A stretch of 64,000 bases of DNA, taken from positions 23,021-87,020 of IMG/VR virus record IMGVR_UViG_3300032173_000003. One strand, given 5' to 3'. Below the pieces are notes generated by a model. It saw nothing but the letters and a program-made list of their open reading frames with translations. It ran no database searches and was not told the origin of the DNA. The position numbers and the translations under genes were made by a program. This document shows, in pieces, positions 1-64,000 of the stretch. Positions within the stretch are counted from its first letter, which is position 1; each line of letters starts with the position of its first letter. This stretch comes from a virus.

Positions 1-405
1 GACCATCTGCTTTTTGTTAGGGTTGTGGATGGTAGCCACATAGACCCGACCTTTCTGGGCACGAGCGGAGACGGCTTTGTTGCGGTAAAAGGCAAAGGTT
101 TTCTTTGTGGTAGAGGGCGCTTTGGCCACCACCGCTGCGAACTCGGCAGCTTTGACCTTAGCTTTGACCAGTTCGGTAACTCGCTTCAACTCCAGGGCAG
201 CAGCAGCCACTTCGGGGAACTGGGAGAAGTCAAAGACTTCCTGCTCCTTGACCTGAACGTAACCGTAGAGGGTCTCCACCTTCTTGAGGTTCTGAGTTTC
301 CATCTGGGCACCGATCTGGTCCCGCAGAGTTTCCTTCTGGGTGGTTAGGGTAGCGATCCGCTCTTCCAGGGAGCTGAGACGACGGACCTGGGTATCGAAG
401 TTCAT
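1..405 (-). CDS. Hypothetical protein, 3' end outside window
   Basis: An ATG at 405 opens a frame that stays open to the window edge (135 codons seen), so the C-terminus is missing. Residues about 5-45 are rich in L, E, K and R with a heptad-like pattern, suggesting a coiled coil; the next part is rich in K, A and V. No catalytic motif or family is recognised. A near-consensus promoter lies 25-54 nt upstream, so it is transcribed independently of the HAD phosphatase gene behind it. Confidence 0.6.
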   Translation of the reverse strand, partial: MNFDTQVRRLSSLEERIATLTTQKETLRDQIGAQMETQNLKKVETLYGYVQVKEQEVFDFSQFPEVAAAALELKRVTELVKAKVKAAEFAAVVAKAPSTTKKTFAFYRNKAVSARAQKGRVYVATIHNPNKKQMV

Positions 406-429
406 TGGGGTGTCGTGTTGACTGAACCT

Positions 430-459
430 ATTGTAAACCATGGTTCCTGCCGGTGTCAA
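430..459 (-). promoter_or_regulatory. Housekeeping-type promoter
   Basis: Minus strand: TTGACA, 18-nt spacer, TACAAT; ends 25 nt before the ATG at 405. Confidence 0.75.
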
Positions 460-491
460 TACCCTTGTCCCTGTGTCTTGATTTCCTGTCT

Positions 492-896
492 CTACTGCTT
501 TACTCGGATACAGGAAACACCTGTCTCTTTTTCCACAGCCTTGCAGTTTTCCTCCTTATCGTCATACATTACGATGTTGTCTCCGTAGTTTTTTCTAAGG
601 ATGTTAATCTGTTCGACTTTGACTTCAGGGTCAGGGCGCGAGTCTCCGTGGCCACGCATTAGAACGTGCTTGGGTTTGAGGCCCATCTTCTTCAACCAAG
701 TTTCCGTAAGCTTCCTTGACTTTTCGTCACGAGCCGTAGTTATTACGACGGTACCTTCTGAGGGGCGTTGAAAGAACAGGGCCAGATTAAGAATCTTGTC
801 GTTAGGCTCCAAGTCTAAAATGTCCACTCCGGGTTGATTGATTTTGGTCAACGTTTTGTCAACGTCAAAAGCATAGACGGTAGGACTTTTCGCCAT
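492..896 (-). CDS. HAD phosphatase, like the T4 Pnkp (PseT) 3'-phosphatase domain
   Basis: 134 residues. The HAD nucleophile motif DVDKT is at residues 11-15 (both Asp present), motif II lies in VITTARDEKSRK near 50, and an acidic motif YDDKEEN lies near 115. The stretch LMRGHGDSRPDPEVK near 80-95 resembles the C-terminal 3'-phosphatase domain of T4 polynucleotide kinase, which removes 3'-phosphates and 2',3'-cyclic phosphates from RNA. The kinase half is missing here but is encoded separately at 2298-2753. I infer a split Pnkp that heals RNA ends. A general HAD hydrolase is the alternative. Confidence 0.75.
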   Translation of the reverse strand: MAKSPTVYAFDVDKTLTKINQPGVDILDLEPNDKILNLALFFQRPSEGTVVITTARDEKSRKLTETWLKKMGLKPKHVLMRGHGDSRPDPEVKVEQINILRKNYGDNIVMYDDKEENCKAVEKETGVSCIRVKQ

Positions 897-939
897 GGTG
901 ACCGGGGGTATGAGGATGTAAGTAAGTTTACCCGTATAC

Positions 940-1194
940 TCAAACTAGCTTAGCCTGAAGCTTGTCCAACTGTTGGAGCAAGTCATTCATCTTTTTTGCT
1001 TCTGCAACAGCGTGGTCAAGTTGATTGCGGGTCACATATGTAGTAACAATTTGACTTTGAGTGGAGCGATAGGTGCCAGCAAAGGACTCTACGCACTGGG
1101 ATAAAATTAGCCAATCGTTGTTGGATAGGTTAACAGAACGAAAAATTTCTTCGGCCTCATCAGATTGAGGCACATTGACTACGATGGAACTCAT
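940..1194 (-). CDS. Hypothetical protein
   Basis: 84 residues, last gene of a four-gene string behind the PPP phosphatase; its ATG overlaps the previous stop by 4 nt (ATGA), so translation is probably coupled. The C-terminal third (A, E, K, L rich) reads as a helix or short coiled coil. Family not recognised. Confidence 0.6.
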   Translation of the reverse strand: MSSIVVNVPQSDEAEEIFRSVNLSNNDWLILSQCVESFAGTYRSTQSQIVTTYVTRNQLDHAVAEAKKMNDLLQQLDKLQAKLV

Positions 1195-1436
1195 GTTGAA
1201 GCGTCAGATAGGTACTGTTTATGAAGCTGATTCAGAAAAAGGAACCCTTTATACTTGGCAAACACTTCTACAGGGTGCCAGTTATTAAAGTACCTAGATG
1301 ACAAATACCACCTACCATCCTGAGACTTATAAACCTTGCCGCAGATTTTCCGGGTTTTTAGATCTTTGTATAAGACAAAGGAAGGAAGGTTAGTTTCAAT
1401 GTACAGTGGGGACAAGTAAACAGCAGGTTCGTTCAT
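1191..1436 (-). CDS. Hypothetical protein, aromatic-rich
   Basis: 81 residues, rich in Y, W and F, with a central motif SQDGRWYLSSRYFNNW. Overlaps both neighbours by 4 nt (ATGA at 1433-1436 and 1191-1194), so it belongs to the PPP phosphatase operon. Family not recognised. Confidence 0.6.
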   Translation of the reverse strand: MNEPAVYLSPLYIETNLPSFVLYKDLKTRKICGKVYKSQDGRWYLSSRYFNNWHPVEVFAKYKGFLFLNQLHKQYLSDAST

Positions 1437-1564
1437 AGTTCTTTATAAGAAAGTTTCAAACCGAGAAAAATAAACCCCAGAGCAAAATCTACTGAGGGGT
1501 TATAGGAATGGTCAAGTAACCAAGACCCAATACCAAAAATAAAGAAGAAGGTGGGAATCCACAT
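1433..1564 (-). CDS. Small membrane protein
   Basis: I place the start at the ATG at 1564, two nt after the TGA of the phosphatase gene, rather than at an upstream in-frame ATG that would overlap that gene by 58 nt. The 43-residue product has two hydrophobic stretches (PTFFFIFGIGSWL and FALGFIFLGLKL) joined by a polar loop, so a two-helix inner-membrane peptide is likely. No family recognised. Confidence 0.55.
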   Translation of the reverse strand: MWIPTFFFIFGIGSWLLDHSYNPSVDFALGFIFLGLKLSYKEL

Positions 1565-1565
1565 A

Positions 1566-2273
1566 TCAACGGTAAAGGGGATTAGCTGGCTTGACAATTT
1601 GATGGTAAGTGTCTTGGGTGGCATTATAAGTGGTCAGGATGCCGGTGTAAAAGGCACCAGTATCAATACCTACTCGTTGATTGCCCACATCGGGCAAATT
1701 TTCTTGGATCGAGTGACCGTGAACAACTTTTTTAATGGTGTTGGTCCACTTATCAAGTTTGGGACCCAGTGTAAGGAAAGGTTCACGAATCCATACCAGT
1801 TTGTCTAGACCCGTATCATTCAGGGTAACCTGCGGGTCAACCCCCGGTACAACGCCAGCGTGGACGAACATAGTGTCGCCAACCGTAATCATTGCGGGCA
1901 GGCTATGTAGCCAACCTAGGTGGTTCCGGCTCATGTCAAGGATTTTTTCAATATTACCACCGTTGCCAATCCAGTCGGTCATTGAATACCTGTCGGTCTC
2001 TAGCATAGCATCAATGAACAATTGTTCATGGTTGCCCCTAACCATGCTAAAGCTTTCCAGTCCCCAAGCCTCAGGGTCATCTAGAAGGGTTTTGATACGG
2101 TCAAGGACGTCCATATCTTCCCCACCCCTGTCGATTACGTCGCCCAGCAGAATAACTCTGGCACCCGACCCTTTGACCCACTCAAGAAATCCGTCAAGGA
2201 TATCGTAACGTGCGTGGATATCGCCAACAGCAATAACATCGCCGGGATTTATTTTTTCTGTAAAGTTAATCAT
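1566..2273 (-). CDS. PPP-family metallophosphatase (calcineurin-like)
   Basis: 235 residues with the full PPP signature in order: GDIHARYD (17-24), GDVIDRG (44-50), RGNHE (about 79), HAGV (about 136) and HGHS (about 185), the residues that hold two metal ions. Closest in style to phage lambda protein phosphatase and bacterial bis-tetraphosphatase (ApaH-like) enzymes, which remove phosphate from Ser/Thr proteins or cut dinucleoside polyphosphates; sequence alone does not choose between them. First gene of a four-gene operon with its own promoter at 2312-2341. ATG at 2273 follows an AGGAGGTGG ribosome site. Confidence 0.9.
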   Translation of the reverse strand: MINFTEKINPGDVIAVGDIHARYDILDGFLEWVKGSGARVILLGDVIDRGGEDMDVLDRIKTLLDDPEAWGLESFSMVRGNHEQLFIDAMLETDRYSMTDWIGNGGNIEKILDMSRNHLGWLHSLPAMITVGDTMFVHAGVVPGVDPQVTLNDTGLDKLVWIREPFLTLGPKLDKWTNTIKKVVHGHSIQENLPDVGNQRVGIDTGAFYTGILTTYNATQDTYHQIVKPANPLYR

Positions 2274-2297
2274 TTAGTCCACCTCCTGGGTCAGACT

Positions 2298-2753
2298 TCA
2301 GTTATGTATGTATTGTACCACGGAAAAACCTTCCTTGTCAACCCCCCTCAAGGATGCCAGTAAGCTCTGGAACATCTTGTTGATAACATGCTCTGGGACT
2401 TGACGGGAACGGGCAGCGTTGCGGGATAGGCAGTCTGCTAGCGGGGTGTTGACTATCACAGCTTCCACCTCGGAATACCCGTAGCTTTGAAGCAAGGTCA
2501 GGGCGTCTCTCCGGTAGCTAGCGCGATAGTGAGTACCGTCCATGATAATGGTGCGGCCTACGTTCTCTTCCAAGGTTTCAACGATTTTGTCATGGATCTC
2601 CACCCAGTTGCCCTGAATGTTGGCATCACCGTAGAGTTGCTCACGGATGGTATCGCCGCAGATTACTACAGCACCTGGGTGCTCGGCTTTCAGTTTTTCA
2701 GAATGGGTTGATTTGCCGGAGCCTGGCGCCCCAACCATTACAAATGCTTTCAT
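2298..2753 (-). CDS. Polynucleotide 5'-kinase-like P-loop protein
   Basis: 151 residues from the ATG at 2753; an ATG 39 nt upstream is unlikely because it would overlap the previous gene by 29 nt. Walker A is GAPGSGKST (residues 6-14). An ICGDTIREQL segment and DGTHYR near 90-95 match the 5'-kinase domain of T4 polynucleotide kinase and its AAA_33 relatives, as does the Arg-rich lid (SRNAARSRQVPE). T4 Pnkp phosphorylates 5'-OH RNA ends before ligation. Together with the separate HAD phosphatase (492-896) and two RNA ligases in this window it would complete a Pnkp/ligase repair route. A small-molecule kinase is an alternative. Confidence 0.8.
   Translation of the reverse strand: MKAFVMVGAPGSGKSTHSEKLKAEHPGAVVICGDTIREQLYGDANIQGNWVEIHDKIVETLEENVGRTIIMDGTHYRASYRRDALTLLQSYGYSEVEAVIVNTPLADCLSRNAARSRQVPEHVINKMFQSLLASLRGVDKEGFSVVQYIHN
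2312..2341 (-). promoter_or_regulatory. Promoter of the PPP phosphatase operon
   Basis: Minus strand: TTGACA, 18-nt spacer, TACAAT. It lies inside the 3' end of the kinase gene. Confidence 0.75.
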
Positions 2754-2763
2754 TGTTCTTGTT

Positions 2764-3009
2764 TCAATAAAGACCGGGCCACGGGGCCTCAACTATACTA
2801 GCATCCTTGGTCAAGTACTTCACAGTTTCCGGGTAAACTTGGCAGACTACCCAGAAGATGCAAAATCTGTTAGATGCCCTTGTCACATCCTTCACAAGCC
2901 AGCCGCTTTGCTTAGCAAAAGAGATGGCATCTTTTTTAAGGGCAAAAGTTGCCAAACCTTGCTCACGCAAGCTGGTTCCGGCTTTGCCCCTATGGTCGAG
3001 ATCGCGCAT
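2764..3009 (-). CDS. Hypothetical protein
   Basis: 81 residues from the ATG at 3009. Two earlier in-frame ATGs (3054, 3048) are doubtful: the first is part of a TGCTACAATG element that looks like a -10 box. Contains DLDHRGKAG and a W-rich C-terminus. Lies upstream of the kinase gene with a 10-nt gap. Not recognised. Confidence 0.5.
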   Translation of the reverse strand: MRDLDHRGKAGTSLREQGLATFALKKDAISFAKQSGWLVKDVTRASNRFCIFWVVCQVYPETVKYLTKDASIVEAPWPGLY

Positions 3010-3072
3010 ATTGAGAAAGGGATGGTGCAGGGTAGCCCCTGCTCTCATCCCCATTGTAGCACGGTTAGGCCG

Positions 3073-3303
3073 TCAGTATCCAGCGTTCAGAAAGAACTGA
3101 TACTTGTCTAACCAATTGACTAACGGGTTAGAGTCTTGTATGACATCATCACTTTGATTGACAAAGTTTTTGACAACCCAAATAATTTCTCTGAACTCTT
3201 GGTTACTCCAACACGGTTCCTTAAGTGGCACTTCTAAGTTAGGAGTTTTTTGCAAGAGAAGGTAAAGTTCTCTCTGTAGTGCCAAAAGCCTACCAGAGTT
3301 CAT
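3073..3303 (-). CDS. Hypothetical protein
   Basis: 76 residues, mostly helical, with LALQRELYLLLQK near the start and FREIIWVVKNFVNQ in the middle. Stands alone between two short gaps. Not recognised. Confidence 0.55.
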   Translation of the reverse strand: MNSGRLLALQRELYLLLQKTPNLEVPLKEPCWSNQEFREIIWVVKNFVNQSDDVIQDSNPLVNWLDKYQFFLNAGY

Positions 3304-3342
3304 GGTCCCTAAACTAAAGGTTGAAAGGTTTTACCCCCCCCC

Positions 3343-3615
3343 TTAGGCATCGACCGGCAGCGGGCCACCCGCAGCAACCGCACCTTCAACACCTTCAACA
3401 CCCTCAGGGTCAAGGTCAAGGTCGGTAATGTACAAGTCAAGCAAGTCACGGTAGCCAGCATCTACTACGGACTTGGCGAGGTCTTCAACGCTAAGTTCGT
3501 TAACGGCTGCGGTTACGGCTTCACCGTAGACCCTAACCAATTCACGAATAGGTGCGTTTGAGATTACTCTAGATACAAGAACATCAGTCAGTTCTTCTCT
3601 TTTTTCGATTTTCAT
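3343..3615 (-). CDS. Hypothetical acidic protein
   Basis: 90 residues; helical N-terminal two thirds, then an acidic low-complexity tail with repeats of DLDLDPEGVEGVEG. No family recognised. Next gene upstream is tRNA-Ser(CGA). Confidence 0.55.
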   Translation of the reverse strand: MKIEKREELTDVLVSRVISNAPIRELVRVYGEAVTAAVNELSVEDLAKSVVDAGYRDLLDLYITDLDLDPEGVEGVEGAVAAGGPLPVDA

Positions 3616-3676
3616 AGTTTTTTGTCAATGAGTGATAACGGCCCCTAGAGATTACTATAGGTTAGGGTACCGTAAC

Positions 3677-3766
3677 GGAAAAGGGGGGGATTTGAACCCC
3701 CGGAGGCACCTTTAGTACCTCGGCGGTTTTCGAAACCGCTGCTTTAAGCCTCTCAGCCACCTTTCC
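3677..3766 (-). tRNA. tRNA-Ser (CGA)
   Basis: Acceptor GGAAAGG, 5-bp anticodon stem GCGGT/ACCGC with loop TTCGAAA (anticodon CGA), long variable arm, T-arm GGGGG-TTCAAAT. The first 55 nt are also the 3' end of the glycosyltransferase frame. Confidence 0.95.
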
Positions 3767-4539
3767 AAGTGTCTAATAATTGGGAGTGAAATCAACAGGC
3801 CCGATGACGACAGTTGTTCAACGGGCTCACTAGTTCCAAACGTAGGGGTAATTCGTCCTTTCCAGTTGAGGCCGAGTCCTGGTTGGCTTTCCAGGTGAAT
3901 GACAACAATTTCCGGTAGCAGTTCTCTTCTCTCTCTGGACCATTTTTTACAATGGAGTACGTCTGTACGGTCGGCAAACCCGTGTTTATCCGGGTAACGA
4001 AATACACCTGAACTTTTTGGGTTCCATAGTTGGAAATACCCAATAGGCTCATATCCGCCTAGTGGAGTCTTATACTCTGCAATACGTACTCCAACGGGGA
4101 ATTTAGTCAGATGAATAAATATCCAAGAATCTTGAATTGGGGTGGGGCAGTTTACAAACTTTTGCCACTCCTCAAAACTAGGGCACATTAGGCGGTCTGC
4201 CCCATATATTTTCTTACCACGTAAAGGTAAGGACTCTAGAATAGACCTTGTTTGCGGGGGGAGGTAAATGTCAGCATCTAGATGAATCACCCAACCATCT
4301 AAACTAAGGTTTTTCAGCCCCTTATTAATGCCTTTACCTTTGTTGAAGACGTCGCCACCCTCGTAAAAGGCGTCTGTCTGAACACACTCCACATTGTAGT
4401 ATTCGCACAATGCCTTTGTACGTCTATCTTCAAGGTCTGTAACAACTACCAGTCTGTCAAACTGATTTCGTGTACTTGGCAAAGTATGGGCCAAAAAGTC
4501 TGAATAATTGACGCATACTATAACAGCTTCTAGCTTCAT
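3712..4539 (-). CDS. GT-A fold glycosyltransferase (family 2-like)
   Basis: 275 residues. The N-terminus alternates hydrophobic strands and helices as in nucleotide-sugar GT-A enzymes, and HLDADIYLP near residue 90 supplies the DxD-type metal site. Such enzymes modify DNA bases, LPS or phage proteins; no clue to the acceptor is visible. Its stop lies inside the tRNA-Ser gene downstream, so the last 18 residues (basic, ending RKPPRY) are encoded by tRNA sequence. Either the real C-terminus was replaced when the tRNA came to lie there or the two genes overlap naturally. Confidence 0.75.
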   Translation of the reverse strand: MKLEAVIVCVNYSDFLAHTLPSTRNQFDRLVVVTDLEDRRTKALCEYYNVECVQTDAFYEGGDVFNKGKGINKGLKNLSLDGWVIHLDADIYLPPQTRSILESLPLRGKKIYGADRLMCPSFEEWQKFVNCPTPIQDSWIFIHLTKFPVGVRIAEYKTPLGGYEPIGYFQLWNPKSSGVFRYPDKHGFADRTDVLHCKKWSRERRELLPEIVVIHLESQPGLGLNWKGRITPTFGTSEPVEQLSSSGLLISLPIIRHLERWLRGLKQRFRKPPRY

Positions 4540-4542
4540 TAG

Positions 4543-4722
4543 TTAATGTGCCTTTGAATTTTTTCTTCCTTTGTGGTACTCTAGTTTAATCCAGCTTAGT
4601 AAAGCCTGTGTATTTGCGACTTTTGCCGAATCTACCTCACAGTTTTTACCCTTCAATACACCGAGGTAATGATCTAGAGCTTCAATAGCAAGTTCGTGGT
4701 CTTGTAGAGAAATGAGAGACAT
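4543..4722 (-). CDS. Hypothetical small helical protein
   Basis: 59 residues starting at an ATG that overlaps the previous stop as TGATG; an ATG 15 nt earlier is also possible. Predominantly helical (HELAIEALDHYLGVLKG). Sits 3 nt before the glycosyltransferase gene. Not recognised. Confidence 0.5.
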   Translation of the reverse strand: MSLISLQDHELAIEALDHYLGVLKGKNCEVDSAKVANTQALLSWIKLEYHKGRKNSKAH

Positions 4723-4877
4723 CAGGGTGCATTCCATAGTGGGCGTGGAGCTAGCTTAGCCTTTTCAATTTTTACCCCCTCTACCTCCCTTTGTGCCGTC
4801 GCCAATTTCCTGGGACTCATCTGAGCTTCCCACTCTTTAGCCAAATCGCTCATGTCAATGTTGGATAGGTTTTTCAT
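4722..4877 (-). CDS. Hypothetical small basic protein
   Basis: 51 residues from the ATG at 4877; the longer frame begins inside tRNA-Arg and is not believable. Composition K/E/A with one predicted helix. Function unknown. Confidence 0.45.
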   Translation of the reverse strand: MKNLSNIDMSDLAKEWEAQMSPRKLATAQREVEGVKIEKAKLAPRPLWNAP

Positions 4878-4924
4878 TTTGGACAGGGGATTAAGGTTTT
4901 GGCCAAAGGGTAAACCCGTGGCAA

Positions 4925-4997
4925 TGCTCCTTGCGAGGATCGAACTTGCCTTAGGCGAATTAGGAGTTCGCTGCATTCGCCAGATTGCTAAAGGAGC
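4925..4997 (-). tRNA. tRNA-Arg (CCT)
   Basis: Acceptor GCTCCTT/AAGGAGC, anticodon stem GCGAA/TTCGC with loop CTCCTAA. Starts about 10 nt after the promoter at 5007-5034. Confidence 0.95.
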
Positions 4998-5006
4998 TTT
5001 GACCCT

Positions 5007-5034
5007 ATTATAGCATCTCTCCGGGGAAGGTCAA
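5007..5034 (-). promoter_or_regulatory. Promoter of tRNA-Arg (CCT)
   Basis: Minus strand: TTGACC, 16 nt, TATAAT preceded by TGC. The -35 box overlaps the TGA of the next gene. Confidence 0.85.
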
Positions 5035-6416
5035 CCCTCTTTCCAACCTCCCGGAACATTGACCCTTCTTTTTTGAGAGACTTCATTTTTGAGCCTAACT
5101 GCCCATACTGACCCTTCCTTTGAGATGGGGTTTTCTACGTCACAAAAAGATACAGGCCATACATCGAAGCGGTCTTTTAGCCGTTTAATCAGCTGGTAGA
5201 ACTCAGTGTCTGCTTCCGAGTTTGGTCCTAGCCTTGGCACTTGGATTTCCAAAGACCCAAAGAATCTGCCCATGCCTACATCGTAAGTTTCCAGAATCTT
5301 GCCATATGCTTTTCCACTTACAATATCATCTTCGGTCAGCTCCAAGAGACCTTCAATCATCTCTTTTGTGGGGGCTTTCCTGACATTTTCATCCTTGGAC
5401 GAGCGGCTAAATATAGAGTTATCAACAATGCGGTAGAATCTATTTAGATTGGCCAGCAAAGACTGCTTGTGCTCCCGAACCTTCCTTTGAACCTTCCTAA
5501 TGGTGTTACCTTTAAGCGGATTATAACCAACGATTTTGCAGAAGTACAGGTCTTCATAACTTTGGCCCTTCCTTAGGGTTTGAATCTCATTTGTTGCACA
5601 AGCGAGTAAGACTTGAAGTTCCCGTGAGCTGATTCCGTTAAACCCGCTAGGAAGGTTAGTAAGAACATAATCGGCAGCGGCTATCCAACCGAAATACGCA
5701 CGAGAGTAGTCACCCACCACTATCACATTGTCTGTATATGCCGTGTCATTGGGGTACTTTTCTAACCATTCTAGTCCAGGTAAGTACCGGGGGGCATGTT
5801 GATTGCTAGAGTAGGAAACTTTAAACTCAGGGATTAACTTAGCTACTTCTTCTTCAGTTTTTCTCTCTACAAGGGTAGGATCTAAGGGTTCTGAATGTCC
5901 GAGCAGATAGTACAAGTCCGGGGTAATAACATCCAGTGTCTCAGTCAGGAGCTTTAGGTCTTTCTTTCTCGATTCATACTCCTTCTGTTTAGTATTGTTT
6001 GATAGTGCCTCTAGCAGTTCTTCCCATTGCCCCTGAGTAATGGAGTCAACAAAATGCCAAAACTCTGACACCTTCCCCCAGTTTTCACCGAGGATTTTTT
6101 CAGGTTCGTTAAGTACGATGGCCGGACTCTGACTCGAAAGGTCATTAAACCTTCGCAGAAGAATGGAGTGAATCACACTTATTCCTAGGGTCTTGGCTGT
6201 AACTTCGTCAAGATTTAAGCCTGAGTTGCCGTACGTTAACCCTTTCCAAAAAGCTTGAAAGTCCATCACCCCCATACCCTTGGAAATCATAATCGCTTCA
6301 CTCTGGGCACAGGGGCTGAGACCGTTTTCCTCTCTCACCAGTTCGTATCCTTTGCCGGGCATACCCTCAAGCTGAGACCATTTTTTCGTGAGTTCTTTAA
6401 TTAGTGAAGTGTTCAT
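5031..6416 (-). CDS. Hypothetical protein, 461 aa
   Basis: A long frame with normal composition and no frameshift. Hydrophilic, mixed alpha/beta, no signal peptide or membrane segment. I see no Walker, nuclease or protease motif; a segment VVGDYSRAYFGWIAAADYVL near 235-255 is the most distinctive. No family recognised. Flanked by tRNA genes on both sides. Confidence 0.7.
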   Translation of the reverse strand: MNTSLIKELTKKWSQLEGMPGKGYELVREENGLSPCAQSEAIMISKGMGVMDFQAFWKGLTYGNSGLNLDEVTAKTLGISVIHSILLRRFNDLSSQSPAIVLNEPEKILGENWGKVSEFWHFVDSITQGQWEELLEALSNNTKQKEYESRKKDLKLLTETLDVITPDLYYLLGHSEPLDPTLVERKTEEEVAKLIPEFKVSYSSNQHAPRYLPGLEWLEKYPNDTAYTDNVIVVGDYSRAYFGWIAAADYVLTNLPSGFNGISSRELQVLLACATNEIQTLRKGQSYEDLYFCKIVGYNPLKGNTIRKVQRKVREHKQSLLANLNRFYRIVDNSIFSRSSKDENVRKAPTKEMIEGLLELTEDDIVSGKAYGKILETYDVGMGRFFGSLEIQVPRLGPNSEADTEFYQLIKRLKDRFDVWPVSFCDVENPISKEGSVWAVRLKNEVSQKRRVNVPGGWKEG

Positions 6417-6445
6417 TTTGTGAGTTTACTTGTTGTCGGTTAAAT

Positions 6446-6533
6446 AGGCGTGTAGGGAGTCGAACCCTAACTAGCCGGTAATCTGCCGGAGTGGTCTTCA
6501 TAAGGGACCCTGTGCTACCGTACACCACACGCC
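6446..6533 (-). tRNA. Leu-like tRNA with apparent anticodon TAT
   Basis: Acceptor GGCGTGT/ACACGCC, T-arm TAGGG-TTCGACT, long variable arm (CCGG hairpin) and a D-arm resembling the Leu tRNAs at 47309 and 54769. The anticodon arm is GGTCC-CTTATGA-AGACC with a C-A mismatch at the top; read this way the anticodon is TAT (codon AUA), which does not fit a Leu body. The identity is unresolved. Confidence 0.7.
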
Positions 6534-6585
6534 CAAGAAAAAGAGTCAGTAGACTCTTTAGCACAAGTAGTTTACCCTGGGGGAG

Positions 6586-6738
6586 TCAAGCTGCGGCAGA
6601 TGCCACAGGTTGGTACTCGTTGAGAGCTTGATTTACTTCTACTGAGGTTTCCGCCTTATAGAGATTAAGCAGGAGGTAGGACGCTGCGGGGTCCTTTTCA
6701 GGGAGTTTAGCAAGCAGAGTAGCAATAGACTTTGCCAT
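6586..6738 (-). CDS. Hypothetical small protein
   Basis: 50 residues from the ATG at 6738 (MAKSIATLLAKLPEKDP). Helical with an Ala-rich tail. Lies alone between two tRNA genes. Not recognised. Confidence 0.45.
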   Translation of the reverse strand: MAKSIATLLAKLPEKDPAASYLLLNLYKAETSVEVNQALNEYQPVASAAA

Positions 6739-6784
6739 TTTGTTTGAGGTGTTTGTCGTTGGGATTTGGCTGCTTAGCAACCAA

Positions 6785-6858
6785 CGACCCCTGATGGATT
6801 CGAACCATCGACCGACCGCTTAGAAGGCGGTTGCTCTAGTCCACTGAGCTAAGGGGCC
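6785..6858 (-). tRNA. tRNA-Arg (TCT)
   Basis: Acceptor GGCCCCT/AGGGGTC, anticodon stem ACCGC/GCGGT with loop CTTCTAA. Confidence 0.95.
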
Positions 6859-6892
6859 TTGTTTGAGGGGTGTGCGCCCCTCCCTCCCTATT

Positions 6893-7168
6893 TTAGGAAG
6901 CACTGACCAGTCTGTAAACGTTTCCCAGCTTAGCCCGCATTGTGGGCTCCAGGATGGCATAGTTGGGGTCCTTTAGGGCCTTGTCTACCGAAGGTTGGTC
7001 CTTCCAAAAGATCAGGATGGTAATTTGACCAGCAGGGTACCTGACATACTGTTTATTGATGTAGCCCGGTTGTCTTTGCAACCACGATGTCCAAACCTCT
7101 TCATCAGCGGATATAAAGGTTTCAACCAACTCAGGGGCAACTTGGAAATGCAATCTTTCAATCTTCAT
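6893..7168 (-). CDS. TIGR03792-like ferredoxin-fold (ABM-type) protein
   Basis: About 91 residues from the ATG at 7168. The pattern IERLHFQVAPELVETFISAD, then EEVWTSWLQRQPGYINK and ILIFWKD, fits the small dimeric alpha/beta-barrel family TIGR03792, which I know from cyanobacteria. Enzymatic role of that family is unknown. Overlaps the zinc-binding gene upstream by 11 nt. Possibly a host-derived gene. Confidence 0.65.
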   Translation of the reverse strand: MKIERLHFQVAPELVETFISADEEVWTSWLQRQPGYINKQYVRYPAGQITILIFWKDQPSVDKALKDPNYAILEPTMRAKLGNVYRLVSAS

Positions 7169-7418
7169 TGGGCTCACCAGTCCACTCTTCCCACTTGTCG
7201 ATTGGGCAACGCATGTTTGCGAAAGATGCCTTTATCCCAAGTATGCATAAACATATGTCACACTGGTCTGTATTTTCCATGTAATGGTTACATTCATGGC
7301 AAATGTCTAACCTGTTTTTTCGTATTGACCTTGGGGCCAGTTTAGGGTTTTCTAGCACTCTCTTTGCGCTATCTCGGAGGGAGTCGCCAAAGGAACGTCT
7401 ACAACAGTCTTCAGCCAT
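7158..7418 (-). CDS. Small Cys-rich (zinc ribbon-like) protein
   Basis: 86 residues from the ATG at 7418. CHEC and CDICLC clusters with a later Cys (MRCPIDKW) could bind one zinc. Similar short zinc-ribbon proteins are common in phages; function unknown. Overlaps the endonuclease gene by 8 nt and the next gene by 11 nt. Confidence 0.6.
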   Translation of the reverse strand: MAEDCCRRSFGDSLRDSAKRVLENPKLAPRSIRKNRLDICHECNHYMENTDQCDICLCILGIKASFANMRCPIDKWEEWTGEPNED

Positions 7419-14905: not shown

Positions 14906-16368
14906 GATAACCCGAACGCTGTACCAACTGGGGCGTAACGCTCGGCATAGACCGCATTCTTCATAACCTCGATGGGAGTAATCACCTTGCCGGTAAGAAC
15001 CGATGTGAGGATTGAAGGGCTGCAGCCAGAAACAAGGCAAGTGCCCGTATCGTGCATCTTCATGGGGACGTTGCCCCCGGCGTTAACATTCCAGAACACA
15101 AGCTCAGGCAAAGAATATCCAGCTTGGGCGTACTTGATTCGGATTGCTTCAAAGTTTGTAACTGAAGCCCCTGTGCAACACCGGTCAAACTCCATGTCTG
15201 AAACAATGATGAGCTTGCGGGGCATGTCTCCTTCGGGGACATTGTTTCTAACCGCAGTATTCAACACCAGGTTAAATACCGCTTGAAGGTCCGTACTCAT
15301 CCCCCAAGCTGCATTGGAAAGGTTCCTGATGCGTTGGGCAATTGTTTGACCAGTTACAGTTTGCAGTTCGGGAGTTGAAGAGAAAGTCAAGAACTTGTCT
15401 TTCCAGATCCCAGTGTTGCGCTCCGAGATATACATCGCCATAGAGATGGAAACTGCCATAGGAGTTCCATACATGGAGCCAGAGACGTCAGCAACAACAA
15501 GTCCGTTAAACTCTTGACCCTCCATGTAGTTAGGCAGAGCCTCCCACATTAGGTTCAGGGTTTGGTCACTGGATTCACCTTTGTTCAGGTACTTGTCTAC
15601 GATTTCGTAAGGATAGATGGTGCCAGCATTAATCTTAGCCTCACCCTTTTCAACAGCATTGAGGTACGTTTGGTAACGTTCCCCATCACGTTTTGCGAAA
15701 GCCTTGCGATACATAAAGCCAGCCCGAGAAGGCAACTTGCTGTAATCAATATTTTCCCATTCACGGGAGCACATTGCTTGTTCGACAATTCGGATTTGCG
15801 TACGAAGGGCGGTGAGAGCCTTGCGGTATTGGCGCTCAGACCAACCCATTGCTTCGGCAATCTTGCGGCCGATGCGCTTTGATTCTTTACTGGAAGCATT
15901 AACCGAAGGCAGCCACTTTGCAAGTAGGGAAACAGAGTTTCCTACTTCCGTATTCAAGTCAGTGGTAAGCTGAGTCTTGATGGCGTTCAAGGCAACATCC
16001 CAGACCAGGGTTCCCTCAAGTACCACCAAGTCGTCCCAACGTCCGAACTCAGGAATCAGACCGACAAGTTTAGCGCCGATTGTAGCGTCACTGCGCACAA
16101 GTTCCTTAAACAGTTCACGGAAGATTTTGCGCTCACCTTGGCCTCCACGAATGTCGCGAGCCCAAAATAGAATCCTGGCTGCAGTTTCTGCGTCTTCGGC
16201 GTAAGCCAGGTTGAATAGGCGAACGGCTTCAGGCACATTGTCACGGCAGGCCGCAATCTTACCAAAAAGGTCAAGATTCTTGGAACCTGTGGACTTATAG
16301 GCTTTTGCGCCGTTTGCAGTCGTGGTGGTATTGAAGTTGTTCTCTAGAGCGTTTAGAAATGTCGTCAT
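14902..16368 (-). CDS. DUF2828-like protein: TROVE-like helical domain plus vWA
   Basis: 488 residues. The N-terminal 280 are helical repeats with phrases typical of DUF2828 (DIRGGQGERKIFRELF, SLLAKWLPSVNASSKESKRI, RQYRKALTALRTQIRIVEQA, YSKLPSRAGFMYRKAF). The C-terminal 200 form a von Willebrand A domain with an intact MIDAS motif DVSGSM and a later SDMEF. The architecture parallels Ro60/Rsr, a ring that binds tRNA-like Y RNAs and misfolded RNA. I infer an RNA-binding role; true homology to TROVE needs a profile search. Two promoters precede it, and the abnormal tRNA cluster lies 0.6 kb downstream. Confidence 0.8.
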   Translation of the reverse strand: MTTFLNALENNFNTTTTANGAKAYKSTGSKNLDLFGKIAACRDNVPEAVRLFNLAYAEDAETAARILFWARDIRGGQGERKIFRELFKELVRSDATIGAKLVGLIPEFGRWDDLVVLEGTLVWDVALNAIKTQLTTDLNTEVGNSVSLLAKWLPSVNASSKESKRIGRKIAEAMGWSERQYRKALTALRTQIRIVEQAMCSREWENIDYSKLPSRAGFMYRKAFAKRDGERYQTYLNAVEKGEAKINAGTIYPYEIVDKYLNKGESSDQTLNLMWEALPNYMEGQEFNGLVVADVSGSMYGTPMAVSISMAMYISERNTGIWKDKFLTFSSTPELQTVTGQTIAQRIRNLSNAAWGMSTDLQAVFNLVLNTAVRNNVPEGDMPRKLIIVSDMEFDRCCTGASVTNFEAIRIKYAQAGYSLPELVFWNVNAGGNVPMKMHDTGTCLVSGCSPSILTSVLTGKVITPIEVMKNAVYAERYAPVGTAFGLS

Positions 16369-16463
16369 TTTTCTTTGTGCAAGTTGATTGTTTTGTGTGT
16401 TTAAGATACAAGTTATGGCTGTATCAACTTTGATCCCGATGGCTGAACCACCGTTCTGTGCCT

Positions 16464-16492
16464 AGTATAGCAAGGGGGGCTAAGGGGGTAAA
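16464..16492 (-). promoter_or_regulatory. Promoter of the DUF2828 gene (proximal)
   Basis: Minus strand: TTTACC, 17 nt, TATACT with TGC before it. About 90 nt of leader precede the ATG at 16368. Confidence 0.75.
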
Positions 16493-16515
16493 CTCCGTTC
16501 CCGCTTCCTGGGTCT

Positions 16516-16542
16516 ATTGTAGCACGGTGGAGGGAGGGTAAA
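16516..16542 (-). promoter_or_regulatory. Promoter of the DUF2828 gene (distal)
   Basis: Minus strand: TTTACC, 15-nt spacer, TACAAT with TGC. Second of two tandem promoters. Confidence 0.6.
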
Positions 16543-16546
16543 TGCC

Positions 16547-16792
16547 TCAGCTTTCCAACTCGTTTGCGATGGCAAGAAGTTCGTGTCGTATTAGTTGAGC
16601 TTTATGGTTCATCCCCCATATCATAGTTTCCCTATGATTTTCAAGATTTTCCTGAGGTTTGATTTCCATAAAAGGTAACAGCTCATTTACAGCAGTTCGC
16701 AGGGCGGTGGCCACTGCCGCTTCCAATTCGTCACAGTTTTCGTAGGCATCCCTAATTGCCTGTGCGACAGGAGACAGTGATTGGTCAGTCAT
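16547..16792 (-). CDS. MTDQ-family small protein (group 1)
   Basis: 81 residues: MTDQSLSPVAQAIRDAYENC at the start, ALRTAVNELLP, and LLAIANELES at the end. Paralogue of 12293 and 22348. Overlaps the tiny gene upstream by 8 nt (ATGACTGA). Function unknown. Confidence 0.75.
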   Translation of the reverse strand: MTDQSLSPVAQAIRDAYENCDELEAAVATALRTAVNELLPFMEIKPQENLENHRETMIWGMNHKAQLIRHELLAIANELES

Positions 16793-16883
16793 TTGGCAGG
16801 GCCTCCAGGGCGCGGCGGATTAGCTTTTCTTGATTCGTTGGTCCAAGCATGTGATCTTCGATTTCGGAAGGGATGATGTCCAT
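16785..16883 (-). CDS. Tiny protein ending in ALEALPND
   Basis: 32 residues from the ATG at 16883. The C-terminus RRALEALPND is nearly the same as those at 12531 (AEALPND) and 23486 (LEALPND), each overlapping the next start by the same 8 nt. This repeated junction supports a real gene despite its size. Confidence 0.55.
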   Translation of the reverse strand: MDIIPSEIEDHMLGPTNQEKLIRRALEALPND

Positions 16884-16887
16884 TGTG

Positions 16888-17370
16888 TCAGAGTTTGAAA
16901 GGAGAGACGATAATACGAGGTTCAACATAAACAGGGCGGGTTTTGCCATTACCACTGGGGTCTGAACACATCACCCAAGACCCTTCTGCACTACTCGGAG
17001 AGAACAAACCATCGGGGTCTGCTTGAGGGAGAGTTGCACCAGCAGTGCCTACATACTTCTCAGGATTGGTGTATTGTGTGGCAGCAGGAATAGCATAACC
17101 GACAGAGTTACACAGAAACACAGGACGACCAGTAGTTTCAGGAACAGTGTAAGTATAAGTTACCAAACCGTCTTGGTCACGCATCTCAATAATCTGCTTC
17201 ATCAACTTACGTGTGCGGAAGTTTTTGATAGCAGGCATACCAGTTTGTGCCGTGCCCTCTTGAAGCATACGTTCTTGTTGTACTCGTTGCGTATCATCAG
17301 AACTTTCTGCACATCCAGTCAAGGTCACACCGAGAAAGGCAATGGAAGCAATAGCAAGAAAGGGTTTCAT
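16888..17370 (-). CDS. Phage-conserved lipoprotein
   Basis: 160 residues. Signal peptide MKPFLAIASIAFLGVTLTGC with lipobox LTGC, so it is lipidated and exported. The mature part contains LQEGTAQTGMPAIKNFR, TYTYTVPETTGRPVFLCNS, TLPQADPDGLFSPSSAEG and ends VEPRIIVSPFKL, a pattern I know from lipoproteins of many large phages. Role unproven; superinfection exclusion or lysis timing are usual guesses. Followed 2 nt later in the genome by its partner at 17373. Confidence 0.8.
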   Translation of the reverse strand: MKPFLAIASIAFLGVTLTGCAESSDDTQRVQQERMLQEGTAQTGMPAIKNFRTRKLMKQIIEMRDQDGLVTYTYTVPETTGRPVFLCNSVGYAIPAATQYTNPEKYVGTAGATLPQADPDGLFSPSSAEGSWVMCSDPSGNGKTRPVYVEPRIIVSPFKL

Positions 17371-17372
17371 AA

Positions 17373-17690
17373 TCAGTTAGGGAGGTTGGAAATAAAAGAC
17401 TGAAGACCAGAAGGCATAGCATCAGCAGGAACTTCAATAGCACGATGCCTAATCACATCAGCAAGTGCTTTTTTGTGTTCGGGAGATGCTTTAATGTACT
17501 CAAATTGCATATTTTGCAACTCTTGCACAGCACCAGTTCGGAAAGACTTTGATTGCTCAAAAGTATTCCTCCGAACATTCTCGTACTTGGGGGCAAAGAA
17601 TGAGGTGAATAAAAGGTCATGGTAGGTGATGCCCCAGGTCAGGGCACCGACGCCTACCACACCACCAACAATAGCAAGAAAGGGTTTCAT
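17373..17690 (-). CDS. Membrane-anchored phage protein, partner of the lipoprotein
   Basis: 105 residues: one N-terminal membrane helix (MKPFLAIVGGVVGVGALTW), then a soluble part with YENVRRNTFEQSKSFRTG and VQELQNMQFEYIKA. Similar proteins accompany the lipoprotein in other phages as far as I recall. Both genes begin with the same MKPFLAI stretch. Confidence 0.65.
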   Translation of the reverse strand: MKPFLAIVGGVVGVGALTWGITYHDLLFTSFFAPKYENVRRNTFEQSKSFRTGAVQELQNMQFEYIKASPEHKKALADVIRHRAIEVPADAMPSGLQSFISNLPN

Positions 17691-17709
17691 AAGTTTCAGT
17701 TGTGAGTAT

Positions 17710-18078
17710 TCATGGAAAAATTTTCAGGGCCAGGGTGCTGGTTTTCCAAGTACCAGGGAGACGGTTACCCCGCTTCCCGACAATAACGGGCAAATCACCA
17801 ACCATTTCAACCACTGTGTCAATGTCGAACACCTCCAAAGTAGCCATATTGTGACTACCAAACCAACGAGTTCTACCCGTAGCTCTGGCAATCAGGCGGC
17901 TCCCCCTGGCATCTTCCAGGGCAAACTCCCCCTCTTCAAGACACAGGTCCTGGGGAGCTACAGGCAGAACATCCCACCAACCCCACCAACCACGTTTCCG
18001 GCCATTGGGGGCTGCGTCACAGTGACTAGCACTGAAACCGTTGCGAGTGATGGGACTGAAGGTTGCGGTGGCGAACAT
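17710..18078 (-). CDS. Hypothetical protein
   Basis: 122 residues from the ATG at 18078, which lies just downstream of the promoter; the longer frame starts upstream of the promoter. Contains GWWGWWDVLP. Not recognised. Confidence 0.55.
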   Translation of the reverse strand: MFATATFSPITRNGFSASHCDAAPNGRKRGWWGWWDVLPVAPQDLCLEEGEFALEDARGSRLIARATGRTRWFGSHNMATLEVFDIDTVVEMVGDLPVIVGKRGNRLPGTWKTSTLALKIFP

Positions 18079-18106
18079 GGAAGACTCCGTGTTGGTTGCT
18101 GTGTAT

Positions 18107-18135
18107 ATTGTAGCACGACGGGGGAGAAAGTTCAA
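18107..18135 (-). promoter_or_regulatory. Promoter
   Basis: Minus strand: TTGAAC, 17 nt, TACAAT with TGC; decides the start at 18078. Confidence 0.75.
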
Positions 18136-18158
18136 ACCCCCCCCCCAACCCGTGACCA

Positions 18159-18815
18159 TCAGGCAGCCAGGATAGCATCCAGCAGATTAGCCGATTGGAA
18201 GTCCCGGAAATCTTCTTCCAGCTCGGCCCTGGCACCCTCACCAGCCATCTTAGCCAGACAGATGGGGCCGATGCCACCGAAGACGCTCACAGGGTCAACC
18301 AGGCCCCGACCGCAGCAGCTACAGGTTCCGGTCTTGCGGCCATATGCCACAGCAGCGTTCTTGGGGTCGTTGGCAACCTGGGCCAAAGTTTCAGCTACGC
18401 TGGTGCTACCGTCAAAGGTACCAGTGCGGCTAATTTTACCAACATAGGCCCCGTTCTGGTATACGTAGGCGGCACCGGCATTGTATCCCTTGGTGACTGC
18501 CTTGACGGTAGCACCTTCGAAGCGGAGGATAACCTGGCGCTTGGCTTTCTCCTGCATCTTGGCAGTCAGAGTAACCAATCCCAGGAAAGGTCCCACCGTC
18601 TCAGGAGCTTTGCGAGCATTCAGGGTATCCTGGGCAGTCTTCAGAGCCCACATCTGTTGCTTGTGGCTAGGGCTGCCAGCGTAGAAGCCAGCCAGGATCC
18701 AGTCAATGAAGCTGCTAGCGGGCAGAGTAGCCACGATCTCTTGGGCTTGCTCGATGCTCAAGTCAGTGGTGAAGGTGATGAGTTTGCCAGCAGCAGTGAC
18801 GACTTGGTAGTTCAT
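18159..18815 (-). CDS. DUF6011-type zinc-knuckle protein
   Basis: 218 residues. Near the C-terminus CSCCGRGLVDPVSVFGGIGP followed by IC gives the zinc-binding pattern of DUF6011. The N-terminal part is an alpha/beta domain. Family function unknown; a nucleic-acid-binding role is plausible. Good codon bias and own promoter. Confidence 0.7.
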   Translation of the reverse strand: MNYQVVTAAGKLITFTTDLSIEQAQEIVATLPASSFIDWILAGFYAGSPSHKQQMWALKTAQDTLNARKAPETVGPFLGLVTLTAKMQEKAKRQVILRFEGATVKAVTKGYNAGAAYVYQNGAYVGKISRTGTFDGSTSVAETLAQVANDPKNAAVAYGRKTGTCSCCGRGLVDPVSVFGGIGPICLAKMAGEGARAELEEDFRDFQSANLLDAILAA

Positions 18816-18846
18816 GAGGGGGAAGGGGTGATTGCCTTACCCCTTT

Positions 18847-18875
18847 ATTGTAAACCATGGAAGGAGCAGTGTCAA
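18847..18875 (-). promoter_or_regulatory. Promoter of the DUF6011 gene
   Basis: Minus strand: TTGACA, 17 nt, TACAAT. Confidence 0.8.
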
Positions 18876-18886
18876 CCCCCTTGCCC

Positions 18887-19069
18887 TTAGTGGAGGATCG
18901 TGGCTGCGGTTTGACTTTTGAAAACTTTCATGGCTTCCGCCTTGATCTGGGCGCAAGTGAAAAAGCGTCCACCCATTCTGTAGTTGCGGTAAGGAAGCAT
19001 CGTCGGTTTCATCCCGGCTTCGGTGAGAACTGCCAGGGCTTGGCCGATGTTGAGTGACTGAGTGGCCAT
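18887..19069 (-). CDS. Hypothetical small protein
   Basis: 60 residues, basic (LPYRNYRMGGRFFTCAQIKA). Own promoter at 19099-19127. Not recognised. Confidence 0.55.
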   Translation of the reverse strand: MATQSLNIGQALAVLTEAGMKPTMLPYRNYRMGGRFFTCAQIKAEAMKVFKSQTAATILH

Positions 19070-19098
19070 GGTGCCGTGATTGGTTGCGCTACCCTCAA

Positions 19099-19127
19099 AT
19101 TGTAGCAGCTTAATCTGTTAGGTGCAA
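19099..19127 (-). promoter_or_regulatory. Promoter
   Basis: Minus strand: TTGCAC, 17 nt, TACAAT with TGC. Confidence 0.75.
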
Positions 19128-19180
19128 GTCTGCGCAGCCGGTTCAGCTGTGATCTCACTTGAGGAGGCTTCCAACGGGGG

Positions 19181-19333
19181 TCAAGACTCTGGGTACGGCT
19201 CTCCAAAAATCATCTGATAGAAAAGCTTTGCTGCCTCACTGCTCCTGGCAAACTCGTCATCTTCCTCATTTAAGAGGTCGGAGTTAGGCTCTGTGGCGAG
19301 GTCGTCAGTGTCGTGTGCAAGTTGGTTTGACAT
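19181..19333 (-). CDS. Small acidic protein
   Basis: 50 residues starting MSNQLAHDTDDLATEPNSDL, very acidic in the first half and ending FGEPYPES. Supported by the promoter at 19355-19383 just upstream. Confidence 0.5.
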   Translation of the reverse strand: MSNQLAHDTDDLATEPNSDLLNEEDDEFARSSEAAKLFYQMIFGEPYPES

Positions 19334-19354
19334 TGAGAGGGGAGCTAATCCTTT

Positions 19355-19383
19355 ATCTTAGCACAATGCTATAGCAAGGTCAA
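19355..19383 (-). promoter_or_regulatory. Promoter
   Basis: Minus strand: TTGACC, 17 nt, TAAGAT with TGC. Confidence 0.65.
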
Positions 19384-19583
19384 GGTGTGGATACCCACCC
19401 CCCACGAATGTCAGGCACATAGAGAAACTCTTCTCCATTGTCGTATGCCTGAGTTATGCTATAAGCCTCGGCCATCACAATTTCCAGAAGTTCTTGGTTC
19501 CCGTTCTCAAAGTGGAAATGTGTTTGATTGGCTAAATCAGTTAGTTTTACCAGAAGGATTTCCTCCAGAGTGTCGGGGTTCAT
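19380..19583 (-). CDS. Hypothetical small protein
   Basis: 67 residues from the ATG at 19583; helical and acidic (MNPDTLEEILLVKLTDLANQ). Not recognised. Confidence 0.5.
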   Translation of the reverse strand: MNPDTLEEILLVKLTDLANQTHFHFENGNQELLEIVMAEAYSITQAYDNGEEFLYVPDIRGGWVSTP

Positions 19584-19610
19584 TAGTCTCATCTACGATG
19601 TTTAAGGCAG

Positions 19611-19850
19611 CTATTGACTTCGCCATTTCAGTATGGCACGGGCGAACCTGATGGCTTCGTCATACAGAGAAAAATAGCGACTAGATTTATCCCACAGCCT
19701 GCATATTTCATCCTCTGTCAGTTCTTGCGGCTCGGGCTCAACATGTAGGGCATCATTCATTTCGTGAATGACGGTCCAATAGTCTTCACCATTGCCCCAC
19801 TTATCAACGAGTTTGGCGCACAGGGATTTCCAGTAGTTGGGGTCAGTCAT
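19611..19850 (-). CDS. YKALCAEL-family protein (group 2)
   Basis: 79 residues. MTDPNYWKSLCAKLVDKW is the group-2 start; PEPQELTEDEICRLWDK and ARAILKWRSQ follow, as in cyanophage relatives. Overlaps the next gene upstream by 4 nt. Function unknown. Confidence 0.7.
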   Translation of the reverse strand: MTDPNYWKSLCAKLVDKWGNGEDYWTVIHEMNDALHVEPEPQELTEDEICRLWDKSSRYFSLYDEAIRFARAILKWRSQ

Positions 19851-20143
19851 GGTAGCACCCTTGAATAGTGTCCGTGGGCTTTCAGAAGGTAGCGAATGCG
19901 GGGGAGAGCTTGGGCGGCACGTTCTTCACACCATTGCAAGTCATCTCCTTCCTCACGCTCAGCGTCCCCAATGTCAGCTAAGGCAGCTTCAGCATAGGCC
20001 AATGCGGAAAGTAAACCGTCACGGTCGTTTAAAGCATGGGAATAACTCCCGGCACTAAACTTGTCGTGATAGATAAGTTTTTCGCGTTCAGTGTCTGTTA
20101 AATTTTTGAAAACTACTGTGTGAAACTGGTTGGAGTCAATCAT
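19847..20143 (-). CDS. Hypothetical protein
   Basis: 98 residues with an Ala/Glu-rich helix (LAYAEAALADIGDAEREEGD). In an overlapping string 20444-19611. Not recognised. Confidence 0.55.
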   Translation of the reverse strand: MIDSNQFHTVVFKNLTDTEREKLIYHDKFSAGSYSHALNDRDGLLSALAYAEAALADIGDAEREEGDDLQWCEERAAQALPRIRYLLKAHGHYSRVLP

Positions 20144-20444
20144 TTGATCTCATTGATTTGATGAAGGGCCTAATGAAAGCCCAAGCCGTTTTAGCTATGT
20201 CCACAAGGAGAGGCTCTTGGGCGTCTACCCCAGGTTTGGGGAGACGGGGCTCATACCCAACAGCATCGGGACCGCATAGTTTTTTGTTTTCTCTAGCGGT
20301 CAGGCACCAATATTCGTCTTTGGTTGATGTTCCGTGCAAATAGTTATCGACGGTGAAAGTGTACTTCTTGCAGGTGGGGGTGAAATCATCGCTGTCATCG
20401 CAATGCTCGCAACTGTAGCAGGATTTTAAGGGGGTGTCAGTCAT
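20136..20444 (-). CDS. Cys-rich small protein (possible zinc finger)
   Basis: 102 residues; CYSCEHC near the start plus a Cys at about 25 and another in YWCLTARENKKLCG could form one zinc site. The first 35 nt of the gene recur as a remnant at about 22150-22185, upstream of the GIY-YIG gene. Function unknown. Confidence 0.6.
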   Translation of the reverse strand: MTDTPLKSCYSCEHCDDSDDFTPTCKKYTFTVDNYLHGTSTKDEYWCLTARENKKLCGPDAVGYEPRLPKPGVDAQEPLLVDIAKTAWAFIRPFIKSMRSND

Positions 20445-20456
20445 GGTCGGTGTTTA

Positions 20457-20669
20457 TCAATCATAGATTTCAGTCTCGTTTTCAAGTTTGTTCAAGACGG
20501 TTCGGCGGGTCGGGATGCCAAGGGCCATTCTCAGGGTGTCCACCTCGTGAATGAGCAACCTCACCATGTCTAATGGAGCAACTTCACACTCAGGGTAAAC
20601 CTTGCTGACTTCTGAGGCGATGCGGAGGTATTCGGCCCTGTAGTAGTCTATTTCGTTTGGGATTGTCAT
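20457..20669 (-). CDS. Hypothetical small protein
   Basis: 70 residues, helical; DMVRLLIHEVDTLRMALG in the middle. Overlaps its neighbour by 4 nt. Not recognised. Confidence 0.55.
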   Translation of the reverse strand: MTIPNEIDYYRAEYLRIASEVSKVYPECEVAPLDMVRLLIHEVDTLRMALGIPTRRTVLNKLENETEIYD

Positions 20670-20920
20670 TGCTCAACAGCAGTGTAAGGTGTAAACCCCA
20701 GCTCAAAAAGGTCCCCCTCCCTGTTGACGTATAGAAGTTTAGGCTCCTCACCGTCCGGATACCACCAAGCAAACCGGTTTCTCACAATTTTAAGTCTTTC
20801 TGACGGGGAGGTTTTCCCCCTTAACAGCGTGTAAATAAGGCCGTCAGGGTACTGAGTACAGGGGGGTAGCAGGTTCACGCCTTTTGCGCCATCGAACCCG
20901 GCTTCAGTTGGTGTCATCAT
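20666..20920 (-). CDS. Hypothetical small protein
   Basis: 84 residues with a basic centre (RLKIVRNRFAWWYPDG). Overlaps both neighbours. Not recognised. Confidence 0.55.
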   Translation of the reverse strand: MMTPTEAGFDGAKGVNLLPPCTQYPDGLIYTLLRGKTSPSERLKIVRNRFAWWYPDGEEPKLLYVNREGDLFELGFTPYTAVEQ

Positions 20921-21191
20921 TGTTATTTGTGTAAGGTCCAGGGATAATCCACTGTAGGTTTAAACTTTTGCATTGGGCGCAGAATTCATCGACCCCTTCA
21001 GCCCAAACATACCCGATTCCACGGGCATTTACGTAAATTGAGTCAGTGCCGGTCTCACATCGTGTGCTACAAACATCTCGGCACCCTTCATAGTCTACAA
21101 TGCAAACCACGGATTGGTTTTTTGCCAGCTCATACAAGGTTGCATAGTCTGAAGATAAATTGTAACCAGAAATGTCTCTTACTGAGGTCAT
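20904..21191 (-). CDS. Hypothetical Cys-containing protein
   Basis: 95 residues, six Cys (CRDVCSTRC, then FCAQC), possibly metal-binding. Overlaps the next gene by 17 nt. Not recognised. Confidence 0.55.
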   Translation of the reverse strand: MTSVRDISGYNLSSDYATLYELAKNQSVVCIVDYEGCRDVCSTRCETGTDSIYVNARGIGYVWAEGVDEFCAQCKSLNLQWIIPGPYTNNNDDTN

Positions 21192-21196
21192 ATGTG

Positions 21197-21271
21197 TTAG
21201 TTAAGTGTTGTGAGGGTTGCAAGAATTACCGTTGACAGCCAGTCCAAGACTCGAATTGTACTGTCATCCAT
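21197..21271 (-). CDS. Possible 24-aa membrane peptide
   Basis: ATG at 21271, product with hydrophobic VILATLTTLN end. Sits directly behind the promoter at 21299-21328. May instead be leader sequence of the next gene. Confidence 0.35.
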   Translation of the reverse strand: MDDSTIRVLDWLSTVILATLTTLN

Positions 21272-21298
21272 GGTTGGTTTCCGGGTTCACATGGTAGT

Positions 21299-21328
21299 AT
21301 CATACAGCATAGTCCCCCCTGTTGTCAA
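21299..21328 (-). promoter_or_regulatory. Promoter
   Basis: Minus strand: TTGACA, 18 nt, TATGAT; overlaps the 3' end of the GIY-YIG gene. Confidence 0.7.
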
Positions 21329-22139
21329 GGGGTTCCTGTAGGAGTCTCATTCTGTTTGACGTATCAATCCCCCTTGCTTTTTGGTAACTTGAAAGACTAC
21401 CAGCATTTGTAGTAAAACCAGTTACCGTGCATTGCCATCTCTGAGACAGGGCAATGGCTAAATTTTCTCTTGCCTTTTCTCTTTGCTCCGGGGTCTTACT
21501 TGCCGCCCTCTTCTTTGCAATTTCACTTCTTTGCTCCGGGGTCTTACTTGCCGCCCTCTTCTTTGCAATTTCACTTCTTTGCTCCGGGGTCTTACTTGCC
21601 GCCCTCTTCTTTGCAACTTCACTTCTTTGCTCCGGGGTCTTATTTGCCGCCCTCTTCTTTGCAACTTCACTTCTTTGCTCAGGAGTCATACTTGCCTGCG
21701 CCTTCCTTACCCTCTTACTTCTTTGCTCAGGAGTCATACTTGCCGCCGCTTTCCTTCCCCTCTTACTTCTTTGCTCAGGAGTCATACTTGCCGCCGCTTT
21801 CCTTGCCACCTCACTTCTTTGCTCCGGTGTTGAATTCTTCAAGTATTCCGTATTACAAAATCTCTCATTAGCATTGTGTTTATTGGCAAATTTCGGATTC
21901 AATCCAACGTCATAGAAACGGTGAAGAATCCTCTCATCCTTATTCGCCTCTTCTCTGGTCTCATAAGTCCCTAGTATAATCTTACTAGTTGGTAGAAATG
22001 ACTTATCGCTAAATGAACCAAAATACTTCACATCTTCTTCCGGCTTACAGTTACAGCTTCTCACCCCGATGTAACCCCTACCAAACTCTTCATACGAGTA
22101 GTAAGTATAATGGTATTTTTTGTGAAGGTCGGTTCTCAT
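21300..22139 (-). CDS. GIY-YIG-type homing endonuclease with tandem repeat linker
   Basis: 279 residues. N-terminus YHYTYYSYEEFGRGYIGVRS with DVKYFGSF matches the Seg/GIY-YIG core of phage homing endonucleases. Residues about 105-235 are about eight copies of a 16-residue repeat (consensus S.TPEQRSE.AKKRAA), each likely a DNA-binding helix. The C-terminus WQCTVTGF...YQKARGIDTSN is seen in other phage GIY-YIG enzymes. Intact frame. A promoter and small genes overlap its 3' end. Confidence 0.82.
   Translation of the reverse strand: MRTDLHKKYHYTYYSYEEFGRGYIGVRSCNCKPEEDVKYFGSFSDKSFLPTSKIILGTYETREEANKDERILHRFYDVGLNPKFANKHNANERFCNTEYLKNSTPEQRSEVARKAAASMTPEQRSKRGRKAAASMTPEQRSKRVRKAQASMTPEQRSEVAKKRAANKTPEQRSEVAKKRAASKTPEQRSEIAKKRAASKTPEQRSEIAKKRAASKTPEQREKARENLAIALSQRWQCTVTGFTTNAGSLSSYQKARGIDTSNRMRLLQEPLDNRGDYAV
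21470..21835. repeat. 48-bp tandem repeat, about 7.5 units, inside the GIY-YIG gene
   Basis: Coding repeats: the first five units (21475-21690) are 90-100% identical, the last ones more diverged. The exact 3-fold period keeps the frame, so copy number can change without breaking the gene. Confidence 0.9.
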
Positions 22140-22189
22140 GATTTTGCTTCTGCGGGTACTCGCAACTGTAGCAGGATTTTAGGGGGGTT

Positions 22190-22351
22190 TCAATTGTTCC
22201 AGTGCCGGATTACGCCAGCAACGATAAAGATGTTGGTAGTCAGGTAGCTGAGCAGGATGACTAAGCGGACCATAGCGATGCGGTCAGCAATGCTAGGGTC
22301 GGGGTGCGCCTTCTCGCCTAAGGCTTTGGCGAGGATACGCCAGCGGCTCAC
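22190..22351 (-). CDS. Small membrane protein
   Basis: 53 residues from a GTG that overlaps the previous stop as GTGA. One strong membrane helix (MVRLVILLSYLTTNIFIVAG) follows a polar start. Similar SIADRIAMVRLV peptides occur in cyanophages. Function unknown. Confidence 0.55.
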   Translation of the reverse strand: MSRWRILAKALGEKAHPDPSIADRIAMVRLVILLSYLTTNIFIVAGVIRHWNN

Positions 22352-22608
22352 TGCGCAGCCTCCAGCTCGGCGGCGATGGCGAGGAAGCCCTCGGCAACAT
22401 CCATTGCTCCTTGTTTCCATCCTTTGCCCCAATCAGTTGACGGAATGCCTGTTACGACTGTTCGCCTAGCCTGATCAGCAGCAGCTCGCAGGGCGGCGGC
22501 GATGCCTTGGCGAGTTGTTCCGGCTTGGTCAAATGCGGAGTCGGCAGCATCCAGCACCGCCTGGGCGGCGGGGGAGAGTTGCGTATCGGGTGCGGTTGTT
22601 TTGCTCAT
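22348..22608 (-). CDS. MTDQ-family protein (group 1)
   Basis: 86 residues: LSPAAQAVLDAADSAFDQAG, AAALRAAADQARR, and FLAIAAELEAAQ at the end, the group-1 layout. Overlaps both neighbours by 4 nt. Function unknown. Confidence 0.75.
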   Translation of the reverse strand: MSKTTAPDTQLSPAAQAVLDAADSAFDQAGTTRQGIAAALRAAADQARRTVVTGIPSTDWGKGWKQGAMDVAEGFLAIAAELEAAQ

Positions 22609-22805
22609 GAATCGCGCAGTTCGGCAGCATTCATCATCTCAGGACAATGCCGTTCCATTATGCCATAAAGTTCCTCCATAAGGTCTCCGTAGCAATTAAG
22701 ATCTTCAACCGGATTCAGGGCAGAGGCAATTTGTTCAAGAATTTCGTTTGGGGTGAGTTTCATGGGGAGTTGCATATCGGGGGTGATTGGGGGTTGGTCA
22801 GTCAT
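22605..22805 (-). CDS. Hypothetical small protein
   Basis: 66 residues starting MTDQPPITPDMQLPMKLTPN; acidic helix after that. Overlaps the group-2 gene upstream by 8 nt (ATGACTGA), like the group-1 genes. Not recognised otherwise. Confidence 0.6.
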   Translation of the reverse strand: MTDQPPITPDMQLPMKLTPNEILEQIASALNPVEDLNCYGDLMEELYGIMERHCPEMMNAAELRDS

Positions 22806-23493
22806 TGGTGGCCTCGGGGGTGGGTAGGGCGTTGGTTGGGGCCGGCACAGGCACTATTTCAACTATTCCCGGTATCCAGTACCGCCCCTGTTCATCCCAC
22901 CATCCCTCACGCCCCGGCAGGCGCTCGCTTACCGCCACTGGCTGCGGCGTGGGGTTGTTGATTTCATGCAATCGCCTGACCACCTCAGCTAGTTCTGCTG
23001 GGGGTTGCGGCGTGGGGCGGCCCCAGCGGGCAACGACGGCTTTTAACCCGCGCAGGTGAATTTCGTCAGCAGTGCCACCTTCTGATAGACACGCCTTGTA
23101 AAATGCCTCTAGCAGTTCCTGGTCTCGGCCAGTGTGCTCAGCGTCGATGTAACTCGGGGGCAGCTCCGGCTGGGCTAGGGCGGCGCGGGCGCGGTTAATC
23201 ACAGCGGAGAGGTTTGCGGTCCACCGGCTAACCGACATGCCTTCATCGGCATCATGTGCGTCAATAATCTCAGCGCACAGGGCGCGGAAGGTGTCAGTCG
23301 CTACCGGCGAGTTACCAGGATCGTCTCGGTCTATGGCAATCAACCGATCCATCTTGTCCTGGGGAGGCTGCGCAGCCTCCAGCGCCTCGATGCGGTCGCG
23401 GAGTTCAAGGATGCAGGCGGCGGGATCGATGCTGTCGGCGTACAGCTCAATGAATTCCCACTGTTCGGGCGTGGCGCGGTGTTGATTAGTCAT
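22798..23493 (-). CDS. Large group-2 cyanophage protein, modular
   Basis: 231 residues from the ATG at 23493. Three modules known from cyanophages in tandem: RATPEQWEFIELYADS with a coiled stretch ELRDRIEALEAAQ; FRALCAEIIDAHDADEG with NRARAALAQPE; and a C-terminal VAVSERLPGREGWWDEQGRY. Function unknown. The module shuffling fits recombination among repeated gene families. Confidence 0.7.
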   Translation of the reverse strand: MTNQHRATPEQWEFIELYADSIDPAACILELRDRIEALEAAQPPQDKMDRLIAIDRDDPGNSPVATDTFRALCAEIIDAHDADEGMSVSRWTANLSAVINRARAALAQPELPPSYIDAEHTGRDQELLEAFYKACLSEGGTADEIHLRGLKAVVARWGRPTPQPPAELAEVVRRLHEINNPTPQPVAVSERLPGREGWWDEQGRYWIPGIVEIVPVPAPTNALPTPEATND

Positions 23494-23605
23494 TGGGTAG
23501 GGCCTCCAGAGTTTCACGAAGATCATCAATAGCGTTTTGAGTACTTTGATACTTGTCTGCTACGTCCCTGATGTGCTCAAGTTTTTGTAACAGTTGTTCC
23601 TTCAA
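23486..23605 (-). CDS. Tiny coiled-coil protein ending LEALPND
   Basis: 39 residues. No ATG; a TTG at 23605 overlaps the previous stop as TTGA. Helical (KEQLLQKLEHIRDVADKYQS). Ends with the LEALPND tail and overlaps the next ATG by 8 nt, as at 16785 and 12531. Confidence 0.45.
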   Translation of the reverse strand: MKEQLLQKLEHIRDVADKYQSTQNAIDDLRETLEALPND

Positions 23606-23715
23606 GCTCGGCGGCTCAGGGCGGCGGCGAGTGCCTGGCGCTCATCGTCGTCAACCACGAACCATTCCGACATGGCATCCAGCACCGCCTGAGCAGTAAG
23701 GGAAAGGTTAGACAT
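23602..23715 (-). pseudogene. Shortened MTDQ-family (group 1) copy
   Basis: 37 residues: MSNLSLTAQAVLDAMSEWFV then AAALSRRA and stop. In the next frame the usual end (AAELEGTT) appears directly after, so a 1-nt shift plus an internal deletion probably truncated a group-1 gene. It may still be translated. Confidence 0.5.
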
Positions 23716-24085
23716 ACTGGTTTACCGCTCGATTGTAAAAGTCATTGAGTGCTTTGAGTACACTGGGCTCCAGCACAACTACAGGTTCGTTACGATGGTC
23801 GTTTACAGTTAGAGAAACGGAATACCCGTCAAACTGGGCATACACGCCGTGTCCTAGGTGTTCAGTCCAAGGGTCATTCATTTTAGGTTGAGGGATTAGT
23901 TTTACGGTTTGCTCCACCCATCCCCGATTAGTTGAGGGAGCTGTTAGCCTGAGTACGTGAGTAAACCAGTCCTTATACGAGCCGGTATAGAGGGAAATGC
24001 CAAGAATAGTGGATAGACCGTCAGCCTCGCCACTACACCACGTAGGGTACTTGTCCCCCACTTTGAGGGCATCGGTAATAACCAT
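23708..24085 (-). CDS. Hypothetical protein
   Basis: 125 residues with many aromatic residues (WCSGEADGLSTILGISLYTG). Predicted mixed alpha/beta, no motif. Overlaps the next gene by 8 nt. Not recognised. Confidence 0.6.
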   Translation of the reverse strand: MVITDALKVGDKYPTWCSGEADGLSTILGISLYTGSYKDWFTHVLRLTAPSTNRGWVEQTVKLIPQPKMNDPWTEHLGHGVYAQFDGYSVSLTVNDHRNEPVVVLEPSVLKALNDFYNRAVNQYV

Positions 24086-24125
24086 GATTTTGTTTAGTAG
24101 CTATGTTGGGGGGGGGTAAGTAAAA

Positions 24126-24263
24126 TTACTTAACAACAACCCTGCTCAGGAAGTTGGAGCGGCTTGCTTTGGCCTGGCGGACAGCCTGGGGCTTTGCCTT
24201 GCCTTTGTGCTTACGTCCCTTTTGACGGGGACCCAGTTTGCAACGGATTGAATCGTTTTCCAT
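24126..24263 (-). CDS. Small very basic protein
   Basis: 45 residues, 14 of them K or R (RQKGRKHKGKAKPQAVRQAK). Own promoter. Reads like a small nucleic-acid-binding peptide; no family. Confidence 0.5.
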   Translation of the reverse strand: MENDSIRCKLGPRQKGRKHKGKAKPQAVRQAKASRSNFLSRVVVK

Positions 24264-24288
24264 CGGTGAACCGTGCCTTGTTCCCCCT

Positions 24289-24317
24289 ATTGTAGCAGCT
24301 TATGACCACGGGGTCAA
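24289..24317 (-). promoter_or_regulatory. Promoter
   Basis: Minus strand: TTGACC, 17 nt, TACAAT with TGC. Confidence 0.8.
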
Positions 24318-24331
24318 CGGTTTGCCCAGCC

Positions 24332-24541
24332 TCACCCGAACCCGTGCTCATCCCAGAAAAGGTTAGCTTCATATAGGCCGCCGTACCAAATGGCCGTAAA
24401 TAACCAGAATAGGCATATAGTTGCAAGCAGGAAAGGATAAATAAGCAGTCGCCTCAGGATGACAAACCACGGCAACAAACCTGTGCGTCTGTTTTCGGGC
24501 CAGCGCAGAATCTTGATTAGTTTTTGTTCTTTAATAGCCAT
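24332..24541 (-). CDS. Small membrane protein
   Basis: 69 residues: basic N-terminus, then a long hydrophobic stretch LLIYPFLLATICLFWLFTAI. Overlaps the end of the RNA ligase gene by 25 nt. Function unknown. Confidence 0.55.
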   Translation of the reverse strand: MAIKEQKLIKILRWPENRRTGLLPWFVILRRLLIYPFLLATICLFWLFTAIWYGGLYEANLFWDEHGFG

Positions 24542-25551
24542 TCGTTACTAATTACTTTGAATGAGAATGAGGAATCGTAGGATTTGAATACCAGACCTTC
24601 GCGCTTGACTTCAGGATTTAAAGAAGGGCCAGTGGCATAGCTGAGCAATGCTTCGACATTATCAAAGCGGCTAGCCACATAAGTGCGCAAATCCCAGATT
24701 GGAGTGTGCTCAAGGTTGGCCCCAAGGGCAATCAGAATGTCCTCAAGGAAGGCAAGACGTTGACCGGGCTTCATGTAGGTCCCGGCATCAATGTCAAAGA
24801 TGTCAAACAGGTACAGGCGTTGGCCTTGAATTTTTTCCTGATTACCCTGGATTCCTTCGCCAATGAGTTCACCTTGGATAGCCACATTGTGGCCAGTCCT
24901 TTTGTTGTAAGCAAGCAGTGCCTCAACGATGTTTTGATCTCGGGCAGCTTTCCAGAAACTGTTCCCTTCTGTCTCTATCAAATCAAGGTTACGGCTGCAT
25001 ACACCGACCTCTCCATCCTTGACGTAGATTGTGCAAGAGGAGCCGTCGAGTTTGATAGTGACCTCAAAGGACTCATCTTTGTGCTTCTCAAAAATGTCCG
25101 AAACAACGTTCTGGCAACGTTCCTGGTCAGTTTTTGGAATGAAGCTGGGGAAGTTGCCCCTAGCTGTACCTGCAAGGCAGGCAGGGACAGGTGCTTCCCA
25201 TTTTTGAATGCCCAGGGTTTCTGTAACATCGGTTCCAGGGTCACGGAAGAAGCTAAGCTCTACCGGCAGCAAAAGCCCCTGCGACAAAGTACCCCTGAGT
25301 CGGATAGTTCTCAAACGTTCACCTTTCACCCCATTATATTCACGGGGCTCTTTGCCTTTACTGAGGAATGGGGCAAGTTCGTGGGGGATCCATGAATCCA
25401 CCTCACAATAAATCACAAGGTCGTTTACTTGATACTTATTGATAGTATCAACAACCCACCAACCATCTACCCGATAAGCACAAATCTTATCTGCTTCTGG
25501 AATCGGTTTAATTTCTTCAATTTCTCGGATTGTTGCCAGTTTTCGTGTCAT
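24517..25551 (-). CDS. RNA ligase, DRB0094/Rnl5-like (N-terminal OB domain)
   Basis: 344 residues. Nucleotidyl-lysine motif I is KLDGSS with Lys167; downstream GVCSRNLDL and GELIGEGIQGN match motifs Ia/III-IV, and REGLVFKS near the end the motif V region. Residues 1-120 form a separate domain starting RKLATIREIEEIKPIPEADK, as in the DRB0094 family that seals 3'-OH/5'-phosphate RNA ends. It should seal ends healed by the kinase and phosphatase encoded near the left edge. Immediately upstream is a wrecked endonuclease gene and then the first 34 codons of a second such ligase. Confidence 0.88.
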   Translation of the reverse strand: MTRKLATIREIEEIKPIPEADKICAYRVDGWWVVDTINKYQVNDLVIYCEVDSWIPHELAPFLSKGKEPREYNGVKGERLRTIRLRGTLSQGLLLPVELSFFRDPGTDVTETLGIQKWEAPVPACLAGTARGNFPSFIPKTDQERCQNVVSDIFEKHKDESFEVTIKLDGSSCTIYVKDGEVGVCSRNLDLIETEGNSFWKAARDQNIVEALLAYNKRTGHNVAIQGELIGEGIQGNQEKIQGQRLYLFDIFDIDAGTYMKPGQRLAFLEDILIALGANLEHTPIWDLRTYVASRFDNVEALLSYATGPSLNPEVKREGLVFKSYDSSFSFKVISNEWLLKNKN

Positions 25552-25940
25552 TTCTTAAGTAATTAATTGCGGATTCTAATAATTGAGGAGAGTCTTTGAA
25601 TAATCCAAGTCCTTTATTGCATCCATTACACAATAACCCCCGGATTTGTCCTGTATTATGGTCATGGTCCACGGCGACAACCTCTAAAGATTGACCTTTT
25701 CTTCTTTCTGGAAGTTTTTAATTATTCTCACATATGGAGCATTTTCCTTTAAAAACGATCTAATAACCCCAAAACTCATTTAGAGAAATTCCATACTTTT
25801 TGTTCAAAGTATGATTTCTTTGCATTTCGTAGTAGGTATCAATTTTTTTTTCTTTTTTCTCTACTGTGGGTAATACACATCTCACCATTAGTCAGAGTAT
25901 TACACCCATCTATTATACACTTTTTCTTTTTTCTTGGCAT
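25551..25940 (-). pseudogene. Broken endonuclease VII-type homing endonuclease
   Basis: Starts MPRKKKKCIIDGCNTL (ATG at 25940). A run of nine A breaks the frame; in the next frame follow KYGISLNEFWGY, stop, FKGKCSIC, stop, then VVAVDHDHNTGQIRGLLCNG and LGLF, the recombination endonuclease VII (PF02945) signature. One frameshift, one TAG and one TAA show that it is dead. Confidence 0.8.
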
Positions 25941-25941
25941 T

Positions 25942-26046
25942 TTATTCACTTCCTACAATAGCGCACTCGATGGCGTCAGCGTCGGGGATGGGCTTAATGT
26001 ACGTGATTTCACGGATGGAAGCAAGTTTGCGGATTGTATCAGTCAT
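25942..26046 (-). pseudogene. N-terminal fragment of a second DRB0094-like RNA ligase
   Basis: 34 codons: TIRKLASIREITYIKPIPDA then DAIECAIVGSE and TAA. It matches residues 2-30 of the intact ligase at 24517 at about 55-60% identity and stops just before the dead endonuclease gene. Probably what is left of a ligase gene into which the endonuclease was inserted. Confidence 0.7.
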
Positions 26047-26050
26047 TTGC

Positions 26051-26320
26051 TCAGTTGGTTGTGTTCTTTTGTTCGTTGGCCCACTCTACAAACTCCTCTA
26101 CTTTTTCAGCAGAGGGGTATACTCTGTGTCCAAAGTCCTCTTCGACCTTTTCGTGATAAAAGTCCTTAAGCTCTACGTCAGTCAAGTCTTCGATGTCGTC
26201 TGCATCGATGTTAAAGTATTTGGGGCGGGCAGGTCCAGCGTACCCGTCATCAATCAGGTACTGGGCTCTAAAGGTTTCACTCACTGTTTTATGGTTGGTA
26301 ATTAGGAGGTGTATGTGCAT
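26051..26320 (-). CDS. Hypothetical acidic protein
   Basis: 89 residues; acidic (IDADDIEDLTDVELKDFYHE). Overlaps the next gene by 19 nt. Not recognised. Confidence 0.55.
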   Translation of the reverse strand: MHIHLLITNHKTVSETFRAQYLIDDGYAGPARPKYFNIDADDIEDLTDVELKDFYHEKVEEDFGHRVYPSAEKVEEFVEWANEQKNTTN

Positions 26321-26892
26321 TCATTGTCGCTCTCAATGAAAGTGCTAGGGCCGGAGCCAACACAATCAATCAAGTACCTGCTTTCCAGTTCCTCGGCCAA
26401 ACTAAAACCAACACCTTGCCAATGCCATCTACAGTCAGGGTCTGAGTGGGACAGGTAGTCGCTGTATGAACTCCACTGATGACCCGAACCTTTAGCTTCC
26501 CTCCTGTATACCCCAGAATCGTACTTAAAGTAATCCTGACGGAGACCCTCCATATGGAAGCGCTCCATGCGTTTAGAGTCAGGAATCTCTTCCAGCAGCT
26601 CCATGAGTCTACCCGGATTGTCCTTCAAGTACTCACAGATTTTCTCCAAATTTTCGTCCCGGTTAGTGCTCATTGTTAGTTGAGATTTGGTTTGTGGTTT
26701 TTGAAGTTGGCTATTCTGTTCAAGGTATGACCAAAGGAAATCACCGGGGTCAACTCTTGTGCCGCCCCAAGGACTGATATAAACTCTGTGCCCAGCTTCA
26801 CAGTGAATTGTGCTTTCACCTGTCTTAAAGTAGTGGATAGTATCTTCTAGCCACCGCTTGAACCAGCGTTTTACCGTACTGGTTGGTTTCAC
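26302..26892 (-). CDS. Hypothetical protein
   Basis: 196 residues, possibly two fused or overlapping units: a basic first part (RWFKRWLEDTIHYFKTG), then from MSTNRDENLEKICEYLKDNP an acidic, Trp-containing part that could start on its own at an internal ATG near 26673. Not recognised. Confidence 0.55.
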   Translation of the reverse strand: MKPTSTVKRWFKRWLEDTIHYFKTGESTIHCEAGHRVYISPWGGTRVDPGDFLWSYLEQNSQLQKPQTKSQLTMSTNRDENLEKICEYLKDNPGRLMELLEEIPDSKRMERFHMEGLRQDYFKYDSGVYRREAKGSGHQWSSYSDYLSHSDPDCRWHWQGVGFSLAEELESRYLIDCVGSGPSTFIESDNECTYTS

Positions 26893-27089
26893 TTAAAGAA
26901 ACCTGTTGCCAAAGCAATCGCTAACATTATTGCGGCAATCGCTATAAAAATCAGAAAGCTGATCCAAATTGGAGACAAGACCCAGATCCAGGGCCATGCA
27001 ATATAACCCGTTAACTTAAGACCAACAAATAGTACGGTCAGCAAACCAGTGAAGCCAATGCCAGAAGAAGAAGAAGAAGAGCTGCCCAT
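26889..27089 (-). CDS. Small two-helix membrane protein
   Basis: 66 residues from the ATG at 27089 chosen because the promoter lies just upstream. Ser-rich start, then GLLTVLFVGLKLTGYIAWPW and a second helix. Paralogue of 14414. Function unknown. Confidence 0.7.
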   Translation of the reverse strand: MGSSSSSSSGIGFTGLLTVLFVGLKLTGYIAWPWIWVLSPIWISFLIFIAIAAIMLAIALATGFFK

Positions 27090-27110
27090 TGTTGAATACC
27101 GTGTTGCCCT

Positions 27111-27138
27111 AGTATAGCTCCTGAGGCGGGATCGTAAA
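27111..27138 (-). promoter_or_regulatory. Promoter
   Basis: Minus strand: TTTACG, 16 nt, TATACT. Confidence 0.7.
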
Positions 27139-27139
27139 T

Positions 27140-27409
27140 TCACCAGTCCCAGTCCCTTTCAATTAACTGCGTCACACCTTGACTTGCCAGCCACATCATG
27201 AACTTTGACTTGAAGCATTCGCCGCACATGTCAACCTCCACTTCCTGTCCGTAGCCGCCTTCGGGGTAGGAGTGCCCGTATTTATGCTTCACAGTAACTT
27301 CATCCACTTCGAAGCTTCCCTCAACAATACCCTTCCCGCAAAGGTCACAAACTACCTTTTCTTCAACCTCTCTTGTGTATTCAACTTTAACCGTCTTGTA
27401 GTGTTTCAT
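27140..27409 (-). CDS. Zinc-ribbon protein
   Basis: 89 residues from the ATG at 27409. CDLCGKGI and MCGECFKSK, about 40 residues apart, give a four-Cys zinc site; ends with FMMWLASQG. Small phage proteins of this style are common; function unknown. Confidence 0.65.
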   Translation of the reverse strand: MKHYKTVKVEYTREVEEKVVCDLCGKGIVEGSFEVDEVTVKHKYGHSYPEGGYGQEVEVDMCGECFKSKFMMWLASQGVTQLIERDWDW

Positions 27410-27422
27410 TTTGCCAGTCCAA

Positions 27423-27971
27423 TCATCGTTCAAGTCCCAGAGCATTAACCTCTTCGTCAGTGAGTTTAGCTAGCGCACTTTGGCGAAGCACTCCTTTACG
27501 ATCTTCCCCTATTTTCCGACCGGTTTCTTTCCACCAATCGTAGATATTGCTGGTCTCGTCCAAGAGTTCAATCAAAAGCCCCTCGTATTCAATCAAAGTC
27601 ATTGCCTCCTCTAGATACTTGAAAAGAATTTCCGGAAGGTCTTTGTCTGAGACTTCCAACCCGTACTTTCGGAGGTTGTCGGTAGCTTGGTTTTTTTGGC
27701 TGGGGCGAGGTTCAAGAGTCTCGTTGCCAATAAGGTCCATGTAAGTCATGGGTCTTTTGTTTAAGGGTTCGTACTGACTCAGAAATTTTGACAAGGGGAG
27801 AATAATGTGGTTTCCCATGAAAAGGTACCGGACATTTAGTTCTGGTTCCTTCTCACCAGTCAACAGACGGTTGGTAAGAACTCGGGGAGGGTACAGAAGA
27901 ATTTGAACTTCATGCTTGGGGTGAAGCTGGTTTACCCAGTAAGAACCTGGTTGAGGGAGTGTATCAGTCAT
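27423..27971 (-). CDS. Hypothetical protein
   Basis: 182 residues, mostly helical in the second half (YLEEAMTLIEYEGLLIELLD). No motif. Ends 13 nt before the zinc-ribbon gene. Confidence 0.6.
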   Translation of the reverse strand: MTDTLPQPGSYWVNQLHPKHEVQILLYPPRVLTNRLLTGEKEPELNVRYLFMGNHIILPLSKFLSQYEPLNKRPMTYMDLIGNETLEPRPSQKNQATDNLRKYGLEVSDKDLPEILFKYLEEAMTLIEYEGLLIELLDETSNIYDWWKETGRKIGEDRKGVLRQSALAKLTDEEVNALGLER

Positions 27972-27973
27972 TG

Positions 27974-28270
27974 TTAAAGAATCTCACTGACAGCCTCATC
28001 CGCAAGGTTACGGCAGTTGCTGCGTCGGTACAAGTATAGCACAGCCCAGTGGGGATGCCCGTAAGCACCACCCGTATAGCTGTTGTCACCCGTTTGGTAA
28101 TTCCAGCTTACTCCGGTTTCATCGATGGTTGCCCCAACAGTGACCTGAATACCCGGCACCGTATCATCCTCATCAATGCGATACTCATTGCTGATCTCGG
28201 GTTTGAGACCCTTGAGCAGGGACTCCACCTCATTGCGAAAGGTGGAGATTTGGCGTGGTTTCAGTGTCAT
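27974..28270 (-). CDS. Phage-conserved protein, unknown function
   Basis: 98 residues from the ATG at 28270, overlapping the previous stop by 4 nt. FRNEVESLLKGLKPEI, DDTVPGIQVTVGA, WNYQTGDNS and GHPHWAVLYLYRRSN form a pattern I know from small proteins in several large phages. Function unknown. Confidence 0.65.
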   Translation of the reverse strand: MTLKPRQISTFRNEVESLLKGLKPEISNEYRIDEDDTVPGIQVTVGATIDETGVSWNYQTGDNSYTGGAYGHPHWAVLYLYRRSNCRNLADEAVSEIL

Positions 28271-28494
28271 TTGAGATCCTTCCATTGTTGAATAACTTGG
28301 GGTTGAACGAACCATTCTTTAGGGTTATTATCGGATCCTACCGCAAAGTCAATCTCCATAGTTTGATTTGACTTAACGATACGGGGAACTCCGTATTGCA
28401 CTTCACCTCCCGGAGTAGGAACATAATTCTTATGTACCCAAGCCCAAAACTCAGCGAGGTCAATTTCGATAGTGCCTTCAGCAGTATATGCCAT
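28267..28494 (-). CDS. Hypothetical small protein
   Basis: 75 residues; beta-rich, IEIDLAEFWAWVHKNYVPTP near the start. Coupled to the next gene by a 4-nt overlap. Not recognised. Confidence 0.55.
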   Translation of the reverse strand: MAYTAEGTIEIDLAEFWAWVHKNYVPTPGGEVQYGVPRIVKSNQTMEIDFAVGSDNNPKEWFVQPQVIQQWKDLK

Positions 28495-28502
28495 TGTGTT
28501 AC

Positions 28503-28670
28503 TCAGTTACCGTTCAGAAAATCAGCCATCGCCTCCTCATACTCCTCGTAGGTGGCAAAGCGGTCCCTAAGCAGTGCGGGAACCTCACGGGCAGCCTTAG
28601 CAGGAGCCTGAGGCAGATCACGGGCTTTTTCCCGGTAGTAAGCGTGGTAGACGGAGCGGTCGCTTTCCAT
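28503..28670 (-). CDS. Hypothetical small protein
   Basis: 55 residues from the ATG at 28670; charged helix (YREKARDLPQAPAKAAREVP). Start chosen because the promoter at 28700-28728 precedes it. Confidence 0.5.
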   Translation of the reverse strand: MESDRSVYHAYYREKARDLPQAPAKAAREVPALLRDRFATYEEYEEAMADFLNGN

Positions 28671-28699
28671 GGTTGGTGGTTGTTGGCTGGTATAGGTTA

Positions 28700-28728
28700 A
28701 TTGTAGCACTCTGCCACGGAGTTGGCAA
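28700..28728 (-). promoter_or_regulatory. Promoter (proximal of two)
   Basis: Minus strand: TTGCCA, 17 nt, TACAAT with TGC. Confidence 0.75.
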
Positions 28729-28758
28729 GGGCGGCTCAGCGACCGCCTTGCTTGCATC

Positions 28759-28787
28759 AGTATAGACCTTCTGGCATCCTGAGTCAA
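28759..28787 (-). promoter_or_regulatory. Promoter (distal of two)
   Basis: Minus strand: TTGACT, 17 nt, TATACT. A GGCGG...GCCGCC hairpin separates it from the proximal promoter. Confidence 0.7.
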
Positions 28788-28839
28788 CCCTTAGCGCTTT
28801 AGCCCGGTTCTTCGCCCCATAGAATGGTGTAGAAGGTCC

Positions 28840-29103
28840 TTATTTTGTCCTTCGGACCAAGTTCAGCGAAGTTGAAGTCTCTTTCTCGCCTGTAGCTATT
28901 CCACTCACTTCCAGAAGCTTGGGAGGCAACCATTGCTCATAGGCATCGCACACCCTGTCCCGTTCTTCTGGGGAAGGGCCAACCATTTTGAAGGGATTGC
29001 CTAAAGGGGTACTGCGGTGAACTGCCGCTCTGATTGTTCCCTCCGGTGGTTTCATCGGTCGGTTCCCAATGTGGTACTTATTGACGACTTTTATCTCAGT
29101 CAT
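28840..29103 (-). CDS. DUF4326-like protein, truncated
   Basis: 87 residues. IKVVNKYHIGNRP and STPLGNPFKMVG followed by CDAYEQWL fit the N-terminal half of DUF4326. The usual Cys/His C-terminal half is absent and the end (STSLNLVRRTK) does not resemble the family; another frame stays open to about 28800. Probably truncated or frameshifted. Confidence 0.6.
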   Translation of the reverse strand: MTEIKVVNKYHIGNRPMKPPEGTIRAAVHRSTPLGNPFKMVGPSPEERDRVCDAYEQWLPPKLLEVSGIATGEKETSTSLNLVRRTK

Positions 29104-29318
29104 TTTTCGACCATGAGGACAGACTGTCTAAGGACGTAGGGACTGAGAACGAGGATATTTCCCTTATCATCTTCAATTGAGAGGGAACCCTGATCATTAT
29201 GGCAGTTATCACCAACTCCCTCCATCTGAAGAATTAACTCTTCATACCGAGTTTCATTGAAAGGTTCGTGAGCGGTTTGAACGATTCCGAAATCTTTTGT
29301 AATGATTCTGATTCTCAT
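29100..29318 (-). CDS. Hypothetical small protein
   Basis: 72 residues; beta-rich, acidic. Overlaps the DUF4326-like gene by 4 nt and follows the Rnl1 gene by 2 nt, so it is in the same operon. Not recognised. Confidence 0.55.
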   Translation of the reverse strand: MRIRIITKDFGIVQTAHEPFNETRYEELILQMEGVGDNCHNDQGSLSIEDDKGNILVLSPYVLRQSVLMVEK

Positions 29319-29320
29319 TT

Positions 29321-30415
29321 TTAGATACCTAAAAGGTTGTCAAGTTGGGTGGGCCTAAGGGAACCTAACCACTGGCTAAAGTTGCCGTATTTGCCAGCAC
29401 GGAGAGCGAAACAAGCCCCAGAAAGTTCTTTGGACTCAGCTAGGACAACTTGGGCAAAGTCCTTCTGGTTAAGGTCTTTGTGGGCCGCAACAGTGGCATT
29501 TACCCAATGTCCCATCGTTTCGATAGAAGCAATGTAGGAATCGAATTGCTCCTTGTACTCGGGGAAATGAAGCAGAAACTCTTCTAGGTCGTCATTGAGA
29601 AACAACTCAGAGAAGTCCGGCTCACCGTTACCACGCACCCTGTGCAACTGGCAATAAACATCAGATTTTGCCTTAGCCCGCCCTGAGCCATCAAAGAGGA
29701 CAAACCCCTCATGGTCTGCTCCACGATTGTTAATCACGGACATCAAACCTTCCATGCTGCCAAAGTCATATGACTTTGCAACTTCGTAACCATGTTGCAG
29801 ACCAAAGTCTTCCAGGTCCAGTTCTTCAAAGTCCTGGGTACGGTCCCTAACAGCAAGCAGCGGTAGCTGCGGCTCAGCGTAATCCACTACAATGCGGTTG
29901 TCACGGTGGCACAGTTCAAAAATGTAGCAAAGGTCTGGATCCAGAACTTCTCGGGAATAACCAACTCCGTCGAAGACGGACCAGAACAACTCAGCAAATG
30001 AGCGCCCAGTCGCACCAACCTCTGCAGCAGCCGCAACTGTACCGGAGGTTGAAACAATCCATTCACCCCCATAGTTGAACATTTTTATTAGCGAGCCATC
30101 ATACTTTTCATAGACCTTGGTACTAGACCAGTCTAGTCCATGACAGTGGCCTTCGCCAACGTTGAAGAACCGGTCGAAAGCATACGCCGCTAGCTTGTAA
30201 CAGCCTGTGCTGTCACGCTCCACTACCGCACCACGGCAAGCGCAAACTAGCGGATTTGATTTATCCGCCAGTATAGAGCCGTATTTCAGGTTGAAGAGAT
30301 TCGGGTAGCGCTCATCTCGGCCGACACGAATGTCGTACTCAGCCAGTTCTTCCAGGGCATTAGAGCCCCGCTCATTCAGCCAGCCAATGAGGTAGTGGCG
30401 AAGATTCAGTTCCAT
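29321..30415 (-). CDS. T4 Rnl1-family RNA ligase
   Basis: 364 residues, close to the 374 of T4 RNA ligase 1. Nucleotidyl-lysine motif I is KYDGSL with Lys104 (Lys99 in T4). RGAVVERDSTGCYKLAAYAF then FDRFFNVGEGH precede it as in Rnl1, and EGFVLFD near 250 plus KAKSDVYCQLH fit motifs IV and V. Rnl1 seals broken anticodon loops after Pnkp healing, classically undoing host anticodon-nuclease (PrrC) damage. A second RNA ligase of another family is at 24517. Confidence 0.88.
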   Translation of the reverse strand: MELNLRHYLIGWLNERGSNALEELAEYDIRVGRDERYPNLFNLKYGSILADKSNPLVCACRGAVVERDSTGCYKLAAYAFDRFFNVGEGHCHGLDWSSTKVYEKYDGSLIKMFNYGGEWIVSTSGTVAAAAEVGATGRSFAELFWSVFDGVGYSREVLDPDLCYIFELCHRDNRIVVDYAEPQLPLLAVRDRTQDFEELDLEDFGLQHGYEVAKSYDFGSMEGLMSVINNRGADHEGFVLFDGSGRAKAKSDVYCQLHRVRGNGEPDFSELFLNDDLEEFLLHFPEYKEQFDSYIASIETMGHWVNATVAAHKDLNQKDFAQVVLAESKELSGACFALRAGKYGNFSQWLGSLRPTQLDNLLGI

Positions 30416-30445
30416 TGTTTTCAGTGGGTGGTTTACTTTAGTGAA

Positions 30446-30931
30446 TTAATCGTAACAGTACTGCATCCATTCCGGGACCTTGTTAAGGGTGCGGGAAGAG
30501 AATCGGATGTTTGGAGACGTTGGCCTCTTCATCAAAGGGACGCCCCATTCTTCAGGGGTTCGGTTGTCTTTGGTGTTGTTACAATCAACGCAAGCGCACA
30601 CAAGGTTTTGCCACTCATCTTTACCACCCCTTGACTTAGGGATTATGTGGTCAATAGTTAGCACATTCTTGGAGCCCCCGGATGTGCCGCAGTATTGACA
30701 CATGAAGTTATCGCGATGTTTGATTCGCTTGGGCGTGGGCTTACCTGCCATAATCCGGCCGAGGGGTAACCTAACGTAGTTAATCAAGCGGATAACCCTT
30801 TGGGAAACGACCCTCGCCTTGTTCTTCAAGACCAAAATAACTGCTCGGCGCCAGGAAGTTTCGTTGATTGGCTCATACGAACTATTAAGAACCAAGATAG
30901 TTTTTCTGTATGTCAGTTGGAGCGCATCCAT
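30446..30931 (-). CDS. HNH endonuclease
   Basis: 161 residues. CQYCG, a DHIIPKSRGG core with His, and NLVCACVDCNNTKDN give a complete HNH with two CxxC zinc knuckles. The N-terminus VLNSSYEPINETSWRRAVIL is typical of the bacterial and phage HNH family with that fold. Could be a packaging-type or homing nuclease. Ends 31 nt before the Rnl1 gene. Confidence 0.85.
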   Translation of the reverse strand: MDALQLTYRKTILVLNSSYEPINETSWRRAVILVLKNKARVVSQRVIRLINYVRLPLGRIMAGKPTPKRIKHRDNFMCQYCGTSGGSKNVLTIDHIIPKSRGGKDEWQNLVCACVDCNNTKDNRTPEEWGVPLMKRPTSPNIRFSSRTLNKVPEWMQYCYD

Positions 30932-30969
30932 CGGCCTTCTCTCTTTACTTATAGTGAATAATACCTGTG

Positions 30970-31122
30970 TCAGTTCCGAGCAACTTTTTTATACAAAAAA
31001 GCAAGCAACCCGATAGATAGAGTTCCCAGCATTGCAATGAACAGGGTGTCCACGACAACATTGGGGAAAACTACCGGGTCGCCTGCGGTATTGGCTGGAA
31101 GTCCAGGTTGGTGGCTAGTCAT
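30970..31122 (-). CDS. Small membrane protein
   Basis: 50 residues, one membrane helix (LFIAMLGTLSIGLLAFLY) followed by basic KKVARN. Follows the consensus promoter at 31147-31174. Function unknown. Confidence 0.55.
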   Translation of the reverse strand: MTSHQPGLPANTAGDPVVFPNVVVDTLFIAMLGTLSIGLLAFLYKKVARN

Positions 31123-31146
31123 GGGGGTTCCTTGCGGTTCCCACTT

Positions 31147-31174
31147 ATTATAGCACGTTTTACCTGTAAGTCAA
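31147..31174 (-). promoter_or_regulatory. Consensus promoter
   Basis: Minus strand: TTGACT, 16 nt, TATAAT with TGC. Confidence 0.85.
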
Positions 31175-31212
31175 CCTGCCCTATTGTAGGTTGTTTGCCA
31201 TAAGGTGAACTT

Positions 31213-31238
31213 GGTGGGGAGTCGTTGTCAACTCCCCA
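31213..31238 (-). terminator. Hairpin after pstS
   Basis: GGGGAGT/ACTCCCC stem with an 8-nt loop, 10 nt past the pstS stop. No clear U-tract, so terminator function is uncertain. Confidence 0.45.
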
Positions 31239-31247
31239 ACACTAACA

Positions 31248-32213
31248 TCAGTTTCCGATACGCTTCACAGCAATCCTCGATTTATTGAGAATGCTACCGG
31301 CAAGGGGAACATAACCCAAGTCATCAGCAATCATTTGTGCCTTTGCGCTCAGAGCATAATTAAGTGCCTGTTGAATATCACTTGCTTTCCTAGCACCATT
31401 TCCGGTCTTATAGGCAAGAACCCAAGTCAGAGTAGAAATAGGATAAGCACCAGAAGCAGAAGGGTTGGGATTTTCTCCAGCAAGGTTACTATCAAGTGTA
31501 ATACTATTCAGAGCAATAGCACCAGATTTAGCATTAGGAAGAACAAACTGTCCTGCTTTGTTTTGAATTGCTGCTGCTTGGAGTTTGTTTGCTTTTACGA
31601 ACCCAGTATTCACATAACCAATAGAACCAGGAGTAGTCTTAACAGTACCAGAAACACCTTCGTTACCTTTGCCACCAATGCCAACAGGCCATTTTACTGA
31701 CTTACCAACTCCAGGTTTCCAACCACCAAAAGCATCCAGAGAATTAGTGAATGCAAAAGTAGTTCCAGAACCATCAGAACGATGAACAACGGTCATAGGA
31801 CCTGCAGCACATCCAAGTGCTTTCCAATCCTTGATGCGACCGGAGAATACATCCACAGTTTGCTTCTGAGTGAGTTTCAGAGTGCATCCTGGTTTGTTAT
31901 AAGCAATCGCAATCGTTCCACCTACCATCGGGATTTGAACGACACCACGCTTTACTTTACTTGCCTCTTTTGACGAAATAGGTTCATCAGTTGCACCGAA
32001 ATCAACAGTTCCTGCGACATGCTGACGGACACCAGCACCAGAGCCAACGGACTGGTAATTCACACGGTTTCCAGACGATTGTGCATAATCTTGGAACCAA
32101 CGCTGATAGATTGGTGCCGGGAAGGTTGCACCAGCACCGTTCAGAGCAGGTCCAGCAAGTGTTGCTACAGGAGCAGCAACCATACCTGCAACAATAAGAT
32201 TTTTAAGTTTCAT
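31248..32213 (-). CDS. pstS: Phosphate ABC transporter substrate-binding protein PstS
   Basis: 321 residues. Signal peptide MKLKNLIVAGMVAAPVATLA, then GAGATFPAPIYQRWF, YQSVGSGAGVRQHVAGTVDF and HRSDGSGTTFAF, the phosphate-binding loops of PstS. It would bind phosphate in the periplasm for the host Pst transporter. Cyanophages are known to carry pstS as an auxiliary metabolic gene. Codon use resembles host genes. PHO-box-like repeats lie about 45-65 nt upstream, suggesting control by host PhoB. Confidence 0.97.
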   Translation of the reverse strand: MKLKNLIVAGMVAAPVATLAGPALNGAGATFPAPIYQRWFQDYAQSSGNRVNYQSVGSGAGVRQHVAGTVDFGATDEPISSKEASKVKRGVVQIPMVGGTIAIAYNKPGCTLKLTQKQTVDVFSGRIKDWKALGCAAGPMTVVHRSDGSGTTFAFTNSLDAFGGWKPGVGKSVKWPVGIGGKGNEGVSGTVKTTPGSIGYVNTGFVKANKLQAAAIQNKAGQFVLPNAKSGAIALNSITLDSNLAGENPNPSASGAYPISTLTWVLAYKTGNGARKASDIQQALNYALSAKAQMIADDLGYVPLAGSILNKSRIAVKRIGN

Positions 32214-32254
32214 AAAAAGTGAATAACTACAGAGTAATTGTAATGTAAGAAAGA

Positions 32255-32281
32255 ACTAAAGTCCACTAAGATTTGGTTAAG
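32255..32281 (-). promoter_or_regulatory. PHO-box-like repeat upstream of pstS
   Basis: Minus strand: CTTAACC and CTTAGTG start 11 nt apart, with a weaker CTTTAGT after 9 nt. Cyanobacterial PHO boxes are CTTAACC-type repeats at 11-nt spacing. A TACAAT-like -10 follows near 32240. Confidence 0.65.
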
Positions 32282-32316
32282 ACAAAAAAAAAGCACCCAA
32301 AGAATGGGTGCTTCTA
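32282..32316 (-). terminator. Rho-independent terminator after the porin gene
   Basis: GCACCC-ATTCTTT-GGGTGC stem-loop followed by nine T on the minus strand. Confidence 0.92.
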
Positions 32317-32336
32317 CTCATATTATGAGTTGTTTA

Positions 32337-33815
32337 TCAGAAGGTGAACTTGGTTTGGATTACACCACCCCACTTGTTGGAATCTTGATAACGCTGATTG
32401 TTGTCAACGTAGAAGAGAGCGGGGGTGATGCTGATGTTATCGGTGACTTGGAACTTGTAGAAGAACTCAAGCATCGTAGCATCACTTACACCAGCGGTTT
32501 CGGCAGAAGGTGCTTGTCCAACGGCAATACCAGCGGCATTACCAGCAACAAAAGCATCTTGCCACTGAAGACCAACAAACCACGAATCAGAGTCCGTAGC
32601 ATCGGTAGCGCCAACAGTACCACTGACAAAGTTATAACCATAACCAGCCGAGATAGAAGGAATGAATCCACTCTCGGAAGGTTGCCAGTAAGCGTTCAGA
32701 GCAACGGCATTGGATTCTTGACCATTAACCAGAGCACCATTGGCACCAAGGATACCGTTGTAAGAACGAGGACGGGTGCCCTCAGAACCGTAACGATAGC
32801 CTACACCAACACCCCAGTTAGGGGCCTTATAGCCAACCTGAGCAAGGAAGTTCAGAGCACCATCAGAATCAAAGACACCGGTTTCACTGTCGTCACCGTT
32901 TTGGGCAACATAGATTAGACCAGCAACGATTCCGTTTTTACCGACATACTGAGCACCGACACCAGCACCAGTTGCCTTGTTATAGACACCAGGAGCACCA
33001 GCAACGGCAAAGAAGTCAAGGATTTCCGACTTATATGCGGAAGGAACCCATGCCATCTCAGTGTTACGAACCAAAGGACCAGCAGTCAGAGTTACACCCT
33101 TAGAGACTGGGAACTGATAGTAAAGACGATCAATCTCTACAGAGCTATCGGTAGATTCTGCCTTATCAAGTTTGAACAAAGAAGAACTGGAACCGAATGG
33201 ATCGCTGCTGAAATTACCAGAGCGGAGACGGGTACGAAGCAAATCCTTGCCTGTGAATGAAGTATCAAAGTTCAGACGGAGATCATAGTTAAATGCGGTG
33301 TTGCCAACGTTTCCACCATCATTTGTTTCTAGACCAGGAACTCCACCAAGGACGAAGGTTGCTTCACCTTTGAGTTTGGTTGTGGTTGAGAATTGAGTTG
33401 CCTCAAGTTGCCCAACCTTTGCATCAAGACCATCTACACGGGCAGTAAGAACAGTAAGTTCCGTCTTGAATTCTTTCAGCAGACGCTGAAGTTCATCTGT
33501 AGTTTCAGTCACACGGTCCAAGCAAGCATTTAGAAGTGCTGCTGCTTCGTAACGGGTCATTGCCTGACCACCGACGAAGGTGCCATTAGGATATCCAGCA
33601 ACACAACCATAACGTTGTACCAGATTTTCCAGCGCCTGATATGCCCAATCCGTAGGACGGACATCAGAGAATTGAGTAATACTCGTGACCTGATCCAAGG
33701 GACCTTGGGAGTATTGGTTAACTGCGTTGAGGTTGAGTTCTGAGGCAGAAGCTCCGATGGGGGCTGCTACGCTCAGTGCCGCAACACTGAAGCCAATAAA
33801 AGAGTTGAGTTTCAT
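32337..33815 (-). CDS. Cyanobacterial SLH-domain porin (iron-uptake-porin type)
   Basis: 492 residues. Signal peptide MKLNSFIGFSVAALSVAAPI then ASA. Residues about 50-110 hold an SLH domain (FSDVRPTDWAYQALENLVQR, GQAMTRYEAAALL); residues 115-145 are a coiled coil (DELQRLLKEFKTELTVL); the rest is a beta-barrel with alternating strands ending VIQTKFTF, with the terminal Phe typical of outer-membrane proteins. Such porins belong to cyanobacterial outer membranes and are named iron-uptake porins. Presence in a phage suggests changing host nutrient uptake or masking a receptor. Followed by a strong terminator. Confidence 0.95.
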   Translation of the reverse strand: MKLNSFIGFSVAALSVAAPIGASASELNLNAVNQYSQGPLDQVTSITQFSDVRPTDWAYQALENLVQRYGCVAGYPNGTFVGGQAMTRYEAAALLNACLDRVTETTDELQRLLKEFKTELTVLTARVDGLDAKVGQLEATQFSTTTKLKGEATFVLGGVPGLETNDGGNVGNTAFNYDLRLNFDTSFTGKDLLRTRLRSGNFSSDPFGSSSSLFKLDKAESTDSSVEIDRLYYQFPVSKGVTLTAGPLVRNTEMAWVPSAYKSEILDFFAVAGAPGVYNKATGAGVGAQYVGKNGIVAGLIYVAQNGDDSETGVFDSDGALNFLAQVGYKAPNWGVGVGYRYGSEGTRPRSYNGILGANGALVNGQESNAVALNAYWQPSESGFIPSISAGYGYNFVSGTVGATDATDSDSWFVGLQWQDAFVAGNAAGIAVGQAPSAETAGVSDATMLEFFYKFQVTDNISITPALFYVDNNQRYQDSNKWGGVIQTKFTF

Positions 33816-33841
33816 GCTCTATAGTAAGTTTTCTGTACAGT

Positions 33842-33862
33842 CCCCTAATAGAGTTTTAGGGG
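33842..33862 (-). other. Hairpin between tRNA-Gly and the porin gene
   Basis: CCCCTAA/TTAGGGG stem with 7-nt loop. It may end or process the tRNA transcript; there is no long U-tract. Confidence 0.5.
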
Positions 33863-33864
33863 GA

Positions 33865-33936
33865 AGCGGATGATCGGATTCGAACCGACGACGTTTAGCT
33901 TGGGAAGCTAACATTCTACCACTGAATTACACCCGC
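33865..33936 (-). tRNA. tRNA-Gly (CCC)
   Basis: Acceptor GCGGGTG/CATCCGC, anticodon stem TTAGC/GCTAA with loop TTCCCAA, T-arm GTCGG-TTCGAAT. Confidence 0.95.
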
Positions 33937-34121
33937 ATTGTTTGATTTAGGTTCTTGACCCGGATTCCAACGTCTTGGGTTTCTTCCTCACTCATGGAAT
34001 ACCACAGGGTGTCAAGCTGGTCAAGTAAAGCATCTTCGTTGAAGGAATCTCCGAGTCTTCGAAACTCCAAACACTGGCCTAGTCTTGGCCAGTATTGATA
34101 AACTTTGTTTGTATCATACAT
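33927..34121 (-). CDS. Hypothetical small protein
   Basis: 64 residues from the ATG at 34121; helical (DQLDTLWYSMSEEETQDVGI). Its end overlaps the tRNA-Gly acceptor by 10 nt. Not recognised. Confidence 0.5.
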   Translation of the reverse strand: MYDTNKVYQYWPRLGQCLEFRRLGDSFNEDALLDQLDTLWYSMSEEETQDVGIRVKNLNQTMRV

Positions 34122-34199
34122 TGGAATCACCCTTGAAGATGTTCAACCAGGTTAGTGTAAGCAGGAACATAATAACGCAATCAAGTATGAGAAGTTTCG

Positions 34200-34562
34200 T
34201 CACAGGCGATAGATACAAACATTTGCAAGATCGCTAACGGTAAGACCGAGGCGACTAGCTGCACCGTGAGCGAGGTCAATGATTCGGCCACCGTAGTAAG
34301 GGCCCCTATCGGTAATTTTTACTGAGGCGACCCTACCATTATCTCGGTTTACGACTTTAACCCAGGAACCTAGGGGCAGGTACGGGTGGGCAGCAGTCAT
34401 TGTCCATTTGCGTAGTACCTCGCCGTTAGCGGTCAGGTTCCCGTAAAGACCGGGACCATACCAACTTGCTTGACCACAAACTTTTGCATGAGCTGGGTTG
34501 GTCCCCAAGACCAAAGTTCCAGCAATGCAGATTGGGGCAATAACGTTTTTAAAGAATTTCAT
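34200..34562 (-). CDS. RlpA-like secreted double-psi beta-barrel protein
   Basis: 120 residues. Signal peptide MKFFKNVIAPICIAGTLVLG then PAHA. The mature part is one RlpA-type domain: ASWYGPGLYGNLTANGEVL, MTAAHPYLPLGSWVKVVN, VKITDRGPYYGGRIIDLAHG and AASRLGL. RlpA proteins are septal lytic transglycosylases acting on denuded glycan strands. A role beside the lysozyme encoded next to it, in lysis or wall remodelling, is likely. Confidence 0.88.
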   Translation of the reverse strand: MKFFKNVIAPICIAGTLVLGTNPAHAKVCGQASWYGPGLYGNLTANGEVLRKWTMTAAHPYLPLGSWVKVVNRDNGRVASVKITDRGPYYGGRIIDLAHGAASRLGLTVSDLANVCIYRL

Positions 34563-34646
34563 GTAATGAGTAAAGAATCAACAATCACGGCTCTGCTTGG
34601 CTACCCAAGTTGGCCTCATTATAGGTGACCTGGTTGGGGTAGTAAA

Positions 34647-34662
34647 GGGCGGTTGCCCGCCC
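34647..34662 (-). terminator. Hairpin between lysozyme and RlpA-like genes
   Basis: GGGCGG/CCGCCC stem followed on the minus strand by TTTACT; weak U-tract. Confidence 0.55.
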
Positions 34663-34678
34663 CCGTTGAAGTTGTTAG

Positions 34679-35389
34679 TTAAGCCCTTGGGGCGACTGGC
34701 TTTTTCAGGTTTTCGCAATTTTCAGAATTACTGAAATTTGATGAAACTTGAAATTCAGTGTCGGTTTTAGGGCACACTCTCACAACCTCCACTGGCTGTG
34801 ACACCATCCTACGAGCATAGCTATGGGCGTAGGAAGTCCTAGCTCCCTTTACCCCCCAGCCAAGCCAGCTATAGGAATAGTTCATGTAGCGATCAATGGA
34901 TTTACCCGGTGTTTTCAGTAAGCCTTCGATCCGCTTCCACTGAGGCTCTGTAACAATGTAGCTTAGTTGAGCTTCAAGAGTGGAAGGGTCCTTTTTAATC
35001 GACCTAGCATGATACCCCAGGCCGTTATAGCGGTCAGAGGAAGTGAACTGAATTAGACCGTATCCGCCACGACGGCAACCGGAATAACTTGTCCGAGCGC
35101 CACCTTCGCAGATGTTAGGTACGAAAGTTGACTCTTGTTTAATATTGCCCATAACTGTGGCAATAGCATTTTTGTCTTTGATTCCCCTCTCTTGAAGGAA
35201 AGCCAAAGTACGATTCTCGTTTTCATTACAACCTTTGCAAATGAAGCGTGAGTCTTTAGTTGGTTCTGGAACAATCTCTAGGATCGCGACTTGCTCAGGT
35301 TTGTTGCTACCGGAAGCAAGAGGTTGGGTCGAAGCGGTTGCAGCAGCCCCAAGTAGGGAAACAGCCACAAGTGTAGTAAGGCTAAGCAT
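34679..35389 (-). CDS. Secreted phage lysozyme (Phage_lysozyme2-like)
   Basis: 236 residues with an N-terminal signal peptide (SLTTLVAVSLLGAAATAS). The catalytic domain has AIATVMGNIKQESTFVPNIC with the likely catalytic Glu, GGYGLIQFTSSDRYNGLGYH, and MNYSYSWLGWG, as in tail or endolysin-type muramidases. Export by signal peptide would make a signal-arrest style endolysin possible. Last gene of a transcript with an unusually long structured leader. Confidence 0.82.
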   Translation of the reverse strand: MLSLTTLVAVSLLGAAATASTQPLASGSNKPEQVAILEIVPEPTKDSRFICKGCNENENRTLAFLQERGIKDKNAIATVMGNIKQESTFVPNICEGGARTSYSGCRRGGYGLIQFTSSDRYNGLGYHARSIKKDPSTLEAQLSYIVTEPQWKRIEGLLKTPGKSIDRYMNYSYSWLGWGVKGARTSYAHSYARRMVSQPVEVVRVCPKTDTEFQVSSNFSNSENCENLKKPVAPRA

Positions 35390-35394
35390 TTAGT

Positions 35395-35560
35395 TAAGTA
35401 GAAATCGACATCCGTATAGAGAGCGGTCACTCACCTGTTTCAAGGTGCATTTCTCCACGGCACATTTATTTAAGAGCACAATATTAGGCTCCGAGAATCC
35501 TTCTGCTTAGCAGAAGCCCCCTCATAAAGGGTGTCTTACCTTCGGAAAGGTGGACCGAAC
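35395..35560 (-). promoter_or_regulatory. Long structured 5' leader of the lysozyme gene
   Basis: About 170 nt between promoter and ATG, with hairpin CTTCTGC-TAA-GCAGAAG, a CACC...GGTG pairing and others. Most genes here have leaders under 50 nt. Could be a regulatory element; no known riboswitch recognised. Confidence 0.5.
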
Positions 35561-35568
35561 TCGCCCTT

Positions 35569-35596
35569 ATTATAGCACGTTAGAGTCGGTTGTAAA
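35569..35596 (-). promoter_or_regulatory. Promoter of the lysozyme gene
   Basis: Minus strand: TTTACA, 16 nt, TATAAT with TGC. Confidence 0.85.
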
Positions 35597-35642
35597 TCCA
35601 GAATCAATGGGGATGCCTTTACCAAACTATCAACTACCCTTA

Positions 35643-35846
35643 TCACTTAAGGTTGTCATCGATGTTGTTAAGCCAAAGCCAGTCCTCTGGCTTTTTAGCC
35701 ATGACTGCCTGGCTCTCAAAAAGCTGGCCAATCATGTCCCTTTCTTCTCCTTTGGCCAGGTGGTAGAGTTTGCGGGCCGCCAAGCACCGCTTCCTGCTAA
35801 ACTCATTGGTTCTAAGGATTTCTGAAGCCTTGTCGAATAGTTTCAT
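35643..35846 (-). CDS. Hypothetical small protein
   Basis: 67 residues, basic and helical. Overlaps the HExxH protein gene by 4 nt, so in its operon. Not recognised. Confidence 0.55.
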   Translation of the reverse strand: MKLFDKASEILRTNEFSRKRCLAARKLYHLAKGEERDMIGQLFESQAVMAKKPEDWLWLNNIDDNLK

Positions 35847-37150
35847 TTCATGCCCTCGTTAGTTCCGGCATTAGGTAATGCTTTGTCCACTGTCTCTTTT
35901 ACCCAGTTGTACAAAGGTTCATCGTGGTCTCTTAAGGCTTTAGGGTTGAATGTGTAGGCCACATATGCCTCAGCAAAGGTTTCAAGTTTAGACTCATGGG
36001 CATAGCGGGTTATCCCTGGTGCTAAACCTCTTGTCACGGACGGGCTGTTTTTCGGAGGATCTGACACACCACCCCTGAACTGGATTTGATGACCTACCTC
36101 GTGTACGTAGTTCATCAGTATCCTGTCATTTCCCCTCTCCCCTCTTTTCCCGGAGAAGGTAAAGGTATCTTTATCTAGAGTGGCAATGTCAGTAGATTCA
36201 TTCGCTTTACCCCGCATATCGATCACGCTGGCCACTCTAGATTGAAGTCTGGCTGAGTCTATCTTCTGAGATCTTGAGTAAGGAGTATCCCTATCCACTT
36301 TATTGTCGGCCATAAGAATTAATCGGCCCCCAGGGTTTGTACTCGCTCCAGACCCCGGACTTACAGCCACTACGTCTGCAAAAACTCTAAGCATGGAAGA
36401 TATCTTAGTGGCTGCATTCAGCCTTTTCCTCTCCAGGGATTCTAAAGAATACTCTTGGTCTTCTGTCTTCCACCCCCTCTTCTGCCTCATTTTTATGTTT
36501 TTTATGAGCTTTAGTTGTTCGAGCTTATACTCTCTGTTATGCTCTTTCCAGGACCTAATTCCACCTTTCACCTCCTCCATTGCCTTTGAGAAACTATTTG
36601 ACCAGGATGTATATATTCCGAGAGTTTTGCCCCAAGTTACAAAGTCTATGGACTTGTCCAACATCTCCAGGTACCTACTTGACTGAACCCACCTAGGAAT
36701 CCCCCCACCTTTAAAAGGTGCGTCATTACTGTTTGTACTCACGAATAAAACTTGTTTGTCATCTACAACAAACTTCCTCAACTTGTCGATGTTTTCTCTG
36801 GCCTCCCCAGTTAGGCCCTCAGCCGCTTGGTTCACCATGTTAGCTAAATCCTTACCTGTAAAACTCCTGCCGGGGACCTGAAAAGAATTTTCCTCTAAAT
36901 GTTTAGAGAAGTTAGTAGATAGCTTATCACCTTTGATACTCTTTCTAGAAGACACCATGATAGATGTTTTCTTTAAGGCAGATGACACGGGGTCAGCCAG
37001 CTCTACAGCACATATTTCATGTCTGGCAATGCAGGTAGCTCCGCACGACTTCCCTATCTTACACTTTTTCTTTACCCCTCGCAAAGAAGATAATCTTTTG
37101 GCCTGGGCTCGCTTAGCCTTCTTAATCCTTCGTCTTAGGTCACCATTCAT
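35843..37150 (-). CDS. Putative HExxH zinc metalloprotease with Cys-rich N-terminus
   Basis: 435 residues. HEVGHQIQ near 350 is an HExxH zinc motif, and ESKLETFAEAYVAYTF about 40 residues later supplies a gluzincin-like third ligand Glu. The basic N-terminus carries CKIGKSCGATCIARHEICAV, a four-Cys cluster I associate with cyanobacterial phage proteins. Middle part Lys-rich and helical. Could be a virion-associated protease or toxin-like effector; target unknown. Confidence 0.7.
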   Translation of the reverse strand: MNGDLRRRIKKAKRAQAKRLSSLRGVKKKCKIGKSCGATCIARHEICAVELADPVSSALKKTSIMVSSRKSIKGDKLSTNFSKHLEENSFQVPGRSFTGKDLANMVNQAAEGLTGEARENIDKLRKFVVDDKQVLFVSTNSNDAPFKGGGIPRWVQSSRYLEMLDKSIDFVTWGKTLGIYTSWSNSFSKAMEEVKGGIRSWKEHNREYKLEQLKLIKNIKMRQKRGWKTEDQEYSLESLERKRLNAATKISSMLRVFADVVAVSPGSGASTNPGGRLILMADNKVDRDTPYSRSQKIDSARLQSRVASVIDMRGKANESTDIATLDKDTFTFSGKRGERGNDRILMNYVHEVGHQIQFRGGVSDPPKNSPSVTRGLAPGITRYAHESKLETFAEAYVAYTFNPKALRDHDEPLYNWVKETVDKALPNAGTNEGMK

Positions 37151-37199
37151 TGTGCATCGCCCACGGGGGCACAGGATGTAGTAAAGATTATTACCCCCA

Positions 37200-37418
37200 T
37201 CAAAAGGTAGGTTCGTGTTTCCAGCATAGGGCTGGATGATCTTTGCAATATTTCCTGAATGCGTCTTTTACGGCCTGCCACTCTTCCTTATTTGCAGGTC
37301 TACCTAAAGCAGCAGCAGCCTGAGGTATATTCCACTTTGCTGTGAATAGTTTCCCCATAACTTCTCCGTAACTGCTATCTGGCATGGTGCCGATGTAACC
37401 AAAACCAGTCTTACCCAA
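37200..37418 (-). CDS. Hypothetical small protein
   Basis: 72 residues (start may be the second ATG at 37385). AAAALGRPANKEEWQAVKDA suggests a helical DNA- or protein-binding unit. Overlaps the Pth2-like gene by 8 nt. Confidence 0.5.
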   Translation of the reverse strand: MGKTGFGYIGTMPDSSYGEVMGKLFTAKWNIPQAAAALGRPANKEEWQAVKDAFRKYCKDHPALCWKHEPTF

Positions 37419-37782
37419 AAAGACTTACGAGGCGGCGGATGAATGTGAACAAACCCCAAGCAGGCTCGCACTTCCACAGGGGCAAGTGGGAGAGTAGAAA
37501 GCGCTTCCCCTCCGGAACCACACAAGCGAGGGCACTAGGGTTATAGCCGTAGTAGTCAGGGTCGTGGAACTCTTCTGCGTGGACTCCGTGAGCCTTGAGC
37601 ATACTGTACAGGTGCAGAAGTTCGGCCCTGTCCTCCACAGTAATCCAAACGAAGTTGACATTCGGGTCTAGTGGCCCTTCGTTAGTATTAAACCAGTGGC
37701 AGTATTTGACTTGGGCGTGTGCCCCCTGAATAGCTTGTTGGTGTACAGGGAGGTCCCTGCGAGAGATTGCGTAGAAGTACAT
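37411..37782 (-). CDS. Pth2-like protein (peptidyl-tRNA hydrolase fold)
   Basis: 123 residues: ISRRDLPVHQQAIQGAHAQV, VWITVEDRAELLHLYSMLKA, VHAEEFHDPDYYGYNPSALA then FLLSHLPLW. The pattern (R-D-L near the start, QGAHA, late substrate loop) resembles PTH2-fold proteins of phages. Pth2 frees tRNA from stalled peptidyl-tRNA. Catalytic residues of archaeal Pth2 are only partly conserved, so activity is uncertain. Confidence 0.6.
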   Translation of the reverse strand: MYFYAISRRDLPVHQQAIQGAHAQVKYCHWFNTNEGPLDPNVNFVWITVEDRAELLHLYSMLKAHGVHAEEFHDPDYYGYNPSALACVVPEGKRFLLSHLPLWKCEPAWGLFTFIRRLVSLFG

Positions 37783-37804
37783 TTTTTGTATAGGCTAGGT
37801 GGGA

Positions 37805-38155
37805 TTAAATACGGTTCAATCTTGTGGCAACCTCTGAAGCATCATTTGCAGCATCATCGACCTTTTGCCTTAACTCGATTATAATGTTTGCAATGTTGTT
37901 ATAAATTGCCCTTTCACTGCGGCTCAGGCCATCCCAACACCCCTCACATTCACCACCCTCTGTGACTTCTGACCCGTTGAAAATTTCCCTGAGGACTTGG
38001 TGGGTGTTCCAATTTTTTAAGTGGTCATAGTAGTCTTCTGGTTTTTTGAAATCAAGCCAAGACAAGCACTCGTAGTCAAGGGGTCCAAACTCTGAAGAAA
38101 GTTTCTTAAGTTTTGTCTTGCCAGAAGGTTTTAGTAGTTTAGGGTCGATTTCCAC
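37805..38155 (-). CDS. Hypothetical protein
   Basis: 116 residues; CEGC pair in the middle and a helical C-terminus (IANIIIELRQKVDDAANDAS). Not recognised. Confidence 0.55.
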   Translation of the reverse strand: MEIDPKLLKPSGKTKLKKLSSEFGPLDYECLSWLDFKKPEDYYDHLKNWNTHQVLREIFNGSEVTEGGECEGCWDGLSRSERAIYNNIANIIIELRQKVDDAANDASEVATRLNRI

Positions 38156-38188
38156 GGTTTACCATTGAGTCATAGACAGTTAAAGCAA

Positions 38189-38206
38189 AGGGGCCGAAGC
38201 CCCCGT
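38189..38206 (-). terminator. Rho-independent terminator-like hairpin
   Basis: Minus strand GGGGGC-TTCG-GCCCC (stable UUCG tetraloop) followed by TTTGCTTT. Confidence 0.75.
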
Positions 38207-38229
38207 GCAATGAGTCAGAGTGCGGTTGC

Positions 38230-38373
38230 TCAAACGGCAACGGCAATCCTCTCGAATTTGACGATTTTGTTAGCGTCTATTTTGTGCTTATGCAAGCGGC
38301 TTTCAGTGATTGGCTTGCTGTCGGTCGATTCCAGAGCGGACCCGTGGTGGAGAGGTGGGATTCTAACCCACAT
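38230..38373 (-). CDS. Possible small basic protein
   Basis: 47-codon frame; the second part (SRLHKHKIDANKIVKFERIA) reads like protein, but the first codons overlap the T-arm of a tRNA-like element, so start and reality are doubtful. Confidence 0.35.
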   Translation of the reverse strand: MWVRIPPLHHGSALESTDSKPITESRLHKHKIDANKIVKFERIAVAV

Positions 38374-38423
38374 TAGACCTTTCCCCATGAGTAATAGTGA
38401 GGGAGAGCGGTCTAAGTTCTCTC
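38350..38423 (-). ncRNA. tRNA-like element without D-arm
   Basis: GAGAG/CTCTC closing stem, T-arm GTGGG-TTAGAAT-CCCAC (Cys-56 position changed to A) and a 7-bp helix TTAGACC/GGTCTAA enclosing about 29 nt. No D-arm and no readable anticodon. Confidence 0.45.
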
Positions 38424-38426
38424 AAT

Positions 38427-38482
38427 GGATCCGAGGCGATTCGAACGCCTGTGTCGCTCAGTAGTTACAATCACCTACACCC
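38427..38482 (-). ncRNA. tRNA 3'-half-like element
   Basis: A perfect T-arm AGGCG-TTCGAAT-CGCCT and 3' strand CGGATCC, preceded only by a short GTAG/CTAC hairpin. No matching 5' acceptor strand or D-arm within 100 nt. Confidence 0.45.
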
Positions 38483-38551
38483 AGTTTATAGCCATATGGT
38501 AGGGCTTTACTTCACGGTTTGTAAGCTAACCAGGTACGATAGATTGGCCCA

Positions 38552-38731
38552 TCATGCTGACGTCATCCAACCCATGGGATGACCTTGTGAGTTGACCGTC
38601 TGGTACACTCGGTGACCTTTCCAGAGCAGTGCAGTTTTGTACTCGTCAGAGAAACGGCGCGGGTCTAGGATGTGGTTTTCGGCTCGTCGGACAGCACAGG
38701 CTGCCAGGTTGATTTTGCTGAAATCAGTCAT
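38552..38731 (-). CDS. Hypothetical small protein
   Basis: 59 residues from the ATG at 38731, after the promoter. MTDFSKINLAACAVRRAENH at the start. Not recognised. Confidence 0.5.
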   Translation of the reverse strand: MTDFSKINLAACAVRRAENHILDPRRFSDEYKTALLWKGHRVYQTVNSQGHPMGWMTSA

Positions 38732-38791
38732 TGGGTGATTGCCTATCAAAGGTGAGTCAGGGGGACCGGATGGCATCCCCCGTGCCCCACC

Positions 38792-38819
38792 ATCATAGCA
38801 CGTTGGGACCCGAAGTCAA
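38792..38819 (-). promoter_or_regulatory. Promoter
   Basis: Minus strand: TTGACT, 16 nt, TATGAT with TGC. Confidence 0.75.
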
Positions 38820-39730
38820 ACAAACTGGCCCGAATCAACCCACTCGGCCTTGACCATGGACCACCAGTCTGAGGTCAGACCGGCAGTGACATACTGGTAA
38901 GGCAGCCAGCCGTAGCCTCCCTGGCCCCAAGAGGTGCCCCAGGAGTTCCGGATGAGTAAAGCACCCGTAGTTTGAGTTCCGCCCGTGTTCGTGTTGATGA
39001 TTTTTTTGTTGTCATCGTACCCAACTACCAACATAGCGTGACCACCATCGAGGTAGTCGTTGCGGGTGGGGAACGGGAAGCACCCGCCATTGGTCTCTGC
39101 CTGAGCATAGGAGCTGTACACAGTGAAGCCAAACATTGCGGGCAGCCCTTTGAAGACATTGGTTTTAATCGCTGTCAGGAGAGCTGAGTTTGAAACTCCG
39201 GGTGTATCCAAGCGGTAGTAGGACAATGCTTGAAAATTCTGAGCAAATGAGTACAGAAACGCTGAGGGCTCATCATCAAACTTTGAGGTGTCGTAAGGAT
39301 AGAAGTTTTCAGGTGGTACTCCGAACAGCGTCAAAGCTCCCATCACATTACGCAGGTAGGCACCGGTATCTCCGGTAGTTTGCATAATGTTTCGGGTTAC
39401 TTTGTACAGAAACAAGCGAGAACCATCAATGTGCTTGCCGAAGGACTTGCGCTCAAAGTATTCAAGCATACCTATGGCAGCGTGAGCTGTGCAGGAGCCA
39501 ATGTCCCCTTGGTCCTCAATAGGGGAGCAAGAGGCTTTGAGGTCTACGGAAACAGGTAAAGCAAGTTTTGGAGTGGCGCCTGTAGTTGTCACAGCTCCCA
39601 CCTTAAGCAGCATTGACCTGACCGAGGGCTGACCGGCTGCGGATAACCGGGAAGGCACAGTATCTGTCCCCGCCGTAACGTCCCTAAAATCTGGCAGATC
39701 TCGCATCCACCCAAAGGTCCTTTTTTCCAT
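38816..39730 (-). CDS. Papain-like (C1) cysteine protease
   Basis: 304 residues from the ATG at 39730. Catalytic motifs in order: QGDIGSCTAHA (oxyanion Gln and catalytic Cys, about 80-90), GGHAMLVVGYDD (catalytic His, about 237), RNSWGTSWG (catalytic Asn, about 268). No signal peptide. C1 proteases with this QGDIGSCTA form occur in bacteria and large viruses. It may process virion proteins or attack host proteins. Confidence 0.88.
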   Translation of the reverse strand: MEKRTFGWMRDLPDFRDVTAGTDTVPSRLSAAGQPSVRSMLLKVGAVTTTGATPKLALPVSVDLKASCSPIEDQGDIGSCTAHAAIGMLEYFERKSFGKHIDGSRLFLYKVTRNIMQTTGDTGAYLRNVMGALTLFGVPPENFYPYDTSKFDDEPSAFLYSFAQNFQALSYYRLDTPGVSNSALLTAIKTNVFKGLPAMFGFTVYSSYAQAETNGGCFPFPTRNDYLDGGHAMLVVGYDDNKKIINTNTGGTQTTGALLIRNSWGTSWGQGGYGWLPYQYVTAGLTSDWWSMVKAEWVDSGQFV

Positions 39731-39764
39731 TTTTATTGTGAGGTTATTCGATTTTACCCGCAAA

Positions 39765-40304
39765 TCAGATGGCTTCGGTCAAAATGCGGCGACCATTGAA
39801 TTTAGCGCGAGCGCCCTTGTTCTTGGTATCGATGGCCTTGACTTGAGCGATTGCATAGCCGCCATTTGTCTTGTGGAGCAGTAAATCACCTTTGGCAATC
39901 TTGCCAGGTTCACCAATGTAATGAAGTTCCTTTCCAGCCAGCTCAACGCTGAAGGTATAGGGCAAAACTTCCTCAAGATCCTTAGGGTCTTTGATGACGA
40001 TTTCACCAGTTCCCTTAACTTCGACAATAAACTTGTTCTCGCTGTTGGTACCAATGTGGTTACCAAACACTGCTTTGCCGTCTTCGTCAGTGAATATATA
40101 AAGAGTTTTAGAATCCATGGATGTGTTCTCCGTTCCTTCGTAGTGAATTATAGATCGGGCTTGAGCCCATTTGTCGTTGTGTACATACTTCCCCCTATAA
40201 AGATCATAGTAAGTGGGACTACTAGGAATGTAAGTTAGGCGGAAAGGGTTCTTACCGCTGGGTGAAATTACGATATCACCGATTTCAAAGTGCTGTTGCT
40301 GCAT
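39765..40304 (-). CDS. Hypothetical protein, beta-rich
   Basis: 179 residues. Repeated short strands with G-K-D turns (GDIVISPSGKNPFRLTYI; KGDLLLHKTNGGYAIAQVKA) suggest two or more SH3-like barrels. First gene after the promoter at 40324-40351. Not recognised. Confidence 0.65.
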   Translation of the reverse strand: MQQQHFEIGDIVISPSGKNPFRLTYIPSSPTYYDLYRGKYVHNDKWAQARSIIHYEGTENTSMDSKTLYIFTDEDGKAVFGNHIGTNSENKFIVEVKGTGEIVIKDPKDLEEVLPYTFSVELAGKELHYIGEPGKIAKGDLLLHKTNGGYAIAQVKAIDTKNKGARAKFNGRRILTEAI

Positions 40305-40323
40305 TGTTTGTACCTCCTTGAGT

Positions 40324-40351
40324 AGTATAGCTTCTGCTTACGGCAAGTAAA
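40324..40351 (-). promoter_or_regulatory. Promoter
   Basis: Minus strand: TTTACT, 16 nt, TATACT. Confidence 0.7.
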
Positions 40352-40365
40352 TGCTTAGCCAAGGT

Positions 40366-41859
40366 TCAAGCTCTCACGAGAGTGAGGTGACGCTTGGCAC
40401 GGGTCACTTGGACGTAGCACAGGTTGTCTTCCTGGGTCATCTCCCAGGGCTTGCGAGCCCAGCGGCTGGGGCTGTAGGACTCCATCCCGAGGGCAAATAC
40501 CCGGTTCCATTCCCTGCCCTTAGCACGGTGGATTGTGGACAGGGTGAGAATGTCTTGCTTAGAGCCACTGTCACCGAACAGGGATTCAATATGCGCAATA
40601 AGGTCGGTTATCGGGGCCTTGTAGTCACATTGATCCATCAGAACTCGGATGGTTTCTGCTTGGTCTTCAATGGAATCGCACCGGTCATTGTGACCTTTGG
40701 CCCGAGCTTTGGCGATTTCATGGTCACTCCACTCGGTAAGTTTTTCATCAAGTTCGGATATCTTGGTGAGTTTCCACTTATTGATTAGTTTGATTAGGCC
40801 CTTGCCGATAGACCTTCCTTCGACCTTGCAAGCAACGCCGTTCTGGATCAGTTTGAAGGCCAGGTCAACTAAGGGTTTGGTTTTGCGGCACAAGATGGCA
40901 TCCTCCGAGGTGAACTCAGAGTTTTTGATGAGGGTTTCGATATCGGAAGAATCGACGATGCCGTCAGGGGCAGTTTCAGCCGCTTCAATGTGGTTGACCC
41001 ACTGATTGGCCACCTCAACTACCAGTTTGGGGCAACGATAAGTTGTAGTCAGGGGCATTTTCACCGTGTTGAATTCTTCGCAGATGTTTTCCATCGAACG
41101 GCAGTCAGCACCGGTAAAGCCATAGATGGCCTGATGAGTATCACCCACAGCAACCAAACGGCCCTCGGGAGCAAGCATCATGCTGACCAGTTTCCTGCGG
41201 ACAGTGTTAGTGTCTTGGGCTTCGTCTAGAAACACCCAATCATACTTACGGGTGTTGAGTTTTTTGAGGACCGGCACATATATCATGTCGTCAAAGTCAA
41301 TGAGTTTGGCAACATTTTTGTTGCTAACGTCCAGAAGACGCTGTGCTTCAGCGAGGGCTTCTTCAGGGTGGGCATAACTTGGCAAAACATCTTGAAGAGA
41401 GTAATGATCTATCATCCTAATCCAAGCCCGATCATCATTGATGGGGCAAACAATGCCGATTCCCACTTGCTTAGCCATCGATGCTGCGTTGATGGCAAAA
41501 GTCTTAAGGAAGTGTTTCTCCATCGCCTTGTCAGCAATGATGCGCATTTTACCACCCTCTAGCTTGGTTTTAGCGTATGCGGCTTTTAGGGCAGCAAAAC
41601 CGAACGAATGCAAGGTACCAGTTTTGACCCGGTTACCTAAACCAAGGGGTTTCACCCTTTCACCGATCTCGATAGCAATAGCTTTGTTGAACGCCGAAAA
41701 GGCAACCTCACCGGTAGTACGGGTCAAGCTTTCAACCAGGGTGGTTGTCTTGCCAGCCCCTGCTACGGCTTCAATAACTGCGGAGCCAGAGCCATTGACG
41801 ATCCAGTCAAAGATGGTAGCTTGTTGGGGTGAAGGGACGAACACTTTGGTTTGAGTCAT
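40366..41859 (-). CDS. UvrD/Rep-family (SF1A) helicase
   Basis: 497 residues. Walker A AGAGKTTT (34-41), motif Ia AFSAFNKAIA, Walker B FLDEAQDTN (about 215), GDTHQAIYGFTGAD (motif III), TTYRCP (IV), TLSTIHRAKGREWN (V) and VQVTRAKRHL (VI). Compact, without the large 2B insertion, so a small SF1 DNA helicase for replication or recombination. Own promoter. Confidence 0.93.
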   Translation of the reverse strand: MTQTKVFVPSPQQATIFDWIVNGSGSAVIEAVAGAGKTTTLVESLTRTTGEVAFSAFNKAIAIEIGERVKPLGLGNRVKTGTLHSFGFAALKAAYAKTKLEGGKMRIIADKAMEKHFLKTFAINAASMAKQVGIGIVCPINDDRAWIRMIDHYSLQDVLPSYAHPEEALAEAQRLLDVSNKNVAKLIDFDDMIYVPVLKKLNTRKYDWVFLDEAQDTNTVRRKLVSMMLAPEGRLVAVGDTHQAIYGFTGADCRSMENICEEFNTVKMPLTTTYRCPKLVVEVANQWVNHIEAAETAPDGIVDSSDIETLIKNSEFTSEDAILCRKTKPLVDLAFKLIQNGVACKVEGRSIGKGLIKLINKWKLTKISELDEKLTEWSDHEIAKARAKGHNDRCDSIEDQAETIRVLMDQCDYKAPITDLIAHIESLFGDSGSKQDILTLSTIHRAKGREWNRVFALGMESYSPSRWARKPWEMTQEDNLCYVQVTRAKRHLTLVRA

Positions 41860-41879
41860 TGTGGTTTCTGTCTTTTAAT

Positions 41880-41908
41880 ATTGTAGCACTTTGTGCCAGT
41901 TAAGTCAA
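41880..41908 (-). promoter_or_regulatory. Promoter of the helicase gene
   Basis: Minus strand: TTGACT, 17 nt, TACAAT with TGC. Confidence 0.82.
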
Positions 41909-42090
41909 CCCAGAACCACATCCCAGTTAGGGTCGTTCGCCAAGTCAACCCAAGCGCACCATTTGCCATTCGTTGAGACAAGGAAAACCTTGTTGCCAAC
42001 ACGCTGCTCTACCAACACGGTGGGGTCTGAGCCCATCATATTAGTCAGACGGTTCTTTGCCTTTGATGACAGGGGAATCACTCGTGCCAT
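41905..42090 (-). CDS. Hypothetical small protein
   Basis: 61 residues, basic start then VGNKVFLVSTNGKWCAWVDL, a beta hairpin-like unit. A TGC-TACAAT element at 42112-42120 may be its -10 box but lacks a good -35. Not recognised. Confidence 0.55.
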   Translation of the reverse strand: MARVIPLSSKAKNRLTNMMGSDPTVLVEQRVGNKVFLVSTNGKWCAWVDLANDPNWDVVLG

Positions 42091-42134
42091 GGTTTCGGGT
42101 GCTGTTAGTAGTATTGTAGCACAGGTAGGGGTGC

Positions 42135-42911
42135 TTACGCTTCAGTTTGGGCAACGAGAACCGACGCTGGGCGTGTAGTAGCCCCGGTTAGTGGAACCAA
42201 GTTTTGATAAAAACTGTCATTGGATTTCCCTTTTGAATTTTCCAAGGGGGTTGAGAGAACTTCGTGAAGAAAATTTATTTCCTGAGTGTGTATGACAGAG
42301 GTGGTGAAAACTTTTTCCGATTTCCACTCATTTTTATCAAAACTTGGTTCCAGTTGGATTTTGGGTGGTTCTATCACTTTGACCTTAATTCCGTTGACCC
42401 TTCTGGATCTCCATACCCAGCCTGCTTCACTCATTTTCTTTTTCACAGTGGCATAACACTTAGAGGTCTTGCACACTTGTAGCTTCTCACTAAGGTACTT
42501 GGCTTCTACGAAACCTCCCTCACTGATACAAGGGGTTAGCACTTCCTCGACTTCTTTGAGGGTGGGTGCATCGGAGGACACTTTGAACGAAATCTGCTCA
42601 CTTGGATTAAGCTTTAGAGCTTTTATGACTTTTTTCAAACTTTTGTCCGACATTTTGTTGGTAAACCTGCGGGCTATTTGAAGGCGTGTCAACTTCTCAC
42701 CAGGGTAGCAAGCTTCGGATAGGTGAACACCAATGTCTCTGCACAGTGTAAAATGTTCAAACTTACGTTTGTTGATGTCATACACTTCAAACAGATAGTC
42801 ATTTTCGCTAGGGTCGTAATCAAACCTAACATTTTGAGCATCTTTGAGCATCTTAGGGAGCACTTCCCCTAGATATTCAATTTCTGCTTGCCAGCGTTTT
42901 AAGATTTCCAT
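42135..42911 (-). CDS. Hypothetical protein, 258 aa
   Basis: Charged, helical. A stretch EAKYLSEKLQVCKTSKCYAT then KKKMSEAGWVWRSRRVNG looks like a winged-helix DNA-binding unit in the middle. C-terminal 60 residues are Ser/Thr-rich and probably disordered. Not recognised. Confidence 0.6.
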   Translation of the reverse strand: MEILKRWQAEIEYLGEVLPKMLKDAQNVRFDYDPSENDYLFEVYDINKRKFEHFTLCRDIGVHLSEACYPGEKLTRLQIARRFTNKMSDKSLKKVIKALKLNPSEQISFKVSSDAPTLKEVEEVLTPCISEGGFVEAKYLSEKLQVCKTSKCYATVKKKMSEAGWVWRSRRVNGIKVKVIEPPKIQLEPSFDKNEWKSEKVFTTSVIHTQEINFLHEVLSTPLENSKGKSNDSFYQNLVPLTGATTRPASVLVAQTEA

Positions 42912-42968
42912 CGTTAAGAAGGTTGGTTGAGAGAGAGAGGGGGGGGGGGAGTGGCTCAGTGAACCGCA

Positions 42969-45305
42969 TCAGTTGGCGAGTCTTACCCAGGGTACCGAGG
43001 CGTTCGTTATGGTCAGATTTCCCAAGTTAACGCCTGTAAAAAGGGCAATTGCCTCATCCTGGTTTAACCCAGTCAGCTGCAGGGTGCCATCGTTATTTCG
43101 GTCCCAGTATAACACGGTATTTGCAGAAACGTTCCTAGTAAAATACTTACCGGGAACTAATTGCACTTTATCACTAAGCCTGTCGAAGTCACGTATTGTC
43201 AGAGAATCTCTGGACACAGATGAAGATGCAATGCTAGCGGTGTAAAAAACTCTTGGAGACCCTCCCCTAACTTCACCGAGGATGAAGACATCTGCTCCAC
43301 CCCTACCGGTAGCATGATCAACCTGACTCCTGCCGAGAGCTGAAGGAGTTGTGCCTGTTGCAGGCACACCTGATATGTAGTCTACATTGTTGGTCCCTAC
43401 TAACCTGTTGTTGCCGGCTGTCCCCCAGATGTAGTTGATACCGGTGGAAGTGTCTGCTATGGAGATAGTTTTGGAAGCAACTTGCTGAGTTCTTCCTGAA
43501 TCCGAGAAGAGTCCGAACAGCAAGTTCTCCGTCCCTTCTGGGGTAGTGTCATTCACGACAGTAAAAGATAAGGAGGCAGATCCTTCCGTTACTGTTAAAC
43601 TTCCTTGGAGGTTGGCGGGACTTATGTCCCCGGCCTGAATACCGGACATCCCCCAGTACAGCACCGTCCCACTGTTTACATTGTTCGTTGTTAGGTTCAG
43701 GGTAACGGTTGCTCCCTCATTAACTGAGGATGGCCCAGCTACAGAGTAGTAGGGAGCTGAGCTACCATAGCGGTTGTAGAGTTCAGTCAGACCCGCTTTC
43801 GTGTCCAACCTGCCGTTAGTGACAACTTTACCGTTGAGGGAGGTTGTGGCCCTTGTAGTTGAAAGCAATACATCTCTCAGCTCCCTTCTCCCTGCTTGGG
43901 GGAAGGATGCTGCGAAGAGAGCTAAAGAGCCAGCAACATGGGGGGCCGCCATGGAAGTTCCATTCAGAGAACCGTAGGTACCATTTAGTCTGGATGACTG
44001 GATGCCACTCCCAGGAGCCCCGATATCAACAGTTGTTGAGCCGTAGTTGGAAAACCCAGAGAGAGAACCACTGGAGGTCAAAGAGGATACAGCCGTAATG
44101 GCTTCCCAACCTGCAGCGGTCAAGGTTGAATAGTTCGAAGGGTAGCTAGGTACTGAGTTGTTGTTGGAAGAATCGTTTCCAGCCGCTGCAATAAAGTGAT
44201 TATTTACTGAGGCACCGTTTGAGATCGAAGTGCTAAGTAAGGAGGAGAAAGTTCCTCCACCCCAAGAGTTGTTAGTCCCAATAAAGACGGCAGTTGAAGA
44301 CGGATTGTAAGCCTTGTCTTGGGCTTGGGTGGAACTAGTATAGTAATCAATGGCCTGAATGGCGTCACTCAAAAAACCACTCCCGCTGCTACTGAGAAAC
44401 TTAATTGGCACAATCTGAACTTCCCAGTTTACCCCTGCAACACCAATTGAGTTATTGCCTAGGGCACCAATGGTGCCGGCGACGTGCGTACCATGGTAGT
44501 TATCGTCCATAGGATCATTATCACCGTTGAAAAAATCCCACCCCACCAAGTCATCGACAAAACCATTGCTATCATTATCAACCCCGTTCTCCCAACGAGA
44601 GTCATTAAGCAAGTCTCCGGCATCTATTCTACCATTAGAGTTAACGTCTGTGACATAGCTGGAGTTTGCAGCGTTGTTCAGGTCCCTGAATGTGATTAGT
44701 CCGTCCCCATCTGTATCTGTTAAAGAATTGAAGAAAGATAGGGTCTTTATTTCACCTTGGTTAAGGTAAATGTTTAAGTACAAATCTGGGTGCCTGTAAT
44801 CAACTCCGGTATCAATAACGCCGATAACAACTTTTGGACTCCCCGTATAACCTGAAGCCCACGCTTGTTCTGCTTGGCTGCCGTAGATGTTCGTGGTCCC
44901 GCTTGGGCCAGCCGGTGTGGAATCATCCGAGTACATACCCCACAAAGAACCATTGACATACAACGCATCGTTGCCAGTCGCTAGGGCATTTACAGTGAAA
45001 TTTGGCTCTGCTGTAAGAACTCCCGGAGTTTTCTTAAGAGCTTCAATCGATGCATTAATGTTTGCTCCCTCAGGTAGGGAAACTCTCTCAATAACTCCCC
45101 TTCCTTTCTTCCTCATGAGAGGGGTTTGAAACTGCTGTACCCGGCTCGCACCCAGGGATTTCAGAGTTGTTGACCTCTGAGAAAAATTATTTGTGTTAGA
45201 CCATTCTACCAAGATTTCTGGTTTAGGGCCTGGCGAAGCCAACGCAAAAGAAGAACCTAATAGGGGTATAAACGTGGCTAGGCCAATAGAATTTAAAAAT
45301 CTCAT
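42969..45305 (-). CDS. Secreted S8 subtilisin-like protease, cyanobacterial type
   Basis: 778 residues. Signal peptide (SIGLATFIPLLGSSFALAS); inhibitor-like propeptide about 25-110; catalytic Asp in VIGVIDTGVDYRHPDL (about 165), His in YHGTHVAGT (about 275), Ser in GTSMAAPHVAGS (about 455). An insert between Asp and His carries Ca-binding loops (DTDGDGLITF, DVNSNGRIDAGD, DNDSNGFVDD). Residues about 530-630 resemble a Calx-beta module; the C-terminus (YIWGTAGNNRLVGTNNVDYI, RGGADVFILGE) resembles cyanobacterial hemolysin-type repeats. All catalytic residues present. An exported host-like protease is very unusual in a phage; it may digest proteins outside the cell or open biofilm. Confidence 0.93.
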   Translation of the reverse strand: MRFLNSIGLATFIPLLGSSFALASPGPKPEILVEWSNTNNFSQRSTTLKSLGASRVQQFQTPLMRKKGRGVIERVSLPEGANINASIEALKKTPGVLTAEPNFTVNALATGNDALYVNGSLWGMYSDDSTPAGPSGTTNIYGSQAEQAWASGYTGSPKVVIGVIDTGVDYRHPDLYLNIYLNQGEIKTLSFFNSLTDTDGDGLITFRDLNNAANSSYVTDVNSNGRIDAGDLLNDSRWENGVDNDSNGFVDDLVGWDFFNGDNDPMDDNYHGTHVAGTIGALGNNSIGVAGVNWEVQIVPIKFLSSSGSGFLSDAIQAIDYYTSSTQAQDKAYNPSSTAVFIGTNNSWGGGTFSSLLSTSISNGASVNNHFIAAAGNDSSNNNSVPSYPSNYSTLTAAGWEAITAVSSLTSSGSLSGFSNYGSTTVDIGAPGSGIQSSRLNGTYGSLNGTSMAAPHVAGSLALFAASFPQAGRRELRDVLLSTTRATTSLNGKVVTNGRLDTKAGLTELYNRYGSSAPYYSVAGPSSVNEGATVTLNLTTNNVNSGTVLYWGMSGIQAGDISPANLQGSLTVTEGSASLSFTVVNDTTPEGTENLLFGLFSDSGRTQQVASKTISIADTSTGINYIWGTAGNNRLVGTNNVDYISGVPATGTTPSALGRSQVDHATGRGGADVFILGEVRGGSPRVFYTASIASSSVSRDSLTIRDFDRLSDKVQLVPGKYFTRNVSANTVLYWDRNNDGTLQLTGLNQDEAIALFTGVNLGNLTITNASVPWVRLAN

Positions 45306-45353
45306 TTTGCGCTGTTAGACAGGTACATACATTTACCCCCCTGGAGTCAACCT

Positions 45354-45821
45354 TTAACTGAAACTAGGGTCCAGCAACAATGAGAGCATTTCCTGAATGG
45401 TGCCGTAAATAGCATCTTCTTTAGTGAAGGAGAACTTTTCCATCGCCTTACTATCAGCCCATTCCCGGATGCCAGTACCAAACTCTGTAGATCGAGCATA
45501 CCAGTCACAAACCATTTCTGCCACATAGACTTTTGGCATGTTGTGGATGCTGCCCCAGTATTCCGGGTGATGGGGATTTATGGACTGGTGATGTTTGACT
45601 ACCTCTGGAAGCAAAGGGTCTGAGTAGAACAAGTGGTCAAACTCTATGCCCTTAAACTTTGAGTTGTCGTGGATTTGACCGTTGGCAATCAAGTTGCGGC
45701 CTAATTCAATATCTCCTTGTTTCATCAATTTAAGTCCCAGCTTGTAACAGCTTCGTTGGACGTTTTGAATGTGATTGAATACCAGTTCAATCTTGGCTAC
45801 GGAATCGGACTCTATGCTCAT
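45354..45821 (-). CDS. DUF5662-like protein
   Basis: 155 residues. IHDNSKFKGIEFDHL, KHHQSINPHHPEYWGSIHNM and EMVCDWYARSTEFG fit DUF5662, a phage family with conserved His/Asp residues that may hold metal. Function unknown. Confidence 0.78.
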   Translation of the reverse strand: MSIESDSVAKIELVFNHIQNVQRSCYKLGLKLMKQGDIELGRNLIANGQIHDNSKFKGIEFDHLFYSDPLLPEVVKHHQSINPHHPEYWGSIHNMPKVYVAEMVCDWYARSTEFGTGIREWADSKAMEKFSFTKEDAIYGTIQEMLSLLLDPSFS

Positions 45822-45857
45822 GTTGTTATAGAGGTAGGCTAAGTTTTACCCGTTTTT

Positions 45858-46142
45858 TCAAGGGTAATCCTCAGGACTAATGCCATCGATTGTGTACCCA
45901 CCGAACTGAATCATTGCGTGTGCTTTGGCTATTGCTTTTTCCATGGTGCTAAAGTATTTCCACCTCCGCTCCAAGTCCCCTTCCTTAAAGTAATCAATTC
46001 GATACCTTGTTGTGGCCTCTACCCACTCTGTGCCATTCCAGTGTTTTCCTTTTGTTAGTTCTTCGATGTTGAGTGTAGGTTCACTATCTCCCAGAACATT
46101 CTCCCAAAAGTCATCATAGCATTCTCCAGGACATTGGGTCAT
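45858..46142 (-). CDS. Hypothetical protein
   Basis: 94 residues, acidic start with two Cys, then YRIDYFKEGDLERRWKYFST. Overlaps the membrane peptide gene by 4 nt. Not recognised. Confidence 0.55.
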   Translation of the reverse strand: MTQCPGECYDDFWENVLGDSEPTLNIEELTKGKHWNGTEWVEATTRYRIDYFKEGDLERRWKYFSTMEKAIAKAHAMIQFGGYTIDGISPEDYP

Positions 46143-46279
46143 CTTCCTAACTGTGAAAAAATAACGTAAGCGATGAGGTAAACCAGACTAATACCAAGCA
46201 CAAACTTTTTTGACCTGTCGTCAAAAACTTGTACTAGCCAGATATTTGCAACAATAAATAAAAGTTGAGATTTAGTCAT
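46139..46279 (-). CDS. Small membrane protein
   Basis: 46 residues from the ATG at 46279 (8-nt overlap with previous gene). Two membrane stretches, LLFIVANIWLVQVF and VLGISLVYLIAYVIF. Function unknown. Confidence 0.55.
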   Translation of the reverse strand: MTKSQLLFIVANIWLVQVFDDRSKKFVLGISLVYLIAYVIFSQLGR

Positions 46280-46493
46280 TGCTCCCCCATTGATAACACC
46301 AGTCATTGTCCCCATCAACAACTTGAGGTTTCCCTTGCAAGTGGCATTTTGTGATTGTCCGTGTGCTTGGCAAGAAGTTTTCTGCTAAGTCAGAGTATTC
46401 ACTCAGAAGCCCACTCGCAATGACAGGGTCTATGACTTGAGTTGAGCGCGAGTAACAGCAGCTACTACAGCGTCGAAGTTGGTTTTCAACCAT
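46272..46493 (-). CDS. Hypothetical Cys-containing protein
   Basis: 73 residues, RRCSSCCYSRS near the start. Overlaps neighbours by 1 and 8 nt. Not recognised. Confidence 0.5.
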   Translation of the reverse strand: MVENQLRRCSSCCYSRSTQVIDPVIASGLLSEYSDLAENFLPSTRTITKCHLQGKPQVVDGDNDWCYQWGSND

Positions 46494-46858
46494 CAGAATT
46501 CCTCCTCAACCATTTGAGCAATTTCTTCAAATTTAAAGCCAAGGTCGTTAAACTTAGAGAGAGAGAATTCTTCATAAGTTTTAGTTAACTTAATAACTGG
46601 GTTTTGTATGTCAAGACCTGCCCATTCTTTTACAGATTCAGGAAGAATAGCAGATGCACCATCGAGGAAGTAATAAGGGAGTGGTCTACCGTCCCTAATG
46701 TATTTAGTTTTCCACTCAGTGCCAGTCTCTTTAGCATAAAGATCGCAGAGTACACCAAGACAGCAGAAACCTTGGTCGGATTTAAGAGTCCCCGTACCTT
46801 GGGCATACTCACCCGAGCGTAGAGCAGTAATCCACCGTTGTTTTACTTTAGAGTCCAT
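46493..46858 (-). CDS. Phage-conserved protein (RWITALRSGEY family)
   Basis: 121 residues from the ATG at 46858. KQRWITALRSGEYAQGTG and FCCLGVLCDLYAK are the hallmarks of a small protein widespread in phages of many hosts. Function unknown. Confidence 0.72.
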   Translation of the reverse strand: MDSKVKQRWITALRSGEYAQGTGTLKSDQGFCCLGVLCDLYAKETGTEWKTKYIRDGRPLPYYFLDGASAILPESVKEWAGLDIQNPVIKLTKTYEEFSLSKFNDLGFKFEEIAQMVEEEF

Positions 46859-46905
46859 AAGTTTCAGGGAATAAGGCTTTTGATTGAATTGTGGTAACTT
46901 GGAAG

Positions 46906-47166
46906 TCAAGTATCAATCTCATCGGCAGCATTGATTTCATCCAGGGAGATACGTTTCTGACGGAGCCGCTTTTCCTTGCGGTGGGTGACCTTGCCATAAG
47001 AGCACAGGGTACACTGGGGGTTCCCGCAGTCGAAAGGGTCCCTGCTGTAGACCTTGCCGAAGGTTACGCAATCAAGGCTGCGCTGAGGACTTAGGTTGCG
47101 TAGCAGCCTCAACCATTTGTTCCTCAGGCGCATAGCATGGTGGCGCCTCTGTGCTGACTTTGCCAT
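46906..47166 (-). CDS. Small basic zinc-binding-like protein
   Basis: 86 residues; many R and K at the start (QRRHHAMRLRNKWLRLLRN) and a CGNPQCTLCSYGK knuckle. Similar RRHH proteins occur in T4-like phages. Possibly nucleic-acid-binding. Confidence 0.62.
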   Translation of the reverse strand: MAKSAQRRHHAMRLRNKWLRLLRNLSPQRSLDCVTFGKVYSRDPFDCGNPQCTLCSYGKVTHRKEKRLRQKRISLDEINAADEIDT

Positions 47167-47205
47167 TTTGGTTAGTTATACCGGGGAACCTTACAAAGTA
47201 AAAAA

Positions 47206-47287
47206 TACCGAATGTCGGACTCGAACCGACATGCCTTGCGGCAATCGCTTTTGAGGCGACCGTGACTACCAATTCCACCAATTCGGC
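47206..47287 (-). tRNA. tRNA-Leu (CAA)
   Basis: Acceptor GCCGAAT/ATTCGGT, loop CTCAAAA, type II variable arm, T-arm GTCGG-TTCGAGT. Confidence 0.95.
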
Positions 47288-47308
47288 TTGTTGCCCCGGA
47301 GAGCAAAT

Positions 47309-47388
47309 AGGAGCAGGGGGACTCGAACCCCCACGGTCGAAGACCATCGATTTTTAAGACCGATGCGGCTACCATTACGCCATGCTCC
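47309..47388 (-). tRNA. tRNA-Leu (TAA)
   Basis: Acceptor GGAGCAT, anticodon stem TCGGT/ATCGA with loop CTTAAAA, type II variable arm. No group I intron, unlike the host-type tRNA-Leu(UAA). Confidence 0.95.
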
Positions 47389-47420
47389 CTTTCCCTTAAC
47401 GTTTTGCTCCAAAGAGCAAA

Positions 47421-47494
47421 CTCCCAGACTAGGAGTCGAACCTAGAAATAACGGATTCAAAGCCCGCTGACTTTACCAGTTTGTCTACCTGGGA
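47421..47494 (-). tRNA. tRNA-Gln (TTG)
   Basis: Acceptor TCCCAGG, anticodon loop CTTTGAA, T-arm CTAGG-TTCGACT. Confidence 0.94.
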
Positions 47495-47502
47495 ATGCAT
47501 AC

Positions 47503-47673
47503 TTAGTATAGCCCTTGCTGAGGGAAAGTAAATGGTTCGTACCTGAACTCGGCTTGGACTTGCTTGTAGATGCTGCGATGGTTGTTTGCTTCTACCACGG
47601 GTAAATTCTCGGGCAGCTCACTAAGAAGTTTGACTTTGATGTCCTTGTCTTTGGTGTTGATGAGGTAGGCCAT
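47503..47673 (-). CDS. Hypothetical small protein
   Basis: 56 residues from the ATG at 47673. KDKDIKVKLLSELPENLPVV then YKQVQAEFRYEPF. Not recognised. Confidence 0.5.
   Translation of the reverse strand: MAYLINTKDKDIKVKLLSELPENLPVVEANNHRSIYKQVQAEFRYEPFTFPQQGLY
47504..47531 (-). promoter_or_regulatory. Promoter of the Gln-Leu-Leu tRNA group
   Basis: Minus strand: TTTACT, 16 nt, TATACT; ends 10 nt before tRNA-Gln and lies within the 3' end of the gene above. Confidence 0.8.
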
Positions 47674-47738
47674 TTGTTTTTGGGGGGAGGAAGTAGGAAT
47701 CAATCGAGCTAGTTTAGGCAGTGCCACCCTTGATTTTC

Positions 47739-48139
47739 TCAATAGTTGAAGTGCCACAGCTTACCTTCATCGTCCAAAGCAATCAGATGCCCCTCTGTTA
47801 CAAGGTAAGATTCAAAACCTTCATTGGAGAAATACTTAACAGCATTGCTAGGAATGACTTCGTAGGAGATAATTTTGGCGAGTTGGCGCTCAAGCTCCGC
47901 TTGGATAAGCTCAAGCAAAGCAGTGTTACCCACGTACCGGCTGAGGTCTAGGCGGGCACCACTTCCATCCTCATAGGCGCCAATGGAAAGGTTGTAGTGG
48001 TTATCCTTCTCATACTCGTCACCCCCCCAACGCTGAGGCTTGCATCTTGAATCCAGGGATTTAGGATGTTAAGAGCATCTTCGGTTTTTTGAATAAGTTT
48101 GAGGATAGCTTGGCCGGTTTTTAGCTGTTGTTCGTTCAT
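47739..48139 (-). pseudogene. Protein of about 133 aa broken by a frameshift in a G7 run
   Basis: Frame 1 starts MNEQQLKTGQAILKLIQKTE and reads well to DASLS. At a run of seven G (48029-48035) the good coding switches frame: DEYEKDNHYNLSIGAYEDGS then LDLSRYVGNTALLELIQAEL and on to LIALDDEGKLWHFNY. One extra G would restore a single frame. So either a 1-nt deletion, a sequencing error or -1 slippage. The parts could also be two tiny genes, the second starting at 47933. Confidence 0.65.
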
Positions 48140-48369
48140 TTTCTTAGAGGACCAAGGGATTGTGGGCGCCAGTTAATCTGAAAAATGACTTTGTCAACAA
48201 AGAAGTCATCGGTGTGACAATTGCCGTACATAGCTACGCAGTTGCGCAAGGTTTCCCGAATCAGTTGATGAGAGACTTCCCCTGATTGGATGTAATCGGC
48301 AAGTTCAGCAGCGATAGCAACGCAAAGCTCATTTTCTTCCCGGATGCTGAGGCAGTTGATGGCGGCCAT
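48136..48369 (-). CDS. Hypothetical protein
   Basis: 77 residues from the ATG at 48369; helical with three Cys (ETLRNCVAMYGNCHTDDFFV). Overlaps the next gene by 4 nt. Own promoter. Not recognised. Confidence 0.55.
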   Translation of the reverse strand: MAAINCLSIREENELCVAIAAELADYIQSGEVSHQLIRETLRNCVAMYGNCHTDDFFVDKVIFQINWRPQSLGPLRK

Positions 48370-48411
48370 GGTTTTGAAAGTGGTGGGTAGCTTGGCCGCC
48401 CTTACCCCCAT

Positions 48412-48441
48412 ATTATAGCACATTACCGAACCTTGTGCCAA
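48412..48441 (-). promoter_or_regulatory. Promoter
   Basis: Minus strand: TTGGCA, 18 nt, TATAAT with TGC. Confidence 0.78.
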
Positions 48442-48469
48442 TGCACCAATTACGGTTCGGTGGCAGGGA

Positions 48470-49438
48470 TTAAAGCAGTCTCTCTCTAGCCAAATAGAAG
48501 TAGTTTTCCTTAACCTCACAAGCCAAAAATTTTCTACCCAACCTTTGAGCAGACACACTGGCAGAGGCCAAACCGGCAAAAGGTTCCCATAAGGTATCAC
48601 CAGGGTCAGTGCTTGCTTTGATTATTCTATCCATCAGCTCCAGTGGTTTTTGGTTCGGGTGAACAAGTTTATGACCGTCTCTCTTTCTCTCGGGACCTTT
48701 CAGCGGTGGGCAACTCCATACGTTGGTTACCCCGTACTCAAAGTTGAACTTTGACCTTATCTTATCCCATTGGTTTGAACTGATAACATGTACCCCATCT
48801 AAGGAAAAATAAGGTCTCCCTCCACCGTGTCCGAATGAGTTGGCATACTCTATTAACTTTGAGAACTCCTCTTTTGGGGGGAAGTACCACAGATGGTCCT
48901 TGGCAAAATACTTCCGAGATGCAGCGTTCTTAACCCCACAAGCCTTATTGGCCTCACTAAACGGCAAACCTGTTCTTTTCCACTCTGATCGCATCCAGTC
49001 CTGAAGGTTTAGCTTTCCCCCAGTTTTGTGGATAAACTCTTCTTTCCTGGTGTAGTGGGCACATACCTCCGTAACTACCGGAAACTTTCTCATTGTCTTT
49101 CCGTTACAGTTTCCTGCGATATGCTTAAGTCCTTTATCCCAAATGTTGCAACCCCTGTAAGTCCAACCGAGTTCTTCTAGTATGGGGTGAACCATTGCCC
49201 AGCCCACTTCAGTACACCAGAACCACAGAGTTGTCTGGGACGTTGCTGCTTTGGACCATGCGTCAATATGGGGGCGGTACATATCACCCAAAGTCTTGTG
49301 ACTGGAGCTATCGCCCTCGAACCCGCTAATCCCATAAGGACCATCTGAAACAATACAGATAGGGGGATCCCACTGACTGTAAAAATTTAGTGAATCTCCA
49401 CAGTACAGCACCCCCTCCCCAAACTCAGCTTTGACCAT
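48470..49438 (-). CDS. DNA methyltransferase (beta-type, N4/N6)
   Basis: 322 residues. Catalytic motif SDGPYGISGF (a DPPY variant with Gly) near 31-38 comes first; the SAM-binding end HPNQKPLELMDRIIKASTDP and LWEPFAGLASASVSAQRLGR follows near 260-300, the order of beta-class enzymes. EPFAG replaces the usual DPFxG. Central region with SLDGVHVISSNQWDKIR may recognise the target. Probably modifies A or C in phage DNA. Confidence 0.88.
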   Translation of the reverse strand: MVKAEFGEGVLYCGDSLNFYSQWDPPICIVSDGPYGISGFEGDSSSHKTLGDMYRPHIDAWSKAATSQTTLWFWCTEVGWAMVHPILEELGWTYRGCNIWDKGLKHIAGNCNGKTMRKFPVVTEVCAHYTRKEEFIHKTGGKLNLQDWMRSEWKRTGLPFSEANKACGVKNAASRKYFAKDHLWYFPPKEEFSKLIEYANSFGHGGGRPYFSLDGVHVISSNQWDKIRSKFNFEYGVTNVWSCPPLKGPERKRDGHKLVHPNQKPLELMDRIIKASTDPGDTLWEPFAGLASASVSAQRLGRKFLACEVKENYFYLARERLL

Positions 49439-49518
49439 TACTTTTTCTCTCTGAACTTATAGTAGTGGGCGGCCGTGCCGCCGTTGCCCCTGTGTTATAG
49501 CACATTACCGAGGGAAAG

Positions 49519-49592
49519 CGCCCTGTGCAGGACTCGAACCTGCGACCCCATCTTTAGGAAAGATGTGCTCTATCCAGCTGAGCTAACAGGGC
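49519..49592 (-). tRNA. tRNA-Arg (CCT), second copy
   Basis: Acceptor GCCCTGT/ACAGGGC, anticodon stem CATCT/AGATG with loop TTCCTAA. Not a close duplicate of the one at 4925. Confidence 0.95.
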
Positions 49593-49607
49593 TTATTCCG
49601 GGAGGAA

Positions 49608-49736
49608 TCAATCCACAATCATGGACCATTCTTCCTGGGAAGGGAATGCCTCGTCGTCGGCACCAAACATCATGTACCGGTTGTAATCGGAGATTTCGCT
49701 GGAAGTCATTCCTTCGTAGGAATCACGCCCAGCCAT
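49608..49736 (-). CDS. Hypothetical small acidic protein
   Basis: 42 residues from the ATG at 49736; a GTG 42 nt upstream is also possible. MTSSEISDYNRYMMFGADDE inside. Own promoter. Not recognised. Confidence 0.5.
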   Translation of the reverse strand: MAGRDSYEGMTSSEISDYNRYMMFGADDEAFPSQEEWSMIVD

Positions 49737-49802
49737 CGTGTTGGCTCTGACTTGGGCAACGGCGGTGGCAGCGGTCACGGGGCTTCTCTTCGGGACCCCT
49801 CT

Positions 49803-49830
49803 ATTGTAGCACAATTTATGGGCGGAACAA
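49803..49830 (-). promoter_or_regulatory. Promoter
   Basis: Minus strand: TTGTTC, 16 nt, TACAAT with TGC. Confidence 0.65.
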
Positions 49831-50145
49831 CTGCCGTAGATGCTCCTTATGCTGCTCAACACGCTCCCGTCGCTCTGGGCTAAGGCCCTCGGTAAGGTCG
49901 GAGAATGGCCTAGCTACGTTCCCAGAATGCAAATTATTGAGGGCATCCTGCACTCCTTCACCACCGTAGGTGGGGTCAATGCAAAGATTTGTGGGAGTTC
50001 CTGGGCGAGTGAACAGCGATTCCAGTTTCTCTGAGATTTGCTTAATTTCTGAAGCGGCCAAGCCATTGTGACCTACTGCATCTAAGTAACCTTTCAGGTA
50101 GATGCAGAAGTCTTTAGCGGAGTCCAATTGGTTGAGGTTTAACAT
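49816..50145 (-). CDS. Hypothetical protein
   Basis: 109 residues from the ATG at 50145, helical, ending LSPERRERVEQHKEHLRQLF. First gene left of the tRNA array. Not recognised. Confidence 0.55.
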   Translation of the reverse strand: MLNLNQLDSAKDFCIYLKGYLDAVGHNGLAASEIKQISEKLESLFTRPGTPTNLCIDPTYGGEGVQDALNNLHSGNVARPFSDLTEGLSPERRERVEQHKEHLRQLFRP

Positions 50146-50175
50146 TTTGCTCAGGTAAAGTTTCAATGAGAAAGG

Positions 50176-50264
50176 CGGAAGAGATAGGATTTGAACCTAC
50201 GGAGCCGCTTGCACGACTCGGCTGCTTTCCAAGCAACTGCCATAAACCACTCGGCCACTCTTCC
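50176..50264 (-). tRNA. tRNA-Ser (GGA)
   Basis: Acceptor GGAAGAG, anticodon stem GTTGC/GCAGC with loop TTGGAAA, long variable arm. Confidence 0.95.
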
Positions 50265-50290
50265 TCAAACGGTTTTCGTAAGAAAACCAA

Positions 50291-50379
50291 CGGAGAGCCA
50301 GGGATTCGAACCCTGGGAGCCACTTTCGTGACTCAACAGTTTAGCAAACTGTCGCCTTCAGCCACTCGGCCAGCTCTCC
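50291..50379 (-). tRNA. tRNA-Ser (GCT)
   Basis: Acceptor GGAGAGC, anticodon stem ACAGT/ACTGT with loop TTGCTAA, long variable arm. Confidence 0.95.
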
Positions 50380-50397
50380 TCATTTTGTTACCTTATT

Positions 50398-50426
50398 ATC
50401 ATAGCCCGGTTTCAGGCGAAAGTCAA
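50398..50426 (-). promoter_or_regulatory. Internal promoter of the tRNA array
   Basis: Minus strand: TTGACT, 17 nt, TATGAT; drives tRNA-Ser(GCT) and tRNA-Ser(GGA). Confidence 0.78.
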
Positions 50427-50449
50427 GGGGGGTTACCCCATCAAAAGAA

Positions 50450-50534
50450 CGGAAAGGGTGGGATTTGAACCCACGGTGCCTTTCGACACGCTAGTTTTCA
50501 AGACTAGAGCCATAAACCACTCGACCACCTTTCC
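50450..50534 (-). tRNA. tRNA-Ser (TGA)
   Basis: Acceptor GGAAAGG, anticodon stem CTAGT/ACTAG with loop CTTGAAA, long variable arm. Confidence 0.95.
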
Positions 50535-50559
50535 ACAGTCAAAGTCCGCATTTGCGGAA

Positions 50560-50692
50560 AGCCCGATGTCAGATTTGAACTGACGACCTATCGCTTATTG
50601 CAACCAACAGGAATCGAACCTGAACAATGCCAACTGAGACATTGAGACCGCTGGGAACCAAGGCGAGTGCTCTACCACTGAGCTAATCGGGC
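50560..50692 (-). tRNA. tRNA-Thr (TGT, split) with another tRNA piece inserted in its anticodon loop
   Basis: The outer gene is a normal acceptor GCCCGAT/ATCGGGC, D-arm and T-arm GTCAG-TTCAAAT-CTGAC. The anticodon arm is CTCGC-CTTG, about 61 nt, TAA-GCGA. Joining CTTG to TAA gives anticodon TGT. The insert holds a hairpin CAATG/CATTG and its own T-arm CAGG-TTCGATT-CCTG, so it looks like the 3' part of a second tRNA. An Ile(TAT) reading with a slightly different joint is possible. Confidence 0.75.
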
Positions 50693-50723
50693 GCATCTTA
50701 TCTATGTTTTTCCATTAGGAAAA

Positions 50724-50797
50724 AGTTCCAAGCCGGATTTGAACCGGCGAATGCGAGTTTTGCAGACTCGTGCCTTAAACCTCTTGGCTACTGGAAC
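50724..50797 (-). tRNA. tRNA-Cys (GCA)
   Basis: Acceptor GTTCCAG, anticodon stem CGAGT/ACTCG with loop CTGCAAA, T-arm GCCGG-TTCAAAT. Confidence 0.95.
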
Positions 50798-50814
50798 ATT
50801 TGATGTTTTTTTTT

Positions 50815-51351
50815 TTAACCGGAATTGCACCCCCTTTGTATTCGTTTCCTAACAGCATTGTCACTTACCCCAAAAAGTCTTCCGGTACCAGTGTAACCGT
50901 TTTCCATTACTAACCTTTGAAGTTCAGTAATTGAAGGCCAGTTTACTATTTCCTTACTTTTTTGAGAACATTTGAGAGAACAAAATTTTTGACCCGTTGA
51001 GATAGACTTCCCACATTGTTTGCAAGGGTGTTTAGTTTTTTCCGGAATTTGTTTTTCCGTGTATTCTTCATTGAACCGGGTAATGCTATCGGGAACGAGT
51101 GTTATACCTGCATGAATCTCACGATGGCAGTTAGAACAAACACAGATACATTTCCTGAGTTCGTTGATAAACCTTTCTCTGCTTACGGTAGATGCAGAAG
51201 TAGCAAACTCTTTTACTGTTGGGTCAGTATGGTGAAACTCTAGTGCTTCGACGCATTTATAATACCCGCAAATTCCGCATTTGCTACCAAAAGCTTCTAC
51301 AGCTCATAGTTTCCGTCTTTGTCGAAACTGAACTACTTTTTTACCTGACAT
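50815..51351 (-). pseudogene. HNH homing endonuclease with one nonsense codon
   Basis: 179-codon frame with a single in-frame TGA at codon 16 (after FRQRRKL). The rest is an intact HNH: CGICGYYKCVEALEFHHTDP, then CVCSNCHREIHAG, a C-terminal zinc finger (CKQCGKSIS, FCSLKCSQK) and a helix-turn-helix (LFGVSDNAVRKRIQRG). No plausible start follows the TGA. Recently inactivated, or readthrough, or a sequence error. It sits between tRNA-Cys and a hairpin-rich block. Confidence 0.78.
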
Positions 51352-51359
51352 TTTGCTTA

Positions 51360-51655
51360 AAAACTGTTACATAAACTATACTATATTGTACTATAGTATA
51401 AAACTCCCACCCTAGGTACCGCCCCTAGCAATCTCTGGTTAACAGCCAGGCCCGTTCACTTGCTCGGTCGGTGGGAATTCACCCCGCCAGAGCATACTGG
51501 CGAGGTCAGGTGAGAGCGCGACTCCCACACTTATCCTTATTTTAACGTTGATACAGACTAGTAACGGGCTCATATCGGTCAAAGCCAGACGCTGGCAGGG
51601 TGCGCATTGCCAGGTTTTCACAGAGTGAAAACAATGACCCTTTTTCTAGATCGGG
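51360..51655 (-). ncRNA. Hairpin-rich block without tRNA or gene
   Basis: About 300 nt. AT-rich TATAGT repeats (51365-51400), then CGCCAG-TATGCT-CTGGCG and several GC-rich pairings, then TTTTCAC-TCT-GTGAAAA. No tRNA T-arm or known ncRNA signature seen. Could be an unknown structured RNA. Confidence 0.4.
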
Positions 51656-51661
51656 GTCAAA

Positions 51662-51733
51662 TACTCCGCTCCGGATTTGAACCGAAGACATCCCACTTGT
51701 AAGGAGGGCGCTCTACCACTGAGCTAGCGGAGC
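51662..51733 (-). tRNA. tRNA-Val (TAC)
   Basis: Acceptor GCTCCGC/GCGGAGT, anticodon loop CTTACAA; one T-T mismatch in the anticodon stem. Confidence 0.92.
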
Positions 51734-51772
51734 TTAAAATTCAGGACCAACGGATGGATAGTTGCTCCAGGT

Positions 51773-51790
51773 GTTTTGCGTTAGCAAAAC
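51773..51790. repeat. Inter-tRNA hairpin of the TTTTGC-GCAAAA type
   Basis: GTTTTGC-GTTA-GCAAAAC. Near-identical hairpins lie at 51876-51893, 53720-53737 and 56063-56080 and one is inside the element at 52436. Similar CCGTTAGG-type hairpins (GTTTCC-GTTA-GGAAAC, near 52101) occur between other tRNAs. They may guide processing or block folding between tRNAs. Confidence 0.75.
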
Positions 51791-51793
51791 AAT

Positions 51794-51865
51794 GGCGAAC
51801 CGGGGAATCGAACCCCTATTCCTCCAGCTTATGAGGCTGGCGTGACTACCGTTACACTCGCTCGC
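51794..51865 (-). tRNA. tRNA-Met (CAT)
   Basis: Anticodon stem CCAGC/GCTGG with loop CTCATAA. An Ile tRNA whose C34 is modified to lysidine is the alternative. Confidence 0.9.
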
Positions 51866-51895
51866 GTCGTTGTAAGTTTTGCGCTAGCAAAACAA

Positions 51896-51967
51896 TGGCG
51901 GAAGCTGGATTTGCACCAGCGATCTTCAGGGTATGAACCTGACGAGATACTACTTCTCTACTCCGCG
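51896..51967 (-). tRNA. tRNA-fMet-like (CAT)
   Basis: Unpaired position 1 (C) as in initiators, acceptor GCGGAG/CTTCCGC, loop TTCATAC, T-loop TGCAAAT (C changed from the usual TTC). Stem CAGG/CCTG. Confidence 0.85.
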
Positions 51968-51989
51968 ATGAGTTTGCCCGAGGGCAATG

Positions 51990-52069
51990 AGTATGGACAG
52001 GATTTGAACCTGCGATGCCAGAGGCGACTGTTGTACATACAGTCCACTATACCCGAGAACCGTGTACAC
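51990..52069 (-). tRNA. Degenerate tRNA-Tyr-like (GTA)
   Basis: Anticodon arm GACTGT-ATGTACA-ACAGTC reads GTA, followed by a short variable hairpin and T-arm GCAGG-TTCAAAT-CCTGT. The acceptor (GTGTACA/TCCATAC) has mismatches and no convincing D-arm exists. A normal tRNA-Tyr lies at 52331. Confidence 0.6.
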
Positions 52070-52118
52070 AATTCCTGTCTCAGTGAGACATACTCGTGAA
52101 GTTTCCGTTAGGAAACAA

Positions 52119-52192
52119 TCGGAATGACAGGATTCGAACCTGCGACCTCTCGCTCCCAAAGCGAATGCTCTACCAAACTGAGCTACATTCCG
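52119..52192 (-). tRNA. tRNA-Pro (TGG)
   Basis: Acceptor CGGAATG/CATTCCG (C1-G72), anticodon stem TTCGC/GCGAG with loop TTTGGGA. Confidence 0.95.
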
Positions 52193-52223
52193 TTTTTAAC
52201 TGTGTCAAACCTTGAGGTTTGAA

Positions 52224-52298
52224 TGGACCTGACAGGATTTGAACCTGCGACCTTCTGCTTGCAGGGCAGACACTCTGGCCAGACTGAGTTACAAGCCC
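52224..52298 (-). tRNA. tRNA-Ala (TGC) with C33
   Basis: Acceptor GGGCTTG/CAGGTCC, stem TCTGC/GCAGA, loop CCTGCAA. Position 33 is C instead of the near-universal U. Confidence 0.88.
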
Positions 52299-52330
52299 GT
52301 TATCTAAAATGTCAAACCGTAAGGTTTGAA

Positions 52331-52413
52331 TGGGAGCGGTAGGATTCGAACCTACGAAGCATTAAGCAACCGGGTTACAGCCGGTCTCCTTTGACCACTC
52401 GGAGAACACTCCC
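52331..52413 (-). tRNA. tRNA-Tyr (GTA)
   Basis: Acceptor GGGAGTG, stem ACCGG/CCGGT with loop CTGTAAC, type II variable arm. Confidence 0.95.
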
Positions 52414-52435
52414 ATATTGAACTGTGTTTGAACAA

Positions 52436-52515
52436 GGTGAGTTTTGTATTTTTTGCAAGCGCAAAAAGTTGGAATCGAACCAACAGTATCCAGTATAGGA
52501 TGTTGCTGCCTCACC
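52436..52515 (-). tRNA. D-arm-less tRNA-like RNA carrying the CAGC motif (copy K)
   Basis: Closing helix GGTGAG/CTCACC, GCAGCAACA in place of a D-arm, hairpin ATCC-TATACT-GGAT, T-arm GTTGG-TTCGATT-CCAAC, then hairpin TTTTTGC/GCAAAAA, ATACAAAAC and the closing strand. Same layout as 14050-14130. Confidence 0.6.
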
Positions 52516-52537
52516 TTATGGTTTCATAATTTAGCAA

Positions 52538-52586
52538 GATGGTTGTTTTTCTACCAAAAAGAAAGGTTTTAGATTGCTGAACCATC
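52538..52586 (-). ncRNA. Stand-alone CAGC-motif hairpin (copy G)
   Basis: Outer helix GATGGTT/AACCATC, strand CAGCAATCTAAAACC, inner helix TTTC/GAAA, strand AAC. Very close to copy F at 14326. Confidence 0.65.
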
Positions 52587-52625
52587 TTTGAAATGCTATC
52601 GCATTTCTTTTCCGTTAGGAAAAGA

Positions 52626-52697
52626 TGGGAGATCCCAGAATCGAACTGGGCACTCACGGGCTTCAACCGTGCGCTTTACCATTCAAGCTCATCCCCC
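52626..52697 (-). tRNA. tRNA-Phe (GAA)
   Basis: Acceptor GGGGGAT/ATCTCCC, stem CACGG/CCGTG with loop TTGAAGC. Confidence 0.94.
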
Positions 52698-52738
52698 CAA
52701 CTTGTAAAGTATGCCTCAGGGTAAACCCTGTGACAAAT

Positions 52739-52804
52739 AGACCGCACGGGGTTCGAACCCGCAACCTTCACCGCAGTGATGCTCTGCCAATTGAGCTAAC
52801 GGTC
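52739..52804 (-). tRNA. tRNA without an anticodon loop
   Basis: Acceptor GACCGTT/TGCGGTC, D-arm GCTC-GAGC and T-arm GCGGG-TTCGAAC-CCCGT are good, but the anticodon arm is only TCAC-TGCG-GTGA: the seven-nt loop is gone and a tetraloop remains. Cannot decode as encoded. Confidence 0.8.
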
Positions 52805-52934
52805 AGTTCCCTCCTTATAAAAACCTGCAAGTTCCTTTAAAGAGGGGGTCAAGTAGTTGCAGCCACTCCACCTAAGGACTCGCACCTTTGTTGCCACTGG
52901 TCTCCCATGGCTTTGGGTCTCCCCGTAGGGGAAA

Positions 52935-53008
52935 CGACCTTGAGGGGATTTGAACCCCCGATCTCTGCCGTGACAGGGCAGCGCTTTCGACCGCTAAGCT
53001 ACAAGGTC
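52935..53008 (-). tRNA. tRNA-Asp (GTC)
   Basis: Acceptor GACCTTG/CAAGGTC, stem TGCC/GGCA with loop CTGTCAC. Confidence 0.95.
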
Positions 53009-53011
53009 AGC

Positions 53012-53265
53012 TGCCCCCGAGGGGGCTGCCAGGGAACCACTCCTGGACTTTTGCTGGGCTATAGACCTCACCCATAGTGAATTGTCGGCCATATCGGGTA
53101 AATCACCAACCCTGCATCCGGGTTGACGCACCGGAAACCTCAACTTAATGGAGGAACGTCTGTTTCTTCCTGGTTAGGTGGCTAGCAGGGCCTTTTCCCG
53201 AGGGAAAAACTTCTATACTGGTTCACTTCTGGTCCCGAAGAACCGCACTAGCAAACCTGCTGGAA
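53012..53265 (-). ncRNA. Hairpin-rich block without tRNA or gene
   Basis: About 250 nt with several inverted repeats (CCCCC/GGGGG at 53013-53028, CCGG-type pairs, TTTTCCC/GGGAAAA at 53192-53209) and a CCCAGCAAAAG stretch that echoes the CAGC motif. No open frame or tRNA seen. Confidence 0.35.
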
Positions 53266-53270
53266 GCAAG

Positions 53271-53344
53271 CACCCAATGAGGGATTCGAACCCCCGCAAA
53301 ACCTACGTCCGTAGCGTAGTGCTCTTCCACTGAGCTAATTGGGC
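53271..53344 (-). tRNA. tRNA-Arg (ACG)
   Basis: Acceptor GCCCAAT/ATTGGGT, stem CTACG/CGTAG with loop CTACGGA. Confidence 0.94.
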
Positions 53345-53397
53345 ATGGTGTAAATTGTCAAGTTTCTGGTCAAGTGTCTCGGCTCTTGTCGTGGGAA

Positions 53398-53470
53398 ATT
53401 GACACAGCAGGAATCAAACCGAAGTCAGCACCCGAGACTGGAAGCTCCCACGGGAACATCCCTCAACCTG
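53398..53470 (-). ncRNA. Possible tRNA-like RNA at a transcript start
   Basis: TGACAGG/TGTGTCA could pair as an acceptor, with AGTC/GACT as an anticodon-like arm and a TTTGATT loop near the 3' end, but stems are poor. It begins directly behind the promoter at 53476-53504. Confidence 0.35.
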
Positions 53471-53475
53471 TCATT

Positions 53476-53504
53476 ATTATAGCGTTTCTGCGGGGCAGAA
53501 ACAA
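53476..53504 (-). promoter_or_regulatory. Internal promoter of the tRNA array
   Basis: Minus strand: TTGTTT, 17 nt, TATAAT. Confidence 0.7.
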
Positions 53505-53537
53505 GTCGGAAAACCGAACCGTTTGCTGGGCAAACGA

Positions 53538-53610
53538 CACGTGGTGAGGGCAACGATCCCCCAACCTCAGGTTTTGGAGACCTGCGCTCTGCCAATTGAG
53601 CTAACCACGT
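53538..53610 (-). tRNA. tRNA-Trp (CCA)
   Basis: Acceptor ACGTGGT/ACCACGT, stem CAGGT/ACCTG with loop CTCCAAA. T-loop is ATCGTTG instead of the TTCRANY type. Confidence 0.93.
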
Positions 53611-53644
53611 ATTTGTGCTTATTGGTTTTATCCCGAAGGATAAA

Positions 53645-53716
53645 AGCGGGAGACGTGATTCGAACACGCGACTTTCTACTTGGAAGGAAGACACTCTACC
53701 ACTGAGTTACACCCGC
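53645..53716 (-). tRNA. tRNA-Gly (TCC)
   Basis: Acceptor GCGGGTG/CTCCCGC, loop CTTCCAA, T-arm GCGTG-TTCGAAT. Confidence 0.93.
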
Positions 53717-53736
53717 ATTCTTTTGCATTAGCAAAA

Positions 53737-53807
53737 GTGGGAAGGACGGGAATCGAACCCGCTAATCACTGGTTCACAACCAGTCGCCTAACCATTCGGC
53801 TTCCGAC
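53737..53807 (-). tRNA. tRNA-His (GTG)
   Basis: Stem ACTGG/CCAGT with loop TTGTGAA. G-1 opposite C73 appears to be encoded, as in bacteria, but the acceptor has a C2-C71 mismatch. Confidence 0.92.
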
Positions 53808-53842
53808 CCCATGCTCTGATAATAGTAAAACTAAATGACCAC

Positions 53843-53888
53843 GATGATTGTTTTTCCGATAGTTAAGGGAGTTAATTGCTGAATCATC
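53843..53888 (-). ncRNA. Stand-alone CAGC-motif hairpin (copy H) at a transcript start
   Basis: Outer helix GATGATT/AATCATC, strand CAGCAATTAACTCCC, inner helix TCC/GGA, strand AAAAAC. Starts about 7 nt after the -10 box at 53895. Confidence 0.65.
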
Positions 53889-53894
53889 ATATCT

Positions 53895-53921
53895 ATTGTA
53901 GCAACATTTACAAAAAGTAAA
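53895..53921 (-). promoter_or_regulatory. Internal promoter of the tRNA array
   Basis: Minus strand: TTTACT, 15 nt, TACAAT. A near-identical copy lies at 54684-54710. Confidence 0.75.
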
Positions 53922-53937
53922 TGCTGACACCAACTTG

Positions 53938-54055
53938 AAACCAAGGTTGGACTTGAACCAACGGCTTGCTTTACCCTCCGGCATTACGGTCCTTTACCGA
54001 GGCTCTCTTAGAAAGCCTGAGGAGGTTGCTGCTCTACCAACTGAGCTACTTGGCT
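53938..54055 (-). tRNA. tRNA with an enlarged anticodon domain
   Basis: Acceptor AGCCAAG/CTTGGTT, D-arm GCTC-GAGC and T-arm GTTGG-TTCAAGT-CCAAC are good. Between them an extra helix CCTCC/GGAGG encloses an anticodon-like hairpin AGGCT-TTCTAAGAG-AGCCT and a second hairpin CGGT-AAAGG-ACCG. 118 nt in all. Anticodon not assigned. Confidence 0.7.
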
Positions 54056-54069
54056 TATCTCAACTACCA
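54036..54069. repeat. Direct repeat left of the SET gene
   Basis: 34 bp shared (3 mismatches) with 54712-54745: the D-arm and acceptor 5' strand of a tRNA plus flank TCTCAACTACC. Confidence 0.85.
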
Positions 54070-54642
54070 CGCTCTAAGCCGCATGGCAGGCAAATTATCA
54101 ATTTGACCAGCCCCCATTGTTAGTGACAACTTTAGTGTGCGATGGCGCAATACATGCTTCATCACCCACCCTTGCCGCAGGTATCGGTCTTGAGTTCCAA
54201 CCGGCAGCGTATCAAAATCGCGAATTGTTCCACGGCACAGCGCAGAGCCACACTGACAGTCTTTCATTTCCCAATGCCGTTCCAGCATTGTTGTGCTGTA
54301 GTCGATGACTAATTCCTCGTCAGCTTCAATACGCCGAGCAGCTACTAGCCATAGATCAGAGTTTATGTAGCAGTTTGGATGGCAGGAGTGATTGGTGTAC
54401 AGACCTGGAGCTTCGGGATTGAGGTACAAGTCCTCTCCAATTTGAAGCGTATTAGCTTCGTCGTCTATCTGGCACTGCTCATTGAAGCTCAGGCGTTCAC
54501 CTTCAAACTTCAGAAGCAATTCCCCCTTAGGCACTGGTGCCACGGCGAATATGCCACGACCCAAGCGGCACTTTCTGACTTGGACGCAGGGGAAACGCTT
54601 TCCGTGTGCTACATTGATCAATAATGCTTGCTCATCGTCCAC
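54064..54642 (-). CDS. SET-domain protein methyltransferase
   Basis: 192 residues from a GTG at 54642 with GGGGGA 8 nt upstream; a TTG at 54657 is the alternative. The SET domain is complete: GRGIFAVAPVPKGELLL near 30, YTNHSCHPNC (SAM-binding NHSC, about 85-94), EELVIDYSTT (catalytic ELxxDY type, about 115), and a post-SET CQCGSALC zinc cluster near 132. SET enzymes methylate protein lysines. In phages they are very rare. The gene is flanked by direct repeats of a tRNA end and a promoter, so it was probably inserted. Confidence 0.92.
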   Translation of the reverse strand: MDDEQALLINVAHGKRFPCVQVRKCRLGRGIFAVAPVPKGELLLKFEGERLSFNEQCQIDDEANTLQIGEDLYLNPEAPGLYTNHSCHPNCYINSDLWLVAARRIEADEELVIDYSTTMLERHWEMKDCQCGSALCRGTIRDFDTLPVGTQDRYLRQGWVMKHVLRHRTLKLSLTMGAGQIDNLPAMRLRAW

Positions 54643-54683
54643 GTGGATATCCCCCAAAACTAAGCCGCTGAATCATCATACCT

Positions 54684-54710
54684 ATTTTAGCAACATTTAC
54701 AAAAAGTAAA
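54684..54710 (-). promoter_or_regulatory. Promoter of the SET gene
   Basis: Minus strand: TTTACT, 15 nt, TAAAAT; duplicate of the promoter at 53895-53921 including the start of a CAGC-motif leader (GATGATTCAGC) that is then cut off. Confidence 0.7.
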
Positions 54711-54711
54711 T

Positions 54712-54745
54712 ACCAACTGAGCTACTTGGATTCTCTCAACTACCA
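54712..54745. repeat. Direct repeat right of the SET gene
   Basis: Partner of 54036-54069; here the tRNA 5' part is truncated and joins the promoter directly. Confidence 0.85.
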
Positions 54746-54768
54746 CAGGTTTAAACAACTGTGGCAAA

Positions 54769-54849
54769 TACCCACCGGGGGACTCGAACCCCCACGCCTT
54801 GCGGCACTGGAACCTAAACCCAGCGCGGCTACCATTACGCCAGGTGGGC
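54769..54849 (-). tRNA. tRNA-Leu (TAG)
   Basis: Acceptor GCCCACC/GGTGGGT, stem CTGGG/TCCAG with loop TTTAGGT, type II variable arm. Confidence 0.94.
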
Positions 54850-54871
54850 TAACTTTTTGCCGAAGCAAAAA

Positions 54872-54944
54872 TGGGTTTGGTGGGCCTCGAACCCACAACT
54901 TTCCGGGTAAGAGCCGGATACTCTTCCAATTGAGTTACAAACCC
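54872..54944 (-). tRNA. tRNA-Lys (CTT)
   Basis: Acceptor GGGTTTG/CAAACCC, stem TCCGG/CCGGA with loop CTCTTAC. Confidence 0.94.
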
Positions 54945-55011
54945 GCGCCCCCATCTTAGAAAGAACTATGTCAGGTGCTGGGGTAACCTAAGTCTTCCTG
55001 AGGAAGACAGT

Positions 55012-55084
55012 GGGAACGGCCCGATTTGAACAGGCGACCTATCGGTTATCAACCGATTGCTCTTACCGCTGAGCTACGCTCCCT
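55012..55084 (-). tRNA. tRNA-Ile (GAT)
   Basis: Acceptor GGGAGCG/CGTTCCC, stem ATCGG/CCGAT with loop TTGATAA. Confidence 0.94.
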
Positions 55085-55111
55085 TTGTCAACTTCGCACT
55101 TTGCGAAGCAA

Positions 55112-55195
55112 AACCCTTACCAGGGGTCGAACCTGGGTCTCCGCCATCCGGTTTCAAGCCGGGTAGGCAGCGAGTTACCACTTCTCTATAAGGGA
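55112..55195 (-). tRNA. Ser-like tRNA (TGA) with a lengthened anticodon stem
   Basis: Acceptor CCCTTA/TAAGGG, short D-arm, T-arm CCAGG-TTCGACC-CCTGG. The anticodon hairpin CCGG-CTTGAAA-CCGG sits on a second helix CTGCC/GGCGG, so the arm is about twice normal length and the variable arm is missing. A normal tRNA-Ser(TGA) exists at 50450. Confidence 0.65.
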
Positions 55196-55286
55196 CTCAC
55201 TCTTTATTCTGGGGTCGGTCTACCCCTAAGTAAACTACCAGAATCCGAATGAGATGGATTTGAGGTATTAGGGCACCTCGCACCAA

Positions 55287-55358
55287 TGGGACATCTCGGA
55301 TTTGAACCGAGGACTAATCGGTTAAAAGCCGAATACTCTACCGCTGAGTTAATGTCCC
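55287..55358 (-). tRNA. tRNA-Lys (TTT)
   Basis: Acceptor GGGACAT/ATGTCCC, stem TTCGG/CCGAT with loop CTTTTAA. Confidence 0.95.
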
Positions 55359-55389
55359 GTTATCAACAAAGATTTCGTTAGAAATCTAA

Positions 55390-55465
55390 TGGATCGCTAA
55401 GAAATTGAACCTTAGAACAACATAACCAATTGGGCGCCTAAGTTAAGTTGCTAACCATTCGACCC
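55390..55465 (-). tRNA. Bizarre tRNA-like RNA without D-arm
   Basis: Acceptor GGGTCGA/GCGATCC, T-arm TAAGG-TTCAATT-TCTTA. Instead of D- and anticodon arms there is one long helix CAAC-TAAC/GTTA-GTTG with a large loop containing GGCGCC. Confidence 0.5.
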
Positions 55466-55469
55466 GTAG

Positions 55470-55718
55470 GTTGTTGCCAGGGTAGCCAACCCCGGCGAGC
55501 ACCCTGTGTACACAGGGCTAAGTGTCCCACCTTACGGCGGGCACGGGAGGCAATCCCCGTGGCTTTAGCAAGCTAAAGACTCAATCTCATGGTTTCAGAG
55601 AAACCAGAGCAACGATAGTTGGTCTACCCTTTTTACCACCCCAGACTACGGAAACCAACAAATGGCATCTGAGGATGAGCCACTGGCGCTCCGGTTTATC
55701 TTTCCGGCGCTAGGTGGC
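55470..55718 (-). ncRNA. String of hairpins without tRNA or gene
   Basis: At least five stable hairpins in 250 nt: CCCTGTG-TA-CACAGGG, CACGGG/CCCGTG, CTTTAGC-TTG-CTAAAG, GGTTTC-TCT-GAAACC and GCGCCGG/CCGGAGCGC. No recognised ncRNA family and no open frame. Confidence 0.5.
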
Positions 55719-55720
55719 AA

Positions 55721-55789
55721 TGGGGGAGGCAGGATTCGAACCTGCAATGAGTACTCTGCGATGGGCTTTACCAATTTGCCTACTCCCCC
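55721..55789 (-). tRNA. tRNA with a shortened anticodon region
   Basis: Acceptor GGGGGAG/CTCCCCC, D-arm GGC-GCC and T-arm GCAGG-TTCGAAT-CCTGC are good. Only 18 nt lie between D- and T-arm (about 23 expected) and no 5-bp stem with 7-nt loop can form. Confidence 0.65.
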
Positions 55790-55880
55790 GGTGTCCATTT
55801 TGTGCTAGGGTGGACACACCCCACTTGCCTTGCGATTAAACCGTACCAGGGTTAGCCGGTGGGTTAATCTTGGGGCAAAT

Positions 55881-55949
55881 TGACACGGCAGGAGTCGAAC
55901 CTGCTACCGCTGACTTTTACGCCTCAGCTCTACCGATGAGCTACGTGTC
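55881..55949 (-). tRNA. tRNA with a weak anticodon stem
   Basis: Acceptor GACACG/CGTGTC, D-arm GCTC-GAGC, T-arm GCAGG-TTCGACT-CCTGC. The anticodon arm pairs only at TGA/TCA with a 10-nt loop GGCGTAAAAG; anticodon not assignable. Confidence 0.65.
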
Positions 55950-55989
55950 GCTTTCGTAAAACGAAAGGGATCGCTCTGTCTTCCTAAGC

Positions 55990-56100
55990 ATAAGAAGCTA
56001 AGCAATCCTGGGGACATCGAACCCCTTGCGAAGTTTCACCGGCAACCTTAAGGCTGCGAGTGCTTTTGCGTTAGCAAAAGTTCCTTACACTGCTTCGACA
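55990..56100 (-). ncRNA. Leu-like tRNA debris with an internal hairpin
   Basis: Anticodon-like hairpin GCAG-CCTTAAGG-TTGC, a variable-arm-like stretch and T-arm GGGG-TTCGATG-TCCCC are present; a TTTTGC/GCAAAA hairpin interrupts the 5' side and no acceptor pairing is found. Confidence 0.4.
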
Positions 56101-56119
56101 GTGTTTACCCTGCGGCAAA

Positions 56120-56193
56120 TATTCCAGACGGGATTCGAACCCGCGATTTCTTGCTTGAAAGGCAAGTGACTTAGACCGCTTGTCCACTGGAAC
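56120..56193 (-). tRNA. tRNA-Glu (TTC)
   Basis: Acceptor GTTCCAG/CTGGAAT, stem CTTGC/GCAAG with loop CTTTCAA. First tRNA of the array after the main promoter. Confidence 0.95.
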
Positions 56194-56261
56194 TTATTCC
56201 CGTGGAAAACCACGGGTTTAGATTTTCAAGTTTCTTAGTGAGTCAACCCCACCGTTTACCT

Positions 56262-56289
56262 ATTGTAGCTTGCCGAAGCAATTAGTAAA
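56262..56289 (-). promoter_or_regulatory. Upstream promoter of the tRNA array
   Basis: Minus strand: TTTACT, 16 nt, TACAAT; about 65 nt before tRNA-Glu. Confidence 0.8.
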
Positions 56290-56297
56290 CGTCGAGG

Positions 56298-56564
56298 TCA
56301 GACCATACGGTTCATAGCCTCGTGGAGCTTGAAACCGTCTAGGCGCAACCTGTGAAACTTCATAGCTTCGCACCAGAGTTGTGGGCGGTTGTACTGGGGG
56401 ATTCGCTCAGTGCCTACGTAGGCAAAGTCCTTATCCAGGTTGCCATAACGGCCAGCCTCAAGCTCTTGGGTGAGCCATTGCAGCCGCTCTTGCTTCCACT
56501 CAGTGTCCGGCCATTGCTCCTCCTCTTGCAGGCAGAGCCGCTCAATTGTTGTTGTGGTTATCAT
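56298..56564 (-). CDS. Hypothetical protein
   Basis: 88 residues, Trp- and Glu-rich (EEEQWPDTEWKQERLQWLTQ). Last protein gene before the tRNA array. Not recognised. Confidence 0.6.
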   Translation of the reverse strand: MITTTTIERLCLQEEEQWPDTEWKQERLQWLTQELEAGRYGNLDKDFAYVGTERIPQYNRPQLWCEAMKFHRLRLDGFKLHEAMNRMV

Positions 56565-56571
56565 CGCCGTG

Positions 56572-56766
56572 TCAATTACCTGTATTTAGGAAGGCCACAA
56601 GCTCTTGCAACGTCTCGTTAACGTGAGCGAGGGAGCCCACGTGGCCCCAGTTAATGGCTACGTCGCCGTCAGGGGAGGGAGCGTTCTCCAGGCGCATTTG
56701 AAGTTGGCTCAGAAGGTGCATGGCTTCAGCGTGTTGCCTGGTGTAGGCTTCTTCGGCTTTGGTCAC
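56572..56766 (-). CDS. Phage-conserved small protein (NWGHVGSLAHV)
   Basis: 64 residues from a GTG at 56766; the ATG at 56826 lies upstream of the -35 box and cannot be used from this promoter. INWGHVGSLAHVNETLQELV is a pattern I know from small cyanophage and other phage proteins. Function unknown. Confidence 0.6.
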   Translation of the reverse strand: MTKAEEAYTRQHAEAMHLLSQLQMRLENAPSPDGDVAINWGHVGSLAHVNETLQELVAFLNTGN

Positions 56767-56794
56767 GGTTTCAGTGAGAGTGCTATACCCCTTT

Positions 56795-56823
56795 ATTGTA
56801 TCACAGATTCCGGGTGCTGTCAA
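56795..56823 (-). promoter_or_regulatory. Promoter
   Basis: Minus strand: TTGACA, 17 nt, TACAAT. Confidence 0.82.
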
Positions 56824-56833
56824 CATGTGTTCC

Positions 56834-57022
56834 TCAGAAGAGGTTGGCCCATTCTAACAGGTCCGCCCGATTGCACATAGCCATGCAAGACCATTCAGGC
56901 TCAGACCACTCAGGATTTCCCTTGGCATGGATACCGTAGAGACCTTTGCAGAGCTTGGTGACCCTAACCCTATCGTGGGTGCTGAACCGGTCGATGACTT
57001 GTTTGACGGTGGTGAAGGTCAT
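56834..57022 (-). CDS. Hypothetical small protein
   Basis: 62 residues from the ATG at 57022; basic start (TVKQVIDRFSTHDRVRVTKL), then Trp-rich end. Own promoter. Not recognised. Confidence 0.5.
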   Translation of the reverse strand: MTFTTVKQVIDRFSTHDRVRVTKLCKGLYGIHAKGNPEWSEPEWSCMAMCNRADLLEWANLF

Positions 57023-57060
57023 GGTTTTAGGTGGGTGGGGGCTCCGCCCGTTACATAACA

Positions 57061-57089
57061 ATGATACTCCTTTGTGTCAGGGGTGTCAA
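57061..57089 (-). promoter_or_regulatory. Promoter
   Basis: Minus strand: TTGACA, 17 nt, TATCAT. Confidence 0.78.
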
Positions 57090-57102
57090 CCCCCCCTGGG
57101 AT

Positions 57103-57318
57103 TCAGCTCAAGGCATGGCGCCGCATTAGTACGCTGACAGCGCTGCGGACGGAACCCGTCAGGTATTCCAACAGGTGCTCCGCATCTGGGTCGGTAACCT
57201 CAGCGAGGGCATCGTCGGTCGTGATCCCATAGTGGCGGGCAATGTTACTCAGTACATCCCGGCGGGTGGTAACGTCGGTAGCGGAAAGGAAAATGGCGTT
57301 TTTCTGGGAAGCGGTCAT
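57103..57318 (-). CDS. Phage-conserved small protein
   Basis: 71 residues from the ATG at 57318. RRDVLSNIARHYGITTDDAL, then DAEHLLEYLTG and VLMRRHALS, a pattern I know from many phages; probably a small helical DNA-binding-like protein of unknown role. Confidence 0.65.
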   Translation of the reverse strand: MTASQKNAIFLSATDVTTRRDVLSNIARHYGITTDDALAEVTDPDAEHLLEYLTGSVRSAVSVLMRRHALS

Positions 57319-57356
57319 TGCCTTGGAGCGGTGCGGGCTAACCCGCTTACTTGCAT

Positions 57357-57385
57357 ATTGTACCACCTTTGGCGAGGGGGCGCAA
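57357..57385 (-). promoter_or_regulatory. Promoter
   Basis: Minus strand: TTGCGC, 17 nt, TACAAT. Confidence 0.75.
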
Positions 57386-57390
57386 CCCCT

Positions 57391-58494
57391 TTAATCAGTA
57401 TAAATGATTGCCTCGCAAAGTTCATTAATGATGGAGCGGTCAATGTTCCCTGGCAAAACACACTCATTTTTAATAACGTGCTCTGACAGCTCAAACAACT
57501 GGTTAACCATTTGGTTTAGCTCACCGTAGGAAACCCTGCCATACTTAATGTCCAGGAGCAGCTGATGGTCCCCAGCCCTTTTCCGGTTGACAATGATTTC
57601 CCCGGTACGCAATCCTTCAATAGCCATATTCATCAACCTAACGCAATGGCTGGCATTTTTACCATCGTACCCGCAGACCCTCTCAATTTCCGAACGTTTG
57701 ACGTTACGATTCGTTAGCCAATCCTGGTAGTTGCTCCAACGTTTGCAATCAGAGCGGTACTGCTGGCTAGCCCTAAGCAACGCCATGTAATCGTCGTTAG
57801 CCCTGGTCATTTCCTGGGACAAGTCAAAGCATTCATCCGGGAGGATGCTTTGCTTAAGGACTCCTTTCCAATCAACCCTGTCATTCAGAAGCTCATACAA
57901 ATCCTTGGCCACCTGGTAATACTCAATTCTGTCTTTAATCAGCAGATACAAGTATTCAATAAAGGCTTCGATCTGGGTGCTTGCAAGGTTACTGGATGGA
58001 ACCCCATAGTCCTCCCACTCAGGTTTTTTCATAGGGGGGTCAAGCAACCACTTCCTGTGAGTCTCCATCTTTTTGATTTGAGCCCGTGCATACTGCACAA
58101 AGGTTCCCGCAATCTTCTTTGAAATCAGCCTGTGTTTGTTTTCAACTAGGATTTTTCCAAAGTCATTGATGTAGATGTAATCTTGAGGCTCTTGCCACAG
58201 CATTTCCAGAATGTTTGGGTTTTGTGACTGTAGCAACCTTAGGTAACGCCTAACTTCGTAAACAGCCGTATCTGAACCATCAAGTTCTGGGAACTTTGAC
58301 TTAGGGGAGGGCTCAGCGTCCCAACCCTTATCCTTCTGCTCAAACTCTTCTAGGGAGACGTAGAACCTTAGTGGGGCAATACAAATCCCTTTATAGTCCC
58401 TGTCAGACATTTCCGTGTTAAGACCATAAGCATGGGACCCTGACGTACAGAACAGGATCATGCCGTCTTCAATTTCTTTCCTAGTGATTGACAT
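57391..58494 (-). CDS. RlaP-type nucleotidyltransferase
   Basis: 367 residues from the ATG at 58494. FCTSGSHAYGLNTEMSDRDY near 14-33 is the GS...D.D catalytic motif of the pol-beta superfamily as found in RlaP (PF10127), followed by helical domain QYARAQIKKMETHRKWLL. RlaP enzymes are predicted partners of RNA repair systems that add nucleotides to damaged RNA ends. Phage homologues are known. Fits the other end-processing genes here. Confidence 0.85.
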   Translation of the reverse strand: MSITRKEIEDGMILFCTSGSHAYGLNTEMSDRDYKGICIAPLRFYVSLEEFEQKDKGWDAEPSPKSKFPELDGSDTAVYEVRRYLRLLQSQNPNILEMLWQEPQDYIYINDFGKILVENKHRLISKKIAGTFVQYARAQIKKMETHRKWLLDPPMKKPEWEDYGVPSSNLASTQIEAFIEYLYLLIKDRIEYYQVAKDLYELLNDRVDWKGVLKQSILPDECFDLSQEMTRANDDYMALLRASQQYRSDCKRWSNYQDWLTNRNVKRSEIERVCGYDGKNASHCVRLMNMAIEGLRTGEIIVNRKRAGDHQLLLDIKYGRVSYGELNQMVNQLFELSEHVIKNECVLPGNIDRSIINELCEAIIYTD

Positions 58495-58505
58495 TTTTCT
58501 CTGTG

Positions 58506-58856
58506 TCAGGATACATTGGGCCAAGTATAGATAACCGGGGGCACAGCCCCAAAGAACCCTTGCAGCCAGGGGCACAGCCACACTGGCATATCTGTGAGAC
58601 GGTCTTTGTAGTTGGTGCCAGAGTCATTTGTGGATATGAACTCCAAAGCTGTGATTGCTTCAGGGAACGGCTCAGTGTCAAGGGTGAAGGTCATTTGGTC
58701 TCCAACCTTAGGCTGATTACCCGTAGCGAGATAATAATAGTAGTCGATTGCAGCTTCGGTCCCATTCATTAGGGCCTCACCCACGGTATCCCCGTGGGCA
58801 TGGTCAAAGGCCCAGATTCCCTGGGTTGTCTTGTACGGATTGACAATAAGTCTCAT
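58506..58856 (-). CDS. DUF6717-like conserved protein
   Basis: 116 residues: TTQGIWAFDHAHGDTVGEAL, TLDTEPFPEAITALEFI and VWLCPWLQGFFGAVPPVIYT match a family I know from cyanophages and cyanobacteria. Function unknown. Directly upstream of the RlaP gene. Confidence 0.65.
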   Translation of the reverse strand: MRLIVNPYKTTQGIWAFDHAHGDTVGEALMNGTEAAIDYYYYLATGNQPKVGDQMTFTLDTEPFPEAITALEFISTNDSGTNYKDRLTDMPVWLCPWLQGFFGAVPPVIYTWPNVS

Positions 58857-58883
58857 TTTTCTGTAGTGAAAGATCCGTGGGAA

Positions 58884-59561
58884 TTAATACCCGGCCAGGG
58901 CCAAGTTGCGACCACCCGCAGCTTGCTTATTTAGCGAAACACTGGAGCCAGAGCTGTAACCAGCCTTGGCACCGTCGCCTTTGCAATAGGAGGTTCCACC
59001 TTTACTAAACTTGCGTTCAGCGACAGCAAGCGCAGTTGCATCTGCGTCGTCGTGTTTCCGGTTGTCTACTTCTTTCATTTCACCCAAACGTCGGGAAACC
59101 CTTGAGGAGAAAGCTTTGCGGAAATTTGCCTTAAATCCCTTCGACAGGGTACCACCAGTTAGTTCAGCAAGGATTTTCTCAGCTTTGTGGGCTTTGTCGC
59201 ACTCTTTCTCCATGACTCCCAGCAGGAAATCGTAATAGAGTCGGGTCTGAATTTGCTGCCCTTCCGACCCAATGACAACGAGAGATTTCTTCCCGTTACG
59301 GACAGACTTGGAATAAGCCACAGCGTCGTAAAAGATGGCCACAGCATTCAGCAAAATGCCCGCTGCCACGCTGATTTTACCGCCTTCGAAAAAGACTTCA
59401 TCCGTCACCCTAACCTCAGTAGCTTCAGTGACAGTGACTCCGTATTGCTTGCAAAGACGGTCAATAAGGTTGGCGGCAGCGGCAGCTTCACCGTCAAAGT
59501 CAGTATTCTCTTGGAGAGCCAGCATTGCCTTGATTTTGGCGAGGGCTTGAGTGCGGTCCAT
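58884..59561 (-). CDS. DUF2786-type protein
   Basis: 225 residues from the ATG at 59561. ALAKIKAMLALQENTDFDGE then LIDRLCKQYGVTV is the DUF2786 domain; the rest has LVVIGSEGQQIQTRLYYDFL and a basic helix region. The C-terminus is Ser/Gly-rich. Function unknown, possibly nucleic-acid-binding. Own promoter. Confidence 0.75.
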   Translation of the reverse strand: MDRTQALAKIKAMLALQENTDFDGEAAAAANLIDRLCKQYGVTVTEATEVRVTDEVFFEGGKISVAAGILLNAVAIFYDAVAYSKSVRNGKKSLVVIGSEGQQIQTRLYYDFLLGVMEKECDKAHKAEKILAELTGGTLSKGFKANFRKAFSSRVSRRLGEMKEVDNRKHDDADATALAVAERKFSKGGTSYCKGDGAKAGYSSGSSVSLNKQAAGGRNLALAGY

Positions 59562-59584
59562 GGTAGTTCGTCGCTTACTTCTTA

Positions 59585-59614
59585 ATGGTAGCACGGGGGG
59601 TCAGGTGCTGTCAA
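59585..59614 (-). promoter_or_regulatory. Promoter
   Basis: Minus strand: TTGACA, 18 nt, TACCAT with TGC. Confidence 0.7.
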
Positions 59615-59632
59615 CCTTTTGTAGAGCAAAAG

Positions 59633-59821
59633 TCAGTAAGGCCCCGGAAAGCATTGCTGCCAGTGAGCCAATACTGTGGCCGCTTCCTGTTTGGTAAGCT
59701 CTGGATACTCTCGCACCAGGTAAGGGCGGGCACCAAACATGTTGGTTTCTCCGCTCTCTCGCAAATCGTCCAGGTATTCCAAGTATTCAATTTTGATGAA
59801 ATCGGGCGCTTCAGTTTTCAT
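59633..59821 (-). CDS. Small phage-conserved protein (TNMFGA type)
   Basis: 62 residues: EYLDDLRESGETNMFGARPY then LTKQEAATVLAHW. Known from many phages. Homologous to the next gene upstream, so a tandem duplicate. Function unknown. Confidence 0.7.
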   Translation of the reverse strand: MKTEAPDFIKIEYLEYLDDLRESGETNMFGARPYLVREYPELTKQEAATVLAHWQQCFPGPY

Positions 59822-60011
59822 GTGCTTTCTCTAAGTATTTGTAAGGGTTTTCAATGAGCCATATGCGGAAGATGGCATCCGCCTGTTTCGGGGAGAGATT
59901 CGGGAATCTTCTAGTTAGGGAGGACTCTATGTTAAAAATGTTTACTTTTTTGTTATCCCTTAGGAAAGTCAAGTAGTTCAAGTGAACTTCTATTACGGGC
60001 ATTGCGGTCAT
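59811..60011 (-). CDS. Small protein, paralogue of 59633
   Basis: 66 residues from the ATG at 60011, which overlaps the Thg1 stop by 4 nt. LNYLTFLRDNKKVNIFNIES then LSPKQADAIFRIWL aligns with the downstream gene; the duplicated pair has diverged. Confidence 0.65.
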   Translation of the reverse strand: MTAMPVIEVHLNYLTFLRDNKKVNIFNIESSLTRRFPNLSPKQADAIFRIWLIENPYKYLEKAHEN

Positions 60012-60793
60012 AGGGACAAGAACCAATCCAATGATAACTTGTCCGGGGGCACCCATTCGGACACCACTGTTCGGATAACCGGCTCAGTCGGTTTGTATGC
60101 CTCGGGGATTTTCTCCAGGGATGGATCATCCGGCTGAATAAGGACTCTTTGCCTACGGACATAGGTTCCGTGAGTGAAGAACCTGGGCAGCTCCTCCCAA
60201 GGATTACCCGAGTTGCGGAGCAAATCCTTCATCTCATTGCAAGTTTCCCCTTGGAGGAACTTATGTGAAAAATGATGGTAGGCATACATAGACACAGAGT
60301 TCTTAGTAGCATCATTCAACCGCCACAGGAAGTTCTTGTAAACATGCTCAAGGTCTGGCACGTTCCATACTCGGCAATCAAACACCGGGTATTGTCCGAC
60401 TTTTTCCGGCAGATACCTTGGGAGGTTGCCGGCAAAGAAGGAGGATGCCGTGGCTGCCAACACTGAAGTCAATTTCTGAAACTTGCCACCGAACCAATAC
60501 TCCCTATTTGAATACTGCTCCTTGTCCAGGTGCCAGTATAAAGATATTTCGTCAGATTGGCAAAACCCGAGCAAAGCCTCACTCTCTTCAACAAGGTGCT
60601 TAGTTGTAGCAACCATCAGGCGAACAAAACGTTCGTCAAATGGGCGCTCCAACCCCTTAGTGAATTTGGAAAAGCACTTGCCGTCAATGCGAGCCATCAA
60701 CGGGAGGTAAGGATTTGCCTTACGTCCTGCCTCTGCCTGCTCTTGAACCTTGAGTAAATCCCCAAGGGTATCCTTATAGTTTGATTCAGTCAT
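60008..60793 (-). CDS. Thg1-like 3'-5' RNA polymerase
   Basis: 261 residues from the ATG at 60793 (4-nt overlap with the lipoprotein gene). The palm motif ARIDGKCFSKFTKGLERPFD near 34-53 and GFCQSDEISLYW near 78-89 give the metal-binding Asp residues and the QSDEIS signature of Thg1/TLP enzymes; FDCRVWNVPD follows. Thg1 adds G-1 to tRNA-His; Thg1-like proteins repair 5'-truncated tRNAs by templated 3'-to-5' addition. With kinase, ligases and RlaP this is the fifth RNA end-processing enzyme. Confidence 0.9.
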   Translation of the reverse strand: MTESNYKDTLGDLLKVQEQAEAGRKANPYLPLMARIDGKCFSKFTKGLERPFDERFVRLMVATTKHLVEESEALLGFCQSDEISLYWHLDKEQYSNREYWFGGKFQKLTSVLAATASSFFAGNLPRYLPEKVGQYPVFDCRVWNVPDLEHVYKNFLWRLNDATKNSVSMYAYHHFSHKFLQGETCNEMKDLLRNSGNPWEELPRFFTHGTYVRRQRVLIQPDDPSLEKIPEAYKPTEPVIRTVVSEWVPPDKLSLDWFLSL

Positions 60794-61038
60794 TTGAAGT
60801 CTTTCCATTGCGGTGTCTGCCCACAGTTTTGTTTTTCCAACGGGTAGCGGGCAACCACACAATTCTGGTGCGCTTCCAAAGAGTTTAGATAGAGGTCGGA
60901 CTTAATTTGAAGAATGTCCCGCTCTTTGCAGTCACTTTGGTTTTTGTATGGGCACGGTTGAGGATTAGGTTTAGGTTCCTCGTGGCTGCACCCTGTTAAA
61001 ATAATAAGGGGCAACACAATCAATAGCAGATACATCAA
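60790..61038 (-). CDS. Small lipoprotein
   Basis: 82 residues; signal peptide YLLLIVLPLIILTGC with lipobox, then a Cys-containing mature part (PQPCPYKNQSDCKERD). Exported and lipid-anchored. Between a helicase and the Thg1 gene; function unknown. Confidence 0.65.
   Translation of the reverse strand: MMYLLLIVLPLIILTGCSHEEPKPNPQPCPYKNQSDCKERDILQIKSDLYLNSLEAHQNCVVARYPLEKQNCGQTPQWKDFK

Positions 61039-64000: not shown

What the first reader, a model, noticed from the sequence alone, without database searches (positions are those of the whole stretch)
50560..50692. tRNA-Thr with another tRNA's 3' part inside its anticodon loop
Seen: the outer Thr gene is complete and its anticodon arm closes perfectly if 61 nt are removed; those 61 nt hold their own hairpin and a canonical T-arm. 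A nested tRNA of this kind is, to my knowledge, not described in phages. It has no clear CAGC-motif helix, so it may be a separate route to an interrupted tRNA.
Basis: seen in the sequence. Interest (0 to 1): 0.8.

Follow-up and report, generated by a model that had tools for sequence, protein, structure and literature searches.

The report
tRNA gene split by nested mini-tRNA
A cyanophage threonine tRNA gene is interrupted inside its anticodon by a small tRNA-shaped insert; a diverged related phage keeps an insert at the same place, and about two dozen unrelated phage tRNA genes carry similar ones, which suggests an undescribed class of phage tRNA intron that ordinary tRNA-trimming enzymes could cut out and a phage RNA ligase could seal.

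Summary
Confirmed. On the minus strand at 50560-50692 lies a Thr(UGU) tRNA gene with 61 nt inserted between anticodon bases 35 and 36. Removing them leaves a normal 72-nt tRNA. The insert is more than another tRNA's 3' part. It reads as a minimal tRNA top half: acceptor strands at both ends (5 of 7 pairs), one hairpin, a T-arm and a discriminator base. A related phage (L217) has the same gene with a 44-nt insert at the same position. The exons match at 70 of 72 bases, and the two differences are the two sides of one T-stem pair. L217's insert has 6 of 7 acceptor pairs and ends exactly at the discriminator. A scan of 2.9 million viral contigs found about 28 distinct inserts of this kind in Thr, Asn, Arg, Pro, Met and Ala tRNAs, from complete tRNAs to armless minihelices, mostly at 35|36. 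Best explanation: a tRNA-derived intron, cut at its 5' end by RNase P and at its 3' end by RNase Z, with the halves sealed by a phage Rnl1-type ligase, which the window and L217 phages both encode. Nested structure and conservation are shown; splicing and enzymes are inferred. No earlier description was found in the papers searched.

The parts
50659..50692 (-). 5' exon of tRNA-Thr(UGU), positions 1-35 (acceptor, D-arm, anticodon 5' stem, CUUG)
   Evidence: all 34 bases identical in L217
50598..50658 (-). 61-nt tRNA-like insert between positions 35 and 36
   Evidence: homologous 44-nt insert in L217
50652..50658 (-). inner acceptor 5' strand GUUCCCA (5 of 7 pairs with UGGUUGC; U3.U70 and C4.U69 unpaired)
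   Evidence: tRNA register tested; constrained fold; L217 has 6/7
50625..50644 (-). hairpin CAAUGUC-UCAGUU-GGCAUUG (7 bp) in place of D and anticodon arms; absent from L217
50607..50623 (-). inner T-arm UCAGG UUCGAUU CCUGU (4 of 5 pairs)
50600..50606 (-). inner acceptor 3' strand UGGUUGC, directly after the T-stem
50598..50599 (-). inner discriminator base A73 and one further A; predicted 3' cleavage region
   Evidence: tail AA; L217 tail A; L206, L229, L271 tail AA
50560..50597 (-). 3' exon of tRNA-Thr(UGU), positions 36-73
   Evidence: 36 of 38 identical to L217; the two differences form one T-stem pair
29321..30415 (-). T4 Rnl1-type RNA ligase (PF09511), proposed sealing enzyme
   Evidence: E 8e-18; 70% identical ligase in the L217 phage
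24517..25551 (-). second RNA ligase (PF09414 with N-terminal PF21189 OB-fold domain)
   Evidence: 63% identical protein in the L217 phage
2298..2792 (-). possible polynucleotide kinase (P-loop GAPGSGKST seen by eye; no family search run)
57391..58494 (-). RlaP-family RNA-repair nucleotidyltransferase (PF10127)
60008..60862 (-). Thg1-family tRNA guanylyltransferase (PF04446)

Best explanation
This is a functional but interrupted Thr(UGU) tRNA gene. Its intron is a degenerate tRNA (acceptor helix, T-arm, discriminator base) lodged between anticodon bases 35 and 36. Proposed route: the precursor folds as a small tRNA-like domain sitting on the anticodon stem of the outer tRNA. Host RNase P cuts at the 5' end of the inner domain and RNase Z (or another 3' end-processing nuclease) at or just after its discriminator base. 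This leaves 3'-OH and 5'-phosphate ends in the anticodon loop, which a phage Rnl1-type ligase joins to give Thr(UGU). Such introns plausibly arose from whole tRNA genes nested in another tRNA gene and decayed to the part the end-processing enzymes read. Shown: nested anatomy, conserved insert at the same site in a diverged relative with conserved exons, recurrence in other viral tRNAs at 35|36, ligase genes in the phage. Inferred: excision, the enzymes, ligation, the origin.
For: Orthologue L217: exons 70/72 identical and the two differences are compensatory, in a phage whose matched proteins are 39-88% identical to the window's; the insert has diverged. Second viral scan: 59 hits; after removing duplicates, and together with the window and genome-collection hits, 32 nested inserts against 7 tandem copies of a 3' half. 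The inner acceptor, which the search pattern did not require, pairs in at least 6 of 7 positions at exactly loop offset 4 in 13 of 31 inserts, against 0-1 at most other offsets (binomial about 6e-17, about 8e-15 by families). Several inserts end in N73 or N73-CCA, e.g. Pro ...CGGC ACCA|GGA (L214) and Asn ...TTTTTCC T|TAA (L143). Unconstrained RNAfold gives nested acceptor plus T-arm structures for L217 and L143. Spliced products read as Thr, Asn, Arg, Pro, Met or Ala tRNAs; one reads as tRNA-Sec(UCA) (L236) and one, with no inner acceptor, as Tyr (L257). Series from complete inner tRNA (L124, L230) to armless minihelix (L143, L206, L217). Rnl1 is present in 6 of 9 large contigs with the simple insert, including the window.
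Against: No RNA data: splicing is not shown. The window's own inner acceptor has two mismatches, and its unconstrained MFE fold (-45.1) is not the nested one (-40.1 when constrained), so this copy could be decaying. One extra A follows A73 in the window. Rnl1 was not found in some contigs with simple inserts (L229, L238, and the L143 fragment), and it occurs in 5 of 30 other contigs, some of which also carry odd tRNAs. In inserts with a 5' leader hairpin the 5' junction is not at the inner acceptor, so RNase P alone would not suffice there, and none of 8 such contigs has Rnl1. The second pattern fixed the distance between the two T-arms, so the 3' spacing is not independent evidence.
Confidence: 0.6

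Rival explanations
1. Interrupted pseudogene: a tRNA fragment recombined into the Thr gene, which is dead and no longer processed.
For: C27.U43 mismatch, weak inner acceptor, and an MFE fold that is not the nested one in the window.
Against: The related phage keeps an insert at the same site with exons 70/72 identical and a compensatory T-stem change, and C27.U43 is shared, so it predates the split. Many other tRNAs have inserts with the same site and architecture.
Confidence: 0.15
2. The insert is removed in another way: a small self-cleaving or self-splicing RNA, an unknown phage endonuclease, or an anticodon nuclease followed by Pnkp and Rnl1 healing. The tRNA-like shape only marks its origin or places the cut.
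For: Leader-type inserts in other phages have a conserved 5' hairpin outside the inner tRNA (L213, L228, L242, L241). The phage also has a possible kinase, RlaP and a second ligase.
Against: For simple inserts the ends fall at the places where RNase P and RNase Z act on tRNAs. No Rfam ribozyme or group I intron match.
Confidence: 0.17
3. The 133-nt RNA is not spliced: it is a stable tRNA-like RNA with two T-arms and a non-translational role (decoy or regulator).
For: Relatives carry other unusual T-arm RNAs, e.g. one with two adjacent T-arms at L072 8007-8098; the phage has a DUF2828/DUF7788 protein.
Against: The exons keep a canonical Thr anticodon loop (CTTG+TAA) and near-identity between phages while the insert changes length from 44 to 61 nt. 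In other families removing the insert restores canonical anticodons.
Confidence: 0.06
4. Attachment-site scar: an element integrated in the anticodon loop and left a copy of a tRNA 3' end.
For: Tandem 3'-half copies do occur in bacterial genomes (L255, L259, L264, L267, L270, L272).
Against: There the two 3' halves are copies of each other. Here the inner 3' strand does not pair with the outer 5' acceptor, the inner 5' strand is present, and the insert is an old state shared by two diverged phages.
Confidence: 0.02

Closest known systems
Archaeal/eukaryal pre-tRNA introns (bulge-helix-bulge, splicing endonuclease plus ligase)
   Same: Short intron in the anticodon loop, removed by proteins, halves joined by a ligase (inferred here)
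   Different: Site 35|36 instead of the canonical site one base 3' of the anticodon (PMC4090602); no bulge-helix-bulge; intron is itself tRNA-like; proposed nucleases are RNase P and RNase Z; bacterial host
Group I introns in bacterial tRNA genes (e.g. cyanobacterial tRNA-Leu)
   Same: Intron in the anticodon loop of a tRNA gene
   Different: 61 nt, no ribozyme core, no Rfam match; a 2014 review states that all introns seen in phages were in protein-coding genes (PMC3984707)
T4 Pnkp/Rnl1 tRNA repair after PrrC cleavage
   Same: Phage ligase seals a break in a tRNA anticodon loop (PMC3400036)
   Different: There it repairs damage to a host tRNA; here it would be a step in making the phage's own tRNA
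Circularly permuted tRNA genes
   Different: Gene order here is not permuted; the removed piece is the tRNA-like one and the break is in the anticodon loop
tRNA 3'-half duplications at att sites
   Same: Second T-arm close to a tRNA gene
   Different: The inner 3' half is unrelated to the outer tRNA and has its own 5' acceptor strand

Membership tests
Group I intron | Catalytic core, as detected by the Rfam Intron_gpI model | tested here: not met
   No match in the window; the same model does find one in relative L005; insert is only 61 nt
Bulge-helix-bulge tRNA intron | Two 3-nt bulges separated by a 4-bp helix at the exon-intron junctions | tested here: not met
   Nested fold shows one internal loop between anticodon stem and inner acceptor (read by eye)
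Bulge-helix-bulge tRNA intron | Splicing endonuclease available in host or phage | not tested
   Host is presumed cyanobacterial; no search for the endonuclease was made
Circularly permuted or split tRNA | Matching 5' half of the inner tRNA elsewhere nearby | tested here: not met
   No convincing D-arm-bearing 5' half pairing with UGGUUGC in the array; the pairing strand is at the insert's own 5' end
att-site tRNA 3'-half duplication | Inner 3' half is a copy that can pair with the outer 5' acceptor | tested here: not met
   Classed as nested, not tandem, at the 6-pair threshold
tRNA-like intron class defined here | Outer tRNA complete when the insert is removed; insert at 35|36 | tested here: met
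tRNA-like intron class defined here | Inner acceptor in tRNA register starting at the first insert base, at least 6 of 7 pairs | tested here: inconclusive
   Window 5/7; orthologue L217 6/7; 13 of 31 inserts at this offset
tRNA-like intron class defined here | Inner T-arm directly followed by the acceptor strand and discriminator base at the 3' junction | tested here: met
   Window tail AA, L217 tail A; T1-T2 spacing was part of the search pattern
tRNA-like intron class defined here | Excision by RNase P and RNase Z with ligation by Rnl1 | not testable with these tools
   Needs RNA work; Rnl1 gene present

The most novel reading that the evidence does not exclude
Phages carry a class of protein-spliced tRNA introns that are themselves degenerate tRNAs, lodged in the anticodon, excised by the host's universal tRNA end-processing enzymes and sealed by a phage RNA ligase: a tRNA-splicing system in the bacterial world that uses no splicing endonuclease, and a possible biosynthetic job for Rnl1-type ligases beyond repair.
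Probability: 0.5. Interest if true: 0.93.

Novelty: categorically new. Interest (0 to 1): 0.86.

Why it matters
Known tRNA introns are self-splicing (group I) or removed by a dedicated splicing endonuclease. An intron that is a tRNA needs neither: enzymes every bacterium has would cut it out. That would give a simple path from a nested tRNA gene to an intron, a biosynthetic role for phage RNA ligases long regarded as repair enzymes, and a reason why tRNA finders miss or misname phage tRNAs. It also makes a testable link between phage tRNA arrays, RNA-repair genes and host anticodon nucleases.

Tried and rejected
Exact and near-exact patterns across the window insert: no hit in viral or bacterial collections. 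Donor tRNA for the insert by BLAST in the contig, relatives and phages: only generic T-arm matches, the best TGGCATTG-CAGG at L069 9559-9582. Missing 5' half for a permuted tRNA: none convincing. Methylase neighbour as a bait for relatives: no hit. Named isolates with nested tRNAs: no BLAST match for four inserts, none in the stretches read of phiPMW, J2-1 or vB_CoeS_P1, which have Rnl1-type ligases. RtcB as sealing enzyme: present in 1 of 23 nested contigs only. Pro(UGG) identity (ARAGORN with introns) was rejected in favour of Thr(UGU).

Full report
Observation. The minus strand at 50560-50692 reads GCCCGATTAGCTCAGTGGTAGAGCACTCGCCTTG | GTTCCCAGCGGTCTCAATGTCTCAGTTGGCATTGTTCAGGTTCGATTCCTGTTGGTTGCAA | TAAGCGATAGGTCGTCAGTTCAAATCTGACATCGGGCT. 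Without the middle 61 nt this is a 72-nt tRNA that ARAGORN calls Thr(TGT). The anticodon stem has 4 of 5 pairs, not all five. The gene lies in a dense tRNA array next to Cys and Ser genes, in an 87-kb contig that looks like a cyanophage from its proteins and relatives and that has no other Thr tRNA. A relative (G009) has an uninterrupted Thr(UGU) with the same anticodon arm, also following a Cys gene (L072).

What the insert is. It holds a T-arm directly followed by UGGUUGC-A. In the register of a real tRNA, the first seven bases of the insert (GUUCCCA) are the partner strand, with 5 of 7 pairs, and the space between is a 7-bp hairpin. So it has the anatomy of a tRNA reduced to acceptor, one arm and T-arm, not merely a 3' part.

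A decisive relative. A scan for two T-arms at the spacing expected for such nesting returned the same gene in another contig, L217. That phage is related to the window phage: matched proteins are 39-88% identical over the aligned stretches, the permuted tmRNA region 92% in DNA, and the two RNA ligases 70% and 63%. Its Thr exons are 70/72 identical to the window's, and the only two differences are G-C against A-U at one T-stem pair. Its insert is 44 nt, at the same position: GTTCCAG...ACAGG TTCGATT CCTGT GTGGAGC A, with 6 of 7 acceptor pairs, a full T-stem and the discriminator exactly at the junction. Long-term conservation of exons around a changing insert argues that the insert is removed and the tRNA used.

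A class. The second, tighter scan covered all 2.9 million viral contigs: 59 hits, against 19 in 257 billion bases of bacterial and archaeal genomes. A parser that requires outer acceptor, D-arm and anticodon stem to pair found 32 distinct nested inserts including the window. Seven further hits, six of them in the genome collection, were merely tandem copies of one tRNA's 3' half. Among 31 inserts the inner acceptor pairs in at least 6 of 7 positions at loop offset 4 in 13, at offset 3 in 5, and at most other offsets in 0 or 1. The pattern did not ask for the inner acceptor, but it did fix the spacing of the T-arms, so the 3' spacing is not independent. Several tails read N73 or N73-CCA: Pro L214 ACCA|GGA, Asn L143 T|TAA, Arg L201 A|TAA. 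Inner elements range from a complete tRNA-Phe (L124, L230, inside a gene whose anticodon would be Thr(UGU) or Arg(UCU) depending on the cut) through partly complete ones (L232, L244) to armless minihelices (L143, L206, L217). Identical or homologous inserts recur in separate contigs (L143/L205/L216/L224; L201/L246/L211/L221; L214/L227/L253).

Mechanism. RNase P and RNase Z recognise chiefly the acceptor/T-arm half of a tRNA (established knowledge) and leave 3'-OH and 5'-phosphate ends, the ends that T4 Rnl1 joins after healing of the anticodon loop (PMC3400036). The window phage has a T4 Rnl1-type ligase, a second RNA ligase, RlaP and Thg1 and a possible kinase. Rnl1 was found in 5 of 8 other large contigs with the simple insert (6 of 9 with the window), in 0 of 8 leader-type contigs, and in 5 of 30 contigs from the first scan. 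Fisher p values are about 0.008 and 0.009, but the comparison is loose: the grouping was made after seeing the results, the contigs are fragments and some controls also have odd tRNAs. Excision and ligation have not been shown by any data here.

Limits. The window copy has a weaker inner acceptor than L217, and its MFE fold is 5 kcal/mol below the nested one; it could be an intron in decay. Leader-type inserts (L166, L203, L213, L228, L237, L241, L242, L245) need another first cut. No isolate with such a gene was found.

Known or new. Searches of the held papers found no description of nested or tRNA-like tRNA introns; the library lacks most subscription journals. A 2014 review says that all introns observed in phages lay in protein-coding genes despite their many tRNA genes (PMC3984707). 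The main text of the huge-phage survey of 2020 does not mention introns (PMC7162821). A cautious reader could file this as a new variant of interrupted tRNA genes; I rate the class categorically new because intron type, site and proposed enzymes all differ from known classes.

Noticed in passing
13696-13814, 13919-14041, 14160-14278 (minus): Three further tRNA genes with 44-50 nt inserts holding a hairpin and the motif TCAGCAATTA (or close); the same families occur in relatives (L071, L074, L075, L076). No T-arm inside, so a different insert class.
   Followed up: partly
53938-54055 (minus); L069 6483-6601; L072 8341-8459: A 118-119 nt tRNA-like RNA conserved in three phages, with an enlarged anticodon region (GGTAAAGGACCGTAAYGCYGGAGGG) rather than a normal anticodon arm.
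   Followed up: partly
51990-52100, 52430-52600, 14060-14140 (minus): T-arm-bearing RNAs with acceptor-like closing helices but no normal D or anticodon arms; the first has a homologue at L069 9493-9679.
   Followed up: partly
L072 8007-8098 (minus): In relative G009, a 92-nt RNA closed by TTGAGAGT/ACTCTCAA with two hairpins and then two adjacent T-arms.
   Followed up: partly
L069 9870-9960 (minus); L070 6545-6680 (plus): Possible circularly permuted tRNAs in relative G006: T-arm and 3' acceptor come first, then 5' acceptor, D-arm and anticodon-like hairpin.
   Followed up: no
L213, L228, L241, L242, L245, L155, L166, L203, L237: Leader-type nested inserts in other large phages: a conserved 5' hairpin (e.g. 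TGGTTTACCGAAACAAACCA) followed by an inner tRNA with a discriminator at the 3' junction; no Rnl1 found in these contigs.
   Followed up: partly
38230-38475 (minus): A permuted tmRNA gene (RF04321, 55.8 bits), also in several relatives.
   Followed up: no
14902-16368 (minus): Protein with DUF2828 and DUF7788 domains near the CAGC-type interrupted tRNAs.
   Followed up: no

Follow-up and report, generated by a model that had tools for sequence, protein, structure and literature searches.

A SET-domain methyltransferase gene with duplicated flanks in the tRNA array of a likely jumbo cyanophage, probably imported from another phage

SET-domain enzymes are mainly known as eukaryotic chromatin writers. 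The lysine methyltransferases MLL/KMT2, ASH1L and NSD (PF00856) have the SET fold, the NHSC and DY motifs and the post-SET cysteines CxCx4C in common with the phage SET proteins described here. The phage proteins differ from them in being stand-alone proteins of ~160-197 aa without pre-SET or chromatin-reader domains, in having a C-terminal helical tail of their own (IRDFDTLP..Q..Y...GW), and in their context, since the host of the phage is without histones. Another described system, BurB/MSMT, is a SET-fold methionine S-methyltransferase that acts on free methionine and yields S-methylmethionine (PMC12542666). BurB and the phage proteins are both small, have the same fold, keep CxCx4C and align without gaps through the catalytic and post-SET region (residues ~90-152). 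However, BurB carries LHSC at the position that is occupied by NHSC in the phage clade and in every one of the 19 homologues aligned, and its nearest relatives set it apart from the phage proteins in the tree. Small SET proteins of Verrucomicrobia (L004-L009) have the DYSTTMLERHWE motif and the C-terminal tail in common with the phage proteins and align with them over the full length at 36-40% identity, but they are encoded by chromosomal genes of another phylum and fall outside the phage clade, which has a support of 100/99.

SET proteins in phages are already on record from metagenomes. Proteins of uncultured Caudovirales (for example BFVD A0A6J5L8Y2) are likewise small and phage-encoded, but they show only ~20% identity to the SET protein studied here in a structural alignment and are not among the close relatives found by sequence scans. 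What this analysis adds is the SET clade of cyanophages, the empty site and the scars left by the insertion. The gene also resembles phage morons, which are single genes with their own promoter that occur sporadically and at varying sites between phages. Unlike usual morons, it sits between a tRNA gene and the gene of a tRNA-like RNA and is accompanied by duplicated parts of the tRNA array.

The DNA analysed, referred to as the window, is a 64-kb stretch (positions 23021-87020) of an 87-kb linear viral metagenomic contig. It encodes PstS, a cyanobacterial-type iron uptake porin, Ro60/TROVE, an RNA ligase, Thg1 and a Dda-like helicase. A stretch of 75-78 bp in its tRNA array matches the tRNA regions of four Synechococcus phages at 88-97% identity, and related contigs found via a neighbouring nucleotidyltransferase (69-86% identity) reach 277 kb. 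Based on PstS, the iron porin, the likeness of the tRNA array and the large related contigs, the phage is most likely a jumbo cyanophage; we infer the host from these same features. The preferred explanation, to which a probability of roughly 60% is given, is that this phage acquired a functional SET methyltransferase gene from another cyanophage and took it up in its tRNA array, where the gene would encode an accessory protein-lysine methyltransferase under a duplicated promoter.

The SET ORF (54064-54657, minus strand, 197 aa) is intact, contains no frameshift and matches Pfam SET (PF00856) with an E-value of 1.6e-12 and 48.2 bits, the curated cut-off being 22.4. An earlier note on this DNA had described the SET domain as complete, and this description holds: N89 H90 S91 C92 (NHSC), D119 Y120 (DY) and C134, C136 and C141 (CxCx4C) show no variation among 19 aligned homologues. 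PHROGs and NCBIfam contain no family for the protein. Its start is uncertain, as the TTG at 54657 is the only common start codon ahead of in-frame stops, while an internal GTG a few codons into the ORF has a better Shine-Dalgarno-like GGGGG; both look weak. In a codon comparison with three relatives, dN/dS ranges from 0.09 to 0.24, with 0.09 against the viral contig L002, to which silent sites are near saturation, and it is low throughout the SET clade. Over the first 20 codons, dN/dS against L002 is 0.10, so the N-terminal extension is probably translated. The gene is intact and under purifying selection, and together with the catalytic motifs this selection points to a working enzyme.

The AlphaFold model of the protein has a mean pLDDT of 83.5 and is confident over the domain, and the predicted fold is that of a SET domain. 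The best structural matches are the SET domains of MLL3, MLL4 and ASH1L with Z ~14 (14.2). BurB follows at Z 13.6, tied within 1 Z of the lysine methyltransferases, and occupies Foldseek ranks 2-3. It is also matched almost as well as the histone methyltransferases by phmmer (1.9e-5 compared to 4e-6 for MLL1). Likeness of the predicted fold leaves the substrate unfixed. The phage enzyme could be a small-molecule methyltransferase like BurB/MSMT that S-methylates free methionine or another metabolite and thereby alters the sulfur or osmolyte metabolism of the cyanobacterium. BurB contacts its methionine mainly through the main chain, so an activity of this type is compatible with the phage sequence, and the retained CxCx4C and the unchanged length of the catalytic region also fit. 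Nevertheless, this explanation is considered rather unlikely. The LHSC of BurB departs from the NHSC of the phage clade, BurB ranks first in the PDB for proteins of Streptomyces and Deinococcus, which branch in a group of their own, whereas it does not rank first for the phage protein, and no downstream pathway genes were seen beside the SET gene. No conserved neighbour gene that would indicate a target was found either. The protein is probably a protein-lysine methyltransferase, with which its motif set is compatible, and a BurB-like activity is less likely.

The insertion is best followed along the minus strand, on which all of its elements lie. The first in order is tRNA-Leu(UAG) (54769-54849, called by ARAGORN), one flank of the empty site, which adjoins the tRNA-like gene in the related contigs L081 and L082. 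This is followed by a truncated second copy of the leader with the first ~20 nt of the tRNA-like gene (54711-54746) and by a duplicated promoter block (54667-54711), which includes the first ~11 nt of a hairpin RNA and reads into the SET gene. Next are a first copy of the 9-bp direct repeat GCGGCTTAG (54660-54668), the imported block (54080-54661) and the second copy of GCGGCTTAG (54074-54082). The imported block is homologous to the SET locus of L002 (L002:3655-4236; blastn, 75% over 586 columns), and the two copies of GCGGCTTAG, which bracket it directly, are the only ones in the window. The original leader with the 5' end of the tRNA-like gene (54035-54070) comes thereafter, then the remainder of this gene, the original promoter block (53878-53922) and the conserved hairpin RNA (53837-53893; covariance model R1, 65.6 bits), the ~11 nt at its beginning being those carried in the duplicated block. 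The tRNA-like RNA itself (53938-54055) is 118 nt long with a 58-nt insert in the anticodon arm, is matched by the Rfam tRNA model with 43.0 bits, and is ~90% identical to its counterparts in L081 and L082. This complete copy is undamaged, and the second copy retains only the ~20 nt mentioned.

The two leader copies form a 36-nt repeat (D8) with 94% identity and the two promoter blocks a 45-nt repeat (D7) with 96% identity; as sequence matches, both pairs lie far beyond chance. Both promoter blocks contain the promoter-like motif TTTACT-N15-TAnAAT, as TTTACT-N15-TACAAT from 53921 in the original and as TTTACT-N15-TAAAAT from 54710 in the duplicate. The motif occurs four times on the minus strand of the window and never on the plus strand, compared to 0.33 expected from shuffles, and in relatives it is found again between tRNAs, oriented like the array. 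The repeats and duplicate promoters around the SET gene had been recognized in the earlier note, which took the repeat for the 5' part of a tRNA. It is indeed a 5' end that is repeated, but that of the tRNA-like RNA rather than of a tRNA called by ARAGORN.

The leader and promoter blocks are thus duplicated around the SET gene, and the inserted block has its counterpart at a locus in another lineage of phages. In the preferred explanation, this block would most likely have entered by illegitimate recombination. This could have happened through a tandem duplication of local sequence and a subsequent deletion, or through an insertion with staggered ends that gave rise to the 9-bp repeat. Besides a target-site duplication, microhomology could also explain this repeat, since the ends of the L002-like donor have 2-3 bp in common with GCGGCTTAG.

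The same features bear on two explanations that may involve a mobile element. The earlier note had proposed a pick-up by recombination at a tRNA. With the tRNA as an attachment site, this would imply an integrase-driven, site-specific integration of a small mobile element, with the repeats as attL and attR. The direct repeats do hold part of the tRNA-like gene and flank cargo. However, the repeated part is the leader and 5' end of this gene, where the 3' end is expected for an integrative element of a tRNA site. A second, promoter-containing pair of repeats is interleaved with the first, and the borders of the imported block are formed by the 9-bp repeat, which is unrelated. The SET gene is the only gene between the repeats, where neither an integrase nor a transposase is encoded. 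Nothing points to an integrase having acted at a tRNA site, and this explanation is disfavoured and regarded as highly improbable. Alternatively, the SET gene could be a selfish or neutral passenger on a mobile element or at a recombination hot spot, without benefit and perhaps freshly inserted. The 9-bp direct repeats resemble the target-site duplication of a DNA transposon, the tRNA array is a plastic region, and the distribution of SET genes is patchy over four contexts. Yet the segment has neither a transposase or integrase nor terminal inverted repeats of at least 18 nt at its ends. The low dN/dS across the clade, the lack of frameshifts and the promoter copy in front of the gene also argue against a mere passenger, which is considered slightly less probable still than the small-molecule methyltransferase. 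Import as a functional gene remains the preferred explanation.

The earlier note had suggested a search for the empty site in related phages, and it was found in two relatives, the jumbo phage contigs L081 and L082, both of which are fragments. In the 277-kb record of L081, the tRNA-like gene follows tRNA-Leu(UAG) after 50 bp and in the 134-kb record of L082 after 29 bp, compared to a gap of 713 bp in the window. A profile search of both whole records revealed no SET gene, while the record of the window, used as positive control, was found. The empty sites in combination with the duplicated flanks make insertion far more likely than loss, which bears out the proposal of a cargo gene inserted by recombination beside the tRNA-like gene. 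A search for the DNA of the insertion region in isolate phages found nothing, and an exact-pattern scan of IMG/VR for the insert of the tRNA-like RNA returned only the two relatives already known. Since the contig is metagenomic and the SET gene is flanked by repeats of 36-45 bp, the SET gene of another phage could have been mis-assembled into it. Such a chimera is very improbable, as a usual read exceeds the repeats in length, the SET DNA is only 75-83% identical to the two copies compared, and the junctions carry a 9-bp duplication and a promoter copy specific to the array.

The closest homologues are encoded by viral contigs, with identities of 76% (L002), 77% (L003/L011) and 72% (L010). 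A phylogeny of the SET domain, also suggested in the earlier note, was computed for 39 proteins and places the window protein with these in one phage-only clade with the support given above. The Verrucomicrobia proteins form a separate clade and are the nearest cellular sequences by path length. The context of the gene differs in each of the four contigs. In L002, its neighbours are a divergent class I methyltransferase-like gene on one side and a convergent gene on the other, and homology with the window extends from the first codons of one of these neighbours to the last codons of the other. As this homology ends inside both neighbours, the imported block would have come from an L002-like arrangement. 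At silent sites, however, L010 and L011 are nearer to the window gene than L002. The three contigs look like cyanophages from their other proteins: the terminase of L002 is closest to cyanophage S-2L (52%), the annealing protein of L010 to Synechococcus phage S-LBS1 (85%) and the HNH protein of L011 to S-SCSM2R (67%).

The presence of a closely related SET gene in three other cyanophage-like contigs and its absence from the relatives suggest a travelling accessory gene. Passage between differing cyanophages, rather than a fresh pick-up from the host, is the simplest account of these sequence relationships. A single scan of genome contigs with two peptide patterns gave matches only in Verrucomicrobia and none in cyanobacteria, although a more distant cyanobacterial SET may exist. 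The statement that SET enzymes are very rare in phages is borne out for isolates, as neither the window protein nor a divergent viral SET query had a match in 50,697 isolate phage genomes. It applies less to metagenomes, where 38 IMG/VR viral contigs encode SET relatives, the distant ones (L012-L046) being from phages or possibly from eukaryotic viruses, in addition to the Caudovirales proteins in BFVD. No publication on SET proteins in cyanophages was found in the open-access literature.

In the preferred explanation, the promoter copy would direct expression of the SET gene during infection, and the enzyme would use SAM to methylate a lysine in a protein of the host or the phage, acting as an accessory factor of host manipulation. 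A ribosomal or regulatory protein of the host, as suggested in the earlier note, is one conceivable target. A wider and more tentative proposal is that a cyanophage-specific SET clade circulates among jumbo myovirus, S-2L-like and S-LBS1-like types and serves host takeover by methylating lysines in a cyanobacterial protein or, more unusually, makes S-methylmethionine in infected cells; this is possible, though doubtful. A conserved and selected SET gene that moves between cyanophages offers a concrete gene for testing lysine or small-molecule methylation in the reprogramming of cyanobacteria. Its junctions clearly illustrate the capture of an accessory gene by a phage together with a duplicated local promoter.

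The sequences repeated on either side of the SET gene are parts of two RNA elements that are associated with the Ro60 gene of the phage. The first is a class of tRNA-like RNAs of 110-128 nt with full acceptor, D and T arms and an insert of 50-60 nt in the anticodon arm, which is missed by ARAGORN. Besides the copy beside the SET gene, the window contains three of them (13696-13814, 13919-14041 and 14160-14278, all on the minus strand) just downstream of Ro60/TROVE (14902-16368). Others were found in L081 (8383-8501), L082 (7842-7958), L110 (6815-6924), L085, L103 and L104. Most members of the class are located just downstream of Ro60. Such RNAs follow Ro60 in all four relatives where Ro60 was found, and the same holds for the isolate Synechococcus phage B23, whose annotation lists one of them as 'tRNA-Undet'. 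Bacterial Ro60 works with Y RNAs that mimic tRNAs. A TROVE protein with a tRNA-like partner has been noted in some jumbo phages (PMC7824862). By analogy, the tRNA-like RNAs are possibly phage Y RNAs that mimic whole tRNAs, a Y-RNA function being the obvious hypothesis. An assignment of the tRNA-like RNA beside the SET gene to YrlA was rejected, because Rfam gives only tRNA for it and the sub-threshold YrlA matches overlap ordinary tRNAs elsewhere.

The second element is the hairpin RNA of ~57 nt, with a stem around UUCAGCAAU...AAACAA. The stem covaries, as four of nine pairs are changed on both sides, with 98.6% paired. Apart from the copy next to the SET locus, clear copies in the window lie at 52532-52591, 14320-14379 and 13841-13901, all four on the minus strand, and a weak one at 16377-16433. 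Within the sequence searched, the hairpin was found only in Ro60 loci and tRNA arrays of the window and its relatives. In the whole 244-kb genome of B23, its only four matches (220288-220345, 220351-220403, 220516-220572 and a weak one at 218412-218479, just upstream of the Ro60 gene) are located within ~2 kb of Ro60. An Rfam search with a stretch of the L081 copy gave no significant match. The RNA elements linked to Ro60 may possibly constitute a new Y-RNA family.

Several other genes of the window deserve mention. Ro60/TROVE, a DRB0094-type RNA ligase (24517-25551) and a Thg1-like tRNA-His guanylyltransferase (60008-60862) form a set for RNA and tRNA repair that accompanies the large tRNA array, with 32 tRNA genes called in the window. 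The cyanobacterial-type iron uptake porin adjoins PstS (32337-33815 and 31248-32213), and both are possible genes for iron and phosphate uptake. A subtilisin-like serine protease of 778 aa is encoded at 42969-45305. HNH-like and GIY-YIG-like ORFs (7411-8127 and 21300-22139) with repeated NUMOD-type motifs, as read from their translations, are possible homing endonucleases and could promote gene exchange. Related jumbo phage contigs encode a tmRNA near the nucleotidyltransferase (ARAGORN tmRNA*, tag ANNIVKFERIAVAV), located at 11890-12273 in L054, 13383-13766 in L055 and 11422-11805 in L056.
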